NCBI GenBank assembly: GCA_016235155.1
Contig: JACRLW010000029.1
Span: 20,693 to 84,692, forward strand
Length of the DNA: 64,000 bases
Source of the DNA: Planctomycetota bacterium
GTDB lineage: Bacteria > Planctomycetota > UBA1135 > UBA2386
Reading direction: 5' to 3'
The notes beneath the pieces are model-generated. The model saw only the letters and a list, made by a program, of their open reading frames with translations, did not search any database and was not told the origin of the DNA. Positions within the stretch are counted from its first letter, which is position 1. Every line of letters begins with the position of its first letter. Shown here one piece after another: positions 1 to 64,000 of the stretch. The translations under genes were made by a program, and so were the position numbers.

Positions 1-2
1 TG

Positions 3-863
3 TTGCCCGCGGTCGCGCCGATCGCGCCCGACGGTGAACGCGTGTTCGACGGCGAGGCGCTGTCGCCGCGCGCCGGCGACGCGACGCCGCCGCTCGAAGC
101 CGACCCGTTCGCCGCGCGCGGCACCGCGCTGGTCTGGCGCGCGCGCGCCGGCGAGGTCCTCGCGCTGCGCGTACCGGACTGCGCGTCCGGCGCGCACGAC
201 GTCACGCTGGTCCTCGCCGAGCGCCCCGACGCCGCGCGGATCGCGGCGCGCATCGGTGGGAGCGAAGCGAGGATCGACGGCGAGCGCGAGCGCGAGCTGC
301 GTCGTGAGAGTGCGCCGTGCTACCGCGCGCACGTCCTCGCCGGGCCGCGCCTCGGATCGGGCGAGTTGCTCGTCGAACTGGTTGCGGCGAGCGACGGCGT
401 CGTCCGGCTCGACTCCGTCTTCCTCCGGCTGCGCGAGCTGGTCGTGGCGGGCTGCGTGGAGGGCGAAGCGATGGAACTCGTCGACGCCGCGCCGGGCGTC
501 GCTCTCGAACTCGCCGAGCTCGATCGCGCCCGTTTCAGCGCCGGGCGTGCGCTCGCCGTGCGCATCGCGCGATCGGGGGACCACGTCACGCTGCGCGCCG
601 GCGGGCTTGCCCCCGGACGTCACGCCGTGACGCTGCGCCTCGCCGCGTCGGACACGCCGCTCGCGCTCGCGATCGACGTGCAGGGCGAGCATCGCACGGC
701 GGAGCTGGGCGTCGCCGGGTCGTCGAAGCCCGGGCTCCGGCTCGTCGATCTCGGCACCGTGACGATCGGCGCGGACGGCGTGCTCGATCTGCGCATCGCC
801 GCGAGCGGTTCGCCCGGGTCGCGATTCTGGATCGACGGCGTCGTGTTCGCACCGGCGCGGTGA
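3..863 (+). CDS. C-terminal part of a protein with two carbohydrate-binding-like beta modules (partial)
   Basis: The reading frame is open from the window edge, so this is probably the end of a larger protein; the TTG at position 3 need not be the true start. Two tandem modules can be seen, about residues 15-145 and 150-286. Each has a 'GEA' opening, a central 'G.H.VTL.LA' strand pair and a final strand ending in 'V.LDSVFLRLR' or 'FWIDGVVFAP'. The late aspartate with a following hydrophobic strand resembles jelly-roll carbohydrate-binding modules that end glycoside hydrolases or DUF2961-like proteins. No catalytic motif is visible in the part present. The function is inferred from shape alone; the upstream sequence would be needed to name the enzyme. 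Confidence 0.6.
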   Translation: MPAVAPIAPDGERVFDGEALSPRAGDATPPLEADPFAARGTALVWRARAGEVLALRVPDCASGAHDVTLVLAERPDAARIAARIGGSEARIDGERERELRRESAPCYRAHVLAGPRLGSGELLVELVAASDGVVRLDSVFLRLRELVVAGCVEGEAMELVDAAPGVALELAELDRARFSAGRALAVRIARSGDHVTLRAGGLAPGRHAVTLRLAASDTPLALAIDVQGEHRTAELGVAGSSKPGLRLVDLGTVTIGADGVLDLRIAASGSPGSRFWIDGVVFAPAR

Positions 864-984
864 CGCGGCTCCTGTCGCGAACGCGGGGGAACCGGTGTCC
901 TGCGCGCACGACAACCGCCGCGCCGCGCGCGCGGTGAGCGCGCCCGCATCGGGCGGCACGGCGTTTGTTCTCCGGCGCGCCGCC

Positions 985-1449
985 ATGTCGCTCCGCTCCC
1001 TCGGTCCGGTCTTCGTCCTCGCCGCCGCTCTTCTCGCCACCGCCTGCACGACCCGCACGCGCATCGTGCACGTTTCGCCGCCCGCGACGGTCTCGATCGA
1101 GATCGAGGTGTACGACCCGGTCACCAACGGCGTGTGGGAAGGAGTCGGGGTGCGCGTGCACGAAGCCTGGCAGGAGTGGAGCGGCGCGCGTCATGTGTCG
1201 CCCTTCACGGATGCCTTCGAGCTCACCGATCGCGCCGGCCGCGTGTTCTTCTCCGCCTACGACCTCCACGTCTACTCGGTCGGCTTCCCGGTCGACGAGT
1301 ACGGGCGCGCGGTGCTGAGCGATCACCCCGCCGGCGACGAATCGATCGTGACCCTCGAGATCTGGGCGCCGGGCTTCCGCTCGGTGTTCGTGGACGTGGA
1401 CCTGAGCTGGCGTGACCCCGACGCGCTCATCGCGGTGCCCTTCCAGTGA
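985..1449 (+). CDS. Small predicted lipoprotein, unknown function
   Basis: A 154-residue protein. The ATG at 985 was chosen over the GTG further upstream (895) because it directly begins a lipoprotein signal: a hydrophobic stretch (PVFVLAAALLATAC) ending in the lipobox L-A-T-A-C, so the mature protein should be lipid-anchored at Cys21 or so. The mature part has beta-strand-rich sequence with 'IEIEVYDPVTNGVWEGV' and 'TDRAGRVFFSAYDLHVYS', which resembles transthyretin-like or prealbumin-like modules seen in exported lipoproteins. I do not recognise a family. Its 3' end overlaps the convergent hydrolase gene by 23 nt. Confidence 0.65.
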   Translation: MSLRSLGPVFVLAAALLATACTTRTRIVHVSPPATVSIEIEVYDPVTNGVWEGVGVRVHEAWQEWSGARHVSPFTDAFELTDRAGRVFFSAYDLHVYSVGFPVDEYGRAVLSDHPAGDESIVTLEIWAPGFRSVFVDVDLSWRDPDALIAVPFQ

Positions 1450-2266
1450 GGAAGGCTTCGATCTGCGCGCCGTACGGGCCGAGTCTCGTGAGCGGTACGT
1501 CGTTGTGATCGCAGTCGGTTGCCAGCACGAACCAAGCGTGATCGCCCAGAGCCTCCGCGAGCCGGTGACCGTGGTCGAAGGGGACGGTGCGATCGAGATT
1601 GCCGTGGAGGATGAGCACCGGCACGTGGACGTCGCGCGCGAGAGCGATGTTGTCGAAGTCGTGACGGAGCAGGAGCCGCACGGGCAGCCAGGGGAAGTGA
1701 TGCGCGCCGGCGTCGCCGATCGACGACGGCGGTGACCGGAGGATCACGAAGTCGACGAGACCGCTCGCAGCCGCGCGCATCGCGCACCACGAACCGAGCG
1801 AGTTGCCGAACGCGACGAGCGGCTTGCCCCCGGCCAGTTCGCGTCCGCGTCGCGCCGCCGTCTCTGCCGCCGCCGCGAAGGACTCGAGCGAGGGTTCGCC
1901 GCCGCTGTCGCCGTAGCCGGGGTGCTCGGCGTAGAGCGCGCGGAAGTCCCAGTCGTCCGCCCAGAACTTCGCCCAGCGCTGTCCCGCGTGCAGGTCCTCG
2001 CCGTTGCCGCCGAAGCAGACGATCGCGCCGCGGGGATCACGGGCCGGTTCGGCGATCGCGACGCGGATCCGCATGCCGCCGCCGGTGGTGATCGTCTCGT
2101 CGCGCACGCGATCCAGATGCGCGAGCGGATCGCCGTGCCCCGCGTGCCGGCCGGTGAAGAGCAGTCGCTCCTGCGTCGCCCACAGCAACGCGGACGCCCC
2201 GATCCAGACGGCGGCGACCAGGGCGACGCCGCGAACGCACAGTCGCCGCACGCGCGCTGCGTTCAT
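1427..2266 (-). CDS. Membrane-anchored alpha/beta hydrolase
   Basis: This 279-residue protein has one N-terminal membrane segment (about residues 12-30, GVALVAAVWIGASALLWA) followed by an alpha/beta-hydrolase fold. Seen directly: an oxyanion-type 'CFGGNGED' (residues 84-91), the nucleophile elbow G-N-S-L-G-S with Ser156, the acid in 'HGNLDRTVP' (Asp225) and the histidine in 'DCDHND' (His254). The layout matches the BEM46/FrsA-like serine aminopeptidase S33 group, which are lipases or esterases of uncertain substrate. The start is fixed by an ATGA overlap with the stop codon of the HEAT-repeat gene upstream, so the two are likely co-translated. The catalytic domain is probably periplasmic. Confidence 0.85.
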   Translation of the reverse strand: MNAARVRRLCVRGVALVAAVWIGASALLWATQERLLFTGRHAGHGDPLAHLDRVRDETITTGGGMRIRVAIAEPARDPRGAIVCFGGNGEDLHAGQRWAKFWADDWDFRALYAEHPGYGDSGGEPSLESFAAAAETAARRGRELAGGKPLVAFGNSLGSWCAMRAAASGLVDFVILRSPPSSIGDAGAHHFPWLPVRLLLRHDFDNIALARDVHVPVLILHGNLDRTVPFDHGHRLAEALGDHAWFVLATDCDHNDVPLTRLGPYGAQIEAFLTGRAPR

Positions 2267-3366
2267 CGCTTCTCGCTCCCGCGCTCGATGCGTCGCAAGG
2301 CGGACTTGCTGCGCGCGCCGAGCGCACCGTCCTGCTGCGCGAGCGCGCGCAGACGATCGAGCACCTCGCTCCGTGCGTCGCCGGTGCGCCCGAGCGCGGT
2401 GACCGCTTCGCCCGCGACGAGCGGGTCGTCGTCCTTGGTCGCCGCGATCAGCGCGGGGACGACGTCGAACGCGTCCGCTTCGGCGCCCGGTCCGATCGCC
2501 ATCGCCGCGGCGACGCGCTCGCGCGGGTCGTCGGCTTCGAGCAGGCGCGCGAGTCCGCGCCGCGCGAGCGGATCGTCGGGACTCAACCGCGCGAGTGCGA
2601 TCGCGGCGGCGTCCTGGATCATCGCGCTGAAGTCGGTGCCGACCGACGACGAGAAGCCGGGCCCCGAGAACTTCGCTTGCCGCGGGTGATCGACGGCGGA
2701 GATGGTCCCGCGCAATGCGTCGAGCACCGACGCACCGCGATCGCCGAGCAGGCCGAGCCGCTCCGCCGCGAACTCCCGCGCGAAGGGATCCTGGTCGAAC
2801 AGCTTCTCGAGGAGCTGCTTGACGAGAGCATCGTGGTTCTTGGGCTCGTCGTCGTGGCGACAGCGGGCGTGGATGCGGATCCCGCCGAGCAGGCAGCGGA
2901 GGTGATCGCGCTTCGGCTCGCCGCCGGCGCGCCCGCGCATGCCGAGCATCGTCAGGTTCTGCACGCGCGCCGCGGTGTCGCGTTCGCCATCGAGTCCCGG
3001 CGCGATCGCCGCGATCGTGCCGAGCAGGTCGAAGAACTCGTCGTCGGGGACGCCAGCCCGCTCCGCGCGCTGCGCGAGCGGAGCGAAGGCGACGCCGGCG
3101 CAGGACGGGCCGATCAGTCGAAGCGCGCGCCGCGCGCGTTGGCGGCGCCGCGCGGCGCCGTCGTCCGTCGTCGGCGTGTCCTCGGTCGCGATCGCGACGA
3201 GTTCGAGCGCCGTGCGACTGCCCGCTTCGACGAGCTGCGCGAAGGCCGGCGCGTCGAAGGTCTCCGCGCTCAGCGCGGCAAGCTGCGCTTTGTCGTCCTG
3301 GGCGACGAGCGATGCGTCCCCGAACGCGAGGAGGACCGCAATGCATCGCGCCGGGACGGATCGCAT
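2263..3366 (-). CDS. Exported HEAT-repeat protein
   Basis: A 367-residue protein with an N-terminal signal sequence (MRSVPARCIAVLLAFG...) followed by helical HEAT-like repeats. The clearest are near the C-terminus, with the pattern 'DDPRERVAAAMAIG', 'DDDPLVAGEAVTALGRTG' and 'SKSALRRIER'. The start at 3366 was preferred to an upstream ATG because it begins the signal peptide and has a TATCGT hexamer 8 nt before it. The next gene upstream (3405-4514) is a clear paralog with the same terminal repeat pattern, so the pair arose by tandem duplication. HEAT solenoids are protein-binding scaffolds; the partner is unknown. Coupled by ATGA to the downstream hydrolase. Confidence 0.8.
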   Translation of the reverse strand: MRSVPARCIAVLLAFGDASLVAQDDKAQLAALSAETFDAPAFAQLVEAGSRTALELVAIATEDTPTTDDGAARRRQRARRALRLIGPSCAGVAFAPLAQRAERAGVPDDEFFDLLGTIAAIAPGLDGERDTAARVQNLTMLGMRGRAGGEPKRDHLRCLLGGIRIHARCRHDDEPKNHDALVKQLLEKLFDQDPFAREFAAERLGLLGDRGASVLDALRGTISAVDHPRQAKFSGPGFSSSVGTDFSAMIQDAAAIALARLSPDDPLARRGLARLLEADDPRERVAAAMAIGPGAEADAFDVVPALIAATKDDDPLVAGEAVTALGRTGDARSEVLDRLRALAQQDGALGARSKSALRRIERGSEKR

Positions 3367-3404
3367 GGAGCGGGACGATAGCGCCCGATGGGTGCGCGTG
3401 GACG

Positions 3405-4514
3405 TCACCGTTCGAGGCGCCGCAGCGCCGACTTCGCCCGCACGGCCAAGGCACCGTCCTGCGCAGCGAACTCGCGCAGGCGCGTGAGCACGTCGTCGCG
3501 CGCGACGCCGACGCGACCGAGCGCCGTGATCGCTTCCGCGGCGACGAGGGGATCGTCGTCGGCGCTCGCCTCCATCAGGGCGGGGACGACGTCGAAGGCG
3601 CCGGGTCCGTCGGATGCCCGGATCGCCATCGCCGCGACTGCGCGCTCGCGCGGGTCGTCGGACCGCAGGAGCAGCGTGAGGCCGCGCCGGGCGTCCTGGT
3701 CGTTTGGAGCGAGGCGCGCAAGGGCCGTCGCAGCCGCGCAGCGCGCGAGTTCGTCGGTCTCCCTGCCGAAGCGTGCTGCGGCGGGGGCACTCGAGCGCAT
3801 CGCAACTCGCAGCGCGTCGAGAACCTCAGCCGATCGGTCGTCGCGCATGCCGAGCCATGCCGCCGCGAGCTCGCGCACGAACGGATCGTCGTCGACGAGC
3901 GCAGCGACCAGCTTCGACGAGTCCGCACCCTCGCCGATCGCGGTCACGCGGATCGCGATGCGATGCCAGGCCCACGACGGCGCCGCGACGCGGCGATCGG
4001 CACGACGCAGCCGAGTCGGAAACGTGAAAGTGAGGCGCCCCGACGCGTCGGGCTTCAGGTCGGTGACGTTCACGATGAATGGGTCGCGCATCGCGAAGCG
4101 ACCTCGTCGATCGTGGACGGCCTCCGCGGCATTCGCGAGGGAGCGGGCGAGATCCCGATCGTCGTGGACGCGCGCGAGGAGCGCGATCGCGGCGAGCGTG
4201 CGCGCGGTGTCGGCGTCGAGGAACGATTCGCCGATCACGATGGACATGACCAGTTCCCGCGTGGCGGTGCGCATCGCCTCAGGCGACAGCGAGCGGATCA
4301 CGCCGTGCGCGCGCTCGACCCGTCGTTGATCTTCCGGACTCGCAATGGCGCCGTGACGCACGGCGTCGAGCAGGACGGGCACGGCGCGCTCTCCGAGTGC
4401 GACCATCGCCGCAAGGGTTCGCGCGTCGAAGTCCTCGCCGTCGAGGGGCGTCTGCGAGGCGATCGGCGCGAGGAACGAAGCGAGCGCGACCATCCACGAG
4501 GTCCTGCAGGCCAT
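3405..4514 (-). CDS. Exported HEAT-repeat protein, paralog of the next gene
   Basis: A 369-residue predicted secreted protein (hydrophobic N-terminus MACRTSWMVALASFLAPIAS). The C-terminal half carries HEAT repeats: 'DDPFVRELAAAWLG', 'DDPRERAVAAMAIR' and 'DDDPLVAAEAITALGRVG'. The last 60 residues closely match the end of the neighbouring protein, including the final 'KSALRRLER'. The central 80 residues ('FIVNVTDLKPDASGRL') look like a beta insert not shared with the neighbour. It lies in the same direction as the neighbour and 11 nt after the carboxypeptidase-regulatory-like gene, so 6886 to 1427 may be one transcription unit. Function unknown; probably an extracytoplasmic scaffold. Confidence 0.8.
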   Translation of the reverse strand: MACRTSWMVALASFLAPIASQTPLDGEDFDARTLAAMVALGERAVPVLLDAVRHGAIASPEDQRRVERAHGVIRSLSPEAMRTATRELVMSIVIGESFLDADTARTLAAIALLARVHDDRDLARSLANAAEAVHDRRGRFAMRDPFIVNVTDLKPDASGRLTFTFPTRLRRADRRVAAPSWAWHRIAIRVTAIGEGADSSKLVAALVDDDPFVRELAAAWLGMRDDRSAEVLDALRVAMRSSAPAAARFGRETDELARCAAATALARLAPNDQDARRGLTLLLRSDDPRERAVAAMAIRASDGPGAFDVVPALMEASADDDPLVAAEAITALGRVGVARDDVLTRLREFAAQDGALAVRAKSALRRLER

Positions 4515-4525
4515 GGCGTCTGAAC

Positions 4526-6886
4526 CTACCGCTCGAGCGCCAACGTCGCGACCACCGTCGCTCCGTCGATCGTGACGTCGAACTCGGTCCTGCCCTTCAC
4601 GCGCTGGTCATCGGCGCCGAACTGCGCGACATAGCGCCCGGGCGCGAGCCAGGCGTCGATGCGCCACGCGCGGTCCTCGCTGCGCGCGAGCGACGTGCCG
4701 CCGAGGTGCGTGCCGTCCGCGCCGAACAGGCTGATCCAGACCCAGTTCGGCGTCGCGATGCCCGGCGGCAGCGTGGCGACGAAGCTCGTCGCGAGGCCGC
4801 GGCTCACGCGGAGTTCGACGCGCGTCGGTTCACCGGCCGCGACGGTGACCGGATGACGCGAACGCGCGATGCCCTGGCCCGCGACGATCATCGTCAGGGC
4901 GCCGAGCGGCAGCGGTCCGGAGACCCACGCGCCGGCTTCGGCTTGCAGCACGGCGATTTGTCGTCCGGCGTCGTCGAGCACGCCGATCGCGAGCGCGTCG
5001 GTCGACACGCCGTCGGCAGACGTCGCGCGCACGACGAGTCGGCCCGACGGCGGCAGGCGGAGTTCGCCGAAGTCGACCTGCTCCTGCGCCGCGATCATGC
5101 GCTCGCCATGGAACAGCGGCGCATGCGCGGGGTGGCGGACCATCACCTGGTACTCGCCCGGCGTCACGCCGTCGACCGCGAAGCCGCCGTCGGGTTCGCT
5201 GGTGATGCGCACGGCGCCGGAGCCGCGCGCGCTGAGCTGGATCGTCGCCGCGCCGAGCGGCGTGCCGTCGGGGGCGAGCACCTTCCCGCGCACGCCCGCC
5301 GACGCGAGTTGCTCGTCGCCGACGACGAGCACGATCTGGCGATCGGGCGCGATCACCTCGAGCGACGCGGCGTTCGCCGCGAGCGAGCGCGCATCCGCGC
5401 CGCGCGGCGCGCGTCCCGTGCGCAACGCGAGCGGCCCGGGATCGAGGCCGTCGACGGCGAAGCGGCCCTCGGCGTCGGTCTTCGCCGAACGCAGCCATTG
5501 CCCGTCGCGGAGGACGATCACCGTGTACTCCGCGAGCGGCGCGCCGCGCATGTCGACGACGCGACCCGCGACTCCGCTCGCTTCGGGGAGCACGAGATCC
5601 CAGCGACGGCGATCGCCCGGCGCGAGCACGAGGTCGCCGGCCCAGATCGCGCGATCGCCCTGCCACACCTGCACGGGCATCGAGCCGGGGCAGACGTCGC
5701 GCAGCACGAAGGTGCCGTCGCGCGCGACCTTCTCCCACTGCGTGCCGAGATCGCGCGACGCCGTGCGCAGCGCGATCGCGAGTTCGTCGGGCACCGTGCC
5801 GTCAGCGGCATGCACGGTGCCGTCGAGCTGAGCGAACGGTTCGAGGGTGAGCGTGAGTTCGGCGCTGCGTCGCGCCGACTCGGGGACCTCGAGCTCCGCG
5901 TAGCCCACGCCGTCGGCGCGCGCGCGCACGAACAGTGCGCCGGGGGCGAGGCCGTCGATCGCGAAGGCGCCGCTTGCGTCGCTGCGAGCCGCGATCGCGA
6001 CGTCGCGGCGGCGCGGGCGGCCGTCGAGGTCGGTCTCCCAGCGCGGCGCGTCGTTCGTGCTCGCGAGCACGATCGCGTCGCGGACGCCGGCACCGTGGCG
6101 ATCGACGACGCGCCCGGCGATGCGCGCCGGGTCGGCCGCGACGACGAGACGCAGCTCGGCGATCGCCCCGGCGCGCGCCTCGACGAGGATCGACGGCGAC
6201 ATGCGACGACCGGCCGCGCTCGCACGGAGCCAGCGGCTGCCGCCGACGCCGTGCAGCGCGAAGCGGCCCTCGGGATCGGTGCGCGCGGTCGGCGGCGCAT
6301 CGAGCGGATCGCCGGAGCGGCTCGCTGCGACGAGCGCATCGGCGACGCCGCGTCCGTCCCCGTCGACGACGACGCCGCGCACGGTGACCTCGCGGCGCAC
6401 GCGCAGCACGAGTTCGGCCGCCTTCGGGTCGTCGAGTTCCACCACGCGATGCGTGCCGTGGCACGCGACGTCGAACCAACCGCGCGCAGCGAGCTCCTCG
6501 AAGCGGAAGTGCCCCTGCGCGTCGGTCGTCGTCGTGAACGCGACTGCGAAGTCGTTCGCGACGCCGTCGCGGACGCACGACACCACCGCATCGACGACCG
6601 GCGTGACGTCGTCGTCGAAGATCACGCGGCCGGCGAGCGTGATGGAACCGAGCCGCGGGGAGCGAACGGCGACCGGAGCGGCGCCGGACCCCGGCGCGAC
6701 GGCGTCGCGTTCGTTCGTGGCACCGCGATCCCCGAGCTCCGCCTGCCGCGAGCCGGCGACACCGCGCTCCTCGACCGTCGCGTCGCCCAGTCCCGCCTCT
6801 TGCGGAGCATCGTCGCCGCCGCCGAATGCGAAGTACAGGCCGGCGACGACGGCGAGCAGCGCGACGAGGATCACGAGCGGACGCAT
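4526..6886 (-). CDS. Membrane-anchored protein with repeated carboxypeptidase-regulatory-like (CarboxypepD_reg) domains
   Basis: A 786-residue protein with one N-terminal membrane anchor (residues 4-22, LVILVALLAVVAGLYFAF), then a low-complexity linker, then at least six beta-sandwich repeats. Each repeat carries the 'G.V.D..G.PV..A.V......G......TD..G.F.L.GL..G' signature of CarboxypepD_reg/SdrD-B-type modules, for example 'VRGVVVDGDGRGVADALV...TDPEGRFALHGVGG' and 'VAGRVVDMRGAPLAEYTVIV...TDAEGRFAVDGLDPG'. There is no peptidase active site. Such proteins sit at the cell surface, and roles in adhesion or as structural scaffolds are inferred. A TAGCTT hexamer ends 9 nt before the ATG. Confidence 0.85.
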   Translation of the reverse strand: MRPLVILVALLAVVAGLYFAFGGGDDAPQEAGLGDATVEERGVAGSRQAELGDRGATNERDAVAPGSGAAPVAVRSPRLGSITLAGRVIFDDDVTPVVDAVVSCVRDGVANDFAVAFTTTTDAQGHFRFEELAARGWFDVACHGTHRVVELDDPKAAELVLRVRREVTVRGVVVDGDGRGVADALVAASRSGDPLDAPPTARTDPEGRFALHGVGGSRWLRASAAGRRMSPSILVEARAGAIAELRLVVAADPARIAGRVVDRHGAGVRDAIVLASTNDAPRWETDLDGRPRRRDVAIAARSDASGAFAIDGLAPGALFVRARADGVGYAELEVPESARRSAELTLTLEPFAQLDGTVHAADGTVPDELAIALRTASRDLGTQWEKVARDGTFVLRDVCPGSMPVQVWQGDRAIWAGDLVLAPGDRRRWDLVLPEASGVAGRVVDMRGAPLAEYTVIVLRDGQWLRSAKTDAEGRFAVDGLDPGPLALRTGRAPRGADARSLAANAASLEVIAPDRQIVLVVGDEQLASAGVRGKVLAPDGTPLGAATIQLSARGSGAVRITSEPDGGFAVDGVTPGEYQVMVRHPAHAPLFHGERMIAAQEQVDFGELRLPPSGRLVVRATSADGVSTDALAIGVLDDAGRQIAVLQAEAGAWVSGPLPLGALTMIVAGQGIARSRHPVTVAAGEPTRVELRVSRGLATSFVATLPPGIATPNWVWISLFGADGTHLGGTSLARSEDRAWRIDAWLAPGRYVAQFGADDQRVKGRTEFDVTIDGATVVATLALER

Positions 6887-6975
6887 GGGCGGGAGAAGCT
6901 ACCGCGGCCGCTCGTGCTACGGACGCCTCACGACGGCCGGCGCATGGCGTCGATCTCGACCCGCGGCTGCAGCGT

Positions 6976-7959
6976 TCAGTCCTTCCCGCGCACGAGCGCC
7001 CGCACGCGCGCTCCCCACAGCTCGCGCAGCCGCACGTGCAGGGCGAGCGGCAGCGGCGCGAGCGACGCACAGCGCGCGTTCTCGCGGACCTGCGTCGCGC
7101 GCGTCGCGCCGGTGATCACGGTGGTGACGGCGTCGTGGTCGAGGATCCAGCGCTGCGCCATCGCGGCGAGCGACAGGCCCGGCGGCGTGAGCGCGCGCAA
7201 CTCCTCGACCAGTTCGAGACCGCGCGCGAAGGGCAGGCCCGCAAAGGTCTCGCCGGCGTGGAAGGCCTCGCCGTCTTGGTTGTAGCTGCGGTGGTCGTCG
7301 GGTCCGAAGCGCGTGCGCGCGTCGAACTTGCCGCTCAGCAGTCCGCTCGCGAGCGGCAGGCGCACGATGATCGCGACCTGCCTGCGGCGTGCTTCGTCGA
7401 AGATCGTCTCGATCGGAGTCTGCCGGAAGACGTTGAAGATGATCTGGAGCGACGCGAGGCCGTCCTGTGCGAGGCAGAGCTTTGCCTCGGCGCTGCTCTC
7501 GACGCTCGCGCCGAACGCGCGGATCACGCCATCCTGCTGTAGCGCGCGCAGGTGATCGAAGATGCGGCCCGCGCGCAGCACTTCCTCCGGCACGCAGTGG
7601 AGCTGCAGCAGGTCGAGCGCGTCGACCCCCAGCCGCTCGCGCGACCCCTCCGCGTGCCGCCGCATCGCGTCGAGCTCGAAGTTGCGCGGCCAGCCCGGGT
7701 CCCGGCTGCGCCCGAGCTTCGTCGCGACGAACACCGGCGCGTGCGCGTTGCGCAGGAATCGCCCGATGCGCGCCTCGCTGCGGCCGCCGCCGTAGATGTC
7801 AGCCGTGTCGAAGAAGTCGATGCCGCTCCCGATCGCGGTCGTGAGGATCGCCTCGGCCTCGGCATCGCCGACCTCGCCCCACTCCGCACCGAGCTGCCAG
7901 GTGCCGAGTCCGATCGCCGAGACGCTGCGGCCGCTGCGCGCGAAGGGGCGGTGCTGCAT
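6976..7959 (-). CDS. Aldo/keto reductase
   Basis: A 327-residue NADPH-dependent TIM-barrel oxidoreductase. The catalytic tetrad is visible: Asp51 and Tyr56 in 'FFDTADIYGGG', Lys81 in 'VATKLGR' and His121 in 'LLQLHC'. The N-terminus 'ARSGRSVSAIGLGTWQLG' aligns with the usual first strand of the family, and the C-terminal 'VTTVITGATRATQVREN' is the usual cofactor-binding end. The frame is open far upstream, but the upstream residues are not protein-like. ATG 7959 is preferred to ATG 7971 because a TATGGT hexamer overlaps the latter and sits 7 nt before the former. The substrate cannot be told from sequence. Confidence 0.9.
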   Translation of the reverse strand: MQHRPFARSGRSVSAIGLGTWQLGAEWGEVGDAEAEAILTTAIGSGIDFFDTADIYGGGRSEARIGRFLRNAHAPVFVATKLGRSRDPGWPRNFELDAMRRHAEGSRERLGVDALDLLQLHCVPEEVLRAGRIFDHLRALQQDGVIRAFGASVESSAEAKLCLAQDGLASLQIIFNVFRQTPIETIFDEARRRQVAIIVRLPLASGLLSGKFDARTRFGPDDHRSYNQDGEAFHAGETFAGLPFARGLELVEELRALTPPGLSLAAMAQRWILDHDAVTTVITGATRATQVRENARCASLAPLPLALHVRLRELWGARVRALVRGKD

Positions 7960-7966
7960 CGACCCG

Positions 7967-7972
7967 ACCATA
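7967..7972 (-). promoter_or_regulatory. Candidate -10 hexamer (TATGGT) for a leaderless aldo/keto reductase mRNA
   Basis: TATGGT on the minus strand lies 7 nt before the ATG at 7959, so transcription would begin at or next to the start codon. No Shine-Dalgarno sequence is visible. Similar hexamers at 7-12 nt precede several other genes in this window (see findings). No convincing -35 sequence is visible. Confidence 0.35.
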
Positions 7973-7987
7973 TCCGGGCCTGCGCAC

Positions 7988-8569
7988 CTACCCTCCACGA
8001 AGGAGGTCCTCGGTATCGCGCCAGAACTTGTCGAAGGAAGGTGAGTGGATCCGGGCGAGATCGAGATCGAACACGGCGGCGAGTTTCGCCTGGTCGATGG
8101 TCTCGCGATACCTGTGCGGTGAGAGCATCCGCTGCGACAGCCATCCCTTCGCGTCGCGGATGGCCTCGGCGTCGGTCGCCGGTGCGAGAGGGCTTGCGAG
8201 CCCGCGTTTCCCTGCGATCGAAGGCGCCGCGGCGATGAACCAAGCCTCGAACTCGGTCCGCGCGAGCACGATCCGGATCCGGCGATCGGAGCGAGCAGCT
8301 CGAGCTCGCTCGAGCAACCGCGGCGCCAGCCGACAGGGGAGGTCCTCATCCGCGTCGAGGAGGACGAGGATCGAACCGTCGACTCCGCCGATCCGCGCGG
8401 CCAACTCGATCGTGCGCTCGAGTTCGGATTCCTTGGCGAGCTTCGAGCGCTTCACCCGGATGGGTGGCGCGACGCGAGCGACCACGCCCATCCGCTCTGC
8501 GATGCGACGGATCAGCACCGGAACTGCCTCGACCTCGCCGTGACCCTCGACGACCGGCACGATCGTCAT
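7988..8569 (-). CDS. Toprim-like DUF4276-type protein, partner of the AAA ATPase
   Basis: A 193-residue protein that begins 'MTIVPVVEGHGEVEAVPVLI', with a conserved Glu (Glu8) in the first strand and 'ILVLLDADEDLP' (Asp72, Asp74) in the third. This E...DxD layout is that of the Toprim metal-binding fold found in OLD-family nucleases, topoisomerases and DUF4276 proteins. Further conserved-looking residues are 'ARTEFEAWFIAA' (105-114). The start codon overlaps the stop of the upstream AAA ATPase by ATGA, so the two proteins are made together. By analogy with OLD and PARIS systems the pair would be an ATPase sensor plus nuclease; this is inference. It could instead be a housekeeping repair module. 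Confidence 0.75.
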   Translation of the reverse strand: MTIVPVVEGHGEVEAVPVLIRRIAERMGVVARVAPPIRVKRSKLAKESELERTIELAARIGGVDGSILVLLDADEDLPCRLAPRLLERARAARSDRRIRIVLARTEFEAWFIAAAPSIAGKRGLASPLAPATDAEAIRDAKGWLSQRMLSPHRYRETIDQAKLAAVFDLDLARIHSPSFDKFWRDTEDLLRGG

Positions 8570-9762
8570 GCCTTCGAAGCCCCGAAGTCGAAGAGCCCGG
8601 TCTCGAGACGCCCGGACGACGGTGCGGGGCGCAACTGCTCCATGCGAACGAGTTCACCGGCCGTGAACATGCGATCCATGAGGAGCGAACGCCCGATGTC
8701 GTCGATCGGGCCGATACGGGTCTCGTTCTTCTCCGAGACGACGGCGAGCAGCGAGTCGGCATCGAGATCCTCGTCGTCGAGGAGTTCGGTGCTGTGGCTG
8801 GTCACCAGGATCTGCGTCGTCGAGCTCGCGTCCCTGAGGCTGTCCGTCAAGACGCCCGCGGCGGCCGGGTGTAGCGCAATCTCCGGCTCCTCGAAGCCGA
8901 TCAGCGGCACGCGACGCGGATCGCCGCCGTTCTGGAACATCGCGACGAGCGCGCCAAGTGCGCGGATCGTGCCATCCGACATGTTCGCCGCGTAGAAGCG
9001 CCAAGGATCATGCGAGCCGGCGACTTCCTGCCTGAACTCGATCGTCTCGCGGGGGCCGAGCGACACGTAGTCAACGCCGAGTACGCCGGGCACGACGCGC
9101 GCGAGGTACTCCTCGATGCGCACCTTCCAGGGCGGGGTCTCGGACGCCAGGCGCTTGAGGACTCCGGCGATGTTCCGCCCGTCTCCGTCCAACAAATCAC
9201 CGGGACTCGCAGGCTGCAGCTCCCGCATCGCGTCGGGGTTCAGGTTGTAGAACCCCATGCGCGTCAACGCTTCGTACAGCGGTCGGAACTCCGGGGCGCC
9301 TGAGGCATGAGCGAGGAAGAGTCGATCAGGAGCCGCAGCGGGAGCCGGTCCGGGCGAGAAGCGCTGCACGACACCATCCGCGACGTCGAAGCCGGCGTCG
9401 CGGAGGTCGTGTCGCCGCATCTCGCAGCGCTCGCGCTTCACACTGAAACCAGCATCACGTCGCGCAGCGATCTCGAATGCATAGTGTCCAACGGCGTCCG
9501 GCAGCTCGAAGTCGATCGCGATGCCGAAGTGAGTCGGGTGGCCCGTGGAGCGGCGACGCACTTCGCCGACTCCGCCGCGGTCCCGCATGGCTGCGTCGAG
9601 CGTTGCGTTCAACGAGTCGGCGATGAAGCGCAGCGAATCGAGGAAGTTGCTCTTCCCGGATCCGTTCGGCCCGACGAGGAAGTTGAGCGATCCCAGTCCG
9701 ACATCGCATTTCGCGATGCTCATGTAGTTGCGCAGGCGAACGCGATGGATGAAGACGGACAT
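8566..9762 (-). CDS. AAA family ATPase of the OLD/RecF-like (AAA_21) type
   Basis: A 398-residue SMC/ABC-like ATPase. The N-terminus 'IHRVRLRNYMSIAKCDV' is the usual first strand of the RecF/OLD group, followed by Walker A GPNGSGKS at residues 31-38. An ABC-type signature region 'NMSDGTIRALGALVAMF' (about 255-271), Walker B 'VPLIGFEEPE' (about 283-292) and the switch histidine in 'LVTSHSTELLD' (about 315-325) follow. It lacks its own Toprim nuclease domain, which is supplied by the translationally coupled gene downstream. The arrangement is therefore a split OLD-like module. It could act in phage defence, plasmid control or DNA repair; the sequence alone does not decide. Confidence 0.85.
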   Translation of the reverse strand: MSVFIHRVRLRNYMSIAKCDVGLGSLNFLVGPNGSGKSNFLDSLRFIADSLNATLDAAMRDRGGVGEVRRRSTGHPTHFGIAIDFELPDAVGHYAFEIAARRDAGFSVKRERCEMRRHDLRDAGFDVADGVVQRFSPGPAPAAAPDRLFLAHASGAPEFRPLYEALTRMGFYNLNPDAMRELQPASPGDLLDGDGRNIAGVLKRLASETPPWKVRIEEYLARVVPGVLGVDYVSLGPRETIEFRQEVAGSHDPWRFYAANMSDGTIRALGALVAMFQNGGDPRRVPLIGFEEPEIALHPAAAGVLTDSLRDASSTTQILVTSHSTELLDDEDLDADSLLAVVSEKNETRIGPIDDIGRSLLMDRMFTAGELVRMEQLRPAPSSGRLETGLFDFGASKA

Positions 9763-10044
9763 CGGCAGGGTGGCCTCGAGGCAGTTGAGTGCGCGACCTT
9801 ACGGTGGCGTGGTCCGATTCGCCAAGCGCGCCGGCCCGCCGTCGCTTCGCCGGAGTTCGGCACCGCGCGCGCCGCGTTCGCGGAACGACGGATCGTCTCC
9901 GCTCGCATGGCGATGTCCGCGTCGTTCGCTGTCGACGAGTCTGCCGCGCGGAGTTCGCAATCTCTGCACTGCGCCGGGCGTTCTTCGCCCTGGACGGGTG
10001 GTCGCCGGATGCTCCGGCGCAAACCTCTCCGCGGAGCGATGAAC
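9763..10044. other. Intergenic stretch with no supported gene
   Basis: This 282-nt gap separates the divergent AAA ATPase and small secreted-protein genes, so it should hold promoters for both. Frames are open on both strands, but the translations are Arg/Ser/Pro-rich and resemble no protein. No convincing promoter hexamers or hairpins were found. Confidence 0.4.
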
Positions 10045-10473
10045 ATGAAGACGCTGTTCGGGCCCCTCGCCCTCCTGATCTCCCTGTCGGCGCTGAACGC
10101 GCAGGGCTTCTCGGTCACGCCCTACGGGCCGAGTTGCGGACCGACGGCAAGCGGAGTCGTCGAGCCGGTCGGCAGCACGTGGCGGTTCGCGTTCACCGTC
10201 ACCGGAGGCGTGCCGAAGGCGTACGTCCTCAACTTCGTCGGCGTCGCCCCGCAGGCGATTCCGATCGAGTTCGGCTTCCCGTGCCTGCTGCTGACGGACA
10301 TCGCCTTCGCGCAGGTCCACGAGCTCGACCACGCGGGCAGCTACACGTGGTCGCACGCCGTGCCCGGCGGTTTCGCCGGACACGCCTTCGTGCAATTCGC
10401 CGAGTTCCGCTTCACGAGCGAGGGTCAATTCCTCGTCCGCACGACCAACGGCCTGCACATGGCGCCGCGGTGA
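10045..10473 (+). CDS. Small secreted protein, unknown function
   Basis: A 142-residue protein with a clear signal peptide (MKTLFGPLALLISLSALNAQG) and a beta-rich mature part that begins 'FSVTPYGPSCGPTASGVV'. The opening 'YG..C' pattern recurs in many small secreted proteins that I associate with planctomycetes, usually as the start of a C-terminal surface domain. The ATG at 10045 was preferred to ATG 10039 because a GGAG sequence (10033-10036) is then spaced 8 nt away. Two cysteines in the mature part could form a disulfide. Function unknown. Confidence 0.7.
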   Translation: MKTLFGPLALLISLSALNAQGFSVTPYGPSCGPTASGVVEPVGSTWRFAFTVTGGVPKAYVLNFVGVAPQAIPIEFGFPCLLLTDIAFAQVHELDHAGSYTWSHAVPGGFAGHAFVQFAEFRFTSEGQFLVRTTNGLHMAPR

Positions 10474-10485
10474 ACGACGCGGGGC

Positions 10486-11154
10486 TCAACGCCCGACGAC
10501 GACTTGCAGCAGCCGCGTCTGGCTCATCGACCCGAGGAACGGACCGCCGGGATCGGCGACGCTCCAGTCGGCGAAGAGCGTGACGCCGAGCAGCGCCGGA
10601 TCGCCGGGGATCGAGAAGCCGACGCGGGCGCGGCCGAGCGCGTCGCTGAGAACGGCGTAGGTCTCGAACGGGACGGTATGTCGCACGGCGCAGAGCGAGT
10701 GCGCCGCATCCGGCCTCGTGGCGAGTCCGATCGCGAGCCAGGCTGCTGCGTGAGACGGCGCGTCGGCGAGCGTGATCGCGAAGTCGCCGTGGCCGAGCGA
10801 AGGCGTGCCCTCAGCATGGACGTGCGGCGTCTTGAGTCGACGTGCGCAGGCGCGGCCGAGAGTGACCAGCGAACCGGCCTCGAGCTCGCGGAGGTCGAGA
10901 ACGAAGGGCTCGCGACCGTGGATGCCGTCGTCGAGGGACAAGAACACGCGCGTGCCGACGACGCGGAGATCCCGCGGTGCGGCGGTCACCGGATACGTGG
11001 TCACGGGCGGCGTCCCCGCCGCCGTTCCATCGCTGATGAAGACCTGCTTGCCGAGCACGGGATCCTGGGCAAAGACGACGACGCGCGAACTGGCGCCGAG
11101 CGGCTGCAGGTCGCCGATGAACGCCTCGGTCGGTCCTGGTTGGATCTCGCGCAC
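10486..11154 (-). pseudogene. Truncated ELWxxDGT-repeat protein (C-terminal remnant)
   Basis: The 222-residue frame contains one recognisable ELWxxDGT-type repeat, 'KQVFISDGTAAGTPPV', followed by 'FLSLDDGIHGREPFVLDL'. Proteins of this family normally have many such repeats and a signal peptide. Here the frame begins at a GTG in the middle of a repeat array, with no signal peptide, and the sequence upstream is occupied by the start of the divergent thioredoxin-like gene. The rest is the secreted C-terminal domain ('LGRACARRL...GTPSLGHGDFAITLADAP'). It is therefore most likely the 3' remnant of a larger surface-protein gene cut off by a rearrangement near 11160-11230. A short functional version cannot be excluded. 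Confidence 0.55.
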
Positions 11155-11231
11155 CGACTCCCCGGCGCCATGATCCGCCCTCCTCCCAAGCCGTCGCGAA
11201 GCGCGACGCTGCGCCGAACGACGTGCCCACC

Positions 11232-12419
11232 ATGCAACCGCAGCTCCTCCCTCTCATCGGTGCGGCGGCCTTCGCGGCATCGCTGCTCGCACAAGCCCCG
11301 ATCCCAGCCCTGAGCGACGCGTCCTTCCGCGCCTTGCACGCTCAGGTCGTCCCGCAAGCGTGCGAGACCTGGGAGACGATTCCGTGGCGCGTCGACCTGC
11401 TCGCTGCGGTGCGCGAGGCGGAGGCGACGGGGCGGCCCTTGTTCCTGTGGACGATGAACGGGCATCCGCTCGGCTGCACCTGAAACAACGGCGTGCTCGA
11501 CCGTGCGTCGAGCTTTGCGCGCGAGGACGTCGTGACGATGCTGCGCGAGGACTACGTGCCGGTCGCACTCGACGTGTGGTACGAGGAGCGGCGGCAGGAC
11601 GAAGCCGGCGCTTTCTATCGGGCGCTCGTCGCGCAGCGCGAGGGACTGCGCGCGGGGCACACGACGCAGGGCTTCTACGTCGCGCGCCCGGACGGACATC
11701 TGCTGCGCGGCTGGAACAACCGCGACCCGGACAAGCTCGCGCGATGGCTGCGCGAACACCGCAAGGCGTCGGAACCGGCGGATGAGAGGACGACTGCGCC
11801 CGCCGCGGCGACCGAAGTCGATCGGCGCTTCGCACGTCGCCTCCCCGAGGGCGCGGTCGTCGCCGACGTGTTCACGCGCATCACCGACGCGGAGTGGCCC
11901 GCACGTGATCGCGGCTGGATGGACGAGGCGATGCGCAAGGCGACGGGTCGCGATCACCTGTGGATCACCGCGGAGGAGATCGCGGCGCTCGCGCGTCGCG
12001 AAGTGCCCGCGACGCTCGCGCGCCGCATCGCGCGCTTCCACCTCGTCGACGACACGCGCGGCGAGCCGCCGATGTGGAGGCAGGGCGAACTGGCCGAGGT
12101 CGCGCTCGCCTTCGAACCGATCGCGGACGGGACGGCGCCGCCGGCCCTCGCCGGCCACGCCCGCCTCGCGACCGGCGACGGCAAGCGGCGCTGCGAAGCG
12201 GCGCTGCGCGGCGAGGTCGCGATCGACGAGAACGGTCGCCTCGTGCGCTTCGACCTCGTCGCGCGCTGCGCGTTCGCGGGCGAAGGCGAGTTCACGCCGC
12301 ATGCCCCGCCGGGCACCTTCACGCTCGTCGTCGCGATGCGCCTCGCTCCGCCGGACGGCCAGGACCGTGTGCCGCCGCAGGCCGCGCGCGATCTCGACGA
12401 GTACCTGCGCGCACGCTGA
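11232..12419 (+). CDS. Candidate selenoprotein: exported thioredoxin-like protein with in-frame TGA (Sec84)
   Basis: Reading through one in-frame TGA at 11481-11483 gives a continuous 395-residue protein. It has a signal peptide (MQPQLLPLIGAAAFAASLLA), then a thioredoxin-7-like segment 'LLAAVREAEATGRPLFLW', and the motif G-C-T-U-N-N-G with Cys82 and Sec84 exactly where this fold places its redox cysteines. After the TGA the same frame continues with well-formed protein sequence ('DVVTMLREDYVPVALDV', 'TTQGFYVARPDGHLLRGW') for 311 more residues. A stable hairpin starts 11 nt after the TGA (see separate entry). The second half (about residues 190-395) is not recognised. The ATG 11232 was preferred to GTG 11223. 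The alternative is a nonsense mutation in a CxC thioredoxin-like gene. No sel genes occur in this window. Confidence 0.7.
11491..11520 (+). promoter_or_regulatory. SECIS-like hairpin just downstream of the in-frame TGA
   Basis: A perfect 7-bp stem pairs 11495-11501 (GCTCGAC) with 11507-11513 (GTCGAGC) around the 5-nt loop CGTGC (11502-11506). An outer 3-bp stem pairs 11491-11493 with 11518-11520 across a small internal loop. The apical loop begins 18 nt after the TGA, and its second base is G. This agrees with the known bacterial SECIS layout: a hairpin within the coding sequence directly after UGA, with a small loop carrying a G near its 5' side, recognised by SelB. Pairing is seen in the sequence; function is inferred. 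Confidence 0.6.
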
Positions 12420-12485
12420 CCCCCGCGCGGCGCCGTGCCTATGCAAGCCCGGCCCCCGCGCCTACCCTCCCCGTCCGCCGCGCCG

Positions 12486-12989
12486 GTGCCCCTGCAGTTC
12501 CGCGCGGCGACCTGTCGATCCAAGCCCGTCGTGTCCGCCGCATCCGATCGCAAGTCCGTCGTCGCGCTGACCCTGGCACTCGCCTGGGTCGCGACCTTGG
12601 TCTTCTGCCTCGGCGTGCAGCGTTTCGTCGTCGTCTGCGACGGTCCTCATTGCGACTCGCGCGTCGAGCTCGCGCACGACGAGTCCGCGTGCTGCGAGCG
12701 GACTCACGCCGACGAATCCGCAGACGAGCCTGCGGACGAGCCCGCGGGCGAACACGCGGACGCGGATCACGACCACGGGTGTTCGGACGCCGCGTTCGTG
12801 ATCGGCAACGGACCGCTGCCGCGCGCGGTCGGGATCGAACTCGACTCGACGGGCGTGATCGTCCCTCCGCCGATCGCCGGAAAGGACGACGCATGCGCGC
12901 CGCGCATCGCGTTGCGGCCGCGGGCGGCAGGTCCACCGCAGGACGAGCAGCGCCTGCGACGGCTCGCGACCGTCGTGTTGTTGATCTGA
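12486..12989 (+). CDS. Small membrane protein with His/Asp/Cys-rich segment, leader of the first metal-efflux operon
   Basis: A 167-residue protein with one hydrophobic segment ('VVALTLALAWVATLVFCLGV') followed by 'CDGPHCDSRVELAHDESACC' and an acidic His-containing stretch ('HADADHDHGC'), which suggest metal binding outside the membrane. It ends in 'VVLLI'. A second protein with the same position before a TolC-adaptor-RND operon (19394-19888) shares the 'FRAAT' N-terminus and the 'VVLLI' end, so I placed both starts at GTG codons that align them. ATG 12441 is an alternative start here. The role is probably in metal sensing or delivery to the pump encoded downstream; this is inference. Confidence 0.6.
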   Translation: MPLQFRAATCRSKPVVSAASDRKSVVALTLALAWVATLVFCLGVQRFVVVCDGPHCDSRVELAHDESACCERTHADESADEPADEPAGEHADADHDHGCSDAAFVIGNGPLPRAVGIELDSTGVIVPPPIAGKDDACAPRIALRPRAAGPPQDEQRLRRLATVVLLI

Positions 12990-13076
12990 GTCGACGTTGC
13001 GCGCGCCGGGCCGTGACCCCGGTGCGACGCGCAGGCGCAGGCCTGCCGGAACAACGTCCTCGATCCACGACACCGC

Positions 13077-14405
13077 ATGCACGAACTCCGTTTCGCCACA
13101 CCCATCGCCTGCCTTCTCGCCGCCGGCTGCCAGACCTACGCGCCCGCGCCGGTCGATCTCGCCGCGCACGCCCAGGCCTTCGCCGATCGGATCCCCGACC
13201 CGACGGCCCTCCGCGCGTCCGCGCTCGATGACGGCCTCGACCTGAACGAGGCTCGCCACGTCGCCCTGGTGTTCAACGCGGAACTCCGGGTCGCGCGGCT
13301 GCGCGCGGGCGTCGTGCAAGCGTCCGTCGACACCGCGGGTCGCTGGGACGATCCCGAGTTCCGCGGCGACTTCGCCAGGATCCTCGAAGGCGTCCCTCAC
13401 CCCTGGCTCGCCGGGGGGGCGATCGGCCTGACGCTGCCGATCACCGGCCGGCCGTCGCTCGAGAAGGAACTGGCCGCGAGCCGGCACGGCGAAGCGCTGC
13501 TGCAAGCGCGGCAGGCCGAGGCCGCGGTGTTGAACGCGCTCGACGAAGCCTGGGTGACCTGGAGCACCGCACGGCTCTCGCTGCAGTTGCTCGAGGACCT
13601 CGTCGCGCGCCTCGACGGTCTCGAAGCGATGGCTACGCGATTGAGCGCCGCGCACGAGATCTCGCAGATCGAAGCGCGGACCTTCACGCTCGCGAAGGTG
13701 GCGCGGCAGGCGGAGCTGCTCGACGTCCGCAGCAAGCTCCGCGACGCGGAGCTGGAGATCCGTCGCCTGCTCGGGCTCGCTCCTGATCGCGACCTGGCCC
13801 TCGTGCCGTCGGTCCGGATCGACGTTCGCGTCGCGGCAGGCGAGCGCCGCCGCGCGCTGCTGGACGAGAGTCCGCGCGTCGCCCTCGCGAGACGCCGCCA
13901 CGAGGTCGCCGAGCGGAACCTCGCGCTCGCGGTGCGGAAGCAATGGCCGGAGCTCACGCTCTTCCCCGGCTTCCAGGAGGAAGACGCGCAACCGCGCGCC
14001 GCGCTCGGCTTCGCGTTGCCGATCCCGTTGTGGAACAGGAACGCGCGCGAGATCGCCGACGCGCGCGCCGATCGCGAGCAAGCAGCCGAGGCGCTGCGCG
14101 CGAGCCTCGAAGGCGCGACCCAGGACCTCGCCCGCGCGGAACTGCGCAGCGACGCCGCGCGGGAACGCCGCGCGCTGGTCGACGCGCAGCTCGTGCCGCT
14201 CGCCGAGCAGCAGCTCCTCGATGCGCAGCGGCTCGTCGAACTCGGCCGCCTCGACACGCTGCTCATCCTCGACGCACTCACCCGGTCCCACGAAGCCAAG
14301 GTGCTCGCGCTCCGCGCGGCCCTCGCCGAGGCGGAAGCCGCGGTCGCGATCAACTCACTGTTCTGGCCGGCGTCGATCGCCGGCGAAGGTGCGGAGGCAC
14401 GATGA
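13077..14405 (+). CDS. TolC-family outer-membrane efflux lipoprotein (CusC/CzcC-like)
   Basis: A 442-residue protein with a lipobox L-A-A-G-C (Cys18) after a short hydrophobic signal. Long amphipathic helices rich in Ala, Glu and Arg alternate with short beta segments ('AIGLTLPITGRPSLEKELA', 'ALGFALPIPLWNRNAREI'), the two-fold pattern of outer-membrane efflux proteins. In heavy-metal RND systems this subunit forms the outer-membrane channel. The stop codon overlaps the start of the adaptor gene by ATGA, and the pump follows, so the three form one tripartite operon. Confidence 0.88.
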   Translation: MHELRFATPIACLLAAGCQTYAPAPVDLAAHAQAFADRIPDPTALRASALDDGLDLNEARHVALVFNAELRVARLRAGVVQASVDTAGRWDDPEFRGDFARILEGVPHPWLAGGAIGLTLPITGRPSLEKELAASRHGEALLQARQAEAAVLNALDEAWVTWSTARLSLQLLEDLVARLDGLEAMATRLSAAHEISQIEARTFTLAKVARQAELLDVRSKLRDAELEIRRLLGLAPDRDLALVPSVRIDVRVAAGERRRALLDESPRVALARRRHEVAERNLALAVRKQWPELTLFPGFQEEDAQPRAALGFALPIPLWNRNAREIADARADREQAAEALRASLEGATQDLARAELRSDAARERRALVDAQLVPLAEQQLLDAQRLVELGRLDTLLILDALTRSHEAKVLALRAALAEAEAAVAINSLFWPASIAGEGAEAR

Positions 14406-15808
14406 AGCTCAGGACCTGCGCGTTTGCTCTCCTCGGACTCGGCTTCGTCGCCGCCGCATGCCGTGACGAATCGTCCCCACTCCCGCACGTCGAGCAGGAG
14501 ACCCAGCCGACCAACCGGATCGACGTGCCGGAGATCGTCCGGCGCAATCTCGGCATCGCCTTCGTCACCGTCGAACGGCGTCGCGTCGGGCAGACCCTGC
14601 GCGTGCCGGGCCACTTCGAACTCCTGCCGTCGGCGCGTCACGAACACCGCGTGCCGGTCGCGGGCCGCGTCGAGGTGCTCGTGCAACCGCTGCAGGCGGT
14701 GGCGACGGGCGACCTGCTGTTCCGCATCGACTCGCCGACGTGGCGGCAAGTGCAGCGCGAGCTCGGCGAGCTGTCCGCGTCGATGCGGGCGACCGAGGCG
14801 CGCTTCGCGTCGATGCAGCCGCTGGTCGCGGCGCATCGCGTCCACGAGGAGAGCCTGAAGGAAGCGGTCGCCGTCATCGAAGCGCGGGTCGCAAGCCTGA
14901 GAGCGACGCAGGCAAGCGTCGGCGGCCAGGCGGAGGAACTCGCCACCGCGCAGATCCAGCTCGCGCAGACGCGCGCGGATCTGGCGGAGGCGGCCGAGAA
15001 GGAGGCCGGGACGACGGCGCTCGTCGCGGAACTGCAGGCCAACCTCCAGGCGAGCCGCGATCGCTTCGACCTCGCGCTCGCCGCCGCCGCGACGCTGGTC
15101 TCGACGACGCCCGCGCAGCTGACGGCCGCGCCGGCCAACGCGCTGCCGCCCTGGCGCACGATCACCGCGATCGAAGTGCGCGCGACGGCTGCGGGCATCG
15201 CCGACAAGTTGCCCGTCGCCACCGGCGTCTGGGTCGAGACCGGCGAACTCGTGCTGACGGTCAGCGACCTCGGCCAGGTGCGCTTCCGTGCGCGCGGACT
15301 CCAGAGCGACCTGCCGCGACTGCGCGAGGGACTGCGCGCGCGGATCGTGTTGCCGCAGGGTCAGACGGAGGTCACGCAAGGACTCGACGGCCGGCTCGCG
15401 CTCGGCGTCGAGGCGGATCCCGCGCAGCGCACGATCGACCTGTTCGTGCAGCCCTCGGCCAACGCTCCGTGGGCGAGGCCCGGCGTCGCCGGTTTCCTGG
15501 AGATCGAACTCCGCGACGACTCGCCGGCGGAACTCGCGATCCCGTCGTCCGCGGTCCTTCAGGACGGACTCGAGAAGGTCTTCTTCCGCCGCGACCCGGC
15601 CGACCCCGACACCGTGATCCGCGTCGCCGCCGACCTCGGCGTCGACGATGGCCGCTGGGTCGAAGTGAAGAGCGGCATCAAGGACGGCGATCAGGTCGTG
15701 CTCGGCGGCGCCTACGAGTTGATGCTCGCGAGTTCGGGCAGCGCCGCGAAGGGCGGCCACTTCCATTCCGACGGCACGTTCCACGCCGGCGAGGAGAAGG
15801 GGAAGTAG
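14402..15808 (+). CDS. RND efflux periplasmic adaptor lipoprotein (CusB/CzcB-like)
   Basis: A 468-residue membrane-fusion protein. The signal ends in the lipobox V-A-A-A-C (Cys20), so it is anchored to a membrane. Seen in order: the first half of the lipoyl/barrel-sandwich domain ('HRVPVAGRVEVLVQPLQAVATGDLLFRI', about 81-108), a long coiled-coil hairpin (110-240), the second half ('IEVRATAAGIADKLPVATGVWV') and a beta-barrel domain with 'LAIPSSAVLQDGLEKVFFRR'. The tail 'GGHFHSDGTFHAGEEKGK' has three histidines, which could bind metal. It links the TolC protein upstream and the RND pump downstream (7-nt gap). Confidence 0.9.
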   Translation: MKLRTCAFALLGLGFVAAACRDESSPLPHVEQETQPTNRIDVPEIVRRNLGIAFVTVERRRVGQTLRVPGHFELLPSARHEHRVPVAGRVEVLVQPLQAVATGDLLFRIDSPTWRQVQRELGELSASMRATEARFASMQPLVAAHRVHEESLKEAVAVIEARVASLRATQASVGGQAEELATAQIQLAQTRADLAEAAEKEAGTTALVAELQANLQASRDRFDLALAAAATLVSTTPAQLTAAPANALPPWRTITAIEVRATAAGIADKLPVATGVWVETGELVLTVSDLGQVRFRARGLQSDLPRLREGLRARIVLPQGQTEVTQGLDGRLALGVEADPAQRTIDLFVQPSANAPWARPGVAGFLEIELRDDSPAELAIPSSAVLQDGLEKVFFRRDPADPDTVIRVAADLGVDDGRWVEVKSGIKDGDQVVLGGAYELMLASSGSAAKGGHFHSDGTFHAGEEKGK

Positions 15809-15815
15809 CCCGCGC

Positions 15816-18800
15816 ATGTTCCGCAACCTGATCGCCTTCTCGCTGCGGCAGCCGTCGATGGTGCTGTTGCTCGCCGCGCTCGTCCTCTTGTTCGCGGTCT
15901 ACCAGATCCCGCGGATGCCGATCGACGTGTTCCCCGAGCTCAACGCGCCGACCGTCGTCGTGCTGACCGAAGCGCCCGGACTCGCCGCGGACGAGGTCGA
16001 GCAGAACGTGACGTTCCCGATCGAGAGCGCGGTGAACGGTCTGCCGGGCGTGCGCCGCGTGCGGAGTTCGAGCGCGATCGGTCTTTCGATCGTGTGGGTC
16101 GAGTTCGAGTGGGGCGAGGACATCTACCGCGCGCGGACGCTCGTCGGCGAGAAGCTGAGCGGAGTGCGCGACGCCCTGCCCGAGAACGTGCACGCGGAGA
16201 TCACGCCGATCACGTCGATCACCGGCGAGATCATGCTCCTGTCGTTGTCGTCGCCCGACGGCAGCAAGACGCCGATGGAGATCCGCGCCTACGGCGAGTT
16301 CGACCTGCGCAACCTGCTGCTCGCCGTGCCGGGCGTCGCGCAGGTCGTGGCGATCGGCGGCGACCTGCCCGAGTACCAGGTCAACGTGCGGATGGAGCAA
16401 TTGCAGCTCCATGGACTCACGGTGGAGGACGTCGTCGAGGCGGCGCGCACCTCGCACAGCACGGCGGGCGCCGGCTACCTGCCCGACGTGCACGGGCTCG
16501 AACTCCCGGTCCGGCAGACGGGCCGCGTGCGGTCCGTCGCCGACATCGAGGGCACGGTGGTCCGCTTCCGCGACGGCAGCCCGATCACGATCGGCCAGGT
16601 CGCGGAGGTGAAGCTCGGTGCGGCGCCCAAGCGCGGCACCGCTTCGGAGGGCGGCAGGTCCGCGGTCGTCCTCTCCGTGCAGAAGGGACCGGGCACGAAC
16701 ACGCTGCGCCTGACCGAGGCGATCGACGCCAAGCTCGATGCCGCGCAGCAAACCATGCCGCCGGGGATCGTCCTGAACCGCCACGTCATGCGGCAGTCGG
16801 ACTTCATCCAGCTCTCGATCGACAACCTGATCAGGGTGCTCCGCGACGCCGCGATCTTCGTCGTGATCGTGCTCGTGATGTTCCTGCTCGACGTCCGCAC
16901 GACCTTCATCACGCTCGCCGCGTTGCCGCTGAGCCTCGCGGTCGCCTTGCTGGTGCTGTGGGCCTGGGGGCTGTCGATCAACGTCATGACCCTCGGCGGA
17001 CTCGCCGTCGCGATCGGCGGCCTGGTCGACGACGCGATCATCGACGTCGAGAACGTGTTCAGGCGCCTGCGCCAGCGCGGCGCGCGCGCCGGCGGCGCGA
17101 CGGAGAGCGTGGCCCACGTCGTGCTCACGGCGAGCAACGAGATCCGCCAGCCGATGGTCTTCGCGACCATCATCATCGTGATGGTGTTCGTGCCGCTGCT
17201 GTTCCTGCAGGGGCTCGAAGGGCGCTTCTTCCGGCCGCTCGGGATCGCCTACATCGTCTCGACGCTCGCTTCGCTGCTCGTCGCGCTGACGGTGACTCCG
17301 GCCCTGTGCCGCTTCCTCCTGCAAAAGGTCGGCGGCGGCCGCGATCACGGCGACGGCTTCCTCGTGCGCTGGTTGAAGCACCGCTACGAACCGTCGCTGC
17401 GCAAGGCGCTCGCGCATGCGAAGACCGTGCTCGCCGCGGCGGCACTCGCGACGGTCGCGAGCCTGGGCCTCGCCTCGACCTACGGCACGAGCTTTCTGCC
17501 CGAGTTCAACGAGGGCACCTTCACCGTCTTCCTGATGGCGCCGCCGGGCACGTCGCTCGTGGAGAGCGATCGGCTCGCGGTCGGCGTGGAGGGTCAGCTC
17601 GCGAAGGTCTCGGGCGTGCGCACGGTCGTGCGACGCACGGGTCGCGCCGAACGCGACGAGCACGCCGAACCCGTGAGCAGCTCGGAGATCGACGTCACCA
17701 TCGTCCCCGGGCACGACAAGTTCGAGGTGCGGCGCGCGATCGACGCGGTCCTCTCCGGCGTGCCGGGCATCACCACCAGCATCGGGCAGCCGATCGAACA
17801 TCGGCTCTCGCACGTGCTGTCGGGCACGCCGGCGGCGATTGCGGTCGTCGTCCAGGGCGACGACCTGAGCGTGCTGCGCTCGCTGGCCAAGTCCATCGAG
17901 ACCGAGTTGAAGGCGATCCCCGGTACGCGCGACGTCGCCGCCAATCGCGAAGTGCTGATCACGTCGCTGCCGGTCCGCTACCGCCCGCGGGACCTCGCGG
18001 CCGTCGGCTTGAGTCCGGCTTCGGCCGCCGAGCAGGTGCAGGACGCGTTGATGGGAGAAACGGTCGCCGAGGTCAACGAGGGTGTCCGCCGCTACCCGAT
18101 CACCGTGCGACTCCATCCCGACGAGCGCGCGCGGGTGGAGGACGTCGGCGCGTTGCTGCTGCGCGGCGCCGGCGGCGCGACGGTGCGGCTCGCGGACGTC
18201 GCGGACATCGGTCCCGAGCGCACGTCGAACCTGATCGCGCGCGAGCACGGCCGGCGCAAGGCGCTGGTCTCCTGCAACGTCGCCGACGGCTACAACCTCG
18301 GCCAACTCGTCGCGGCGGTCAAAGAACATGTCGAACCGATCGTCGCGCGCGCGGGATGCACGCTGGCGCTCGGCGGCCAGTTCGAGGCGCAGCAATCCGC
18401 GAGCAAGACGATCCTCGTGATGGGGGCGTTCGTGATCCTCCTGATGCTGCTGCTCGTGAACTCGGCGCTCGGGTCGATGCGCGCGGCGATGCTCGTGATG
18501 GTCAACCTCCCGCTCGCGCTCATCGGCGGGATCGCCGCGATCTACCTCACCGAGTCGCCGAGCCTGTGGTGGAACTCGCTCGCGTTGTTCGGTCTCGGCG
18601 GCGGGCGCTACCAGGCGCCGGTGATCTCGATCGCGAGCCTGGTCGGCTTCGTCACGCTGTTCGGCATCGCGGTGCGCAACGGCATCCTCCTCGTCCGGCA
18701 CTACTTCGACCTGATGCGCGACGGCGTGCCTCTCGCCGAAGCCGTGGTCCGCGGTTCGCTCGAGCGCCTCGTGCCGATCCTGATGACGGCGCTCACCGCG

Positions 18801-18992
18801 GCGCTCGGTCTCGTGCCCCTGGTCCTTGCGGCCGGCGAATCCGGCAGCGAGATCCTCGCACCCCTCTCGGTGGTCGTCCTCGGCGGTCTCTTGACCTCGA
18901 CCTTCCTCAACGTCCTCGTCGTCCCCGCGGGCTTCTTTTTGATGTTCAGGTCGCGGCCCCACCTCCTTCCGCTCAACGCCGAGCAGCCATGA
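15816..18992 (+). CDS. Heavy-metal RND efflux pump, inner-membrane subunit (CusA/CzcA-like)
   Basis: A 1058-residue proton-driven pump with the usual two-fold layout: TM1 (residues 12-32), a large periplasmic loop, TM2-6, TM7, a second periplasmic loop and TM8-12. The HME-type proton-relay motif 'AIGGLVDDAIIDVENVFRRL' is present around residue 400, with paired aspartates. N-terminal 'FPELNAPTVVVLTEAPGLAADEVEQNVTFPIE' is typical of the CusA/CzcA group. It exports metal cations from periplasm or cytoplasm through the TolC protein encoded two genes upstream. The metal cannot be set from sequence alone. The gene is intact, unlike its paralog at 22860-26072, which carries an insertion. Confidence 0.92.
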   Translation: MFRNLIAFSLRQPSMVLLLAALVLLFAVYQIPRMPIDVFPELNAPTVVVLTEAPGLAADEVEQNVTFPIESAVNGLPGVRRVRSSSAIGLSIVWVEFEWGEDIYRARTLVGEKLSGVRDALPENVHAEITPITSITGEIMLLSLSSPDGSKTPMEIRAYGEFDLRNLLLAVPGVAQVVAIGGDLPEYQVNVRMEQLQLHGLTVEDVVEAARTSHSTAGAGYLPDVHGLELPVRQTGRVRSVADIEGTVVRFRDGSPITIGQVAEVKLGAAPKRGTASEGGRSAVVLSVQKGPGTNTLRLTEAIDAKLDAAQQTMPPGIVLNRHVMRQSDFIQLSIDNLIRVLRDAAIFVVIVLVMFLLDVRTTFITLAALPLSLAVALLVLWAWGLSINVMTLGGLAVAIGGLVDDAIIDVENVFRRLRQRGARAGGATESVAHVVLTASNEIRQPMVFATIIIVMVFVPLLFLQGLEGRFFRPLGIAYIVSTLASLLVALTVTPALCRFLLQKVGGGRDHGDGFLVRWLKHRYEPSLRKALAHAKTVLAAAALATVASLGLASTYGTSFLPEFNEGTFTVFLMAPPGTSLVESDRLAVGVEGQLAKVSGVRTVVRRTGRAERDEHAEPVSSSEIDVTIVPGHDKFEVRRAIDAVLSGVPGITTSIGQPIEHRLSHVLSGTPAAIAVVVQGDDLSVLRSLAKSIETELKAIPGTRDVAANREVLITSLPVRYRPRDLAAVGLSPASAAEQVQDALMGETVAEVNEGVRRYPITVRLHPDERARVEDVGALLLRGAGGATVRLADVADIGPERTSNLIAREHGRRKALVSCNVADGYNLGQLVAAVKEHVEPIVARAGCTLALGGQFEAQQSASKTILVMGAFVILLMLLLVNSALGSMRAAMLVMVNLPLALIGGIAAIYLTESPSLWWNSLALFGLGGGRYQAPVISIASLVGFVTLFGIAVRNGILLVRHYFDLMRDGVPLAEAVVRGSLERLVPILMTALTAALGLVPLVLAAGESGSEILAPLSVVVLGGLLTSTFLNVLVVPAGFFLMFRSRPHLLPLNAEQP

Positions 18993-19393
18993 TCCGCATG
19001 TCGCGCGTCGCTCTCTCGCCAGCCGAAGGCTCGATGAAGACCCGCTTCGAGAAGACGACCTCGACCCGGATGCACGGCCATCCCGAAGTGCCCATCGCGG
19101 CCGAGGCCGCAACCCATCCGGGTTGCTGGCGTCGGCTCTGGCGCGCCGACCGAGGAGTCCTCGACCGCTCTCTTTGCTGGGGCCCTTCGTCCTCCGAATC
19201 CTCGCGCCGCGCGAGGATTCTCCGGGCTACGGGCCCATGACGATGCCCGGCGGCAGCAAGCTCTGGCTCGAGGTCGAGTCCGCCGCGGGGACGCAGCGGG
19301 CCTCGATCGCGTTTCGGCCGTGACCGGTCCAGATCGCCGCAGCCGAAGCCCGATGACTTGCGCGTTCCGCTTCCTGCACCTAGGTTCGCGACC
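18993..19393. other. Scarred intergenic region between the two efflux operons
   Basis: No complete gene is supported in these 401 nt. It holds one copy of the dispersed hairpin element (19091-19236). Directly after the element, an ATG at 19237 opens a 28-codon frame (MTMPGGSKLWLEVESAAGTQ...) to a stop at 19323. This reads like the C-terminal end of an exported protein and is probably a gene fragment. 18993-19090 shows no recognisable feature. Confidence 0.5.
19091..19236 (+). repeat. Dispersed hairpin element, copy 1
   Basis: The first 36 nt (from CCCATCGCGGCCGAGGCCGC onwards) are identical to copy 2 at 24335, and the rest is clearly related. It contains the hairpin GCAACCC/GGGTTGC with an ATCC loop, a GTCGGC/GCCGAC stem, and a perfect 11-bp stem GAATCCTCGCG/CGCGAGGATTC near its end. 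The element ends at GGGCCC, directly followed by ATG (19237). The last stem differs in sequence from the other copies but keeps full pairing. Confidence 0.8.
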
Positions 19394-19888
19394 GTGAGTT
19401 CCAGCCCGACGTTCCGCGCGGCGACAGCATGGCTTTGCGTGCTGTTGTGCCTGCTGAGTTCGTCGGCGCCTGGTCGCAACTACGCGGTCTGCCTCGAACC
19501 GGACGGAGGGACGGGGATCACGCGTCTCGTCGACGGGCGCTGCTCGGGTTGCCCGGATGCGTGCGGCGAGCCGGCGGCGCAAGAGCAGGAGCGCGGACAC
19601 GAGTCGTGTTGCCGCGCGCACGCGAAGCCGGCTCCGCGCATCGATGCGCCCGCCTTGTCCGCGCACGAACCCTGTTCGTGCGTCGACCTGCAGCTGCCTT
19701 CGCTCGGCGACGGCGCGGCGAAGCCGGACGACGTCGTGCACCAGTTTCCTGCCGTGCTGCCGGCGCCCGAGACGAACTGGTGCCTCGCCGTCGTGCATGA
19801 CGCGCGCTGCGTCGCGATCGCGCCCGTCGCCGAGGAGCGACCGCCGCCACGATGGGCGCATCTGCGCTGCGTCGTCCTCCTGATCTGA
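19394..19888 (+). CDS. Small Cys-rich exported protein, leader of the second metal-efflux operon
   Basis: A 164-residue protein with an N-terminal hydrophobic signal or anchor ('TAWLCVLLCLLSSSA'), ten or so cysteines in the exported part ('DGRCSGCPDACGEP', 'ESCCRAHAKP', 'HEPCSCVDLQ') and the terminal 'VVLLI' shared with the protein at 12486-12989. The GTG start at 19394 aligns the 'FRAAT' N-termini and has a TAGGTT hexamer 7 nt upstream. Its constant place ahead of TolC-adaptor-RND genes suggests a metal-binding or regulatory part of the efflux system. I do not recognise a named family. Confidence 0.6.
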   Translation: MSSSPTFRAATAWLCVLLCLLSSSAPGRNYAVCLEPDGGTGITRLVDGRCSGCPDACGEPAAQEQERGHESCCRAHAKPAPRIDAPALSAHEPCSCVDLQLPSLGDGAAKPDDVVHQFPAVLPAPETNWCLAVVHDARCVAIAPVAEERPPPRWAHLRCVVLLI

Positions 19889-19961
19889 TCGACGGTCCCG
19901 CGTCGCGGACCCTCGTGCCTTCGCGTCGCAGCGGAGGCACCGTCGATCGAGATCGAAGACC

Positions 19962-21326
19962 GTGCCCAGACACCGCATCGCCAGCTTGTCGTGCGCCGCA
20001 CTCGCGGCGTGCACCGCGTACGAGCCGCAGCCGCTCGAGCCCGCCGTCGAACTCGCCGCACTCGCGAGCGCGACGCTCGACGGCAAGGCGCCCGTCGCCG
20101 GCGACTTCGACCCGAGCGACGGCCTCGACGACCGCGAGCTCGTCGCGTTCGCGCTCGCCAGCAACCCGGGGCTGCGCGCGAAGCGGCTGCAGGCCGGCGA
20201 GACGCAAGCGCTGCTCGTCACCGCGGGACTGCTGCCGAACCCCGAGCTCGGCCTGCAACTGCGTCCGGGCCTCGGGACCGACGGCGGTCTCGCCGCCGCC
20301 GCCGACCTGCTCTTCCCGTTCCTCCGCGCCGGCGAACGCGTCGCGCGCCGCGACGTCGCGCGCGCACACATCGACAAGACGCGCGCGGAGCTGATCGGCG
20401 ACGAACTGCGCGTCGCCGTCGCCGCACGCACCGCGAGCCTGCGCATCCGCGCGCAGGACGATCTCGTGCGTCACCTCGAACAGGAGCTCGCTCTCCGCGA
20501 CGAAGCCGTCGCACTCGTCGAGCGCCGGCGCGAACTCGGCGAGAGCACGAGGATCGCGGGAGCGCTCGCCGAGCTCGAGCGCATCGACGTCGGCCGCGAA
20601 CTGCGTGCGGCGCGCACCGGACTCGATCGCGAGCAGCGCTCGCTCGGCGAACTGCTCGGACTGACACCCGAGACGATCGTGCCGCTCGCCGCGCGCGGCG
20701 AACCGCTGCGCCTCGACCCGGTCGCCGACGTCGAGGACGCCGAGATCGACCGTCGCCTTCTCGCGCACGTGCCCGAGTTGCGTGCGCTCGCGGCGGAGCA
20801 TCGCATCGCCGAGGCCGAGCTGCGGCTCGCGATCCGCCGGCAGTACCCCGCCTTCGCGCTCGGCCCCGCCTTCGAGCGCGACGTCGACGGCGACCGCTCG
20901 CTCGGCCTCGGAATCGCGATCGAGCTGCCGATCTTCGACCGCGCGCAGGGCGAGATCGCGCAGAGGCTCGCGCAGCGCGAACGCGTGCGTGCGGACTACG
21001 TCGCTCGCCTGCATGCGCTGCGCGCATCGGCGTTCGCGGCGCGCGCGGAGTTGCGCCTGGCCCGCGACGAGGCGGACTTGCAACGCCGCGAGGTGCTGCC
21101 GGTGATCGAGCGCACCGAGGCGCTGTTCGAACAAGCTCTGCGCGCGGGCGAAGTGACCGTGACCGACTGGCTCGCGGCGCGCACGCGTGCACGCACGGTG
21201 CGCCGCGACTGGCTCGACGCCGTCGTCCGCCACGCCGGCGCCGTGATCCGATTCGAGGCCGCGACGGGTTTCCTGCTCGGCGCGCCTGTCCCCAGCACGA
21301 CTGCCCCGTCCGACGTCGAGAACTGA
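19962..21326 (+). CDS. TolC-family outer-membrane efflux lipoprotein
   Basis: A 454-residue protein with a lipobox-like A-L-A-A-C (Cys17), then the long Ala/Arg/Glu-rich helices of outer-membrane channel proteins. The internal two-fold repeat shows as 'LLPNPELGLQLRPGLGTDGG' and 'FALGPAFERDVDGDRSLGLG', each followed by a helix with 'LPIFDRAQGEIAQRLAQRE'-type sequence. The start codon is GTG. It is followed after 15 nt by the adaptor gene and then by the RND pump, so it is the outer-membrane part of the second efflux system. Confidence 0.87.
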   Translation: MPRHRIASLSCAALAACTAYEPQPLEPAVELAALASATLDGKAPVAGDFDPSDGLDDRELVAFALASNPGLRAKRLQAGETQALLVTAGLLPNPELGLQLRPGLGTDGGLAAAADLLFPFLRAGERVARRDVARAHIDKTRAELIGDELRVAVAARTASLRIRAQDDLVRHLEQELALRDEAVALVERRRELGESTRIAGALAELERIDVGRELRAARTGLDREQRSLGELLGLTPETIVPLAARGEPLRLDPVADVEDAEIDRRLLAHVPELRALAAEHRIAEAELRLAIRRQYPAFALGPAFERDVDGDRSLGLGIAIELPIFDRAQGEIAQRLAQRERVRADYVARLHALRASAFAARAELRLARDEADLQRREVLPVIERTEALFEQALRAGEVTVTDWLAARTRARTVRRDWLDAVVRHAGAVIRFEAATGFLLGAPVPSTTAPSDVEN

Positions 21327-21341
21327 CAGAGGAGAACTGAC

Positions 21342-22847
21342 ATGAGAGTACTGACGAAGCTTCCCGCGCTGGGCTCGCTGCTCGCGCTCGCCGGCGTGAG
21401 CGTCTTCGGGTTCTCGACCGGCTGGTCCGCGCCGAAGTTCCGCGAGCTGTTCGGCGCACGCGCAACCGCGCCGGTCGAAGACTGGTGCCCGACGCACAAC
21501 GTGACGCAGTCGCGCTGCGTCGCGTGCAATCCGTCGCTCGCCGGCGAGAACGCCGCCGATTGGTGCAAGGAGCACGGCGTGCCCGAGTCGCGCTGCACGA
21601 TCTGCCACCCGGAGATCCTCACGACCGGCGTCGCGGGCGACTGGTGCAAGGAGCACGGGCTGCCCGAGAGCGGTTGCACGCTCTGCCACCCCGAGATCGC
21701 GCGGATCGACGAACGAGCGCCCGTGCCGGGCGACGTCACCGTCGCGCGGGGCACGGCACAGGACCGCGACCCGTCGACCTGCCAGAAGCACCTGATGAAG
21801 GTGCAGTTCGCATCGCCGGCCGCGGTCGCGAAGACCGGGCTCGCGTTCGCGCCCGTGGTCTCGAGACCGATGACCGACGTCGTCGTCGCGACCGCGACGA
21901 TCGACTACGACCGCACGCGCTACGCGCGCGTGGCGTCGCGCGTCGCCGGCACCGCGGTGCACGTCGGGAAGAACGCCGGTGATCCGGTTCGCGCCGGCGA
22001 CGTGCTGGCGAAGATCGAGTCGCCCGAAGTCGCGCGCGCGCAGAGCGAGTACCTCGCGGCGCGCGCGGCGCTCGAGGTCGCCGAACGCGCGCTCGAGCGT
22101 CTCAGCGCGTCGGCCGAGGCCGGCTTCCGCACCGCGAACGAGCGGCTCGAGGCGGACGCTCGTCGGATCGAAGCGGCGGGGCGCGTCGCGACCGCGAGCA
22201 CGGCGCTCACGAGCCTGCGCGTCGCGATGCCAAACGACGCGGCGGCAACTGCGCTGGTGTCGCTCGAAGCACCGCTCGACGGAACCATCGTCGCGCGCGA
22301 TCTCGTGCTCGGCGATCCGGTCGAACCGGCGACCCTGCTGTTCGCGATCGCCGATCTCACGCGACTCTGGATCGTCCTCGACGTCGCCGAGCGCGACGCG
22401 TCGCGCGTGGCGCTCGGGCAGACCGTCGTGTTCCGCGCCGACGGCGCGCCCGACGAAGCACAGAAGGGCGTCGTCACGTGGATGGCGTCCGAGGTCGGCG
22501 CGCGCACGCGCACGGTGCGCGTCCGTGCCGACCTGGAAGTCCCGGCCGGCTCGCTGCGCGCGAACACCTTCGGCGTGGCGAGGGTCGTCGTGCGCCGCAC
22601 GGCCGAAGCGATAGCGGTGCCCAACGCGGCGCTCCAGTGGGAGGGCTGCTGCCACGTCGTGTTCGTGCGGATGACCGACGAGCTGTTCGAGACGCGCAAG
22701 GTGCGCCTCGGCGCGCGCGACGACGAGTTCACCGAGATCGTCGCGGGCGTGCTGCCGGGCGAGACGGTCGTCACCACCGGCAGTCACGTGCTGAAGTCCG
22801 AGATCAACAAGAGCCTGCTCGGCGCCGGTTGCTGCGACGACCGCTGA
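21342..22847 (+). CDS. RND efflux adaptor with three N-terminal Cys/His 'DWC' repeats
   Basis: A 501-residue periplasmic adaptor. After an N-terminal membrane segment (about 8-24) come three repeats of the form D-W-C-x2-H-x-V/L-x2-S-x-C-x2-C at residues 47-62, 73-88 and 100-115, and then a looser 'DPSTCQKHLMKVQF'. Each repeat offers Cys and His ligands, so binding of Cu, Ag or Zn is likely. The usual adaptor domains follow: barrel-sandwich ('RVASRVAGTAVHVGKNAGDPV'), helical hairpin, second half ('SLEAPLDGTIVARDLVLGDPV') and C-terminal beta domain. The C-terminus has 'GAGCCDDR'. Repeats of the same kind occur in the small lipoprotein at 26069, the last gene of this efflux set. Confidence 0.88.
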   Translation: MRVLTKLPALGSLLALAGVSVFGFSTGWSAPKFRELFGARATAPVEDWCPTHNVTQSRCVACNPSLAGENAADWCKEHGVPESRCTICHPEILTTGVAGDWCKEHGLPESGCTLCHPEIARIDERAPVPGDVTVARGTAQDRDPSTCQKHLMKVQFASPAAVAKTGLAFAPVVSRPMTDVVVATATIDYDRTRYARVASRVAGTAVHVGKNAGDPVRAGDVLAKIESPEVARAQSEYLAARAALEVAERALERLSASAEAGFRTANERLEADARRIEAAGRVATASTALTSLRVAMPNDAAATALVSLEAPLDGTIVARDLVLGDPVEPATLLFAIADLTRLWIVLDVAERDASRVALGQTVVFRADGAPDEAQKGVVTWMASEVGARTRTVRVRADLEVPAGSLRANTFGVARVVVRRTAEAIAVPNAALQWEGCCHVVFVRMTDELFETRKVRLGARDDEFTEIVAGVLPGETVVTTGSHVLKSEINKSLLGAGCCDDR

Positions 22848-22859
22848 GCGACGCACACC

Positions 22860-25800
22860 ATGTTCGAACGCGTCATCACCTGGTCCGTGCGCCGCCGCGG
22901 CGCCGTCCTGCTGCTCGCGCTCGCGGCGGCGCTCGGCGGCGCGTGGTCGCTGCAACAACTCGACATCGACGCGTTCCCCGACACGACGCCGGTGCAGGTG
23001 CAGATCAACGCCGTCGCGCCGGCGATGGCTCCCGAGCAGATCGAGCAGCAGATCACCGCGCGGATCGAGTACGCGATCGCAGGGCTTCCCGGCCTGCTGA
23101 CCCTGCGCTCGGTCTCGAAGTTCGGCTGGGCGCAGGTCGTCGCGACCTTCCACGACGACGTCGACGTGTGGTTCGCGCGACGCCAGTGCAGCGAGCGGCT
23201 CGCGAGCGTCGTGCTGCCGCCCGGCATCGACCCGCCCGAACTCGGGCCGGTGGCGACGGGACTGGGCGAAGTCCTGCAGTACGTGCTGAGCTCGGAGCAC
23301 GCCGGCCTCGAGGAGCTGCGGACCGCGCACGACTGGATCGTCCGACCCGCGTTGCGCGCCGTCCCCGGCGTGGCGGAGGTCAACACCTGGGGCGGACTCG
23401 AGCGGCAATACGTCGTGCGCGTCGATCCGCGGCGGCTGGTCGCGCGCGGCATCACGTTGGCGCAACTCACGCAGGCGCTGCGCGAGAACAACGTCCTCGC
23501 CGGCGGCGGCAACCTCGCCGGCGGCGGGGCGATGGTGCTCGTGCAGGGCATCGGCAGCGTCGCGAACCTCGAACAGATCGGGCGCATCGTCGTCGCCGAA
23601 GACGAGCACGTGCCGATCCTGGTGGACGACGTCGCGACCGTGGAGATCGGCGCGGAGATCCGGCGCGGCGCGGTGACCCATCAGGGCGCGGGCGAAGCGG
23701 TGCTAGGACTGGGCTTCATGCTCGCCGGCGAGAACACGCACGAGGTCACGTCGCGGTTGAAGGCGAAACTCGCCGAGCTCGCGCTCGGGTTGCCGGACGG
23801 CATGCGCGTGCAGGTCGTCTACGACCGCACGCAACTCGTCGACCTCGTCATCGACACGGTCAGTACCAACCTCTTCGAGGGCGGGCTGCTCGTCATCGCG
23901 GTGCTGTTCGTCTTCCTCGGCCACCTGCGCGCGGGGTTGATCGTCGCGGCCGCGATCCCGCTCTCGATGCTGTTCGCGTTCGCGGGCATGTTCCGCTGGG
24001 GCATCGCCGGCAGCCTGATGAGTCTCGGCGCGATCGACTTCGGGCTGATCGTCGACAGCTCGGTCATCCAGATCGAGAACGTCGTGAGGCGCCTCTCGAA
24101 GGAAGGTGATCGACCGCGCGTCGACGTCGTGCGCGACGCCGTGCTCGAAGTGCGCAAGCCGACGATGTTCGGCGAGCTGATCATCGCGCTCGTCTACGTG
24201 CCGATCCTGTTGCTCGAAGGCGTCGAGGGGAAGCTGTTCCGCCCGATGGCGCTGACGGTGATCTTCGCGCTCGCGGGCTCGCTGATCCTCTCGCTCACGG
24301 TGATGCCGGCGCTCGCGGCGTCACTGCTGCGCCACCCATCGCGGCCGAGGCCGCAACCCATCCGGGTTGCAGGCGTCGTCGCTGACGCGACGACCAAGAT
24401 GGCCTCGACCGCTCTTCTTGCTGGGGCCCTCCGGCCTCACGAATCGTCGCGTCCCGCGGCGATTCTCCGGCCTTCGGGCCGAGCGAAGTCCAGGGAACCG
24501 TGGGCGGTGCGCGCCTCGCTTGCCGTCTATCGCCCGGTGCTGCGCGCCGTGACCCGCCATCGCCTCGCGGTGATCGGCCTTGCGATCGCGGCACTGGGCG
24601 CCGGCGCGATCGTCGCGCGTGGACTCGGCGCGGAGTTCGTTCCGCGGCTCTCGGAGGGCACGATCGGCGTCAACGTGGTGCGCCTCGCCGGCACCGATCT
24701 CGCCGAGTCGGTCCGCTACAACACGCAGATGGAGCGCGCGCTGCTCGCGGCGTTCCCCGACGAGATCGAGCACGTCTGGAGCCGCGCGGGTTCGGCCGAG
24801 GTGACGACCGATCCGATGGGCGTCGAGCTCACCGATCTGTTCATCACGCTGCGGCCGCGCGCGCAGTGGCGCCGCGCCGCGCGGCAGGACGAACTCGCGG
24901 CACTCGTGCAGCGCGAGCTGCGCGACATGCCGGGCCAACGCCTCGCGTTCCAGCAGCCGATCGAGATGCGCATGGCGGAGATGACCGCGGGCGTTCGCGG
25001 CGACGTGGCGGTGAAGGTGTTCGGCGACGACCTCGCCACGCTCGCCGAGACGGCGAACCAGGTCGGCGCGCTGCTCGGTCGCATCGACGGCGCCGCCGAC
25101 CTGAGCACCGAGCAGGTGACGGGTCAGCCGGTGCTCGCGATCCGCGCCGATCAGGAGGCGCTCGCGCGTCATGGCGTGCCCGCGTCGGCGGTGATGGCCG
25201 TCGTCGAAGCGCTCGGTTCGTCGCCCGTGGGCGAGGTCGTCGAAGGTCAGCTCCGCTTCCCACTGGTCGTGCGTCTCGTCGAGCGCGATCGCCGCGACGC
25301 CGCCGCGGTCGGCGCGATCCTCGTCGCGGGTCCCGATGGGATGCAGGTTCCGCTGGCGCAGCTCACGCGGATCGAAGACGTCGTCGGTCCGTCGACGATC
25401 TCGCGCGAGGCGGGCCAGCGTCAGGTCACGGTGCAGGTCAACGTGCGCGGCCGCGACATCGCCGGCTTCGTCGCGGAGGCTCGCGAGACGATCGCGGCCG
25501 GCGTCGCGATGCCGTCGCCGCGCTACCGCATCGAGTGGGGCGGGCAGTTCGAGCACTTCGAGCGCGCCCGCACGCGCCTCTTGTTCGTCGTGCCCGCCGT
25601 GCTGCTCCTGATTGCCGTCCTGCTCTGGCTGACCTACCGCAGCGTGCGCGACGCGTTGCGCGTGTTCACCGGCGTGCCGTTCGCCGTCGTCGGCGGAGTG
25701 ATCGCGCTGTGGGTGCGCGAGATGCCGTTCTCGATCTCGGCGGCGGTCGGCTTCGTCGCGCTGTCGGGCGTGGCGGTGCTCGGGGACATGGTGCTCGTGT

Positions 25801-26072
25801 CCACGATCCGCCAGCTCCGCGCCGCCGGCGTGCCGCTCGCGGCTGCCGTCGAGACGGCCTGCCTCACGCGCCTGCGCCCCGTCCTGATGACCGCTCTGGT
25901 CGCCGCGCTTGGCTTCGTGCCGATGGCGTTCAGCCAGGGTGTGGGGGCCGAGGTCCAGCGTCCTCTCGCGACGGTGGTTCTCGGCGGCGTCCTCAGCAGT
26001 ACGCTCCTCACCCTCCTCGCCCTCCCGGCGATCTACCTGACCTTCACGACCCGAACCGAAGAACCCGCATGA
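22860..26072 (+). CDS. Heavy-metal RND efflux pump with an in-frame repeat insertion
   Basis: A 1070-residue CusA/CzcA-type pump: TM1 (about 12-30), 'LDIDAFPDTTPVQVQINAVA' typical of the group, and a TM4 motif 'GAIDFGLIVDSSVIQIENVV' near residue 394. The VDSS replaces the more common VDDA, so one relay aspartate is absent. After 'VMPALAASLLRH' (end of TM6) about 49 residues encoded by the dispersed hairpin element (24335-24481) interrupt the protein, and the normal sequence resumes with 'SREPWAVRASLAVYRPVLR'. The insert falls in the cytoplasmic loop before TM7, so the pump may still work. It starts 12 nt after the adaptor gene and overlaps the DWC lipoprotein gene by ATGA. Confidence 0.9.
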   Translation: MFERVITWSVRRRGAVLLLALAAALGGAWSLQQLDIDAFPDTTPVQVQINAVAPAMAPEQIEQQITARIEYAIAGLPGLLTLRSVSKFGWAQVVATFHDDVDVWFARRQCSERLASVVLPPGIDPPELGPVATGLGEVLQYVLSSEHAGLEELRTAHDWIVRPALRAVPGVAEVNTWGGLERQYVVRVDPRRLVARGITLAQLTQALRENNVLAGGGNLAGGGAMVLVQGIGSVANLEQIGRIVVAEDEHVPILVDDVATVEIGAEIRRGAVTHQGAGEAVLGLGFMLAGENTHEVTSRLKAKLAELALGLPDGMRVQVVYDRTQLVDLVIDTVSTNLFEGGLLVIAVLFVFLGHLRAGLIVAAAIPLSMLFAFAGMFRWGIAGSLMSLGAIDFGLIVDSSVIQIENVVRRLSKEGDRPRVDVVRDAVLEVRKPTMFGELIIALVYVPILLLEGVEGKLFRPMALTVIFALAGSLILSLTVMPALAASLLRHPSRPRPQPIRVAGVVADATTKMASTALLAGALRPHESSRPAAILRPSGRAKSREPWAVRASLAVYRPVLRAVTRHRLAVIGLAIAALGAGAIVARGLGAEFVPRLSEGTIGVNVVRLAGTDLAESVRYNTQMERALLAAFPDEIEHVWSRAGSAEVTTDPMGVELTDLFITLRPRAQWRRAARQDELAALVQRELRDMPGQRLAFQQPIEMRMAEMTAGVRGDVAVKVFGDDLATLAETANQVGALLGRIDGAADLSTEQVTGQPVLAIRADQEALARHGVPASAVMAVVEALGSSPVGEVVEGQLRFPLVVRLVERDRRDAAAVGAILVAGPDGMQVPLAQLTRIEDVVGPSTISREAGQRQVTVQVNVRGRDIAGFVAEARETIAAGVAMPSPRYRIEWGGQFEHFERARTRLLFVVPAVLLLIAVLLWLTYRSVRDALRVFTGVPFAVVGGVIALWVREMPFSISAAVGFVALSGVAVLGDMVLVSTIRQLRAAGVPLAAAVETACLTRLRPVLMTALVAALGFVPMAFSQGVGAEVQRPLATVVLGGVLSSTLLTLLALPAIYLTFTTRTEEPA
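24335..24481 (+). repeat. Dispersed hairpin element, copy 2, inside an RND pump gene
   Basis: About 147 nt, a multiple of three, lie in frame within the pump gene. The translation begins RPRPQPIRVAGVVADATTK and matches a frame of copy 3 almost residue for residue. Hairpins: GCAACCC/GGGTTGC, a perfect GTCGTCGC/GCGACGAC with loop TGAC, and GAATCGTCGCG/CGCGGCGATTC (one mismatch). Unlike the other copies it is not followed by an ATG. Confidence 0.8.
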
Positions 26073-26389
26073 CCCTCCGCTTCCTGTGTCTCCTCCTCGC
26101 GTTCGCCGTCAGCTCGTGCACGAGCGACGAGAAGCCCACGACCCCGCCGGCCGATTCGCAGACCGCGCCGCCCCAACCCGCGCCGCTCGTCGAGAAGAAG
26201 ACGATCGCCGACTGGTGCCCTGAGCACGGCGTCCCCGAGTCGATCTGCACGCGCTGCAACGACTCGCTGATCGCCGGCTTCAAGACGAAGGGCGACTGGT
26301 GCGCGACGCACGAGCTGCCCGACTCGCAGTGCCTCGAGTGCCACCCCGAGCACAAGGCGAAGTTCGAGGCGATGGCGCCGAAGAAGTGA
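26069..26389 (+). CDS. Small lipoprotein with two Cys/His 'DWC' repeats (putative metal-binding protein)
   Basis: A 106-residue predicted lipoprotein: hydrophobic signal ending in V-S-S-C (Cys17), a Pro/Thr linker, then two repeats D-W-C-x2-H-x-L/V-P-x-S-x-C-x2-C at residues 48-63 and 76-91. These match the three repeats at the N-terminus of the adaptor encoded at 21342. The start overlaps the stop of the RND pump gene by ATGA. A periplasmic metallochaperone that hands metal to the pump, as CusF does in other systems, fits the evidence, though the sequence is unrelated to CusF. It could also act as a metal buffer. Confidence 0.8.
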   Translation: MTLRFLCLLLAFAVSSCTSDEKPTTPPADSQTAPPQPAPLVEKKTIADWCPEHGVPESICTRCNDSLIAGFKTKGDWCATHELPDSQCLECHPEHKAKFEAMAPKK

Positions 26390-26394
26390 CGGCC

Positions 26395-27102
26395 ATGGAA
26401 GTGCAAGAAGTCATGGCCGCGCTCGAGAAGCTCGGCACCGCGCAGACCAAGAAGACCTGGCTCGCGCACGGCGCGACCGGGGACCTGTTCGGCGTCAAGA
26501 TCGGCGACATGAAGCCGATCGTGAAGAAGCTGAAGGGGCGACAGGACGTCGCGCTCGGCCTCTACGCCACCGGCAACCTCGACGCGATGTACCTCGCCGG
26601 CCTCGTCGCTGACGGTGCGGCGATGTCGAAGAAGGAACTCGACGCGTGGGTGAAGGCCGCGCGCTGGGGGATGATCGCGGAATACACCGTCCCCTGGGTC
26701 GCGGCCGAGAGCCCGCACGCGCGCGAGCTCGCGCTGAAGTGGATCGACAGCAAGCAGGAGCAGGTCGCCAGCGCCGGCTGGAACACCTGGTCGGGGATCG
26801 TCTCCTTGCGCCCCGACGCCGAGCTCGACCTCGCCGAGATCGAGTCGCTCCTGCGGCGCGTGCAGAAGGACATCGGCACGGCGAAGAACCGCGTGCGCTA
26901 CTGCATGAACGGCTTCGTGATGGCCGTCGGTGCCGCGGTGAAACCGCTGCTCGCCAAGGCCAAAGCCGTCGCGAAGGCGCTCGGCAAGGTCGAGGTCGAC
27001 GTGGGCGACACCGCCTGCAAGGTGCCCGTCGCCCTCGACATGATCGCGAAGATCGAGTCGATGGGCCGGGTCGGCCTCAAGCGGAAGACGATGAAATGCT
27101 GA
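26395..27102 (+). CDS. DNA alkylation repair protein (AlkD-like HEAT fold)
   Basis: A 235-residue all-helical protein of the DNA alkylation repair family. Recognised features are 'GVKIGDMKPIVKKLKG' near residue 35, 'LALYATGNLDAMYLAGLVAD'-like helices near 60-75, 'WVKAARWGMIAEYTVPWVAA' near 85-105, and 'NRVRYCMNGFVMAVG' near 170. AlkD proteins are HEAT-like glycosylases that excise alkylated bases without base flipping. The C-terminal 'MGRVGLKRKTMKC' is typical of a bacterial subgroup of uncertain substrate. It begins 5 nt after the DWC lipoprotein gene and might be co-transcribed. The 3' end overlaps the convergent helicase gene by 26 nt. Confidence 0.82.
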   Translation: MEVQEVMAALEKLGTAQTKKTWLAHGATGDLFGVKIGDMKPIVKKLKGRQDVALGLYATGNLDAMYLAGLVADGAAMSKKELDAWVKAARWGMIAEYTVPWVAAESPHARELALKWIDSKQEQVASAGWNTWSGIVSLRPDAELDLAEIESLLRRVQKDIGTAKNRVRYCMNGFVMAVGAAVKPLLAKAKAVAKALGKVEVDVGDTACKVPVALDMIAKIESMGRVGLKRKTMKC

Positions 27103-29269
27103 GCCGCTCCGCGAGACCCGAGTTGCGCGCGACTTCGCCGCTCGTGCGCACGGCGAGTTCGAGCGCCTTGCGCACGCCGACGACGACGACGAGCTGCCGG
27201 CCGCGCGTGATCGCCGTGTAGAACAGGTTGCGCCGCAGCATCACGTAGTGCTCGGTCAGCAACGGGACGATCACCGCCGGATACTCGCTGCCCTGTGCCC
27301 GATGCACGGTGATCGCATACGCCGGCACGAGCTGGTCGAGGTCGGCGAAGGGGTACTCCACCTCGCGCTCGTCGAAGCGGACGCGCAGCAGGGAGTCGGC
27401 GCGGTCGACGGCGATCACGCGGCCGACGTCGCCGTTGAAGACGTCGAGGTCGTAGTCGTTCTTGACCTGCAGGACCTTGTCCCCGACGCGGAACAGCTTG
27501 CTGCCGCGTTGGAGTTCGTCGCCGCGCGGGTTGAGTCGCGCCTGGAGTTCGACGTTCAGCGCGTCCGCGCCGGCGTCGCCGCGGTACATCGGGCAGAGCA
27601 CCTGCACGTCGGCGAGCGGGTCGAGGCCGAAGCGGCGGGGGATGCGCGTCGTGACCAGTTCGAGCACGAGCTCTTTCGCGTGCGCGGCCGACTTCGCTTC
27701 GACGAAGAAGAAGTCGTCGCCTTCGCCGCCGCTCTGCGGCAGTTCGCCGGCCAGGACCGCGTGCGCCGCCCTGACGATCCGTGAGCCGGCGCCCTGCCGG
27801 AAGATCGTCGACAGGCGCGTCACGGGGATGCGGTCGCAGTCGATCAGGTCGGCGAGCACACGCCCGGGTCCGATCGAGGGGAGTTGGTCGACGTCGCCGA
27901 CCAGCACCACGCGCATCCCCGGCGGCACGGCGCGGAACAGGTGATAGGCGAGCTGCACGTCGAGCATCGAGCATTCGTCGACGACCAGCACGTCGCCCTC
28001 GAGCCGATGCTCGGCGTCGCGCTGGAAGCGGTTGATGCCCGCCTGCCACTCCAGGAGGCGGTGGATCGTCGACGCGATGCAACCGGTCGACTCCGACAGC
28101 CGCTTGGCCGCGCGGCCGGTCGGTGCCGCGAGCAGCAAGAGCAGTCCGCTGCGTTCGCAGGTCGCGGCGATCGCGCGGACGATCGTGGTCTTCCCGACGC
28201 CCGGCCCACCGGTGATCACGCTGAACGGGCTCGCGAACGCGCGCGCGACGGCCTCGCGTTGCGCATCGGGCATCGCGAAGCCCGACTCCGCCGTGAAGTC
28301 CTCGACGGCGCGGTCGACGGCGACGCGCGTCGTCATACCGGGGACGCGCAGCAGTGACTGGATCGCGTCCGCGACGCCCCGCTCCGCCGCACGCAGCGCG
28401 ATCGGGTAGATCGCGTCGGCGTCGCCGATGCGCTCCTTCACGACGCGCCCTTGCCGCTCGAGCTCGGGCAGGCGCGCGCGGATCGGCGTCTCGTCGATCG
28501 CGAGCAGCGCCGCCGTGCGCGCCGCGATGTCGTCGTCGCGCAGGAACGCGTGTCCTTCGCGCGCGGCGAGGCCGAGCACGTGGAGCAGTCCGGCGTCGAT
28601 GCGGGCCGGCGCCTCCTTCTCGATGCCCAGACGCGAGGCGAGCTGGTCGGCCGTCTTGAAGCCGATGCCGACGACTTCGTCCGCCAGGCGGTACGGGTCG
28701 GCCTGGATCAGCGCCGACGCGTTGCGCCCGAAGCGCTTCACGATCCGCACCGCGAGCGCCTGGCCGAGGCCGTGCGTGCGCAGGAAGACCATCACCTCCT
28801 GCACGTCGCGCTGCGAACGCACCGCGGTGACCAGTTCGGCGATGCGCTTTCGGCCGAGCCCCTTCACCTCGCGTAGCCGCTCGGGGTCCTCCTCGATCAC
28901 TCGAAGGGTGTCGGCGCCGAACGCGGCGACGATCCGCTCGGCCGTCGCGGGTCCCACGCCCTTGACGAGGCTCGACGACAGGTAGCTGACGATCCCCGCC
29001 GGGCTCTGCGGCAGCGCCGCCTCGCAGACTTCGACCTCGAGCTGGGGGCCGAACTTCGCGTGGGCCCGCCGCGTCCCGCTGACCCGCACGTGCTGGCCCT
29101 CCGCGATCTGGGCGAGCTGGCCGACGATCGAGATCGGCGGGCCGCCGTCGTCGGGTGCGAAACGGGCGACGGCGAAGCCGGTCTCCGCGCTGCGGAAGCT
29201 GAAACGCTCGACCGTGCCCTCGAGGCCCTCGACCCGATCGCTCGGGCGGCTGTCGGCCTTCTGGGACAC
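27077..29269 (-). CDS. recD2: ATP-dependent RecD2-like DNA helicase
   Basis: A 730-residue superfamily 1B helicase of the RecBC-independent RecD2 type. N-terminal OB-like part ('VEGLEGTVERFSFRSAETGFAVARF'), tandem helix-hairpin-helix motifs ('LVKGVGPATAERIV', 'VKGLGRKRIAEL', 'GIGFKTADQLA'), then motif I GGPGVGKTT (about 352-360), motif II 'VLVVDECSMLD' (about 424-434), 'VGDVDQLPSIGPG', and motif VI-type 'AITVHRAQGSEYPAVIVP' plus 'NLFYTAITRGRQLVVVVG'. These enzymes move 5' to 3' on DNA and act in repair. The frame is open upstream to 29872, but that part is antisense to rpsU; GTG 29269 gives the usual family length. Confidence 0.92.
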   Translation of the reverse strand: MSQKADSRPSDRVEGLEGTVERFSFRSAETGFAVARFAPDDGGPPISIVGQLAQIAEGQHVRVSGTRRAHAKFGPQLEVEVCEAALPQSPAGIVSYLSSSLVKGVGPATAERIVAAFGADTLRVIEEDPERLREVKGLGRKRIAELVTAVRSQRDVQEVMVFLRTHGLGQALAVRIVKRFGRNASALIQADPYRLADEVVGIGFKTADQLASRLGIEKEAPARIDAGLLHVLGLAAREGHAFLRDDDIAARTAALLAIDETPIRARLPELERQGRVVKERIGDADAIYPIALRAAERGVADAIQSLLRVPGMTTRVAVDRAVEDFTAESGFAMPDAQREAVARAFASPFSVITGGPGVGKTTIVRAIAATCERSGLLLLLAAPTGRAAKRLSESTGCIASTIHRLLEWQAGINRFQRDAEHRLEGDVLVVDECSMLDVQLAYHLFRAVPPGMRVVLVGDVDQLPSIGPGRVLADLIDCDRIPVTRLSTIFRQGAGSRIVRAAHAVLAGELPQSGGEGDDFFFVEAKSAAHAKELVLELVTTRIPRRFGLDPLADVQVLCPMYRGDAGADALNVELQARLNPRGDELQRGSKLFRVGDKVLQVKNDYDLDVFNGDVGRVIAVDRADSLLRVRFDEREVEYPFADLDQLVPAYAITVHRAQGSEYPAVIVPLLTEHYVMLRRNLFYTAITRGRQLVVVVGVRKALELAVRTSGEVARNSGLAERLSISSSSA

Positions 29270-29321
29270 AGGTCGGTGGGGGGGCGGCCCCGGGGTCTTC
29301 GGACTCGAGCCCAAGGGGCGC

Positions 29322-29349
29322 TTGTCCGCGATCCGATGACCGCTATCCT
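29322..29349 (+). promoter_or_regulatory. Possible sigma-70-type promoter for rpsU
   Basis: TTGTCC (29322-29327) and TATCCT (29344-29349) are separated by 16 nt and precede the ribosomal protein gene, giving a leader of about 70 nt. Each hexamer matches the consensus at four of six positions. Confidence 0.35.
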
Positions 29350-29380
29350 GTCGCGCCCTTCGCGCCGCGGGCGAAGCGGT

Positions 29381-29398
29381 CCGACCCGAACGGGTCGG
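29381..29398 (+). promoter_or_regulatory. Hairpin in the rpsU leader
   Basis: CCGACCCG and CGGGTCGG form a perfect 8-bp inverted repeat with AA between them, 27 nt before the rpsU start codon. There is no T-run, so it is not a normal terminator; it may be a leader structure that controls translation or mRNA stability. Confidence 0.4.
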
Positions 29399-29425
29399 CT
29401 TCGAGACGCTAGGAAAGACTCTTCG

Positions 29426-29770
29426 ATGATCAAAGTCCAGGTCCGCTCGAACGAGCCCCTCGAGGCTGCGCTGCGCCGCTTCAAGCGCCAGTGCAACTAC
29501 GCCGGCATCTTCCGGCTCGCCAAGAAGTACGCGTACTACGAGAAGCGCAGCGATCGCCTGCGCCGGGAGGAGCGCGAGAAGATCCGCAACCTCCAACGCG
29601 CGCTGCGCAAGGCGGAGGACAAGGGCACCGGCGGGCGGCCGCGCCGCAAGTCGAAGTTCGGCCGGGGCCAGGGCGGTCGCGACGACGACCTTCCGGAGGA
29701 GACGACCGGTTCGCTGCTCGAGCGGCCGCTCCCGATCACGCTCCCCGTGGCCGCGCCGACCACGGCCTGA
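29426..29770 (+). CDS. rpsU: Ribosomal protein bS21 with a long C-terminal extension
   Basis: The first 60 residues are a clear bS21: 'MIKVQVRSNEPLEAALRRF', 'KRQCNYAGIFRLAKKYAYYE' and 'RREEREKIRNLQRALRKAE', with a basic helical body. bS21 sits on the platform of the 30S subunit near the anti-Shine-Dalgarno sequence and helps initiation. The protein is 114 residues, whereas bS21 is usually about 65-75. The extra 50 residues are a flexible Gly/Arg/Pro-rich tail ('GRPRRKSKFGRGQGGRDDD'). An AGGAAAG sequence lies about 10 nt before the ATG. The pseudouridine synthase gene follows after 10 nt. Confidence 0.92.
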   Translation: MIKVQVRSNEPLEAALRRFKRQCNYAGIFRLAKKYAYYEKRSDRLRREEREKIRNLQRALRKAEDKGTGGRPRRKSKFGRGQGGRDDDLPEETTGSLLERPLPITLPVAAPTTA

Positions 29771-29780
29771 GGGCGTCGCG

Positions 29781-30797
29781 ATGATCCCGCGCGCGCCCGG
29801 TGACGGCCCGCGCGACCTCAGCCGTCCGCTGGAGCACTTGCGGTTGCTCGCGGACGACCGGCACGCCGGCAAGCGCCTCGATCAGGTGCTCTGCCTGTTC
29901 CTGTCCTGGCGATCGCGCACGAGCATCCATCGCCTGCTCGACGAGGGGATGGTCACGCTGGCGGATCGCCCCGCGCGTGCGTCGTGCCGCATCAAGAAGG
30001 GCGACGTCATCCTCGTGCGGATCCCGCAGCCGCCGGTGCCGGTCGACGTCGCGCCCGGTGACTTCGACATCCCGATCCTCCACGAGGATCCGCTGCTGAT
30101 CGCGGTCGACAAGCCCGCCGGTCTGCCGGTGCATCCGTCGGGTCGTCGCGTGCACGGCACGTTGATCCACTATCTGCACAAGCGCTACCGCCGGCCGGAC
30201 GATCCCGCGCACGACGTCGTGCCGCGCCTGCTCCACCGGATCGACCGCGAGACCTCGGGCGTCGTCGCGGTGGGGCTCGACGAGCAGTTCCACAGCGCGG
30301 TGCGCAAGCAGTTCGAAGATCGGCGCGTCGCAAAGACCTACCTCGCCGTCGTGCACGGCTGCCCGTCGCCGCGCGAGGGCGTGATCGATCTGCCGATCGG
30401 CCCCGACAAGCGCTCACCGATCCGCCTCAAGCTCTGCGTCGTGCGCGAGGAAGACGGCCTGCCGGCGGTGACGGGTTACCGCGTGCTTCGCGCAGGCAAG
30501 CGCTTCTCGCTCGTCGAGCTGCGCCCGGAGACCGGCCGCACGCACCAGATCCGCGTGCACATGGACGCGATCGGCTGCCCCTTGGTCGGCGACAAGATCT
30601 ACGGCGTCGCTCCGGACATCTTCCTCGCGTGCTTGGACCACGAAGCGGTGCTGAGCGACGAGCAGCGCGCGAGCCTGGTGCTCGACCGGCACGCGCTGCA
30701 TTCGCACCGGCTCGTGTTCGATCACCCGGTGCGGGGGAAGGGCTTCACGCTGGAGGCGCCGCTGCCGGGGGATCTGGCGGGGTTGGTGGAGGGGTGA
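29781..30797 (+). CDS. RluA-family pseudouridine synthase
   Basis: A 338-residue RNA-modifying enzyme. An S4-like RNA-binding region (about 27-90, 'AGKRLDQVLCLFLSW...GDVILVR') is followed by the catalytic domain with 'IAVDKPAGLPVHPSGRR' (107-123), the active-site motif H-R-I-D-R-E-T-S-G with Asp155, and 'RPETGRTHQIRVHMDAIGCP' near residue 255. This is the full RluA/RluD type, which makes pseudouridine in rRNA or tRNA. It likely shares an operon with rpsU. A 141-bp internal piece (30486-30626) is repeated without change at 32192-32332 as part of a local duplication. Confidence 0.9.
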   Translation: MIPRAPGDGPRDLSRPLEHLRLLADDRHAGKRLDQVLCLFLSWRSRTSIHRLLDEGMVTLADRPARASCRIKKGDVILVRIPQPPVPVDVAPGDFDIPILHEDPLLIAVDKPAGLPVHPSGRRVHGTLIHYLHKRYRRPDDPAHDVVPRLLHRIDRETSGVVAVGLDEQFHSAVRKQFEDRRVAKTYLAVVHGCPSPREGVIDLPIGPDKRSPIRLKLCVVREEDGLPAVTGYRVLRAGKRFSLVELRPETGRTHQIRVHMDAIGCPLVGDKIYGVAPDIFLACLDHEAVLSDEQRASLVLDRHALHSHRLVFDHPVRGKGFTLEAPLPGDLAGLVEG

Positions 30798-30845
30798 CGC
30801 CGGTCGGAGACGTTGCGCGGCACGAGGATCCGCCGGACTCGATGG

Positions 30846-31178
30846 TCAGGGAGTTTGCTCCGGCAACTCGTCCGATCGGGGAAGCCGATGCCCATGTCGG
30901 AATCCGATCACCGTGACCTGTCGGCAGGAGTCGTCCACGGTGAACAGGAGCAGGTGTTGCCCCACGACGGCCCGCCGGATCTCGTAGTCGACCAAAGCCG
31001 CTTCGTCAGCTCTCGCGAAGCGTCGGGGCCATCGCTCGAGGGACTCCACGGCGTCCCAAACCTTCTCGAGCCATCGCTGCGCCGTGGACGGCTGACGCTT
31101 CTCCACCGCGATGTATCGCGCTTCGACCCGGATCGCGCGCCACGCCGCATCGGTCACTTGGACCGTGTACGTCGTCAT
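30846..31178 (-). CDS. RelE/ParE-superfamily toxin
   Basis: A 110-residue protein beginning 'MTTYTVQVTDAAWRAIRVEARYIA', with 'AQRWLEKVWDAVESLERWPRRFA' and 'YEIRRAVVGQHLLLFTVDD...VTVIGFRHGHR'. This is the RelE/ParE fold order: beta strand, two helices, then three strands ending with 'V.V..FRHG'. The last arginine and histidines are in the usual active-site position. The start overlaps the upstream antitoxin stop by ATGA, the normal antitoxin-then-toxin order. Toxins of this fold cut mRNA at the ribosome or inhibit gyrase; the sequence does not tell which. A truncated copy is at 32643-32747. Confidence 0.85.
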   Translation of the reverse strand: MTTYTVQVTDAAWRAIRVEARYIAVEKRQPSTAQRWLEKVWDAVESLERWPRRFARADEAALVDYEIRRAVVGQHLLLFTVDDSCRQVTVIGFRHGHRLPRSDELPEQTP

Positions 31179-31468
31179 CGACGCAACTTCACGCCGAGAT
31201 CCTTCGCCAATCGCTTCAGGGCCGGCTTCATCGGGCGAGTCCGACCCGCTCGAACATCGTCCATGCCTCTCTCGATCATCGCGATCCGCTCGGCGAGTTC
31301 CGCCTTCTCCGCGAGCGCGTCGTACGCCTCCGGACTGAGGACGACCGCGTCGGTGTGGCCGTTCGTCGTGACGTAGAGCGGTCGTCCCGTCTCTCGGACC
31401 TGGAGGAAGTGCTGGCGGAGCTTCTGACGGTGTTCGGTGAAGCTGGTGATGTCCGTGCTACGGTTCAT
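31175..31468 (-). CDS. Phd/YefM-type antitoxin
   Basis: A 97-residue protein. The N-terminus 'ITSFTEHRQKLRQHFLQV' is followed by 'TGRPLYVTTNGHTDAVVLSPEAYDAL', the DNA-binding and dimer core of Phd/YefM antitoxins, and a C-terminal tail 'RAGRTRPMKPALKRLAKDLG' that would wrap around the toxin. It neutralises the toxin encoded next and represses the shared promoter. The start at ATG 31468 fits the family's usual length. A closely similar second copy (32744-33019) lacks seven residues in the linker. Confidence 0.85.
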   Translation of the reverse strand: MNRSTDITSFTEHRQKLRQHFLQVRETGRPLYVTTNGHTDAVVLSPEAYDALAEKAELAERIAMIERGMDDVRAGRTRPMKPALKRLAKDLGVKLRR

Positions 31469-31572
31469 GGCTGTCCGGTCGGCTGCATGTACGGGATTCC
31501 GTACTGGACCGCAAGGCAGGGTACTCGGTCGCCGAATCGAGTTCAGACCCTGCTCTTGCCTGAACGGTCGAT

Positions 31573-31788
31573 TCACGGGCCGTCGCGCTCCGCTCCCGGA
31601 TCGCGCCCGTGCTCGCGCTTCCGCCTCATCCGCTCGAGGCACTTCTTGCAGGTCACCGCGGCCAGGTCCTCCGTCGCGATCCCCTCCATCTCCGCGCGGT
31701 GAGCGGCTTCGCGGTCGCGCGGGTTGCAGACGACCATGCCGTCGGCGTCGAGCGCGTGAAGGTCGCGATTCGTGCGGCGGTCGTGCAT
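31573..31788 (-). CDS. Small protein with CxxC, unknown function
   Basis: A 71-residue protein, 'MHDRRTNRDLHALDADGMVV' followed by 'CNPRDREAAHRAEMEG' and 'VTCKKCLERMRRKRE'. Codon third positions are strongly G or C, as in real genes here, and the sequence is protein-like: Cys21 with the later CKKC could make a small zinc site. Its ATG begins directly at the end of a hairpin element copy (31789-31961), as for the gene at 39413. I do not recognise a family. It could be a short regulatory or phage-type protein. Confidence 0.5.
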   Translation of the reverse strand: MHDRRTNRDLHALDADGMVVCNPRDREAAHRAEMEGIATEDLAAVTCKKCLERMRRKREHGRDPGAERDGP

Positions 31789-31961
31789 GGGTCCGAAGGC
31801 CGGAGAATCGTCGCCGGACGCGACGATTCGGGAGGCCGGAGGGCCCTGGCAAGAAGAGCGGGCGAGGCCTTCTTGGTCGTCGCGTCAGCGACGACGCCTG
31901 CAACCCGGATGGGTTGCGGCCTCGGCGCGACCGGCGGCAGCGGTGGCGCAATGCGCCATCC
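31789..31961 (-). repeat. Dispersed hairpin element, copy 3
   Basis: Minus-strand copy that ends directly before the ATG at 31788. It contains GCAACCC/GGGTTGC, GTCGTCGC/GCGACGAC (loop TGAC) and a GAATCGTCG/CGACGATTC stem. Its outer end adds a further hairpin TGGCGCA/TGCGCCA (31944-31958), also found in copy 4. A translated frame gives RPQPIRVAGVVADATTK, as in copy 2. The flanking stretch 31962-32191 has open frames but no supported gene. Confidence 0.8.
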
Positions 31962-32155
31962 GCGGCGCGCCTTGGCGACGCCGGACTCGCCAACCGCCGC
32001 GATCACACGAGTCCGGGCTGCCATCCCGCGCATGAGGTCGCGCGCGACGTCGGCCTGCGCTGCCTCGCGTTCCTCGACGAGAGCCGCTGCAAGGAGCGCG
32101 ATCCCGGCCTGCAGCAGTTTCTTCTCTTGGAGGTCACGGACCACGGGCGCGGCGT

Positions 32156-32593
32156 CTACCCCGACCTCTTCACGCCGTCCGGCACCGGGCACTTCGCGCA
32201 GGCAAGCGCTTCTCGCTCGTCGAGCTGCGCCCGGAGACCGGCCGCACGCACCAGATCCGCGTGCACATGGACGCGATCGGCTGCCCCTTGGTCGGCGACA
32301 AGATCTACGGCGTCGCTCCGGACATCTTCCTCAGGGGGAGTCGGGTCGCGCAATCGGTCGGCAGCGACTCCCGACGCGACGAGTGCCGCCGCGAGCACGA
32401 GGACGAGAGATGCCGCGCCGTCCGATTGACCCCAGTCTGCGTCGAGGCACACCACCACGATCTCGAGGCCGACGAGGGCGGCAGCAAGGACGACCCCCGC
32501 GCGCGACCAGATGCCGCCCTTGCTGAACACGACGTAGGCCATGGACAGCGCGACCACCGCGAAGACGAGAAGGACCGGAAGGGGGCAGCACAT
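32156..32593 (-). CDS. Possible small membrane protein, C-terminus altered by a duplicated segment
   Basis: From ATG 32593 the frame begins 'MCCPLPVLLVFAVVALSMAY' and has three hydrophobic segments (about residues 4-22, 29-46 and 56-75), the last followed by 'ADRLRDPTPPEED'. After that it reads antisense through the 141-bp duplicate of the pseudouridine synthase gene (32192-32332), so the C-terminal third cannot be original. The first 85 residues look like a real three-helix membrane protein; the present stop is probably a result of the rearrangement. No family recognised. Confidence 0.35.
   Translation of the reverse strand: MCCPLPVLLVFAVVALSMAYVVFSKGGIWSRAGVVLAAALVGLEIVVVCLDADWGQSDGAASLVLVLAAALVASGVAADRLRDPTPPEEDVRSDAVDLVADQGAADRVHVHADLVRAAGLRAQLDEREALACAKCPVPDGVKRSG
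32192..32332 (+). repeat. 141-bp duplicate of part of the RluA-type gene
   Basis: This segment is identical, as far as I can read, to 30486-30626 and encodes the 'ELRPETGRTHQIRVHMDAIG' region. It has no upstream catalytic part and no start, so it is a dead fragment. Together with the toxin-antitoxin duplicate 300 nt later it marks a segmental duplication with an offset of about 1.6-1.7 kb. Confidence 0.85.
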
Positions 32594-32642
32594 CTCGAGG
32601 GGGACGTCGCAGGGGACTGTGCTCGTCGTCGGTTCTCGCGAA

Positions 32643-32747
32643 GCGCTGCGCCGTGGACGGCTGGCGCTCCTCCACCGCGATGTATCGCGCTTCGACCCGG
32701 ATCGCGCGCCACGCCGCATCGGTCACTTGGACCGTGTACGTCGTCAT
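32643..32747 (-). pseudogene. Truncated duplicate of the RelE/ParE toxin
   Basis: The first 35 residues match the toxin at 30846-31178 with one or two changes ('MTTYTVQVTDAAWRAIRVEA', then 'RYIAVEERQPSTAQR'), after which the sequence passes through a short shared 'TTCGCGA' block into unrelated DNA. All of the catalytic strands are missing, so it cannot be a toxin. The frame continues open but is not protein-like. Confidence 0.8.
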
Positions 32748-33019
32748 CGACGCAACTTCACGCCGAGCTCCTTCGCCAATCGCTTCGAGGCCGGCTTCAT
32801 CGGGCGAGTCCGACCCGCTCGCACGTCGTCCATGCCTCGCTCGATCATCGCGATCCGCTCGGCGAGCGCGTCGTACGCCTCCGGACCGAGGACGACCGCG
32901 TCGGTGTGGCCGTTCGTCGTGACGTAGAGCGGTCGTCCCGTCTCTCGGACCTGGCGGGAGTGCTGGCGGAGATTCTGCCGGTGTCCGGTGAAGCTGGTGA
33001 TGCCCGTGATTCGGTGCAT
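32744..33019 (-). CDS. Phd/YefM-type antitoxin, orphan second copy
   Basis: A 91-residue antitoxin nearly identical to the one at 31175-31468. Differences are in the first residues ('MHRITGITSFTGHRQNLRQH'), a seven-residue deletion in the helix after 'EAYDAL', and a few substitutions ('KPASKRLAKELG'). The open frame is intact and still has the ATGA overlap with its toxin, but that toxin is truncated. It may repress the intact operon or neutralise the neighbouring toxin, acting as an anti-addiction copy; this is inference. Confidence 0.8.
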   Translation of the reverse strand: MHRITGITSFTGHRQNLRQHSRQVRETGRPLYVTTNGHTDAVVLGPEAYDALAERIAMIERGMDDVRAGRTRPMKPASKRLAKELGVKLRR

Positions 33020-33052
33020 GGCAGTCGCGCATCGAGCGGATCGCCGCGGTCC

Positions 33053-34929
33053 TCACCCTGCAACTGCGGTCGGGTTGGCGACGCCGCGGGCCCCTTCCTC
33101 GACGGCGAGCTTGCGGATCTGGCGTCGTCCTTGCCGAGGTCGAACGCGTGCCGGGCGTGCTCGCGGGACTGGCCGAGATTGCGCATCGCAGGGACCGGGA
33201 CCTGACCCAGGAGCCGCGCGAGTTCCACGCGGACGCGGGGGTCGTCCCGGATCTCGAGCGCCTTCTCCAGCTCGCGCTGCGCCTCGCGGTAGCGATTCAA
33301 CCCGATCAGGTTCCTCGCCCAGTGCAGCTTGCCGTCGAGGCTGTTCGGGGTCAGGTCGAGTCGCCGCGGCGTGTCTCGCGAGTCGTTGCGCCAGTCGAGC
33401 ACTCGATGCAGCCACTCGTCGTCGAGCAGCGCGTCACGCACGACCTCGAGTCGGTAGGGCGGTCCGTCGGGCGAGAGCAGCTTCTTGAACGCGTCGAGTT
33501 CGTTGCGCTTCGCTGCGGCGTCCCAGCAGACGAGCAGGTCCGACGCGGTTCGGACCCCGAAGGTGCGCAGGCTCGCGCGACCCTCGTCGGACGAGTCCAG
33601 GACGACGTGCAGATACAGGATCGACTGGTCGATCCAGTCGACGAGGCGCGGCACCGGGATCCTCGTCTCGAGCACGAGGCCGATCAGGTCGGTGTGAGCG
33701 AAGCTCTCGACGTTGACGATCCCTTCCTGTTCCAACCGTGCCCGGTCGTAGAGGTCGATGCCCTCGAGCTTCGTGAGCGGGTGCTTCTCCGCCTCCGGGA
33801 CCATGGATCCGCGCCCGCTGACCTTCTCGCGCAGGAGCGTGAACAACGCCTCCGGGACGATTCCGATCAGGAACGCCGTGACGAGAGTGAGCCAATGCTC
33901 GTCGGCGGACGAGGTCATCGCGTCGAGGACCCAGCACAGCACCGCGACCGTCAAGATGCGGATCGTGATGTAGCCGTAGACCTTCGGCTTGAGATCGCCG
34001 CGCGCGTAGCGGCGAGCGATGAGTTGCAGCGCGAAGAAGTACGCGCCCAGGAACCCGAAGACCGGCGCGACGGGGTTCGGCGTCAACGGCGAGCGCAGGG
34101 CTGCCGCGCCCACCGGTCCGACCGGCATGAAGGCGACGATCCACCCGAGCGTGATCACGAACGTGCACAGCAGCACCGGCCAGCGGGTGCCCGGAGCGAG
34201 TCTCCCGCGGCCCTCGCTCTCGGGGCCGAACGTCTCGTTGATCTGCGCGCCGTAGCGCGCGTTGACGTCGGCCCGGGAGCGGAGGCGACGGTCGAGGCGG
34301 AACAGGTCACGGTAGAGCTGGGTCCGGATCGTCTCGAGCCGGTAGCGATCGAAGAGGAAGAACAGGAGGTTCGGCAGGAGCGAAGCCGTGGCGATGAACG
34401 CCAGCTGGACGATCCGGACGAAGGCCTCGGGCGAGGCACCGCGCAAGAGTTCCGAGCCGCTCCCGAACCAGTAGATCGTCGCGGCAGGGAGTCCGACGCC
34501 GATCGCCAGGATGCCCCCCAGGCTGACGGCTTGAGACGCGATCCGTCCCAGTGCGCGGGGCGTTCCCGATTGGACGATCGCGGTCACCGTGACGATCACG
34601 ACGTAGAGGCCGGCCGCGATCAGCCAGGTGAGGCCGGGATTCCTCACCGGCCAGGACTTGTCGTCGATGTCGTCCGGCGAAGTGATCGTCGCAGCGACGA
34701 TCACGAGGGCGAACGCCAGGACGAACGCGAGACTGATGGTCTTCTCGACGACGTCGCTCGGCGTCTCGGTCCACGTGCTGACGATGCCGGCCTCTTTCGC
34801 GGTCGCGAAGTCGAAGCCGTCGTCGTCCTTCTCCGAGCTCCGCGTCTCGAACGGCGCGAGGGCCAGGACCCTTCCGTCGGCGCCGAACAACTCGAGGGCG
34901 TCAGGCGTGTCGTTCCGGATCACCTTCAT
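33053..34929 (-). CDS. Polytopic membrane protein with C-terminal helical repeats; probable frameshift near 33121
   Basis: From ATG 34929 ('MKVIRNDTPDALELFGADGR') the protein has a short soluble start, two TM segments (about 64-80 and 92-115), further TM pairs to about residue 350, and a soluble C-terminal half with 'LTKLEGIDLYDRARLEQEGI' (helix-hairpin-helix-like) and a TPR-like end 'NRYREAQRELEKALEIRDD'. The unbroken frame runs on to 32845 but becomes Arg/Ser/Pro-rich after 'DLGKDDA'. Adding one base near 33120-33121 restores 'QIRKLAVEEGARGVANPTAV' and a stop at 33053, just before the duplicated antitoxin segment. So either a recent one-base deletion or a sequencing error is likely. No family or function recognised. 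Confidence 0.65.
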
Positions 34930-34986
34930 CTCGACGACTCCGCGCTGGTCCACTCGTGCGCGCGGCGGACTCCGCGCGCGGTCAAG

Positions 34987-35214
34987 TCACACCTCATCCG
35001 CAAACGGCATCGTCAACCGGTACCGATCGGTCGCGACGAGCGGGTCGGGGCTGGTCCGACGGCCGCTGCGGCCGTCGAGGTCGTCGCTCTCCTTCGCTTC
35101 AGGTCGTTCGCGGGTCGCCGTGGCCGACCCGGGGGTCGCGTGGTCCGCGTTGTGCTTGGCGCCGCGAGGCGGCTGCGCCGCGCGGGACGTCCCCGTCGAA
35201 TCGAGGTTCGTCAT
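34987..35214 (-). CDS. Small hydrophilic protein, unknown function
   Basis: A 75-residue protein, 'MTNLDSTGTSRAAQPPRGAK' and on to '...LVATDRYRLTMPFADEV'. It is rich in charged and small residues and probably unstructured except for the end. A strong Shine-Dalgarno sequence GGAGG lies 4 nt before ATG 35214, which supports translation and selects this start over the ATG 57 nt upstream. It precedes the 33053-34929 membrane protein gene and may share its transcript. No family recognised. Confidence 0.5.
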   Translation of the reverse strand: MTNLDSTGTSRAAQPPRGAKHNADHATPGSATATRERPEAKESDDLDGRSGRRTSPDPLVATDRYRLTMPFADEV

Positions 35215-35274
35215 GGGTCCTCCGGACTGAGGGAAGGGGCGCACGATAGGCAGCACCGAAGAGGCCGGCAACCC

Positions 35275-35382
35275 TCAGGAACTGCACCAGCCCAGCAGCA
35301 TGGGGAGGACGGCGATCGCCGCGTAGAGGACCAGCAGAGCGCGGAACTCGCCGGCGAGGCGGCGCGCGGGGCGGTCAGTCAT
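35275..35382 (-). CDS. 35-residue single-pass membrane peptide coupled to the permease
   Basis: MTDRPARRLAGEFRALLVLY followed by AAIAVLPMLLGWCSS: a basic N-terminus and one hydrophobic helix. Its ATG overlaps the stop of the upstream permease gene by ATGA, so it should be translated with it. Small single-pass proteins of this kind often stabilise or regulate a larger membrane partner; this role is inferred. Confidence 0.5.
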   Translation of the reverse strand: MTDRPARRLAGEFRALLVLYAAIAVLPMLLGWCSS

Positions 35383-36875
35383 GCGGGCAGCTCCGCGGCG
35401 CGCGACCGGCAGGAGAGCAGTCGTCGCCAGGCCGCCAGCAGCACCAGGACGGCGATCGCGCTCGACCAGGCGCTGCCCGCGATGGTCGCGAAGCCGGCGC
35501 CGAGGCCAGCGAGAAGGAGCGTCGGCAGGAAGAGTCGGCCGGGGTCGAGGCCGCGGGGATCGTCGTCGGTCGCGGTGAAGGCGATCGCGTCGAGGTCGCG
35601 CACGGCGTGGGCAGTCGCGAACACCGAGAGCCCGATCGCGAAGGCGACGAGATCGAGCGCGGCGAGGACCGACGCGCCGGACCACGCGACGAAGGGCAGC
35701 GCGACGAGGAGCACGGGCGTCGTGACGTACATCACGAGCGCGAGCAACGCCCCCTCGCGCGCGAGCACGCGGGCGCGCGCGTCGTAGGGACAGGTCGCGA
35801 ACACGAGCGAAGCGCCGTCCTGCTCGGCGCGCGGCAGGAACGCCGCGAGGAACGGCATGCCCATCGCCGGCATCAGCAGAGCGATGCCGAGCAGGAGTTC
35901 GCGGCCGGAGCGATCCTCGCCGGCGAAGGTCAACCCCAACATCGCCGCCGGCATCCCGACGAGCGGCAGCACGCGCGCACGGAACGCCGCGCTGCGGAAC
36001 AACATCGCCGACGTCCACGCGGTCACGCCGCGCAGCGGTCCCTCGCCGGCGAGGTGCCGGTGCAGGCGGGCGATCGGCGGGAAGGGGCGACGTATCGTTC
36101 CGTGTCCGGTGCGGATCGCGTCGCCGACCAGGCCGTCGAGGACGAACAGCCCGAGCGCGATCGCGAGCAGGACCAGCGCGGCGTCGATCGCGGCGGGATC
36201 GGCGAGCCAACGCGCCGCCCAGAACGGCGGCCAGGCCCAGGCGAGCTCCGCGAACGGCAACGCGTCGCGTCCGCCGCGCAGCGCGGGGAGGCCGACGATG
36301 AAGCCCGCGAAGCCGAGGCCGAGCAGCAGCGCGCGCAAGGTCCCCGCCGCGAGCGCCGCGCGCAGAGCCCCGAAGCCGCGCGCCGTCGCGCGGATCGCGA
36401 TCTGCAAGGCGCCGGCGAGCAACGCGGCGAGCACGACGGCGAGCGCGAGGTAGGCGGGCACGACGATCGCCGAGCCCTGCACGAGGAACGCGCAGAGCAC
36501 CGCCGGCGGGATCGCCATGCCCAGCGCGAGCAGGGCCGTGCGCAGCAGTCCGTGCAGCGCGTGCGCGAGCGGCAGCGTGACGCGACCCAAGGGCGCGGTT
36601 CCGAAGAGCTGGCGGTCGGCGAGACGTCGCGCTTCGCGGTCGGGATCGGCGAGCGCGGCGACGCCGACGAGCAGCGTCGACAGCGACAGGTTCAACGCCG
36701 CGAAGCGTTCGAGCGACAGGCTCGGTTCGAACACCACGGCGGCGAGCGCGAACGCGAGGAACGACTGGCCGAAGATCGACGACGTGAGCGCCGAGCTCTC
36801 GCGTCCCGGTTCGCGCGCGTCCCCGAAGAAGTCGAGGAGCAGCCAGGTGCGGAGCAGCAGTCCGACCTTGCGCAT
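35379..36875 (-). CDS. Large membrane protein resembling an ABC-type permease
   Basis: A 498-residue protein with about 10-12 hydrophobic segments, starting with 'VGLLLRTWLLLDFFGDARE' and including 'LVLLAIALGLFVLDGLVGDAI' and a late block 'LLGIALLMPAMGMPFLAAFLPRAEQDGAS...CPYDARARVLAREGALLALVMY'. The 'PRAEQDGASLVFATCPYD' and 'A.AREGA' arrangement resembles ABC-2 permeases whose coupling loops contact an ATPase. No ATPase gene is adjacent; the only one in the window is a pseudogene at 51967. The gene starts one base after the FIST gene stops, and is followed by the 35-residue peptide, so the three form one unit. Confidence 0.65.
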   Translation of the reverse strand: MRKVGLLLRTWLLLDFFGDAREPGRESSALTSSIFGQSFLAFALAAVVFEPSLSLERFAALNLSLSTLLVGVAALADPDREARRLADRQLFGTAPLGRVTLPLAHALHGLLRTALLALGMAIPPAVLCAFLVQGSAIVVPAYLALAVVLAALLAGALQIAIRATARGFGALRAALAAGTLRALLLGLGFAGFIVGLPALRGGRDALPFAELAWAWPPFWAARWLADPAAIDAALVLLAIALGLFVLDGLVGDAIRTGHGTIRRPFPPIARLHRHLAGEGPLRGVTAWTSAMLFRSAAFRARVLPLVGMPAAMLGLTFAGEDRSGRELLLGIALLMPAMGMPFLAAFLPRAEQDGASLVFATCPYDARARVLAREGALLALVMYVTTPVLLVALPFVAWSGASVLAALDLVAFAIGLSVFATAHAVRDLDAIAFTATDDDPRGLDPGRLFLPTLLLAGLGAGFATIAGSAWSSAIAVLVLLAAWRRLLSCRSRAAELPA

Positions 36876-38060
36876 TCAGCCCTGGCTCGGGCGGCGGATC
36901 AGCGCGAACGCCGACGTGTAGCCGTGGAGATGGGTGTTCGCTCCGATCGGCCCGATCTCGCCGTTGCAGAAGAACCCCGCAATCGGGACGTCGCCGAAGT
37001 GGCTCAGGAACGCCCGCGTGTCGTGGTCGGCGTCGCCGTAGAGCCCGACGCCGCGGCCGAGGCAGGCGAACAACAGCGCCGCCGCCGGCTTCGGCGACGC
37101 GGGCACGCGCGCGAACGAGCGACGGAGGTCGGTCTCGCTCGCGTCCCGGTCGCGGAGGTGGAAGCGGATCTTGCGACCGACCGACGGCCGGCCGGCGATC
37201 GCGAGGCTGCCGCGCTTGCGATCGAGTCCGACGATGTTCCGCATCAGGTACTCGCCCTCGTCCGGCGCATCGGCGGCGAACGGGTCCATCGCGAGACCGA
37301 TGAACATCGGCGAGCTGCGGATGATCTCGAGCTCCCTCTCGTCGAGCGAGTCGATCTGCGCCTTGAGGAAGGCGAGCGCCGGCTGGCCGTCGACCGTGAC
37401 GAGGTCCTGACCCGAACCTGCGGTCACGGTCCCGGCGCGACCGATCGGCCGACAACCCTGGGCGACCACCGCCTCGACGATCACTTCGCCGGAGAACGCG
37501 ACGACCACCGCACCCTGGTCGAGCGACGTTTCCCCCGCGAACACGCGCTGTGTTCCCGCCTGCTCGCCGCCGCTGACCAGTCCGCCGATCTTCGGCGCGT
37601 TCGGGAAGGCGTAGTCGAGTCCGGTGAGCAGCGCAGCGACCGGAAAGCGCCACGGATCGGGGAGGACCAGCAGGCCGCGGATCCGGTCGTGCGGCGTCGC
37701 GAACAGCGCATGCCACGCGCCGGGCGGCGCGTCGGGATCGGGCAGGTCCTGCTGCTGGAGGACGCGGACTTCGACCTTGCAGCGCGGCAGTCGGCCGGCG
37801 AGCACGGTGAGGCCGGCCGTCTCTTCGATCTCGTGACCTGCGCCGATCACGCCGCCGCCCGAGCACCCGGCGATCGCGCTCGACGGGAACGCCGCGGCGA
37901 GTCGCGCCGGGATCCGGTCGAGGTCGCCGAGCTTCGGCGTCGCGAAGGCGAGCACGAGATCGGGCGACGCCTCGCCGAACGCCGCGCGCAGCGAAGCGAT
38001 CGCTTCGTCGCACGCGGCATCCGGATCGCGCGCGGTCGAGAGGGCCGTCCTGAACTGCAT
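36876..38060 (-). CDS. FIST-domain signal-transduction protein
   Basis: A 394-residue protein with both halves of the FIST sensor. The FIST_N part (about 1-215) includes 'PDLVLAFATPKLGDLDRIPARLAAAFPSSAIAGCSGGGVIG' in segments and 'NAPKIGGLVSGGEQAGTQRVF'. The FIST_C part (about 225-390) includes 'ADAPDEGEYLMRNIVGLD', 'ALLFACLGRGVGLYG' and 'VPIAGFFCNGEIGPIGANTHLHG', the diagnostic ending. FIST domains are thought to sense small ligands such as amino acids. The protein has no output domain, so it may act on the membrane protein encoded immediately downstream. A TAGCAT hexamer lies 11 nt before the ATG. Confidence 0.9.
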   Translation of the reverse strand: MQFRTALSTARDPDAACDEAIASLRAAFGEASPDLVLAFATPKLGDLDRIPARLAAAFPSSAIAGCSGGGVIGAGHEIEETAGLTVLAGRLPRCKVEVRVLQQQDLPDPDAPPGAWHALFATPHDRIRGLLVLPDPWRFPVAALLTGLDYAFPNAPKIGGLVSGGEQAGTQRVFAGETSLDQGAVVVAFSGEVIVEAVVAQGCRPIGRAGTVTAGSGQDLVTVDGQPALAFLKAQIDSLDERELEIIRSSPMFIGLAMDPFAADAPDEGEYLMRNIVGLDRKRGSLAIAGRPSVGRKIRFHLRDRDASETDLRRSFARVPASPKPAAALLFACLGRGVGLYGDADHDTRAFLSHFGDVPIAGFFCNGEIGPIGANTHLHGYTSAFALIRRPSQG

Positions 38061-38162
38061 CGTCGGTCGCGATGCTACCTCCAAGATTGCGGACGGCGAG
38101 GCGCCGGTGATCGCGTCGGGGAGCTTGCGCTGCGGCGGCGCGCGACCGATCGTCGCCGCCCC

Positions 38163-39182
38163 ATGGCGAGCTCCCTGATCGTCCCCGTCACCACGATCGA
38201 CACGATCGCTCCGCATCCCGGCGCCGATCGCCTCGAGATCGCGCGCGTGCTCGGCTGGCAGGTCGTCGTGCCGAAGGGCCGCCATCGCGCGGGCGACAAA
38301 GTCGTCTACTTCCCGCCCGACGCGATCGTGCCGCAGGAGCACAGCGACCGCTTCGGCGTGACGCAGTACCTCCAGAAGGGCCGGGTGAAGTGCGCGCGGC
38401 TGCGCGGCGAGCCGAGCTTCGGATTCCTCGTCGCGCCCGACGATCCCCAGGTGCCGGTCGGAACCGATCTCGCTTCGCACTACGGCGTGACGAAGTTCGA
38501 GCCGCCGGTGCGGCCGATGGCGGGCGACGCCGAAGCCGACGATCCCTTGTTCCCCCGCTACACGGACATCGAGAACCTCCGCAACTTCCCCGACGCGCTC
38601 GTGGCGGGAGAAACGGTGGTGCTGACCGAGAAGGTGCACGGCACGAACTGCCGGGTCGGCATCGTCGACGGCGATCGGATGGCCGGTTCGATGGGCGTGC
38701 GGCGCAAGGCCCCGCCGCCCGAGGAACTGCGGCGCAGCACCTACTGGATGCCGTTCTCGTCGAACGCCGTCACGAGCCTGCTCGAACACTTCGCGGCGAG
38801 TCACCGTCAGGTCGTGTTGTTCGGCGAGGTCTTCGGCCGCGGCATCCAGTCGTTCCACTACGGGTTCCGCAGCGAACTCGGGTTCGCCGCGTTCGACCTG
38901 CTCGTCGACGGCAGGTACCTCGACTGGCCGGACCTGAAGGACGTGCTCGCGAAGTTCGCCGTGCCCGCCGTCCCCGTGTTGTTCGAAGGTCCGCTCGACA
39001 TCGAGGTCGTGAAGCGCCACAGCGCCGGCAAGACGACCTACGGCGACGAACACATCCGCGAAGGCGTCGTGATCCGTCCCGTGCGCGAGCGGATCGATCC
39101 GCGCTTCGGGCGCGTCGTGCTGAAGTACCTCGGCGACGCCTGGCTGCTCGATGACAAGAAGACGGACTTCACCGAGCAGTGA
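38163..39182 (+). CDS. RNA ligase of the Rnl2-like DRB0094 type
   Basis: A 339-residue ATP-dependent ligase with an N-terminal OB-like domain (about 1-110, 'LIVPVTTIDTIAPHPGADRLEIARV' in segments) and a nucleotidyltransferase domain. Visible motifs: motif I K-V-H-G-T-N with the adenylated Lys157, 'LFGEVFGRGIQ' (219-229), 'LGFAAFDLLVDG' (239-250), motif IV 'REGVVIRPV' (299-307) and motif V 'VVLKYLG' with Lys321. The fused N-terminal domain is the layout of Deinococcus radiodurans DraRnl (Rnl5), which seals RNA nicks. A role in RNA repair is inferred; no RNA end-healing enzyme lies next to it. Confidence 0.88.
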   Translation: MASSLIVPVTTIDTIAPHPGADRLEIARVLGWQVVVPKGRHRAGDKVVYFPPDAIVPQEHSDRFGVTQYLQKGRVKCARLRGEPSFGFLVAPDDPQVPVGTDLASHYGVTKFEPPVRPMAGDAEADDPLFPRYTDIENLRNFPDALVAGETVVLTEKVHGTNCRVGIVDGDRMAGSMGVRRKAPPPEELRRSTYWMPFSSNAVTSLLEHFAASHRQVVLFGEVFGRGIQSFHYGFRSELGFAAFDLLVDGRYLDWPDLKDVLAKFAVPAVPVLFEGPLDIEVVKRHSAGKTTYGDEHIREGVVIRPVRERIDPRFGRVVLKYLGDAWLLDDKKTDFTEQ

Positions 39183-39282
39183 TACGTCGGCACGGATTGC
39201 GCTGACCGGGCCATGAACGACGGGGACCTCTCGAACGATTCGACGCTCGGCGACGACACGAAGGTGTGACTGTCGAGGGCCG

Positions 39283-39412
39283 GCGGCGCCGCGACCGGGG
39301 TGGCGCATTGCGCCACTTCGCGCCTCTGCGCCGACCTCGACCGCTCTCGTGGCCGGGGCCCACCGTCCACCGGATCCTCGCAGGACGCGAGGATCCGGTG
39401 GACTATGGGCTC
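39283..39412 (+). repeat. Dispersed hairpin element, copy 4 (internally deleted), directly before a start codon
   Basis: It keeps the outer hairpin TGGCGCA/TGCGCCA (39301-39315), the middle block 'GACCTCGACCGCTCT' and the final hairpin, but lacks the GCAACCC and GTCGTCGC stems. The final hairpin is a perfect 17-bp stem: GTCCACCGGATCCTCGC (39365-39381) pairs with 39387-39403 around the loop AGGAC. The ATG of the next gene follows 9 nt later. Relative to copies 1-3 the arms have changed on both sides, so pairing is preserved. Confidence 0.75.
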
Positions 39413-40177
39413 ATGCACGTCCTGTTGATCGGTCCCCGCGGCGATGACGGCGACGCACGGTCGGCGCGCACCGTGCTCGCGGGACTCGCGCGGGCGGCCG
39501 TCGCGGCCGGCGAGCGCGTGAGCTGGCTCGGAACGGCGGACGACGGCGGGCTGCCGGCCGACGATCGCATCGAACGGATCACGACAGGATCCCGTGCGCC
39601 GCGGTTTCGTCGCGTCGAAGCCTGGCTCACCGATGCGCCGCGCGAGCGTGCGCTGTGCAAGACGCTCCGCGAAGCACCGTGCGATCTCGTCCACGTGCAT
39701 GGCTTCGGCGGCGCCTACTCGTATCTCCTGCCCTGGCTCGCCGATCGGCTCGGCGTGCCGGTGGTCGTGCTCGCGGCGCCGATCGAGCCGGTGCTCTGTC
39801 ATCGCAAGACGATGATCGACGCGCGCGGCGAGCGCTGCATGGTGTGGGACGACGCGCTGCGCTGCGCGCGCTGTTGCCGAACGCGCAGCGCGGACGGACT
39901 CGGCGGCGCGGCGTCGATGGCGGCGGCACTCTGTCGTCCGCTGCGCGGCCTCTCGCCGTTCCCGCACCGGACCGCCTTCCTGAACCGGCTCGACATGCTC
40001 GCGCAGGGACTCGGCGTCGCGCGGACGGTCGTGGTCGCCGATGCCGCGGCGCGCGACGCGATCCTCGCGCTCGGCGTGCAGGAGCGCTCGATCCGCTGCG
40101 GGGTTCCGTCCGATGCAGGTGACTGGCTGGAACTGTGGCGCCAAGCACTACCATCCCGCCCGCCTGCGCCGGCCTGA
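39413..40177 (+). CDS. Short GT-B-type glycosyltransferase-like protein (N-terminal domain only)
   Basis: A 254-residue protein that starts 'MHVLLIGPRGDDGDARSART' and continues 'VLAGLARAAVAAGERVSWLG', the first Rossmann strand and helix of GT4-type glycosyltransferases. 'CDLVHVHGFGGAYSYLLPWLADRLGVPVVV' in segments is the usual DVVHVH motif, and 'CHRKTMIDARGERCMVWDDALRCARCC' has the Cys-rich loop seen in some GT4 enzymes. The nucleotide-sugar-binding C-terminal domain with its E-x7-E motif is missing, since the frame stops after 'RCGVPSDAGDWLELWRQ'. It could be a truncated gene or an acceptor-binding partner. It lies directly after a hairpin element. Confidence 0.6.
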   Translation: MHVLLIGPRGDDGDARSARTVLAGLARAAVAAGERVSWLGTADDGGLPADDRIERITTGSRAPRFRRVEAWLTDAPRERALCKTLREAPCDLVHVHGFGGAYSYLLPWLADRLGVPVVVLAAPIEPVLCHRKTMIDARGERCMVWDDALRCARCCRTRSADGLGGAASMAAALCRPLRGLSPFPHRTAFLNRLDMLAQGLGVARTVVVADAAARDAILALGVQERSIRCGVPSDAGDWLELWRQALPSRPPAPA

Positions 40178-40207
40178 TCCCGCGACCCGCGACGACGACC
40201 GCCTCCC

Positions 40208-42304
40208 GTGATCCACATCGAGAGACTCGCCGTCTTCGCGTTCGCGGCGTCACTCGCGGGGCAGTGTCCGCGGCCCGCGCCGCCGCGCGCCGGGTTCCCG
40301 ACCGAGACGCTGCCCGTCGAGTTCGTCACCTATCGCGACGGCGTGCTCGCCGAAGGTCGCTTGATCCAACCGCTGGCGACGGCACCGGGTTGCGGCTGGC
40401 CCCTCGTCGTGCGCGTGCACAGCCTCGGCGCCAACCGCGAGCAGGACCTCGCCTTCCAACAGCGACTCGCGCGGCTCGGCCTCGCGGTGTGGGCCTACGA
40501 CGTCCGCGGGCAGGCGAGCACGCGGTTCCACAACCAGAGCACCGGCACGACGATCTATGGCGGCGCGGAGTGCTTCGACCTCGCCGAGCAGATCGAGCAC
40601 GTGCGGCGCGCGCATTCGGATGTCGTGTCGCAGGAGCGTGTCGCGGTGATCGGAACGAGCCAGGGCGGCGTGCACGCCTGGATGGCCGCGGCGCATTCGG
40701 GCAGCGAACTCGAGGTCGCCGGGCGCGGCGCGATCGACTTCCCCGCGATCGCTTGCGTCGTCGGCTCCGCCTTCGCCGCCGAACCGATCCGCCACGCGCT
40801 GCGCGGCGGCACCCTGTTCAGCGCGATCGCGCTCGACACGGCGACGCTCGATCCGATGACGCAGCTCTACGCGGTCGATGCGGCGCACGCGTCGCTGTGG
40901 CGGCAGCACCTCCTCGCGCAGGATCCGCTCGGTCTCGACGCCGCGCTCCGCGCCGATCCCGGCCGTGAGATCGAGGGCCGGTTGGCGACGAGTGCGGTGC
41001 CCGTGCTGTACCAGAGTGCGTGGCACGACGCGATCAGCGATGCCGGCTTCGCGCTCGACGGACTCCGCCGACTGCCGCCCGGCACGCCGTGGCGATTCGT
41101 CGCGTCGACCAACGGTCACGGCGTCCCCTACAACGCGGCGGAGGATCGGCAATGGACCGACCTCGAAGTCCGCTGGCTCGAGCGCTTCCTCTGGGACGAG
41201 CCGAACGGCGTCGAGAACGAGGCGCGCGTGGTGTCCGCGGCGATGCCGCTCGATCCCGCGGTGTTGACCGACGCCACCTCGCTCTGGCACCACGACTTCG
41301 ACGCTTCGCTCGACGCCGCGCCGCGGCGCCTCTGGACCACGAGCGACGGCGCCTTGAGCGACGTCGAGCCGAGCACGGTCGGGATCGCCACGCGGATCAC
41401 GCATGCGGTGCAGGCCGGCCTGGACGCGGCGCGCTGGCTGAGCGACCCGTCGTCGCGCGAACTCGCGACCGTGCTAGCCGAGATCCCGCTCAGCGAGCGC
41501 GCGTTCGACGTCGACCTCGTCGCTCCGGCTCACGTCTTTGGTGCGCCGCGCGCGCACCTCGCCGTCGTGTCCGACGCGCCGCGCTTCTCGATCGCGGCGG
41601 TGCTGCTCGCGCGACTGCCCGGCGCTTCCGAGTTCGTCATGCTCGCGCACGGCGGGAAGGGCGTGCTCGACGCGACGCCGCAGCAGGCCCTCGAACTCGA
41701 CGTCGTGTTGTCGCCGATCTCCGCGCGCCTACCCGCCGGCACGACCCTGCGCCTCGTCCTGCGCAACCTCTGGCTCACCGAAGCGCCGCACCTGCGCGGC
41801 CTGATCACCGTGCCGATGTTCACCGCGTCGAACGTCGACGTGCTGCACGGCGCGGGCCTCGCCGCGTCCTGGCTCGACGTGCCGCTCCGCGCCGCGCCGA
41901 CCCTCTCGCTGGGCGCCGCCGTCTCCTCGCTCGATCTCGACGCCCCGTCGCCGATCGACTTCGAGCTCGACGGCGATCCCGCGCACGCCGGCTGGCACTA
42001 CTTCCTCGCGGCGAGCGTCACCGGCCAGAGCCCCGGCACAGTGCTCCCCGGCGGCGTGCTGCCGCTCGTCGTCGATCCACTGACCGAGGTCTTCGGCATG
42101 CTCGTCTGGTCGCCGGAACTCAGCGGCTTCCTCGGCACCCTCGACCCCAACGGCCGCGCCCGCGCCCGCCTCGACCTCAGCGGCGCCGCCATGCTGCCGC
42201 TGGTCCTCGCGGGAAGGCGTCTGACCTTCGCCGCGTGGGTGAGACCGGACTTCGGCGATCTGAGCGGCCGTCCGTCGACGGCGGTGGACGTGTTGTTGCG
42301 GTGA
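40208..42304 (+). CDS. Secreted alpha/beta hydrolase with C-terminal beta domains (peptidase/esterase-like)
   Basis: A 698-residue exported protein (signal 'MIHIERLAVFAFAASLAGQC'). The hydrolase domain (about 30-320) has the nucleophile elbow 'VIGTSQGGVH' with Ser about 152, a cap region, and a late histidine in 'STNGHGVPYN'. It resembles the S15/CocE dipeptidyl-peptidase and acyl-esterase group, in which the catalytic domain is followed by a jelly roll; here 'RLPGASEFVMLAHGGKGVLD' and 'LPAGTTLRLVLRNLWLTEAP' fit that domain (about 400-560). The last 130 residues ('APTLSLGAAVSSLDLDAPSP...') are a secreted C-terminal domain common in this genome. Start codon GTG. Substrate unknown. Confidence 0.8.
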   Translation: MIHIERLAVFAFAASLAGQCPRPAPPRAGFPTETLPVEFVTYRDGVLAEGRLIQPLATAPGCGWPLVVRVHSLGANREQDLAFQQRLARLGLAVWAYDVRGQASTRFHNQSTGTTIYGGAECFDLAEQIEHVRRAHSDVVSQERVAVIGTSQGGVHAWMAAAHSGSELEVAGRGAIDFPAIACVVGSAFAAEPIRHALRGGTLFSAIALDTATLDPMTQLYAVDAAHASLWRQHLLAQDPLGLDAALRADPGREIEGRLATSAVPVLYQSAWHDAISDAGFALDGLRRLPPGTPWRFVASTNGHGVPYNAAEDRQWTDLEVRWLERFLWDEPNGVENEARVVSAAMPLDPAVLTDATSLWHHDFDASLDAAPRRLWTTSDGALSDVEPSTVGIATRITHAVQAGLDAARWLSDPSSRELATVLAEIPLSERAFDVDLVAPAHVFGAPRAHLAVVSDAPRFSIAAVLLARLPGASEFVMLAHGGKGVLDATPQQALELDVVLSPISARLPAGTTLRLVLRNLWLTEAPHLRGLITVPMFTASNVDVLHGAGLAASWLDVPLRAAPTLSLGAAVSSLDLDAPSPIDFELDGDPAHAGWHYFLAASVTGQSPGTVLPGGVLPLVVDPLTEVFGMLVWSPELSGFLGTLDPNGRARARLDLSGAAMLPLVLAGRRLTFAAWVRPDFGDLSGRPSTAVDVLLR

Positions 42305-42387
42305 GAGGGGACTTCCGACCTCGTCGTCAGATCGGCGCGTGTCGTGGCAATCGGTGGATGAACCCCCCGAACTCACGAGGTCTCCCG

Positions 42388-43491
42388 ATGAACGCCAAGA
42401 GGATCGTCCTCACCGCCAGCTTGATCGCGGCCGCGGCCGCCGCGCAAGCCCCGACCTTCACGTCGCCGTCGAACTTCTTCACCACCGAGGGCAACAGCAG
42501 CGACGACGGCTGGATCGGCCTGTCGCAGGATCCTCAGCAATCGACGCAGCACATGGCGATCGACGCGACGCAGATCGGCACCGCGCGGGCGGCGATCCGC
42601 GCGGCGCACTGGCGGCGCGACCAGCGAGCGTTCGAACCGGGAGCGGTCGCGCGGACGACGCGCATCGGCATGCGCATGGCGCACGGCGACTACGGCCTCG
42701 TACAGCGCGGCGACTTCGCCGACGTCAACGACGTGCTGACGACGCCATGGGTGATCGTCTACACGCCGAAGCCGACGAACATCCCGGACTGGACCGCGGT
42801 GCCCTCGACCACACCGGCGGCGTTCACGTTCCGCCTGCCCTTCGACGTGCCGTTCGACTACGACGGCGTCGACGCGATGGTCTTCAACATCCTCGGCTAC
42901 CAGAGCTCGTCGCCGAACGACTCGCGGCACCCGGTCGACAAGCACGAGGATCAGGCCTTCTACGTGTGGGTCGGCCCCGACACCGGCACCGGCTGTCGCC
43001 CCGACGGCGTGAACGAGATGCACCTCGGCGCCCAGTGGTGGGTCTTCGCCGAGCAGGACACCAGCCTGCGCACGTCGGTCGAACATGCGCCCCCGGCCCA
43101 ACCGGTGATCCTCAACCTCGGGCTGGCCAATCCGCAGTTCACGCTGCCGGGCCTCTGCGCGGACATCATGTCGACCGGCGAGATCTCGGTGCCGATGGGC
43201 ATGTCCGACGCCGGCGGCTACCTGGAGAGGCGCTTCGACCTGCCGCACCAGGCGAGCTACGTCGGCGGCCTCGATCTCCATCTGCAGGCCTGGGCCTTCG
43301 ACCCGAACGAGCCGATCTTCGGTCTCGCCGGCAGCCAGGGTCACCAACTCGCGCAGTACCCGCAGCCGCCCGTCCCGGGCATGGCGATGGCGACGAGCAC
43401 CGTCGGCGTGTGGACCAGCGGCACGACCGACTTCGGCGACTTCGTGTTCTGGCAGGGCTACGGCTCGATCGTCACGGGCTGGGAGAACTGA
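42388..43491 (+). CDS. Secreted protein, unknown function
   Basis: A 367-residue protein with a signal peptide (MNAKRIVLTASLIAAAAAAQ) and a beta-rich mature part: 'PSNFFTTEGNSSDDGWIGLS', 'WVIVYTPKPTNIPDWTAVPS', 'FTFRLPFDVPFDYDGVDAMV' and 'YVWVGPDTGTGCRP'. The 'PFDYDG.DAMVFNI' region resembles secreted proteins with an N-terminal beta-sandwich that I know only from planctomycete-like genomes. No catalytic motif seen. A GAGG (42377-42380) precedes the ATG at suitable distance. The 3' end overlaps the convergent ThyX-like gene by 20 nt. Confidence 0.7.
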   Translation: MNAKRIVLTASLIAAAAAAQAPTFTSPSNFFTTEGNSSDDGWIGLSQDPQQSTQHMAIDATQIGTARAAIRAAHWRRDQRAFEPGAVARTTRIGMRMAHGDYGLVQRGDFADVNDVLTTPWVIVYTPKPTNIPDWTAVPSTTPAAFTFRLPFDVPFDYDGVDAMVFNILGYQSSSPNDSRHPVDKHEDQAFYVWVGPDTGTGCRPDGVNEMHLGAQWWVFAEQDTSLRTSVEHAPPAQPVILNLGLANPQFTLPGLCADIMSTGEISVPMGMSDAGGYLERRFDLPHQASYVGGLDLHLQAWAFDPNEPIFGLAGSQGHQLAQYPQPPVPGMAMATSTVGVWTSGTTDFGDFVFWQGYGSIVTGWEN

Positions 43492-45130
43492 CGTCGCGGA
43501 CGTCGCCCGCGCGCCGCATGCGGTCGAGACGGCGCTCGTCCGCCGTCTGCTCCGCCTGCATGCGGCCGAGGAAAGCCTCGCCCTTCTGCGCACGCACGTA
43601 GTGCGCGAAGACCGGCGCGACGCGTTCGACGTGCTCCTGCATGTCGAGCGCGACCTTGCGGTAGGCGAAGTGGCCCTCGGGTCCTGAACGCAGTTCGACG
43701 AAGTAGCCGACCTGCCGCGGGTCGAAGGCGATCCGCACGCGTTGCAGGAACGCGAAGGGGACGACGTAGCCCGCTTGCAGCGGGAAGCGCGCGGCGATCG
43801 ACGGCCACAGCGCCGCGACGCGGTCGAGCGTGGCCCGGTAGCGCTCCTCGAGCCCGGCCTGCTCGATCAACGGCGGCACGACGTAGCCGTGCGCGGTGGT
43901 GAGCCGTTGCTGCTGCTGCATGCCCTTGCGATGCCGGCCGATGTCGCGGTACGCGCCGAAGTCGACGAAGCACTCGAACTCGAAGGGAGCGGCGCCCTCG
44001 AAGGCGAACGGCAGCGCGTCGCGTGGGCCGCGCTGGTCGAGCAGGCGGTCGAGGAGTGCGATGCGTTCGGCGGGCACGAGGCCCTCCACGGCGCGCTCGA
44101 TCGATGCGAGCGGCCGGTCGTCGTGTTCGTAGACCAACGACGCGAGCAGGCGCACGTCGATGCGACGGTCGTACGCGATCAACTCGGTGCGCGGCCGCTG
44201 CGGACCATGTTCGCTCCCGCCGCCGAGTTCGGCCGCGAGCCCGGGCAGCACGTCGTACTGCGCGCGCAGGAACGCGTTGGGCCCGGCGTGCGCAAGCAGC
44301 GTCGGCAGCTCCTTGCGCCCTTCGTCGCGCAGCCGTTCGCCGACGAGCCGGAACTCGGCGAGCGGGTGGCTCATCAGCTCGGTGACGACGTCGCTCAGGG
44401 TGCGGGCGTCGACGACCATGCCCCACTTGGTCTGGATCGCGGGCGTGAGGAGATAGCGCGCGGCGTCGAAGGCCTCGGCCTTGAGCGCGCGCAGCCACGG
44501 CGCCTCCTTCTCAGTGGCGGAGAGCGGCCGCGTGCGTCTGAGGAACGCGAGCAGCGCATCGCTCAGCTCGGCGTAGAGCCCGAACGTGATCTTCAGGATC
44601 TCGTCGTAGGCCGTCAGGCACTCGCCGCCCTGCGCGACGACGTCCGGATCGCGCCAGTGATCTTCCGCGCCGAACGAGATGTAGCGCGTGGACGACTCCT
44701 CGAAGCTGCAGCGCCGTTCGCGCTGCACGAAGCGCGTGACGAGCTGTGAGACGCGCTCGACGGCGAGGTGCACGACCGAACCCTCGCGCAGCGAGTTGTG
44801 ACCGTGGTCGATCGCGTAGGTCTTGAGGAACTGGCCGCTGCGGTCGGCCATCAGTTCGCTGAGCACGTCCTTGCCCGCATCCGCGTCGGCGTCGACCGTC
44901 GCGTCGAAGTCCTTCCCCGCGAGCTCGAGCCCCTTCTTCAACCGCTCGAGGAAGTTGTCGCGCATCGACAGCGGGCTGCGCGAGTAGACCCCGTTCAGCG
45001 TCGCCGCGACCTCGCCCGGCAGGTTGCGCACGACGAACACGTCCGCGTGCGGCCGCGGATCGACCTGCGAGAAGTGTCGAGCGAGGAGTCGGCGTTCCTG
45101 CGGCGAGTAGGGGCGTCCGGCGTCGGCCAT
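43472..45130 (-). CDS. Double-domain FAD-dependent thymidylate synthase (ThyX)-like protein
   Basis: A 552-residue protein built of two ThyX-like halves. First half: 'DHGHNSLREGSVVHLAVERV' (109-128) and 'QRERRCSFEESSTRYISFG', where ThyX has R-H-R-x7-S then 'NEQSQRY'. Here the motif reads R-E-R at 137-139, so the usual histidine is lost. Second half (about 300-520): 'FVDFGAYRDIGRHRKGMQQQ' keeps R-H-R but has Gln where Ser and Asn are usual. ThyX normally is about 230 residues and works as a homotetramer; a fused pseudo-dimer would supply mixed active sites. It could make dTMP or be a diverged flavoprotein. A TACCAT hexamer ends 8 nt before the ATG. Confidence 0.75.
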   Translation of the reverse strand: MADAGRPYSPQERRLLARHFSQVDPRPHADVFVVRNLPGEVAATLNGVYSRSPLSMRDNFLERLKKGLELAGKDFDATVDADADAGKDVLSELMADRSGQFLKTYAIDHGHNSLREGSVVHLAVERVSQLVTRFVQRERRCSFEESSTRYISFGAEDHWRDPDVVAQGGECLTAYDEILKITFGLYAELSDALLAFLRRTRPLSATEKEAPWLRALKAEAFDAARYLLTPAIQTKWGMVVDARTLSDVVTELMSHPLAEFRLVGERLRDEGRKELPTLLAHAGPNAFLRAQYDVLPGLAAELGGGSEHGPQRPRTELIAYDRRIDVRLLASLVYEHDDRPLASIERAVEGLVPAERIALLDRLLDQRGPRDALPFAFEGAAPFEFECFVDFGAYRDIGRHRKGMQQQQRLTTAHGYVVPPLIEQAGLEERYRATLDRVAALWPSIAARFPLQAGYVVPFAFLQRVRIAFDPRQVGYFVELRSGPEGHFAYRKVALDMQEHVERVAPVFAHYVRAQKGEAFLGRMQAEQTADERRLDRMRRAGDVRDVSSPSP

Positions 45131-45167
45131 CGCGGCGGATGGTAGCGAACCCTTCCCGGCGCTCCTC

Positions 45168-46106
45168 TCAGTGATGCTGCGCCTCGAGCCAGCGCTCGGC
45201 TTCGATCGCGGCCATGCAGCCGGTGCCCGCCGCCGAGATCGCCTGGCGGTAGTAGCTGTCCTGCGCGTCGCCGCAGGCGAAGACGCCGGGGATCTTCGTC
45301 GCGGTCTTCCCCGGCACCGTCTTGATGTAGCCGACCGGGTCCAACTCGAGCTGACCCTTGAACAGCTCGGTGTTCGGGCGGTGGCCGATCGCGAGGAAGA
45401 GACCGTCGGCGTCGGCGCGGTGGCGGGTCTTCTTCACCGTGTCCTCGAGCGTCAGACCGGTGACCTTGCCCTGGGCGACGTCGAGCACGTCGACGACGTG
45501 CGTGTTCCAGTGCACGGTGACCTTCGGATGCTCGAGCACGCGCTGTTGCATGATCTTGCTCGCGCGCAGAGCGTCGCGACGGACGACCAGATGCACCTCG
45601 CGCGCGAACTTGGTGAGGAAGCTCGCTTCCTCGCAGGCCGAGTCGCCGCCGCCGACGACGAAGACCTTCTTGCCCTTGAAGAAGAAGCCGTCGCAGGTCG
45701 CGCAGGCCGACACGCCGCGCCCTTGCAGCTTCTTCTCGTTCTCCAGGCCGAGGTACAGCGCCGACGCGCCGGTCGCGACGATCACGGTCTGCGCGCGGTA
45801 GACCTTGTCGGCGCTGCTGTGGACGGTGAACGGCCGCGAGCCGAAGTCGACCTTCTCGGCTAGTTCATGCTCGACCCTCGTCCCGAAGCGCTCGGCCTGG
45901 CGCTTGAACATCTCCATCAGTTCGGGGCCCATCACGCCGTCGGGGAAGCCGGGGTAGTTCTCGACGTCGGACGTGATCGTGAGCTGGCCGCCCGGTTGGT
46001 TGCCGGCGAGGACGACCGGTGCGAGGTTGGCGCGGGCGGCGTAGATCGCGGCGGTGTAGCCGGCGGGGCCTGAGCCGATGATGAGGGTCTTCAGTACGTC
46101 GGTCAT
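45168..46106 (-). CDS. trxB: Thioredoxin reductase
   Basis: A 312-residue flavoprotein of the low-molecular-weight type. FAD-binding 'IIGSGPAGYTAAIYAARA' (9-26), redox-active C-A-T-C at 135-138 within 'GVSACATCDGFFF', NADPH-binding 'VVGGGDSACEEA' near 150-161 with 'VVRRDALRAS', and the closing FAD motif 'GVFACGDAQDSYYRQAISAAGTGC'. It reduces thioredoxin with NADPH in the cytoplasm. Length and all motifs match the family. A TATCCC hexamer ends 11 nt before the ATG. Confidence 0.95.
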   Translation of the reverse strand: MTDVLKTLIIGSGPAGYTAAIYAARANLAPVVLAGNQPGGQLTITSDVENYPGFPDGVMGPELMEMFKRQAERFGTRVEHELAEKVDFGSRPFTVHSSADKVYRAQTVIVATGASALYLGLENEKKLQGRGVSACATCDGFFFKGKKVFVVGGGDSACEEASFLTKFAREVHLVVRRDALRASKIMQQRVLEHPKVTVHWNTHVVDVLDVAQGKVTGLTLEDTVKKTRHRADADGLFLAIGHRPNTELFKGQLELDPVGYIKTVPGKTATKIPGVFACGDAQDSYYRQAISAAGTGCMAAIEAERWLEAQHH

Positions 46107-46366
46107 GGTGAGGGCGCGGGATACGAGCCCGCAGGTTAGCGGGTCCCGGCGGCGGACCCGAGCACGGCGTCCCGCGCGCGTGCACGGATGGACGACGCCG
46201 ATGTCCGGTCACCGCCAGGCGAATCGGGCGGCGTCGGGCGCGAAGCAACTGCTGTATGCAACCGGACTTGCGCCGCGTGGGGTCTGCGGGTCACACCTGA
46301 TCCAGGAGCAGGGCGCTCGCGTCGAAAGGCGGGGGAACGACCCAGTTCGCGGTCGCCGGCCGACCG

Positions 46367-47695
46367 ATGTCACACCGCAGGCAAGCACCGAGGATCCTCG
46401 CCTTCTCCCTCTGTCTTTGCGCAACCGCCCTTGGGCAGGAGATCGACCCGCCGGCCCGCGCGCGTGATCGCGCCGAACTCGATGCGCTGCGCCAGCGCGT
46501 CGAGGAACTGGAGCGACAGAAGCAGGCACCGGCATCGGGAAACGTCGATCTCGGCGACCGGCAGTTGTCGTCGATCTCGGGCGAGGCCGCACAGGATCCG
46601 CTGTCGCGGGCCTGGTACGAGACCTTCGACCTGTGGGGCTTCGGCGCCGTCGGCTTCCTCGACACGGGTGACGACGGCACGCGTCCCGACGGCGGCTTCC
46701 TGATCCAGGAGGCATCGTTGTTCGTCGAGGCTCACGCCTGGGAGAACTTGTCCTTCTTCTACGAGGTGCAGACCAACCGGCTCGGGCAGGACGGCGCCAA
46801 GTACATCCGCACCGGTGAGGTCTACGCGCACTTCAGCAACCTCTGGTCCGACGACGACGGCAACGCGGTCGGCCTCAAGGCGGGTCGCATCGACATCCCG
46901 TTCGGGGAGGAGTACCTCTGGCAGGACGCGACGGACAACCCGCTGATCTCCAACTCGGCGGGCTATCCGTACGGCTTCGACGAGGGCTTGCTGCTCTACG
47001 GGTCGTACGCCGGCGTCGGCTGGGTGGCATCGATCACCGACGGCACCGACGGACGCAGCATCGAGGACGACCCGGCCAAGGCATTGACGGCCAAGCTCTA
47101 CGGGAGTCCCTGCGAGGACCTGTACTTGAGCGCGAGCCTCATGAAGAACGGCGACGCGGGTGAGAGCGCGTTCGAGTTCGGCGGCAGTCACTTCGTGCCG
47201 GTCGGTTCCGGGGCGGGCCAGCCATCGGTTCTCGGCGACAGCCCGAGCACGAAGGTCGACGCCACGCTGTTCGAACTCGACACCCGCTGGCGTTTCCTCC
47301 GGCAGGGCACGCTTGCGGGTTCCTTCGGCCAGGCTCACGTCGACGATCCGATCGACGCCTTCGACCGCGACCTGACCTGGTTCGCGGTGCAGCCGCGTTG
47401 GGACTTCTCGGGCGGCTTCTACGCCGTGGCGCGCTGGAGCGAGATCGGCACCTACGACGCCGGCGAGGGCTACCACTTCGACGGCAAGACGCTGGCCGAC
47501 GGCAACGTGGCCTATGGGTTCGACGCCAAACGCCTGCGGCGCATCTCGGTCGGACTGGGCTGGAAGCCCAATCCGCGCACGCTGGTCAAACTCGAAGTCG
47601 GGCGCGACGCCTTCGAGGTGATCGATGCTTCCCCGCTGAGGCCGTCGGCCGACGAACGCCTCTTCGTCGGCCTGCAGTTGGTGGTCTGGTTCTGA
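46367..47695 (+). CDS. Outer-membrane porin-like beta-barrel protein
   Basis: A 442-residue protein with a signal peptide ending ALGQ, a short coiled coil ('AELDALRQRVEELERQK', about 37-53) and then alternating beta strands. Strands such as 'GGFLIQEASLFVEAHAWENLSFFYEVQTN' and 'VGLGWKPNPRTLVKLEVGRD', and the aromatic C-terminus 'LQLVVWF', are those of a phosphate-selective-porin (OprP/OprO) type barrel. The N-terminal coiled coil is usual in planctomycete-like porins. It is followed after 10 nt by the haem-cupredoxin gene and then the hybrid kinase, so it may be the outer-membrane component of that system. Confidence 0.82.
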   Translation: MSHRRQAPRILAFSLCLCATALGQEIDPPARARDRAELDALRQRVEELERQKQAPASGNVDLGDRQLSSISGEAAQDPLSRAWYETFDLWGFGAVGFLDTGDDGTRPDGGFLIQEASLFVEAHAWENLSFFYEVQTNRLGQDGAKYIRTGEVYAHFSNLWSDDDGNAVGLKAGRIDIPFGEEYLWQDATDNPLISNSAGYPYGFDEGLLLYGSYAGVGWVASITDGTDGRSIEDDPAKALTAKLYGSPCEDLYLSASLMKNGDAGESAFEFGGSHFVPVGSGAGQPSVLGDSPSTKVDATLFELDTRWRFLRQGTLAGSFGQAHVDDPIDAFDRDLTWFAVQPRWDFSGGFYAVARWSEIGTYDAGEGYHFDGKTLADGNVAYGFDAKRLRRISVGLGWKPNPRTLVKLEVGRDAFEVIDASPLRPSADERLFVGLQLVVWF

Positions 47696-47705
47696 GGATG
47701 CACCG

Positions 47706-48754
47706 ATGACGAGCGACCCGTCCGTGATCGCAGGTCTGCTGCTCGTGGTTTCCCTGGCCCCCGTCCCGCTGCCCGCGGGATCCCGCGCCCAGGCGGGTGA
47801 GACCGACCAGCAGTCGGAGTCGGTGATGCCGGGCATGGCGAAGGAGTTCCGTGCACTGGAAACGGCGCTCGCCGAAGGCGATGCCCTCGCGGCCCGGTCG
47901 CGCGCGGCGGCGCTGTCCGATCGTGGCGCCGGCATCGCGTCGGTCCGACCGCACCGCAACGTCGAAGCGCGCGACCTCTTCGACGCCGGTGCGGGTCGGG
48001 TGCGCTCGCTGGCTGCGGAGATCGCCGAGTTGGCGGGTGCGGGGCAGGTCCCCGCGGCGAGGCAGGCGCTGGAGGAACTGCGCGGTGCCTGCGTCGCCTG
48101 TCACGTGCGCTTCCGGGCCGAGGACTTCGACCGCGGGACACTGCCGGCGCGGGACAACACCGTCTCGGGGGAGGTCGCGATCGTCGCCGCCGACGGTTCG
48201 CGGCGCGTGGACCGCTCCAACGTGCTGGTGTTCCTCGAAGGCACGAATCTGGTCCGCTCCTGGGATCTGCCCCGGCGCAATCCAAGGATCACGCAGATCG
48301 ACGTGCGCTTCGAACCACGCGTGTTGCCGGTCCTCGCGGGAAGCACGGTCGAGTTCCCCAACGACGACGTGATCTACCACAACGTGTTCTCGCTCTCGGA
48401 GACGCAGCCGTTCGATCTGGGCTCCTACGGTCCCGGCAAGAACAGCTCGTTGGTCTTCGCGAGGACCGGGCTCGTGCAGGTGTATTGCAACATGCACCCG
48501 CAGATGGCGGCGACCATCATCGTGCTCGGGAACCCGTGCTTCGGACTGACCGACCGGCTCGGCTGCTTTGTGATCAGCGGCGTCCCGGACGGCAGCCATG
48601 TGCTGCGCACCTGGCACGAGCACGGCGGCGAGACGCGCGAGGAGATCGTGCTCTCGGGCGGCGTTCCGGCGCGGCGTTCGATCGTGGTCCAGGAGACCGG
48701 CGTCACCATCAAGCACAAGAACAAGTTCGGCCGGCCCTACCGCGACAAGTACTG

Positions 48755-48755
<1 letters not shown>
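47706..48755 (+). CDS. Exported haem c and cupredoxin fusion protein
   Basis: A 349-residue exported protein (hydrophobic segment 9-24). Residues 40-145 are helical with one haem-binding C-V-A-C-H (129-133), like a cytochrome c'-type bundle. Residues 150-275 form a cupredoxin domain with all type-1 copper ligands visible: His225 in 'DDVIYHNVFS', then Cys261, His264 and Met267 in 'YCNMHPQM'. A transthyretin-like end ('LGCFVISGVPDGSHVLRTWHEHGG') follows. Such 'methylamine utilisation'-type plastocyanin proteins often sit beside sensor kinases. The stop overlaps the kinase start (TGATG), so a copper- or redox-sensing partner role is likely. Confidence 0.85.
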
Positions 48756-51457
<2,702 letters not shown>

Positions 51458-51466
51458 GTCGCACCC

Positions 51467-51934
51467 TCATCGCGGCGGTGAGGTGGCCGCTTCGATTCCC
51501 TCGCCCGAGCGGAGCACGGCGTCTCGCACCGCACGAGGGTCGGCGCCCGGGCTGACCGAGAAGCCCGCGCCGGCGGTCACGCCGTGGGTCGCGACGGCGC
51601 TCTCGATCAGGTCGATGCGCCAACGCCCGTTCTCGCGCACGACGACGCAGGTGCTCGTCCCGTCCGCGGCGGCGACGCGCAGGTCGACGCGGCTCGCGCT
51701 GCGCGTGCGGGCGGCGACGACCGCGACGCCGCGATCTTGGTGCGCCGCGAGCAGATCGTCGATCGCGGGGACCGAGTCGGCCGTGAGCATGTCGCGCAGG
51801 TTCGTGCGATCGCCCGCGCGGATCGCCGCAGTGAACGCGTCGAACGCTTCGCGCGCCGCCCGATCCTCGTTCTGCTCGCCGCACGCCGTCACCAGGATGA
51901 GCGCGAGGGCGAGGGCGAGGGGTGAGCGCGGCAT
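51467..51934 (-). CDS. Small lipoprotein, unknown function
   Basis: A 155-residue protein with a lipoprotein signal 'LALALALILVTAC' (lipobox V-T-A-C, Cys18). The mature part 'AAREAFDAFTAAIRAGDRTNLRDML' and 'VVVRENGRWRIDLIESA' resembles the NTF2-like/DUF4878 group of exported proteins, in which a helix is followed by a curved sheet. No catalytic residues are evident. It lies convergent to the kinase gene and just after the ABC ATPase pseudogene. Confidence 0.65.
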   Translation of the reverse strand: MPRSPLALALALILVTACGEQNEDRAAREAFDAFTAAIRAGDRTNLRDMLTADSVPAIDDLLAAHQDRGVAVVAARTRSASRVDLRVAAADGTSTCVVVRENGRWRIDLIESAVATHGVTAGAGFSVSPGADPRAVRDAVLRSGEGIEAATSPPR

Positions 51935-51966
51935 GCCGCCTTGATCGACCGTTCCCGTCGAACGCT

Positions 51967-52655
51967 TCAGCAGTTCCCGGCGCCGGACGCGTCGAGGATC
52001 TCCCGCGCGCGATGCGCGGGATCGGCGGAACGGGTCAGTGTGCGGAAGATCTGGTCGAGACGCGCGCCGCCGGAGCCGGCCTGCGCGCGGAGTTCGTCGA
52101 GCGTGCCGCAGGCGACGAGCTGGCCTTTGTCGATCACGGCGACGGCGTCGGCGAGGGTCTCGACGACGTCGAGGACAGCGGTTCGTCGAGGACGAGCACG
52201 CGCGGCGCGACGATCAACGCCGCGGCGAGCGCGGCCTTCTGCACCATGCCCTTGCTGAACCCCGCCATCGGTTCGTGTCGGCGGTCGAGCAGGCCGAAGC
52301 CGTCGAGCAGCGGCTCCGCGCGCGCGGCGATCGTCGCTTCGCTCAGGTCGAAGAGCCGGCCCTTGAGTTCGAGGTACTCCTGCGGACAGAGCGCGTCGTG
52401 TACGCGCGTGACTTCGGCGAGATAGGACACGGCGCGACGCGCCGCCTTGGGGTCGCGGCGCACGTCATGGTCGGCGACCGTGACGGAGCCGGCGTCGGGC
52501 GCCTGCAGGCCGACGATGCAGCGGATCGTCGAGCTCTTGCCGGCGCCGTTCGGTCCGAGCAGCGCGAGGATGCGGCCGGCTTCGGCTCGCAGGTCGAGGT
52601 TGTCGACGGCGACGAACTCGCCGTAGCGGACGCGGAGCCCTTGGACGTGGATCAC
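51967..52655 (-). pseudogene. ABC transporter ATP-binding protein, broken by internal deletion and frameshift
   Basis: The first 170 residues from GTG 52655 are a normal ABC ATPase: Walker A 'GPNGAGKS' (34-41), Q-loop region, signature 'GFSKGMVQK', and Walker B 'VLVLDEPLS'. The frame then fails with 'STSSRPSPTPSP' and a stop near 52134. The following reading frame resumes 'LDVVETLADAVAVIDKGQLV' and 'ACGTLDELRAQAG', and ends at 51967. The segment between, which should hold the D-loop remainder and the catalytic H-loop histidine, is absent. Loss of about 30 codons plus a frame change makes the gene inactive. It would have partnered an ABC-2-type permease; one without an ATPase is found at 35379. 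Confidence 0.8.
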
Positions 52656-52748
52656 GGGTGCAGGGAGGTTACGCGCCGACCCGCCCGCCGCCGACCGTGG
52701 GCTTTGGGGATGTCGTGGCTTAGAACCCCAGCCCCTTCCACGACCCTC

Positions 52749-53990
52749 ATGCACCGAATCCCACTCGGCGTCCCGGCCGCGATCGCGCTCTCGATCGCAC
52801 TCTCGGTCGCGACGTGCGGCGCAACCGCACAAGACCTCGTCCGCTTCGTCGACGCGCTCCCGGCCCAGGAGAAGTTCGATCGACCGATCTTCCTGACCCA
52901 CCATCCGAAGGACGACGGCTGGTACTGGGTCCTCGAACAGACCGGGAAGCTGCTGCGCGTGCCGCGCGACGGCAAGCAGGCGGAGCGGCGCGTCGTCCTC
53001 GACCTCTCCGACGTCGCGTTTCACCCCGGCAACGGCGGGCACAACGAGGAAGGCCTGCTCGGCTTCTGCTTCGACCCGGAGTTCGGCGATGCGAACTCGT
53101 TCGTCTACGTCTACTGGTCGCGCCGGATCTCGGGCGCGGGCCCGTCGCTGAAGCGCGAGAGCGTGATCTCCCGCTTCGCGACCAAGCGCGACGGCGACTC
53201 GATCGAAGCCGACCGCGACAGCGAATTGGTCGTGATGCGCGTCGCGCAACCGTGGGGCAACCACAACGGCGGCACGATCCTGTTCGGGCCCGACGGGATG
53301 CTCTACGTGGCGCTCGGCGACGGCGGCGCCGCGAACGACCTCGGCGGCAACGGCCAGAACCTCGGTTCCCTGCTGGCGAAGATCCTGCGCATCTACGTGC
53401 GCGGCGCGACCGCGGAGAAGCCCTACGCGGTCCCGCCCGACAACCCCTTCGCCGGCAAGGACGGCGTGCGCGGCGAGACCTGGTGCTGGGGTCTGCGCAA
53501 TCCCTGGCGCATCTCCTTCGACAGGGAGACCGGCGAGCTGTGGTGCGGCGACGTCGGCCAGAACCTCTGGGAGGAGGTCGATCGCCTCGTGAAGGGCGGC
53601 AACTACGGCTGGCCCCTCATGGAAGGCACGCATCCCTTCCCGCCGAACGCGGAACGCGACCAGGAGGAGAACGCGAAGCTGATCCCGCCTGTCGCCGAGT
53701 ATCCGCGCGCGGACGGCATCTCGATCACCGGCGGCTACGTCTACCGCGGCACGGCCCTGCCGCAGCTCGTCGGCCGCTTCGTCTACGGCGACTTCGCGCT
53801 CTGCAACGTGTGGGCGGTGAAGGAGGATCGCGAAGGCGGCAAGCACGACGTGCTGCGCATCGGCAAGGCGCCGTCGACGCTGGCATCGTTCGGCGAACTG
53901 CCTGACGGCGAACTCGTCGCCTGCTGCTTCGACGGACGCATCTACGAGCTGTTGCCGCCGGCTGCGCCGGGCGGCGAGACGCCGCGCTGA
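52749..53990 (+). CDS. PQQ-dependent sugar dehydrogenase-like (GSDH) six-bladed propeller protein
   Basis: A 413-residue secreted protein (signal MHRIPLGVPAAIALSIALSV). It has the soluble aldose dehydrogenase/HIPL pattern: 'RPIFLTHHPKDDGWYWVLEQTGKLLRV' in segments, 'EEGLLGFCFDPEFGDANSFVYVYW', 'WGNHNGGTILFGPDGMLYVALGDGG', 'LLAKILRIYVRG', 'CWGLRNPWRISFDRETGELWCGDVGQNLWEEVD' and 'GNYGWPLMEG'. The conserved His in 'NHNGG' and the Arg-Asn-Pro-Trp loop correspond to PQQ and substrate contacts. Oxidation of a sugar in the periplasm is likely, but many members lack a known substrate. Confidence 0.88.
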   Translation: MHRIPLGVPAAIALSIALSVATCGATAQDLVRFVDALPAQEKFDRPIFLTHHPKDDGWYWVLEQTGKLLRVPRDGKQAERRVVLDLSDVAFHPGNGGHNEEGLLGFCFDPEFGDANSFVYVYWSRRISGAGPSLKRESVISRFATKRDGDSIEADRDSELVVMRVAQPWGNHNGGTILFGPDGMLYVALGDGGAANDLGGNGQNLGSLLAKILRIYVRGATAEKPYAVPPDNPFAGKDGVRGETWCWGLRNPWRISFDRETGELWCGDVGQNLWEEVDRLVKGGNYGWPLMEGTHPFPPNAERDQEENAKLIPPVAEYPRADGISITGGYVYRGTALPQLVGRFVYGDFALCNVWAVKEDREGGKHDVLRIGKAPSTLASFGELPDGELVACCFDGRIYELLPPAAPGGETPR

Positions 53991-54018
53991 ACCGCGCCAA
54001 CCGCTCCGGCCCGCAGGT

Positions 54019-55500
54019 TCAGTCGACGCGCCGGAACAGCATGATCGGCCGTGTCTTCAGGCCGATCGGCGGCATGAACGTGTCCGACTCCGACTCCGGG
54101 ACGAGGCGGCCCTCGAAGCGGTAACCGGGCACGATCAGCTCGCCCATGCTCTCGAGGTTCTCGTCGAGGACGACGAGGTCCGCGCGCCGCGCCCGCGCCG
54201 AGTTCCAGAACTCGCGCATCACGCGCTCGGTGAGTTCCTGGTCGTCGCTGCCGCGGATGTCGATCAGTGCCATCGCGTGCACGCCGCCGCGCTTGCCCGC
54301 CATGCGCGGCAGATAGCCGTGGAAGGGCACGAGCACGTCGCCGTCGGCGTCGCGGAGGAGCTGCACGAGTCGCTCGCCGGCTGCGCGGTCGGCGTCGCTC
54401 GGGAGGTACTCCGCCACGTCGAGCAGGCCGGGATCGCGCGGCTGGTCCGAGTTGCCGAACTTGAGGGCGAAGAACGCGAGTTGCGCGACGAGCACGGCGG
54501 CGATCGCCGTGCGCCCGCCCTCGCGCCCACGCTGCCACGCCAGACCCGCGACGATCGCGAAGCCGAGCCAGGTCGGCATCAGCACGTTGACGGCGCCGCC
54601 GACGTGCATGCGCGACGCGAGGCCTGCAAGCAGCAGTCCGCCCCACCACGCGCCGTCGGCCAGAGCGCCGCGCGCGTCGCCGCGTCGCAGGCGCGACGCG
54701 AACAGCCAGATCGTCGCGATCAGCAGCGGCCACAACGACCGCGAGTCCGTGACCCAGAAGGCGACGAAGGGCGGGAAGACGTACTCGTGTCGCGCCGGCA
54801 GGGTCCAGGTGTAGTAGCTGAACCAGCCGTCGTGCAGGCGGTCCATCCCGCGCGTGGCCGCGAACCAGAGCGCCGCGAAGGCGACCGCGAAGACCAGCCC
54901 GCGTCGCGGGGCGCGGATCGCGGCGAACACGGCGAAGGGCGGCACGAGGAGCAGGGCCGTCTGCTTGGTGAGGTACGCGAGCACCATCAGGAGCGCGGCG
55001 ATCACCGCGGATCCCATGCCGCGGCGGGAGTCGAGGAGAGACAGCCCACCGAGCAGAAGGGCGAGGAACAGGCTGTCGACGCGCTCGGCGTCGTACCAGG
55101 TCTCGACGAGGAAGTAGCAGGCCGACCAGACGCCGCAGGCGACGAGTGCTGGGGTCCGCGTCCCGGTGCGGCGACGCACGAAGCGGTGGAGCAGGATCAG
55201 CGTCGCGATCGACGCGAGGATCGAGGTGAGCCGCAGCGGCAGGAAGCCTTCGCCCGTGACCAGGGACACGCCCGCCGCCGCGTACATGTAGAGCGGCGTG
55301 TAGAGGTAAGGGACGAAGTCCGCGCTCGGCGCGACGTAGATCCGTTCGCCGTCGAGGATCCGCGCGACGTGATCCGCGAACGCGCCGCCCATCCACTCGA
55401 CCTCGAACGGGTAGTCCAGGCGCGCGAAGGGGACGACCAGCGCGAGCGCGATCCAGATCGCGGACAGTGCGACGGCCGCCGCGGTCAGCGCGCGCGTCAT
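54019..55500 (-). CDS. Integral membrane glycosyltransferase (GT39/ArnT-like)
   Basis: A 493-residue protein with about 11 hydrophobic helices. After the first helix (residues 7-26) comes 'LDYPFEVEWMGGAFADHVARI' with the acidic residues expected in the first external loop of GT-C enzymes, and 'WYDAERVDSLFLALLLGGLS' near 150 fits the second conserved acidic motif. The C-terminal 130 residues ('GLLDVAEYLPSDADRAAGERL') are soluble. GT-C enzymes move sugars from polyprenyl-phosphate donors to lipids or proteins on the outer face. The start overlaps the stop of the upstream glycosyltransferase gene by ATGA. Confidence 0.75.
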   Translation of the reverse strand: MTRALTAAAVALSAIWIALALVVPFARLDYPFEVEWMGGAFADHVARILDGERIYVAPSADFVPYLYTPLYMYAAAGVSLVTGEGFLPLRLTSILASIATLILLHRFVRRRTGTRTPALVACGVWSACYFLVETWYDAERVDSLFLALLLGGLSLLDSRRGMGSAVIAALLMVLAYLTKQTALLLVPPFAVFAAIRAPRRGLVFAVAFAALWFAATRGMDRLHDGWFSYYTWTLPARHEYVFPPFVAFWVTDSRSLWPLLIATIWLFASRLRRGDARGALADGAWWGGLLLAGLASRMHVGGAVNVLMPTWLGFAIVAGLAWQRGREGGRTAIAAVLVAQLAFFALKFGNSDQPRDPGLLDVAEYLPSDADRAAGERLVQLLRDADGDVLVPFHGYLPRMAGKRGGVHAMALIDIRGSDDQELTERVMREFWNSARARRADLVVLDENLESMGELIVPGYRFEGRLVPESESDTFMPPIGLKTRPIMLFRRVD

Positions 55501-56750
55501 GGCGTTCGCGCGGCGCGGCGCGCGGCGACGGTCTCGAGGGTCGCGTCGAGTCGGGCGAGCATGTGTTCCCAACGGAAGTGCTTGCGCACGAAGCGCGCGG
55601 CGCGGGATCCGGTGGCGCGCGCGAGTGCGGGCTCGCGGAGGTAGCGCAGCACGGCGGCGGTGATCGCGTCGGCGTCGGGCGCGACGGTCAGCGCGTCCTG
55701 GTCGACGGCGCCGAGCCCCTGTGCCGCTTGCGGCGTCGCGACGACCGGCAGGCCCATGCTCATCGCTTCGAGCACCTTGTTCTGCAGTCCGCGCGCGAGG
55801 CGCAGCGGCGCGATCGCGACACCCGCGCGATCGAACCAGGGCGGCGTCGCCTCGACCCATCCGGTGACGGTGATCCCGTCCTTGCCGTCGAGTGCCAGGA
55901 TGCGCGGCGCGGGGCGGTTGCCGACGACGAGCAGGCGCGCGTCGGCGAACACGGCGCGGATGCGCGGCCAGCACGCGGCGGCGAACCAGGCCACGCCGTC
56001 GACGTTCGGCCCGTAGTCCATCACGCCGGTGAAGATCACCGAGTGCGGCTCACGCGCGGTGCCGTTGCTGGAGCTGCCGCTGCCGGAGGCGACGCTGCGC
56101 GACGTGAAGTGCTCGACGTCGACGCCGTTGGGTACGACCTGGGGCACGACGTCCTCGATCGAACGGACGAAGAGGTCGCGCTCGACGTCGGACACGACCA
56201 GCGAGGCGTCGAAGGCCCGCGCGACGCGACGCTCGAACTCGAGCAGGCGCGTCGCCTCGCGGCCGTAGATCCAGCGGCCGAGTCGTCCGGTCTGTTCCGC
56301 GTACTGCCGCCACTTGTCGGAGTCGAGTTCCGCGAAGTGCATGACCCGCGCGACGCCCGGGTGGGGCAGCCCGTACTGACCCATCGACGACGAGTAGCAG
56401 AAGATCAGGTCGGGCGGGTCGTCGCGCATCCAGCGGGTGACCGCGTGCGCGATCTCCGCGCTGCGGAAGTACGGCAGCGTGAGCGCTTCACCGCGGAGCA
56501 GGCCGCGCAGACTGGCGAGCCGGCGCAGCCTGGGTCGGATCCGCGGCGCGACGACCTGCTCGACCATGCCGCGCAATTCGACGACGGCCCGTTCGTCGCG
56601 CTCGTCCTCGAGGAAGCAACCGACGCGGACCCGACACCCCGCGCCGCGGAAGTGCTTGAGGATGTGGTAGGTCGAGATGCGGTCGCCCCGATCCGGCGGG
56701 TGGGGGATCCGCTGGCTCAGGAAGACGACATCGCGGAACGGAAAGGGCAT
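55497..56750 (-). CDS. GT4-type glycosyltransferase of the exosortase/PEP-CTERM-associated (TIGR03087-like) kind
   Basis: A 417-residue GT-B glycosyltransferase. The N-terminal 'VVFLSQRIPHPPDRGDRISTYHIL' is the mark of the TIGR03087/Stp1 subgroup found with exosortase and exopolysaccharide loci. The middle has 'VVSDVERDLFV', 'VVPNGVDVEHF' (donor-site start) and 'HSVIFTGVMDYGPNVDGVAWF', and the C-terminal domain has 'VTGWVEATPPWFDRAGVAIAPLRLARGLQNKVLEAMSMGLPVVATP' in segments, with the Glu of the EAMSMGLPVV loop. It and the membrane glycosyltransferase probably build a cell-envelope glycan. No exosortase gene lies in this window. Confidence 0.85.
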   Translation of the reverse strand: MPFPFRDVVFLSQRIPHPPDRGDRISTYHILKHFRGAGCRVRVGCFLEDERDERAVVELRGMVEQVVAPRIRPRLRRLASLRGLLRGEALTLPYFRSAEIAHAVTRWMRDDPPDLIFCYSSSMGQYGLPHPGVARVMHFAELDSDKWRQYAEQTGRLGRWIYGREATRLLEFERRVARAFDASLVVSDVERDLFVRSIEDVVPQVVPNGVDVEHFTSRSVASGSGSSSNGTAREPHSVIFTGVMDYGPNVDGVAWFAAACWPRIRAVFADARLLVVGNRPAPRILALDGKDGITVTGWVEATPPWFDRAGVAIAPLRLARGLQNKVLEAMSMGLPVVATPQAAQGLGAVDQDALTVAPDADAITAAVLRYLREPALARATGSRAARFVRKHFRWEHMLARLDATLETVAARRAARTP

Positions 56751-56864
56751 GAGGACGGAGGGCGGTGGATCGGCGGACCCGACCAGGACGCTGCGGCGCG
56801 CAGTCTCAAGTCTGGCCGCCGCGCCGTCGATAGCTCCCGTCACAAGGCGCAGAGGACCGGATCG

Positions 56865-57740
56865 ATGAGCGAAGCAGTCGCGAATTCCACCAGCATCCTC
56901 AAGTTGGTCAACAAGACCATGGAGCTCCCGACGATGCCGGAGGTCCTGGTCAAGCTCAACGAGGTGATCGCGTCCGAGGATTCGTCCTCCGACGACGTCG
57001 CGAACGTCATCGCCACCGACCCGTCGGTCTCGACGAACGTCCTGCGGATCGTCAACTCGGCGTACTACGGCCTCCAGGTCCGGGTCTCTTCGATCGCGCT
57101 GGCGGTGTCGATCATGGGCTTCGGCATGACCAAGAAGGTCGCGCTGAAGGCCGCGGTCTTCAGCGTGTTCGGCCGGCATCGCGCCGAGGTCGAACACTTC
57201 TCGCCCATGGAGTTCTGGCGGCACTCGGTGATGACCGCCGTCGCCGCACGCGTGCTCGGGACGAAGTGCGCCCGCTTCGGGTCGGCCTACGCCGAGGACC
57301 TCTACATCTGCGGCCTGCTCCACGACATCGGCAAGATCATCCTGCTCGAGAAGGCGACGCAGGGCTACACGCAGTCGCTCGCGGTCGCGGCGCAGACGGC
57401 GCGCCAGGAGATCGAGGTCGAGAACGAGATGTTCGGCTTCAACCACGCCGACGTCGGCAGCGTGCTCGGCGTGAAGTGGTTCCTCCCCGAGGACCTCACG
57501 ATCGCGATCCGCTACCACCACGCGCCGGACAAGGACCCGTTCCACCGCTCGCTGTCCTCGCTGATCCACCTCGCGGACCACGTCGCGTGGAGCGCGGGCA
57601 TGCCGTCGACGCACGGGACGCTCGCACCGAGCTTCCAGCACGAGGTCTACGACCAGATCGGCCTCGACGCGAAGCAGGTCGAGGAACTGCTGCCTCGCAT
57701 CCGCGACGAGTTCGAGGCGACGAGCCTGCCCTGGGAGTGA
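56865..57740 (+). CDS. HDOD-domain signalling protein
   Basis: A 291-residue protein made of one HDOD domain. N-terminal 'LPTMPEVLVKLNEVIASEDS' (about 21-40), 'VIATDPSVSTNVLRIVNSAYYGL' (about 48-70), 'MTKKVALKAAVFSVF' and the HD-related 'YICGLLHDIGKIILLEK' (about 147-163) followed by 'GFNHADVGSVLGVKWFLPEDL' (about 190-210). HDOD proteins are catalytically inactive or uncertain HD relatives that relay signals, for example in c-di-GMP or chemotaxis pathways. No second domain is present. The gene is divergent from the glycosyltransferase gene, with 114 nt between. Confidence 0.9.
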   Translation: MSEAVANSTSILKLVNKTMELPTMPEVLVKLNEVIASEDSSSDDVANVIATDPSVSTNVLRIVNSAYYGLQVRVSSIALAVSIMGFGMTKKVALKAAVFSVFGRHRAEVEHFSPMEFWRHSVMTAVAARVLGTKCARFGSAYAEDLYICGLLHDIGKIILLEKATQGYTQSLAVAAQTARQEIEVENEMFGFNHADVGSVLGVKWFLPEDLTIAIRYHHAPDKDPFHRSLSSLIHLADHVAWSAGMPSTHGTLAPSFQHEVYDQIGLDAKQVEELLPRIRDEFEATSLPWE

Positions 57741-57954
57741 TGCGGCGCGCAGGGCCAGCGAGGGTTCCGCCACGGCGGAACGCCTCTCGATGCTCCGATC
57801 GCGAAGGTGGCCCGGCGCAGGACCCGTTCCTATAGTCGCGCGATCCGTGTCGCGGGCTGCCGTGGCACGGAACCCCTCCCGCGGCGACCGGCGACACCCC
57901 TCCTTCGCGCCGGTCCGGCCCACCCTCGCACCGTCCGAGTCCCTCCTGCCATCC

Positions 57955-59061
57955 ATGGAGATCCACGACCTCCCCGTCGCCGGCTACGAGCGCGTCGTTC
58001 GCGCGCGGGACCCCGAATCCGGTCTGCACGCCCTCGTCGCGATCCACGACACGACCTTGGGCCCGTCGCTCGGCGGGATGCGCATGTGGCCGTACGCCTC
58101 CGAGAGCGAGGCGATGACGGACGTGCTGCGCCTCGCGCGCGGGATGACCTTCAAGTCGGCGGTCGCACACACCGGACTGGGCGGCGGGAAGTCGGTCGTC
58201 ATCGGCGATCCGAAGGCGGTGAAGTCCGAGAAGCTGTTCCTGGCGATGGGTCGCGTCGTCGACAGCCTCGGCGGTCGTTACATCACGGCCGAGGACGTGA
58301 ACATCGGCATCGACGACCTCGAGATCGTGCGGCGGTCGACGCGCTGGGTCTCCGGTCTCGCGCGTGAGGACGGCGGCTCGGGCAATCCGTCGCCGTACAC
58401 GGCGTACGGCGTCTATCTCGGCATCCGCGCCGCGTGCGGCCGGCAGTTCGACAACGACGAACTCCGCAGCCGGCACGTCGCGGTCCAAGGCGTCGGGGCG
58501 GTCGGGTCCGCGCTCGTCGAGCGCCTGGTGAAGGCCGGTGCGCGCGTGACCGTCGCCGACGCGCGCGAGGATCGCGTGCGAGCTCTGGCGGAGAAGCTCG
58601 GCGTCGCGACGGCGCGCGTGGACGAGATCGTCGCGGTCCCGTGCGACGTGTTCGCGCCCTGCGCGCTCGGCGCCGTGATCGACGATCGCACGATCGGCAC
58701 CCTGCGCTGCAAGGTCATCGCAGGAGCGGCGAACAACGTGCTGCACGAACCCAGGCACGGCCGCCAGCTCTTCGAGCGCGGCGTGCTCTACGCGCCCGAC
58801 TACGTGATCAACGCCGGCGGGATCATCAACGTGTCGGCCGAGTTCGCCGCGGGCGGCTACGTGGAAGCGGAGGCGCTGCGTCGCATCGAGCGGATCCCCG
58901 AAGCGCTGCGGCAGGTCTGGTCGATCTCCAACGACGAGAAGATCCCGGCGAGCGACGCCGCGGATCGTCTGGCGATGAACATCGTCGCCGAAGCGAAGGC
59001 GCGGCCGGCGGCGACGAAGGCGGCGACCGCCTCACCCCGCCCGGGTCACTTCGCCGGGTAG
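57955..59061 (+). CDS. Leucine dehydrogenase-type Glu/Leu/Phe/Val dehydrogenase
   Basis: A 368-residue NAD-dependent amino-acid dehydrogenase. The substrate domain has 'LHALVAIHDTTLGPSLGGMR' (24-43), 'MTFKSAV' and the catalytic Lys79 in 'HTGLGGGKSVV', plus 'YITAEDVNI'. The nucleotide domain has 'VAVQGVGAVGSALVERLVKAGARVTVAD' in segments. 'NVLHEPRHG' and 'YVINAGGIINVS' close the active site. The overall length and short form match leucine/valine dehydrogenase rather than hexameric glutamate dehydrogenase. It deaminates branched-chain amino acids to keto acids. A TATAGT sequence at 57831-57836 could be its -10 element with a leader of about 115 nt. Confidence 0.9.
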   Translation: MEIHDLPVAGYERVVRARDPESGLHALVAIHDTTLGPSLGGMRMWPYASESEAMTDVLRLARGMTFKSAVAHTGLGGGKSVVIGDPKAVKSEKLFLAMGRVVDSLGGRYITAEDVNIGIDDLEIVRRSTRWVSGLAREDGGSGNPSPYTAYGVYLGIRAACGRQFDNDELRSRHVAVQGVGAVGSALVERLVKAGARVTVADAREDRVRALAEKLGVATARVDEIVAVPCDVFAPCALGAVIDDRTIGTLRCKVIAGAANNVLHEPRHGRQLFERGVLYAPDYVINAGGIINVSAEFAAGGYVEAEALRRIERIPEALRQVWSISNDEKIPASDAADRLAMNIVAEAKARPAATKAATASPRPGHFAG

Positions 59062-59495
59062 CAGATCACCGGCACGGTCGCGTGGCGGACGACCGCCTCC
59101 GCGACGCTCCCGAGCACGAGGCGCCGCAGGCCCGTGCGACCGTGCGTCGAGATCGCGATGAACGACGCCCCGCGCTCGGCCGCGAGTTCGACGATCGTCC
59201 TCGCGACGTCGACGCCCGGCACGCACGCGACTTGCACGTGGACCGAGGTGCCGAGCTTCTGCACCTCCTGCGCCATCGAGAGCTTGGCCGACTTGACGAG
59301 GACCGACATGTCGAGCGGCAGCTGCACGGGCGCCAGCGGCGCGGCGTTCGCGGAGATCGGCAGCGACTCGACGACGTGGACGAGGAGGATCTGCGCGCCG
59401 AGCTTCTTCGCCATGGCGACGACCTGCCCGTAGGCGCGGCCCGCCTCGCTGGAGAAGTCCGTCGCCAGGACGATGAGTTGCGGTGCGGTGGTCAT
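59046..59495 (-). CDS. Universal stress protein (UspA family)
   Basis: A 149-residue single-domain Usp. It starts 'LIVLATDFSSEAGRAYGQVVAMA' and ends 'FIAISTHGRTGLRRLVLGSVAEAVVRHATVPVICYP' (given in part), which holds the ATP-binding signature G-x2-G-x9-G-S. It is a cytoplasmic stress protein of uncertain molecular role. ATG 59495 gives the usual family length; the frame is open further upstream only as a shadow of the aminopeptidase gene. It overlaps the convergent dehydrogenase gene by 16 nt. Confidence 0.92.
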   Translation of the reverse strand: MTTAPQLIVLATDFSSEAGRAYGQVVAMAKKLGAQILLVHVVESLPISANAAPLAPVQLPLDMSVLVKSAKLSMAQEVQKLGTSVHVQVACVPGVDVARTIVELAAERGASFIAISTHGRTGLRRLVLGSVAEAVVRHATVPVICYPAK

Positions 59496-59565
59496 GGCGT
59501 CCGTGGTGCTGGAACCCGCGACGCGCGCCGGAATTCTCGACCCCCTGTCCCGGCGTGAGGGCCGC

Positions 59566-60468
59566 TCACGAACAGACCGTGAGGACCTCGGCGCCGGACT
59601 CGCTGATGTGGATGGTGTGCTCGGTCTGCGCCACTCGGACGCCGCGCTTCTCGCAGAGCGGCGGATAGCGGTGCAGCAGCTTCGCGGACTCGAGTTCGAG
59701 CAAGGCCGCGTCGACGCGCTTCGGTTCGCGGAGGACGCGCAGGAGCGTGCGGCGGGCGAAGGGCAGACCGTCGGTGGTCTCGAGCGCCGCGAGCAACGTC
59801 GCGTCGAGACGGTCCTTGGGCTTGGGCTTGCGCACGAGTCCGAAGACCTCGGCCTTGCCCTCTTCCTGGATGAAGCCCCGGCCGTCGCAGGCGAACGGCT
59901 CGCACGCGATCGTCTGGTGCGGCCGCAGCCGCGGCGCCTTCGGGTCGGGGAAGTTGGGGATCGTCGGGCTGCAGTGCACGGTGAAGCGCGCGACGCCGTG
60001 CCCCGTGAGGTTGTAGATCGGCGTGAAGCCGTAGGCCTTGATCGTCGACTCGATGCGCTGGCCGATCTCCGTGATCGGCGCACCCGGGCCCATCGCGCCG
60101 ATCGCCGCGGTGAGCGCCGCCTCCGACGCGGCGACGAGCGCCGACGACGGTCCGCTCTTGAGGTCGACGGTGATCGCGTTGTCGGTCACGTAGCCGTCGA
60201 CGTGCGTGCCGAGGTCGAGCTTGACGATGTCCCCCGGTTCGACGCAGGTCGCGTCGTCGGTGCTCGAGCAGTAGTGCGCCGCGATGTGGTTGCGCGAGAG
60301 CTGGACCGGGAACGCCGGACGGCCGCCCAGGTCGAAGATCATCTGCTCGAGCTGTTCGGCGATCGCGCGGAGGCTCGCGCCGGCCTTGATGAGGGTCCGG
60401 CCGTGCTCACGGACGGCGGCAGAGATGCGGCCGGACTGCCGCAGTTTGTCGAGGTCGGGAGGCTTCAT
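59566..60468 (-). CDS. map: Methionine aminopeptidase, type II (archaeal/eukaryotic-like)
   Basis: A 300-residue metallopeptidase that removes the initiator methionine. Metal ligands can be placed as Asp85 ('KLDLGTHVDG'), Asp96 ('VTDNAITV'), His157 ('NLTGHGVARF'), Glu190 ('ACEPFA') and Glu283 ('TEHTIHI'). The insert of about 60 residues between His157 and the last glutamate, with a winged-helix-like 'LPFARRTLLRVLREPKRVDAALLEL', marks the type II (MetAP2) form, typical of archaea and eukaryotes and less common in bacteria. The start follows a TAGCGG hexamer by 12 nt. Confidence 0.92.
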   Translation of the reverse strand: MKPPDLDKLRQSGRISAAVREHGRTLIKAGASLRAIAEQLEQMIFDLGGRPAFPVQLSRNHIAAHYCSSTDDATCVEPGDIVKLDLGTHVDGYVTDNAITVDLKSGPSSALVAASEAALTAAIGAMGPGAPITEIGQRIESTIKAYGFTPIYNLTGHGVARFTVHCSPTIPNFPDPKAPRLRPHQTIACEPFACDGRGFIQEEGKAEVFGLVRKPKPKDRLDATLLAALETTDGLPFARRTLLRVLREPKRVDAALLELESAKLLHRYPPLCEKRGVRVAQTEHTIHISESGAEVLTVCS

Positions 60469-60526
60469 GCGCGCGCGGGTCCGCTACCTCGTTCATGTCC
60501 GCCGCTTCCGCAAGGGCACGTGGGCG

Positions 60527-61714
60527 TCACCGCACCACGCCGAGCGCACGCCCGACCTTCGTGAAGGCGGCGACCGCAAAGTCGAGATCCGCCGTCTCGT
60601 GAGCCGCGCTGATCTGCACGCGGATGCGCGCGAGTCCCTTCGGCACGACGGGGAACGAGAAGCCGATCACGTAGACGCCCTCGTCGAGCATCCGCTTCGC
60701 CATCTCGCTCGCGAGCCGAGCGTCGCCGAGCATGATCGGCACGATCGGGTGCTCACCGGGTTTGAGCTGGAAGCCGGCCTTGGTCATCGCCGCCCGGAAG
60801 TGCTTCGCGTTGCGTTCGAGCTTGTCGCGCAGCGTGGTGGTCGCCGTGAGCCGGTCGAGGCAGGCGATCACCGCACCGACCACCGGCGGCGGCATGGTGT
60901 TGCTGAACAGGTAGGTGCGCGACCGGTTGCGCAGCAGGTCGACGATCTCCTGGTGCGCGACGGTCGCGCCGCCGCAGGCGCCGCCGAGCGCCTTGCCGAA
61001 GGTGGTCGTGACCACGTCGACGCGGTCCTGCACGCCGAAGTGCTCGATGGTCCCGCGCCCGGTCGGCCCGAAGAACCCGGTCGCGTGACTGTCGTCGACC
61101 ATGACGAGTGCTTGGTGGCGCTCGGCGAGATCACAGATCCGATCGAGCGGCGCGATGGAGCCGTCCATGCTGAACACGCCGTCGGTCGCGATGATCCGCG
61201 AGCGCGCGCCGGCCGCCTCCTTCAGGCAGCGCTCGAGATCCTGCATGTCGCCGTTCTTGTAGCGGAGGCGCTGCGCCTTGCTCAGGCGGATGCCGTCGAT
61301 GATCGACGCATGGTTGAGTTCGTCCGAGATGATCGCGTCCTCCGCGCCGGTCAACGTCTCGAACAGTCCGCCGTTCGCGTCCCAGCAGGAGATGTAGAGG
61401 ATCGCGTCGTCCTTGCCGAGGAAGCGCGCGATCTTGCGCTCCAGCTCCTTGTGGATGTCCTGCGTGCCGCAGATGAATCGCACGCTCGACATGCCGAGGC
61501 CGTGCGTGTCGATCGCGTGCTTCGCGGCCGCCATCAGCGCCGGATCGCTGGAGAGGCCGAGGTAGTTGTTCGCGCAGAGGCAGAGGACCTCCCGGTCGCC
61601 GACGCGGACCTTCCGGCCCTGCGGACTCAGGATGACGCGCTCCTCCTTGTAGAGACCGGCGGTCTTGATCTCGTCGAGTTCGGCGCGGACGCGCTCGCGG
61701 AAGCCTTCGTACAT
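60527..61714 (-). CDS. kbl: Glycine C-acetyltransferase (2-amino-3-ketobutyrate CoA ligase)
   Basis: A 395-residue PLP enzyme of the alpha-oxoamine synthase group. Visible: '[21 protein letters not shown]' in segments, '[21 protein letters not shown]', '[18 protein letters not shown]' and the PLP lysine Lys241 in '[13 protein letters not shown]'. 'SVRFICGTQ' is the Kbl-specific form of this motif, which separates it from BioF and HemA. It makes glycine and acetyl-CoA from 2-amino-3-ketobutyrate in threonine breakdown. Its usual partner, threonine dehydrogenase, is not in the window. Confidence 0.93.
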
Positions 61715-61784
61715 GCGGGTGGACCGACTTGCGGGGCGCGCATTCTGGGCACCGTCCGACGGCGGTTCCAGGCCGGCGTCGCGA

Positions 61785-63509
61785 TCAGTGCGCGGTGGCG
61801 GTCGCGGCGTCGACGAGTTCCGGCGAGCGGTCGGCGGCGTTCCAGTAGCCGCGGAAGTCGCTGACCTCCGGCGTGTTCACGGTGAACAGCTCGGCAGCCC
61901 AACGCGCGGAGATCGCCTGGTACCACAGCTCGACGTCGATGCGGTACGGGCCCGCGCCATGCGGCGCGAACACGCGGTAGGTGACCTCGTCGGCGCCGCC
62001 CGTGAAGTTCGGATCGCCGGCCACGCCGACCGGCGCGGTCACGGCGGCGTCGGGGTGCGTTGGGCTCCAACCGGCGGGGAGGAAGCGGTCGTCCTTCAGA
62101 TTCGTCGCCGCGCGCAGCAGGCGGAAGGTCGAGGCACCGTGCTCGTCCGCCATCGCGAGCTCCCAGACCTGCGGGTCGTCCGGGTCGACCACGAGGTCCT
62201 TGTGCAGGAGCAACGGCCCGTTCGCCGCTTCGCTCGCCAACGGCTGACCGTTGTTCCCGAGGATTCGGCCCTGCGTGTCCCAGTGGCCGCTGCGCCAGAC
62301 GAGGTTCTGCGCTGCGTCCGTCACCGTGACGCGCAACCACGCGCGCCGTGACGGATAGCCGCTCGGGAACTTGTGGCCCGTGCGGTTCTCGACCCGAACG
62401 CGCACGTCGAGCGACGCGCCGTGTCGCATCACCGACGGGACGGAGACGTCCGCCGTGTCGTTGCGAAGTTGCGCACGCGTTGCGGCGATCGTCGCGTCGA
62501 ACGCGGACGCGGGCGCGGCGACCCGCAGCGCCGCGGCGTTGTCGCGCAGGATCTGCGGGATCAGCGTGTTGCCGCCGACCAGCGTGTGTCGTCCGTACGG
62601 CGATCGCGCCGGGATCGTCTGGAACTCGAAGCCGCCCGGCGACCGCGCGATCCTGGTCTGGATCGGCACGCCGTCGACGCTCGTCGTCGGGAGGTGGCAG
62701 TCCTGACAGTCGGCCGCGCGCGGGCCGACCGGCGCGACTTCGTCCTGGAACACCGAGTTGCGCCATTCCAGGTAGGGCGTCTGCTCGGGGTACTCGTGAC
62801 CGGTCGCGCTGCCGTCGAGCCGGACCGTGTGCGTGAACAGCGTGTGGCATGAGCCGCACAACCCGGAGTCCTCCGCGGTGTGGTTGGCCTGCGTCGCGGT
62901 GAGCAGAGTCCAGGAGAACATCGGCGCGGTGAGCGTGACCGCATGCGGGCCGAACAACCGATCCTGGTCGTCGATCCAGAAGCCGCCCGTGAACGAGTCG
63001 CGCGTGCCGAGTCCGTCGGGAAGGATCGCGTGGCAGACGGCGCACGACACGCCGTCGAGCGCGAAGTCGGACAGCGGGATACTGGTCGCGTCCTTGCCCG
63101 GCGCCCAGTGACGCTCGGTGTTCGACGCACCGTGCGCCGACGACGCCATCGGCGTGTGGCAGCGCGTGCACTTCTCCTCGATCTCCGAGCGACGCGACGG
63201 GATCAGCGCGATCTCCGCCGACACGCCGGCGCGCCAGTAGGGGTCGCGTCCGGAGTTGGCCATCATGGTCCCGCGCCACATCTCGAACATGCCGATCTCG
63301 CGGCCGGCGGAGTCGCGCATCGCCGTCGCGTTCGGGTCGTTCGAGTGGCAGGGCTCGCAGTCCATCGACAGCAGGAACGGGTGGTCGTCGACCGCCGACG
63401 CGCGGTAGGGGGGCAGCGACGCGGCGTCGTCGCCGGCTTCGAGCAGGGCCCCGCCGATCGGCAGCGCGGCCAGGACAGCGACGACGGCGATTCCGCGCGA
63501 CGAGGTCAT
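61785..63509 (-). CDS. Exported five-haem c-type cytochrome
   Basis: A 574-residue exported protein (signal '[20 protein letters not shown]'). It has five CxxCH haem sites: CEPCH (51), CTRCH (114), CAVCH (156), CGSCH (218) and CQDCH (268). The C-terminal half has no haem and forms beta-sandwich sequence ('[28 protein letters not shown]' in part), where '[10 protein letters not shown]' is a known motif of cytochrome c554/NrfA-like multihaem proteins. A role in periplasmic electron transfer is certain in outline; the substrate is not. Coupled by ATGA (63506-63509) to the gene upstream. Confidence 0.88.
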
Positions 63510-64000
63510 GGCGAGATGTGGAACCTGGCGCCGTCGGAGGTCGCGATCGGCCAGGTCGGCGCGCCGCCGGCGAACGGCACCTCGACCCACTGCACCCACA
63601 GGTCGACGCCCGCGACGGCCGGGTTCGACGGGATCGGGAACGGCATGTGCGCGGCGCCCGCGCTCACCGTCGTGAAGGGCGAGTCGAAGACCGGGAGCGA
63701 GAGGTCGATCAGGACGTGCGCGTTCCAGGCGAAGTACGGCGGCGGCAGCGCGACGTTCGCCTCGCCGAGACCGACGAGCAGCGCCGCCAGGTGTGCGGTG
63801 CTGTTCGCGAGCGTGATGTCGAACGCGGCGTTGCCGGCGTAGGCCGCGTCGCCGTCCATGCCGATCGAACTGCCTGCGCTCGGGCCGAACCGGAAGCCTG
63901 CCTTCACTTCGTAGAGCAGGTCGCCGAACGACTGCACGCCGAGCAGGAGGACCGGCTCGCCGCCCTCGATGCGCAGCTCGGCGCCGCTCGCGTGACCGCC
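63506..64000 (-). CDS. Exported protein C-terminal part (partial at window edge)
   Basis: The frame is open to the window end (165 codons including the stop), so the gene continues beyond 64000. The visible part has 'GVQSFGDLLYEVKAGFRFGP' and ends 'VDLWVQWVEVPFAGGAPTWPIATSDGARFHI', a pattern usual for the C-terminal domain of secreted proteins in this window. It is coupled to the five-haem cytochrome gene by ATGA. Family not recognised. Confidence 0.55.
   Translation of the reverse strand, partial: GGHASGAELRIEGGEPVLLLGVQSFGDLLYEVKAGFRFGPSAGSSIGMDGDAAYAGNAAFDITLANSTAHLAALLVGLGEANVALPPPYFAWNAHVLIDLSLPVFDSPFTTVSAGAAHMPFPIPSNPAVAGVDLWVQWVEVPFAGGAPTWPIATSDGARFHISP

What the first reader, a model, noticed from the sequence alone, without database searches (positions are those of the whole stretch)
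11232..12419. Candidate selenoprotein: thioredoxin-like protein with a C-T-U motif
One in-frame TGA (11481-11483) splits an otherwise continuous 395-codon gene. It falls at the redox position of a thioredoxin-like fold (G-C-T-U-N-N-G), and protein-like sequence runs on for 311 codons. A 7-bp hairpin with a 5-nt loop starts 11 nt after the TGA and matches the known bacterial SECIS layout. A C-x-U arrangement in an exported thioredoxin-like protein is unusual.
Basis: partly seen in the sequence, partly recalled or inferred. Interest (0 to 1): 0.88.

Follow-up and report, generated by a model that had tools for sequence, protein, structure and literature searches.

The report
Unlisted planctomycete selenoprotein family (Cys-Thr-Sec)
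This gene encodes a probably exported, thioredoxin-like protein that reads a UGA stop codon as the rare amino acid selenocysteine, and it belongs to a large planctomycete family missing from current catalogues, in which selenocysteine was lost several times but was never found replaced by ordinary cysteine.

Summary
The finding holds. The gene (11232-12419, +) has one in-frame TGA at 11481. By itself that is not unusual in this GC-rich window: 36 TGAs have comparable open flanks. Conservation is decisive. Of 74 aligned homologs across Planctomycetota, many only 22-35% identical, 66 carry TGA at this exact codon; the rest have Ser, Asp or Pro, and none has Cys. The Cys two residues upstream (C-T-U) is in 61 of 74. 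Third-position changes dominate downstream of the TGA. A 5-bp hairpin just after the TGA is 98% paired in 22 relatives, with compensatory changes between two wobble positions. The genome has selA, selB, tRNA-Sec and a selD that itself carries UGA at its known Sec site; selB is in 80 of 85 genomes with TGA-bearing homologs versus 236 of 392 overall. AlphaFold gives a confident two-domain model: a Trx fold resembling DsbH, AGR2 and DsbD-gamma, plus a C-terminal beta-rich domain without a clear PDB match. No NCBIfam or Pfam model fits, and the May 2026 inventory of prokaryotic selenoproteins lacks it. A distant relative is the VPGUxxT Trx selenoprotein. Redox function is likely; the substrate is unknown. 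No gene neighbour is conserved.

The parts
11232..12419 (+). Selenoprotein gene, 395 residues with Sec84; terminator is TGA at 12417-12419
   Evidence: Read-through translation; full-length homologs with one internal TGA
11232..11297 (+). Probable signal peptide (MQPQLLPLIGAAAFAASLLAQA)
   Evidence: Hydrophobic N-terminus, as in 65 of 74 homologs; no dedicated predictor was run
11304..11783 (+). Thioredoxin-fold domain (residues 25-184)
   Evidence: AlphaFold pLDDT 93.8; Foldseek to Thioredox_DsbH, ERp19, AGR2/3, DsbD-gamma
11475..11477 (+). Cys82 codon, partner of Sec in C-T-U; Cys in 61 of 74 homologs
   Evidence: Column counts
11481..11483 (+). UGA codon for Sec84; TGA in 66 of 74 homologs, Cys codon in none
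   Evidence: Codon alignment
11495..11513 (+). Bacterial-type SECIS hairpin (7 bp here, 5-nt loop CGUGC); conserved core 11497-11501 with 11507-11511
   Evidence: 98.2% paired with compensatory changes in 22 relatives
11844..12416 (+). C-terminal beta-rich domain (about residues 205-395), conserved in the family, no clear PDB match
   Evidence: AlphaFold pTM 0.90 for the full chain; full-length Foldseek without hits at E <= 0.001

Best explanation
The gene encodes a secreted or periplasmic selenoprotein. (1) The ribosome decodes UGA at codon 84 as selenocysteine, using SelB-bound tRNA-Sec and the hairpin just downstream (strongly supported by comparison, not shown biochemically). (2) The protein has an export signal, a thioredoxin fold whose redox loop reads Cys-Thr-Sec just before the active-site helix, and an extra C-terminal domain (predicted). 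(3) It probably works as an oxidoreductase: Sec84 is the nucleophile and Cys82 resolves it as a Cys-x-Sec selenenylsulfide, which an external thiol system reduces again (inferred). No other Cys is conserved, and an invariant Gly147 appears to stand where thioredoxins have cis-Pro. My estimates: 0.95 for Sec insertion, about 0.65 for the Cys-Sec redox couple, under 0.3 for any one substrate class (peroxide, protein disulfide, metal). The confidence below is for step 1 plus a Trx-fold, probably redox, protein.
For: TGA at the same codon in 66 of 74 homologs, many only 22-35% identical. Third-position excess of substitutions after the TGA. Covarying hairpin, 98.2% paired; pair 18-30 is GC 10, CG 9, UA 3 at two wobble positions. 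tRNA-Sec, selB, selA and a Sec-containing selD in the same genome. selB in 80 of 85 genomes with TGA homologs versus 236 of 392 overall. Confident AlphaFold models and Trx-fold matches. Cys82 in 61 of 74 homologs and in 61 of the 66 or fewer that keep Sec to within a few rows. Signal-peptide-like N-termini in 65 of 74.
Against: No biochemical evidence. selB was not found in 5 of 85 TGA-bearing genomes, all incomplete assemblies. The hairpin is not uniform in the larger second clade. Rfam has no match, though its SECIS_1 model also rang in none of the control genomes. Several Sec-bearing homologs lack Cys82, so a Cys-Sec pair is not obligatory.
Confidence: 0.9

Rival explanations
1. The TGA is a true stop: a pseudogene, a sequencing error, or two chance ORFs in GC-rich DNA.
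For: Long open frames are common here: 36 TGAs have similar flanks.
Against: The same TGA is in 66 of 74 independently assembled homologs; coding constraint continues past it; covarying hairpin.
Confidence: 0.02
2. The UGA is read through, or decoded as another residue, without selenocysteine (for example by a near-cognate tRNA).
For: The UGA could be regulatory; no selenium measurement exists.
Against: selA, selB, selC and selD are all present and selD has its own UGA at its known Sec site; family and selB co-occur; the gene itself ends in TGA; three genomes with TGA-free homologs (G097, G174, G296) also lack selB.
Confidence: 0.03
3. It is a selenoprotein, but the Cys-Thr-Sec loop serves metal or metalloid binding instead of thiol-disulfide or peroxide chemistry.
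For: In this genome a short Cys/His-rich ORF (12435) and an RND-type efflux set (OEP at 13077, ACR_tran at 15816) follow on the same strand; Cys and Sec bind soft metals (general knowledge).
Against: The efflux neighbourhood does not recur among 61 neighbourhoods; the structural neighbours are mainly redox or PDI-like proteins.
Confidence: 0.12

Closest known systems
VPGUxxT family thioredoxin-like selenoprotein, type 2 (NF041383; OS_HP5)
   Same: Trx-like Sec protein of planctomycetes among others; profile comparison 92.6% probability, E 4.5e-7, over the Trx domain; its U-x-x-C loop lies at our C-T-U.
   Different: UxxC with Sec first, versus CxU with Sec second; different C-terminal half (an MsrA-like motif there); only 2 of 74 homologs touch the model, best E 8.6e-4, and P0001 does not match it.
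Thioredoxin-like selenoprotein Sec.1 (Brachyspira, PF13192)
   Same: Trx-like selenoprotein listed with a CxU motif (PMC13188914).
   Different: In Sec.1 the Cys/Sec lies in a short N-terminal extension before the Trx domain, and Cys homologs exist (PMC5330540); our Sec is in the Trx loop, and no Pfam Thioredoxin_3 match appeared.
Trx7/PDZ domain selenoprotein (NF041199)
   Same: Thioredoxin_7-type selenoprotein (PMC13188914, PMC9312934); Thioredoxin_7 is the only Pfam model our family touches, weakly.
   Different: CxxU spacing and PDZ domain; no member of our family matches this NCBIfam model.
Thioredox_DsbH / AGR2-AGR3 / ERp19 / DsbD-gamma Trx folds
   Same: Best structural neighbours of the Trx domain, TM about 0.5-0.6; AGR2 has the best, still weak, sequence match (E 0.047).
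   Different: They use Cys (CxxC or CxxS), have no Sec, and lack the C-terminal domain.

Membership tests
Bacterial selenoprotein | In-frame UGA conserved across homologs | tested here: met
   66 of 74 homologs
Bacterial selenoprotein | SECIS hairpin just downstream of the UGA | tested here: met
   Covarying stem in the window's clade; less uniform in the second clade
Bacterial selenoprotein | Sec machinery selA, selB, selC, selD in the genome | tested here: met
Bacterial selenoprotein | Selenium present in the protein | not testable with these tools
   Needs 75Se labelling or mass spectrometry
Bacterial selenoprotein | Cys homologs at the Sec position (usual, not required) | tested here: not met
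   No Cys codon in 74 homogs of one phylum; other phyla not searched exhaustively
Thioredoxin-fold oxidoreductase | Trx fold with the redox residue at the active-site helix | tested here: met
Thioredoxin-fold oxidoreductase | CxxC or UxxC motif and cis-Pro | tested here: not met
   Motif is CxU; Gly147 seems to take the cis-Pro place (placement is my own alignment)
VPGUxxT type 2 (NF041383) | Score above the curated cut-off of 275 bits and VPGU motif | tested here: not met
   P0001 has no match; 2 of 74 homologs match weakly
Trx7/PDZ selenoprotein (NF041199) | Match to the NCBIfam model | tested here: not met
   No member matches at E <= 0.01

The most novel reading that the evidence does not exclude
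A widespread, exported selenoprotein family of Planctomycetota in which Sec cannot be exchanged for Cys: Sec was lost at least four times and the residue became Ser, Asp or Pro, so the chemistry may need selenium itself.
Probability: 0.4. Interest if true: 0.85.

Novelty: new variant of a known kind. Interest (0 to 1): 0.72.

Why it matters
It adds a family that is large within one phylum (85 of 392 sampled planctomycete genomes have a strong TGA-bearing homolog, often in several copies) to the known selenoproteome. Ordinary gene finders cut such genes at the UGA, and discovery methods that need Cys/Sec pairs would miss a family without Cys relatives. A Trx-fold protein whose Sec is never seen as Cys is a direct test case for what selenium does that sulfur cannot.

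Tried and rejected
Rfam SECIS_1 in the own genome: no hit, but the model rang in no control genome either. Rfam at a relaxed threshold on six homolog loci: no SECIS match. MFE fold of the window region alone: a different stem, z -1.7, so comparative evidence was used. One common SECIS register for all homologs: rejected, the second clade pairs in other registers. Conserved operon partner: none in 61 neighbourhoods; ABC-F proteins recur but at scattered distances. Full-length Foldseek: no significant match, so the Trx domain was modelled and searched alone. PDB sequence search with the full-length profile: only a chance match. Plasmid and viral collections: no relatives. Literature: planctomycete selenoproteins were reported from Porphyra isolates P1 and P2 (PMC4807772), but the candidate list is in a supplement that could not be opened here.

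Full report
Observation. The ORF 11232-12419 reads through one TGA at 11481-11483, giving 395 residues with U84 in HPLGCTUNNG, and ends in TGA. In this GC-rich window 36 TGAs have at least 80 open codons before and 300 after, so the open frame alone proves nothing.

Conservation of the TGA. Two homologs from the genome collection (49% and 30% identity) carry TGA at the same codon. A phylum search found matches in 124 of 392 planctomycete genomes, and nearly all long matches had exactly one internal TGA; 26 of 41 nearer relatives had a match. In an alignment of 74 distinct homologs the codon is TGA in 66; the other eight have Ser (6, of which three come from a clade that aligns poorly there), Asp or Pro, and none has Cys. 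On a maximum-likelihood tree the eight non-Sec rows need at least four changes, so Sec was probably lost several times and was never seen exchanged for Cys. The search profile itself holds C at that column, so it was not biased against Cys homologs. More remote CxxC proteins of the Thioredoxin_7 type probably lie outside this family.

Coding after the TGA. Over 11 close pairs that share no member, substitutions by codon position are 263/206/399 before the TGA and 726/546/1448 after it, so the downstream part is translated.

RNA element. In the window's clade (22 distinct sequences) the stem 17-21 with 27-31 (counting the TGA as 1-3) is 98.2% paired, with two-sided changes at three pairs. The covariation score is 0.376, against 0.119 in shuffles (0 of 500 as high) and 0.005-0.068 when slid. 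Pair 18-30 is GC in 10, CG in 9 and UA in 3; in nearly all rows both are third codon positions, which protein conservation does not explain. The loop has GU in 22 of 25. The second, larger clade mostly pairs about 4 nt further on, often with GGU in the loop, and less uniformly; a few members pair poorly in all three registers tried.

Decoding machinery. The same genome (85.5% complete) has tRNA-Sec with anticodon TCA, selB, selA and a selD with TGA at the known UxxK site, SCAAGUAAK. Among 392 genomes selB is found in 80 of 85 with strong TGA-bearing homologs, and in 236 overall (Fisher p 4.6e-15, not corrected for relatedness). The five exceptions are incomplete assemblies. Three genomes whose homologs lack the TGA (G097, G174, G296) also lack selB.

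Protein. 65 of 74 N-termini look like signal peptides (a simple hydrophobicity test). The full-length model has pLDDT 91.8 and pTM 0.90; the Trx domain alone has pLDDT 93.8 and matches Thioredox_DsbH, ERp19, AGR2/3 and DsbD-gamma. Models carry Cys in place of Sec. Sec84 directly precedes the active-site helix. Cys82 is present in 61 of 74 and is the only other conserved Cys. Invariant Gly147 seems to stand where thioredoxins have cis-Pro (my own alignment, not a tool result). The alignment to AGR2 puts Sec84 on the first Cys of its CPHS motif, whereas profile comparison with VPGUxxT puts C82 and U84 on that family's U and C. So which thioredoxin Cys the Sec corresponds to is open, but it lies in the redox loop either way.

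Mechanism. Shown by comparison: the UGA is translated, a hairpin is selected, and the Sec system is present. Inferred: export, a Cys-x-Sec selenenylsulfide cycle, and regeneration by an outside reductant. Unknown: the substrate and the role of the C-terminal domain. No neighbouring gene is conserved.

Novelty. No NCBIfam or Pfam model fits. Table 1 of the May 2026 inventory of prokaryotic selenoproteins (PMC13188914) holds no such family, and its text does not mention Planctomycetes. CxU as a motif is known there. Caveat: the supplement of PMC4807772, which lists planctomycete candidates, was not readable here.

Noticed in passing
L142, L143, L145 (planctomycete VPGUxxT type 2 proteins): These carry two TGAs: one in VPGU and a second in GMTUYWVGE / AMGUFWTGE, where L141 and L144 have Cys. 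The second motif resembles the MsrA active site (GCFWG.E; from memory), so this looks like a double-Sec Trx-MsrA fusion, while the inventory lists one Sec for the family.
   Followed up: partly
window 12435-24500: Downstream lie RND-type efflux genes: OEP at 13077 and 19962 and ACR_tran at 15816. A short Cys/His-rich ORF precedes each OEP gene (12435-12989, 19358-19888). The first starts 16 nt after the selenoprotein gene.
   Followed up: partly
window 19091-19235 and 24335-24480: A 145-nt sequence occurs twice (88% and 83% identical parts), after the ACR_tran gene and 5.2 kb further on.
   Followed up: no
G000:C70:46724-47647 (L139): The genome's selD is itself a selenoprotein gene (SCAAGUAAK) and lies next to selA.
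   Followed up: yes
L079 5551-8992 and L077 4211-10333: Neighbouring duplicates in which one copy keeps the TGA but has lost Cys82, and the other has lost both Cys and Sec: snapshots of Sec loss.
   Followed up: partly
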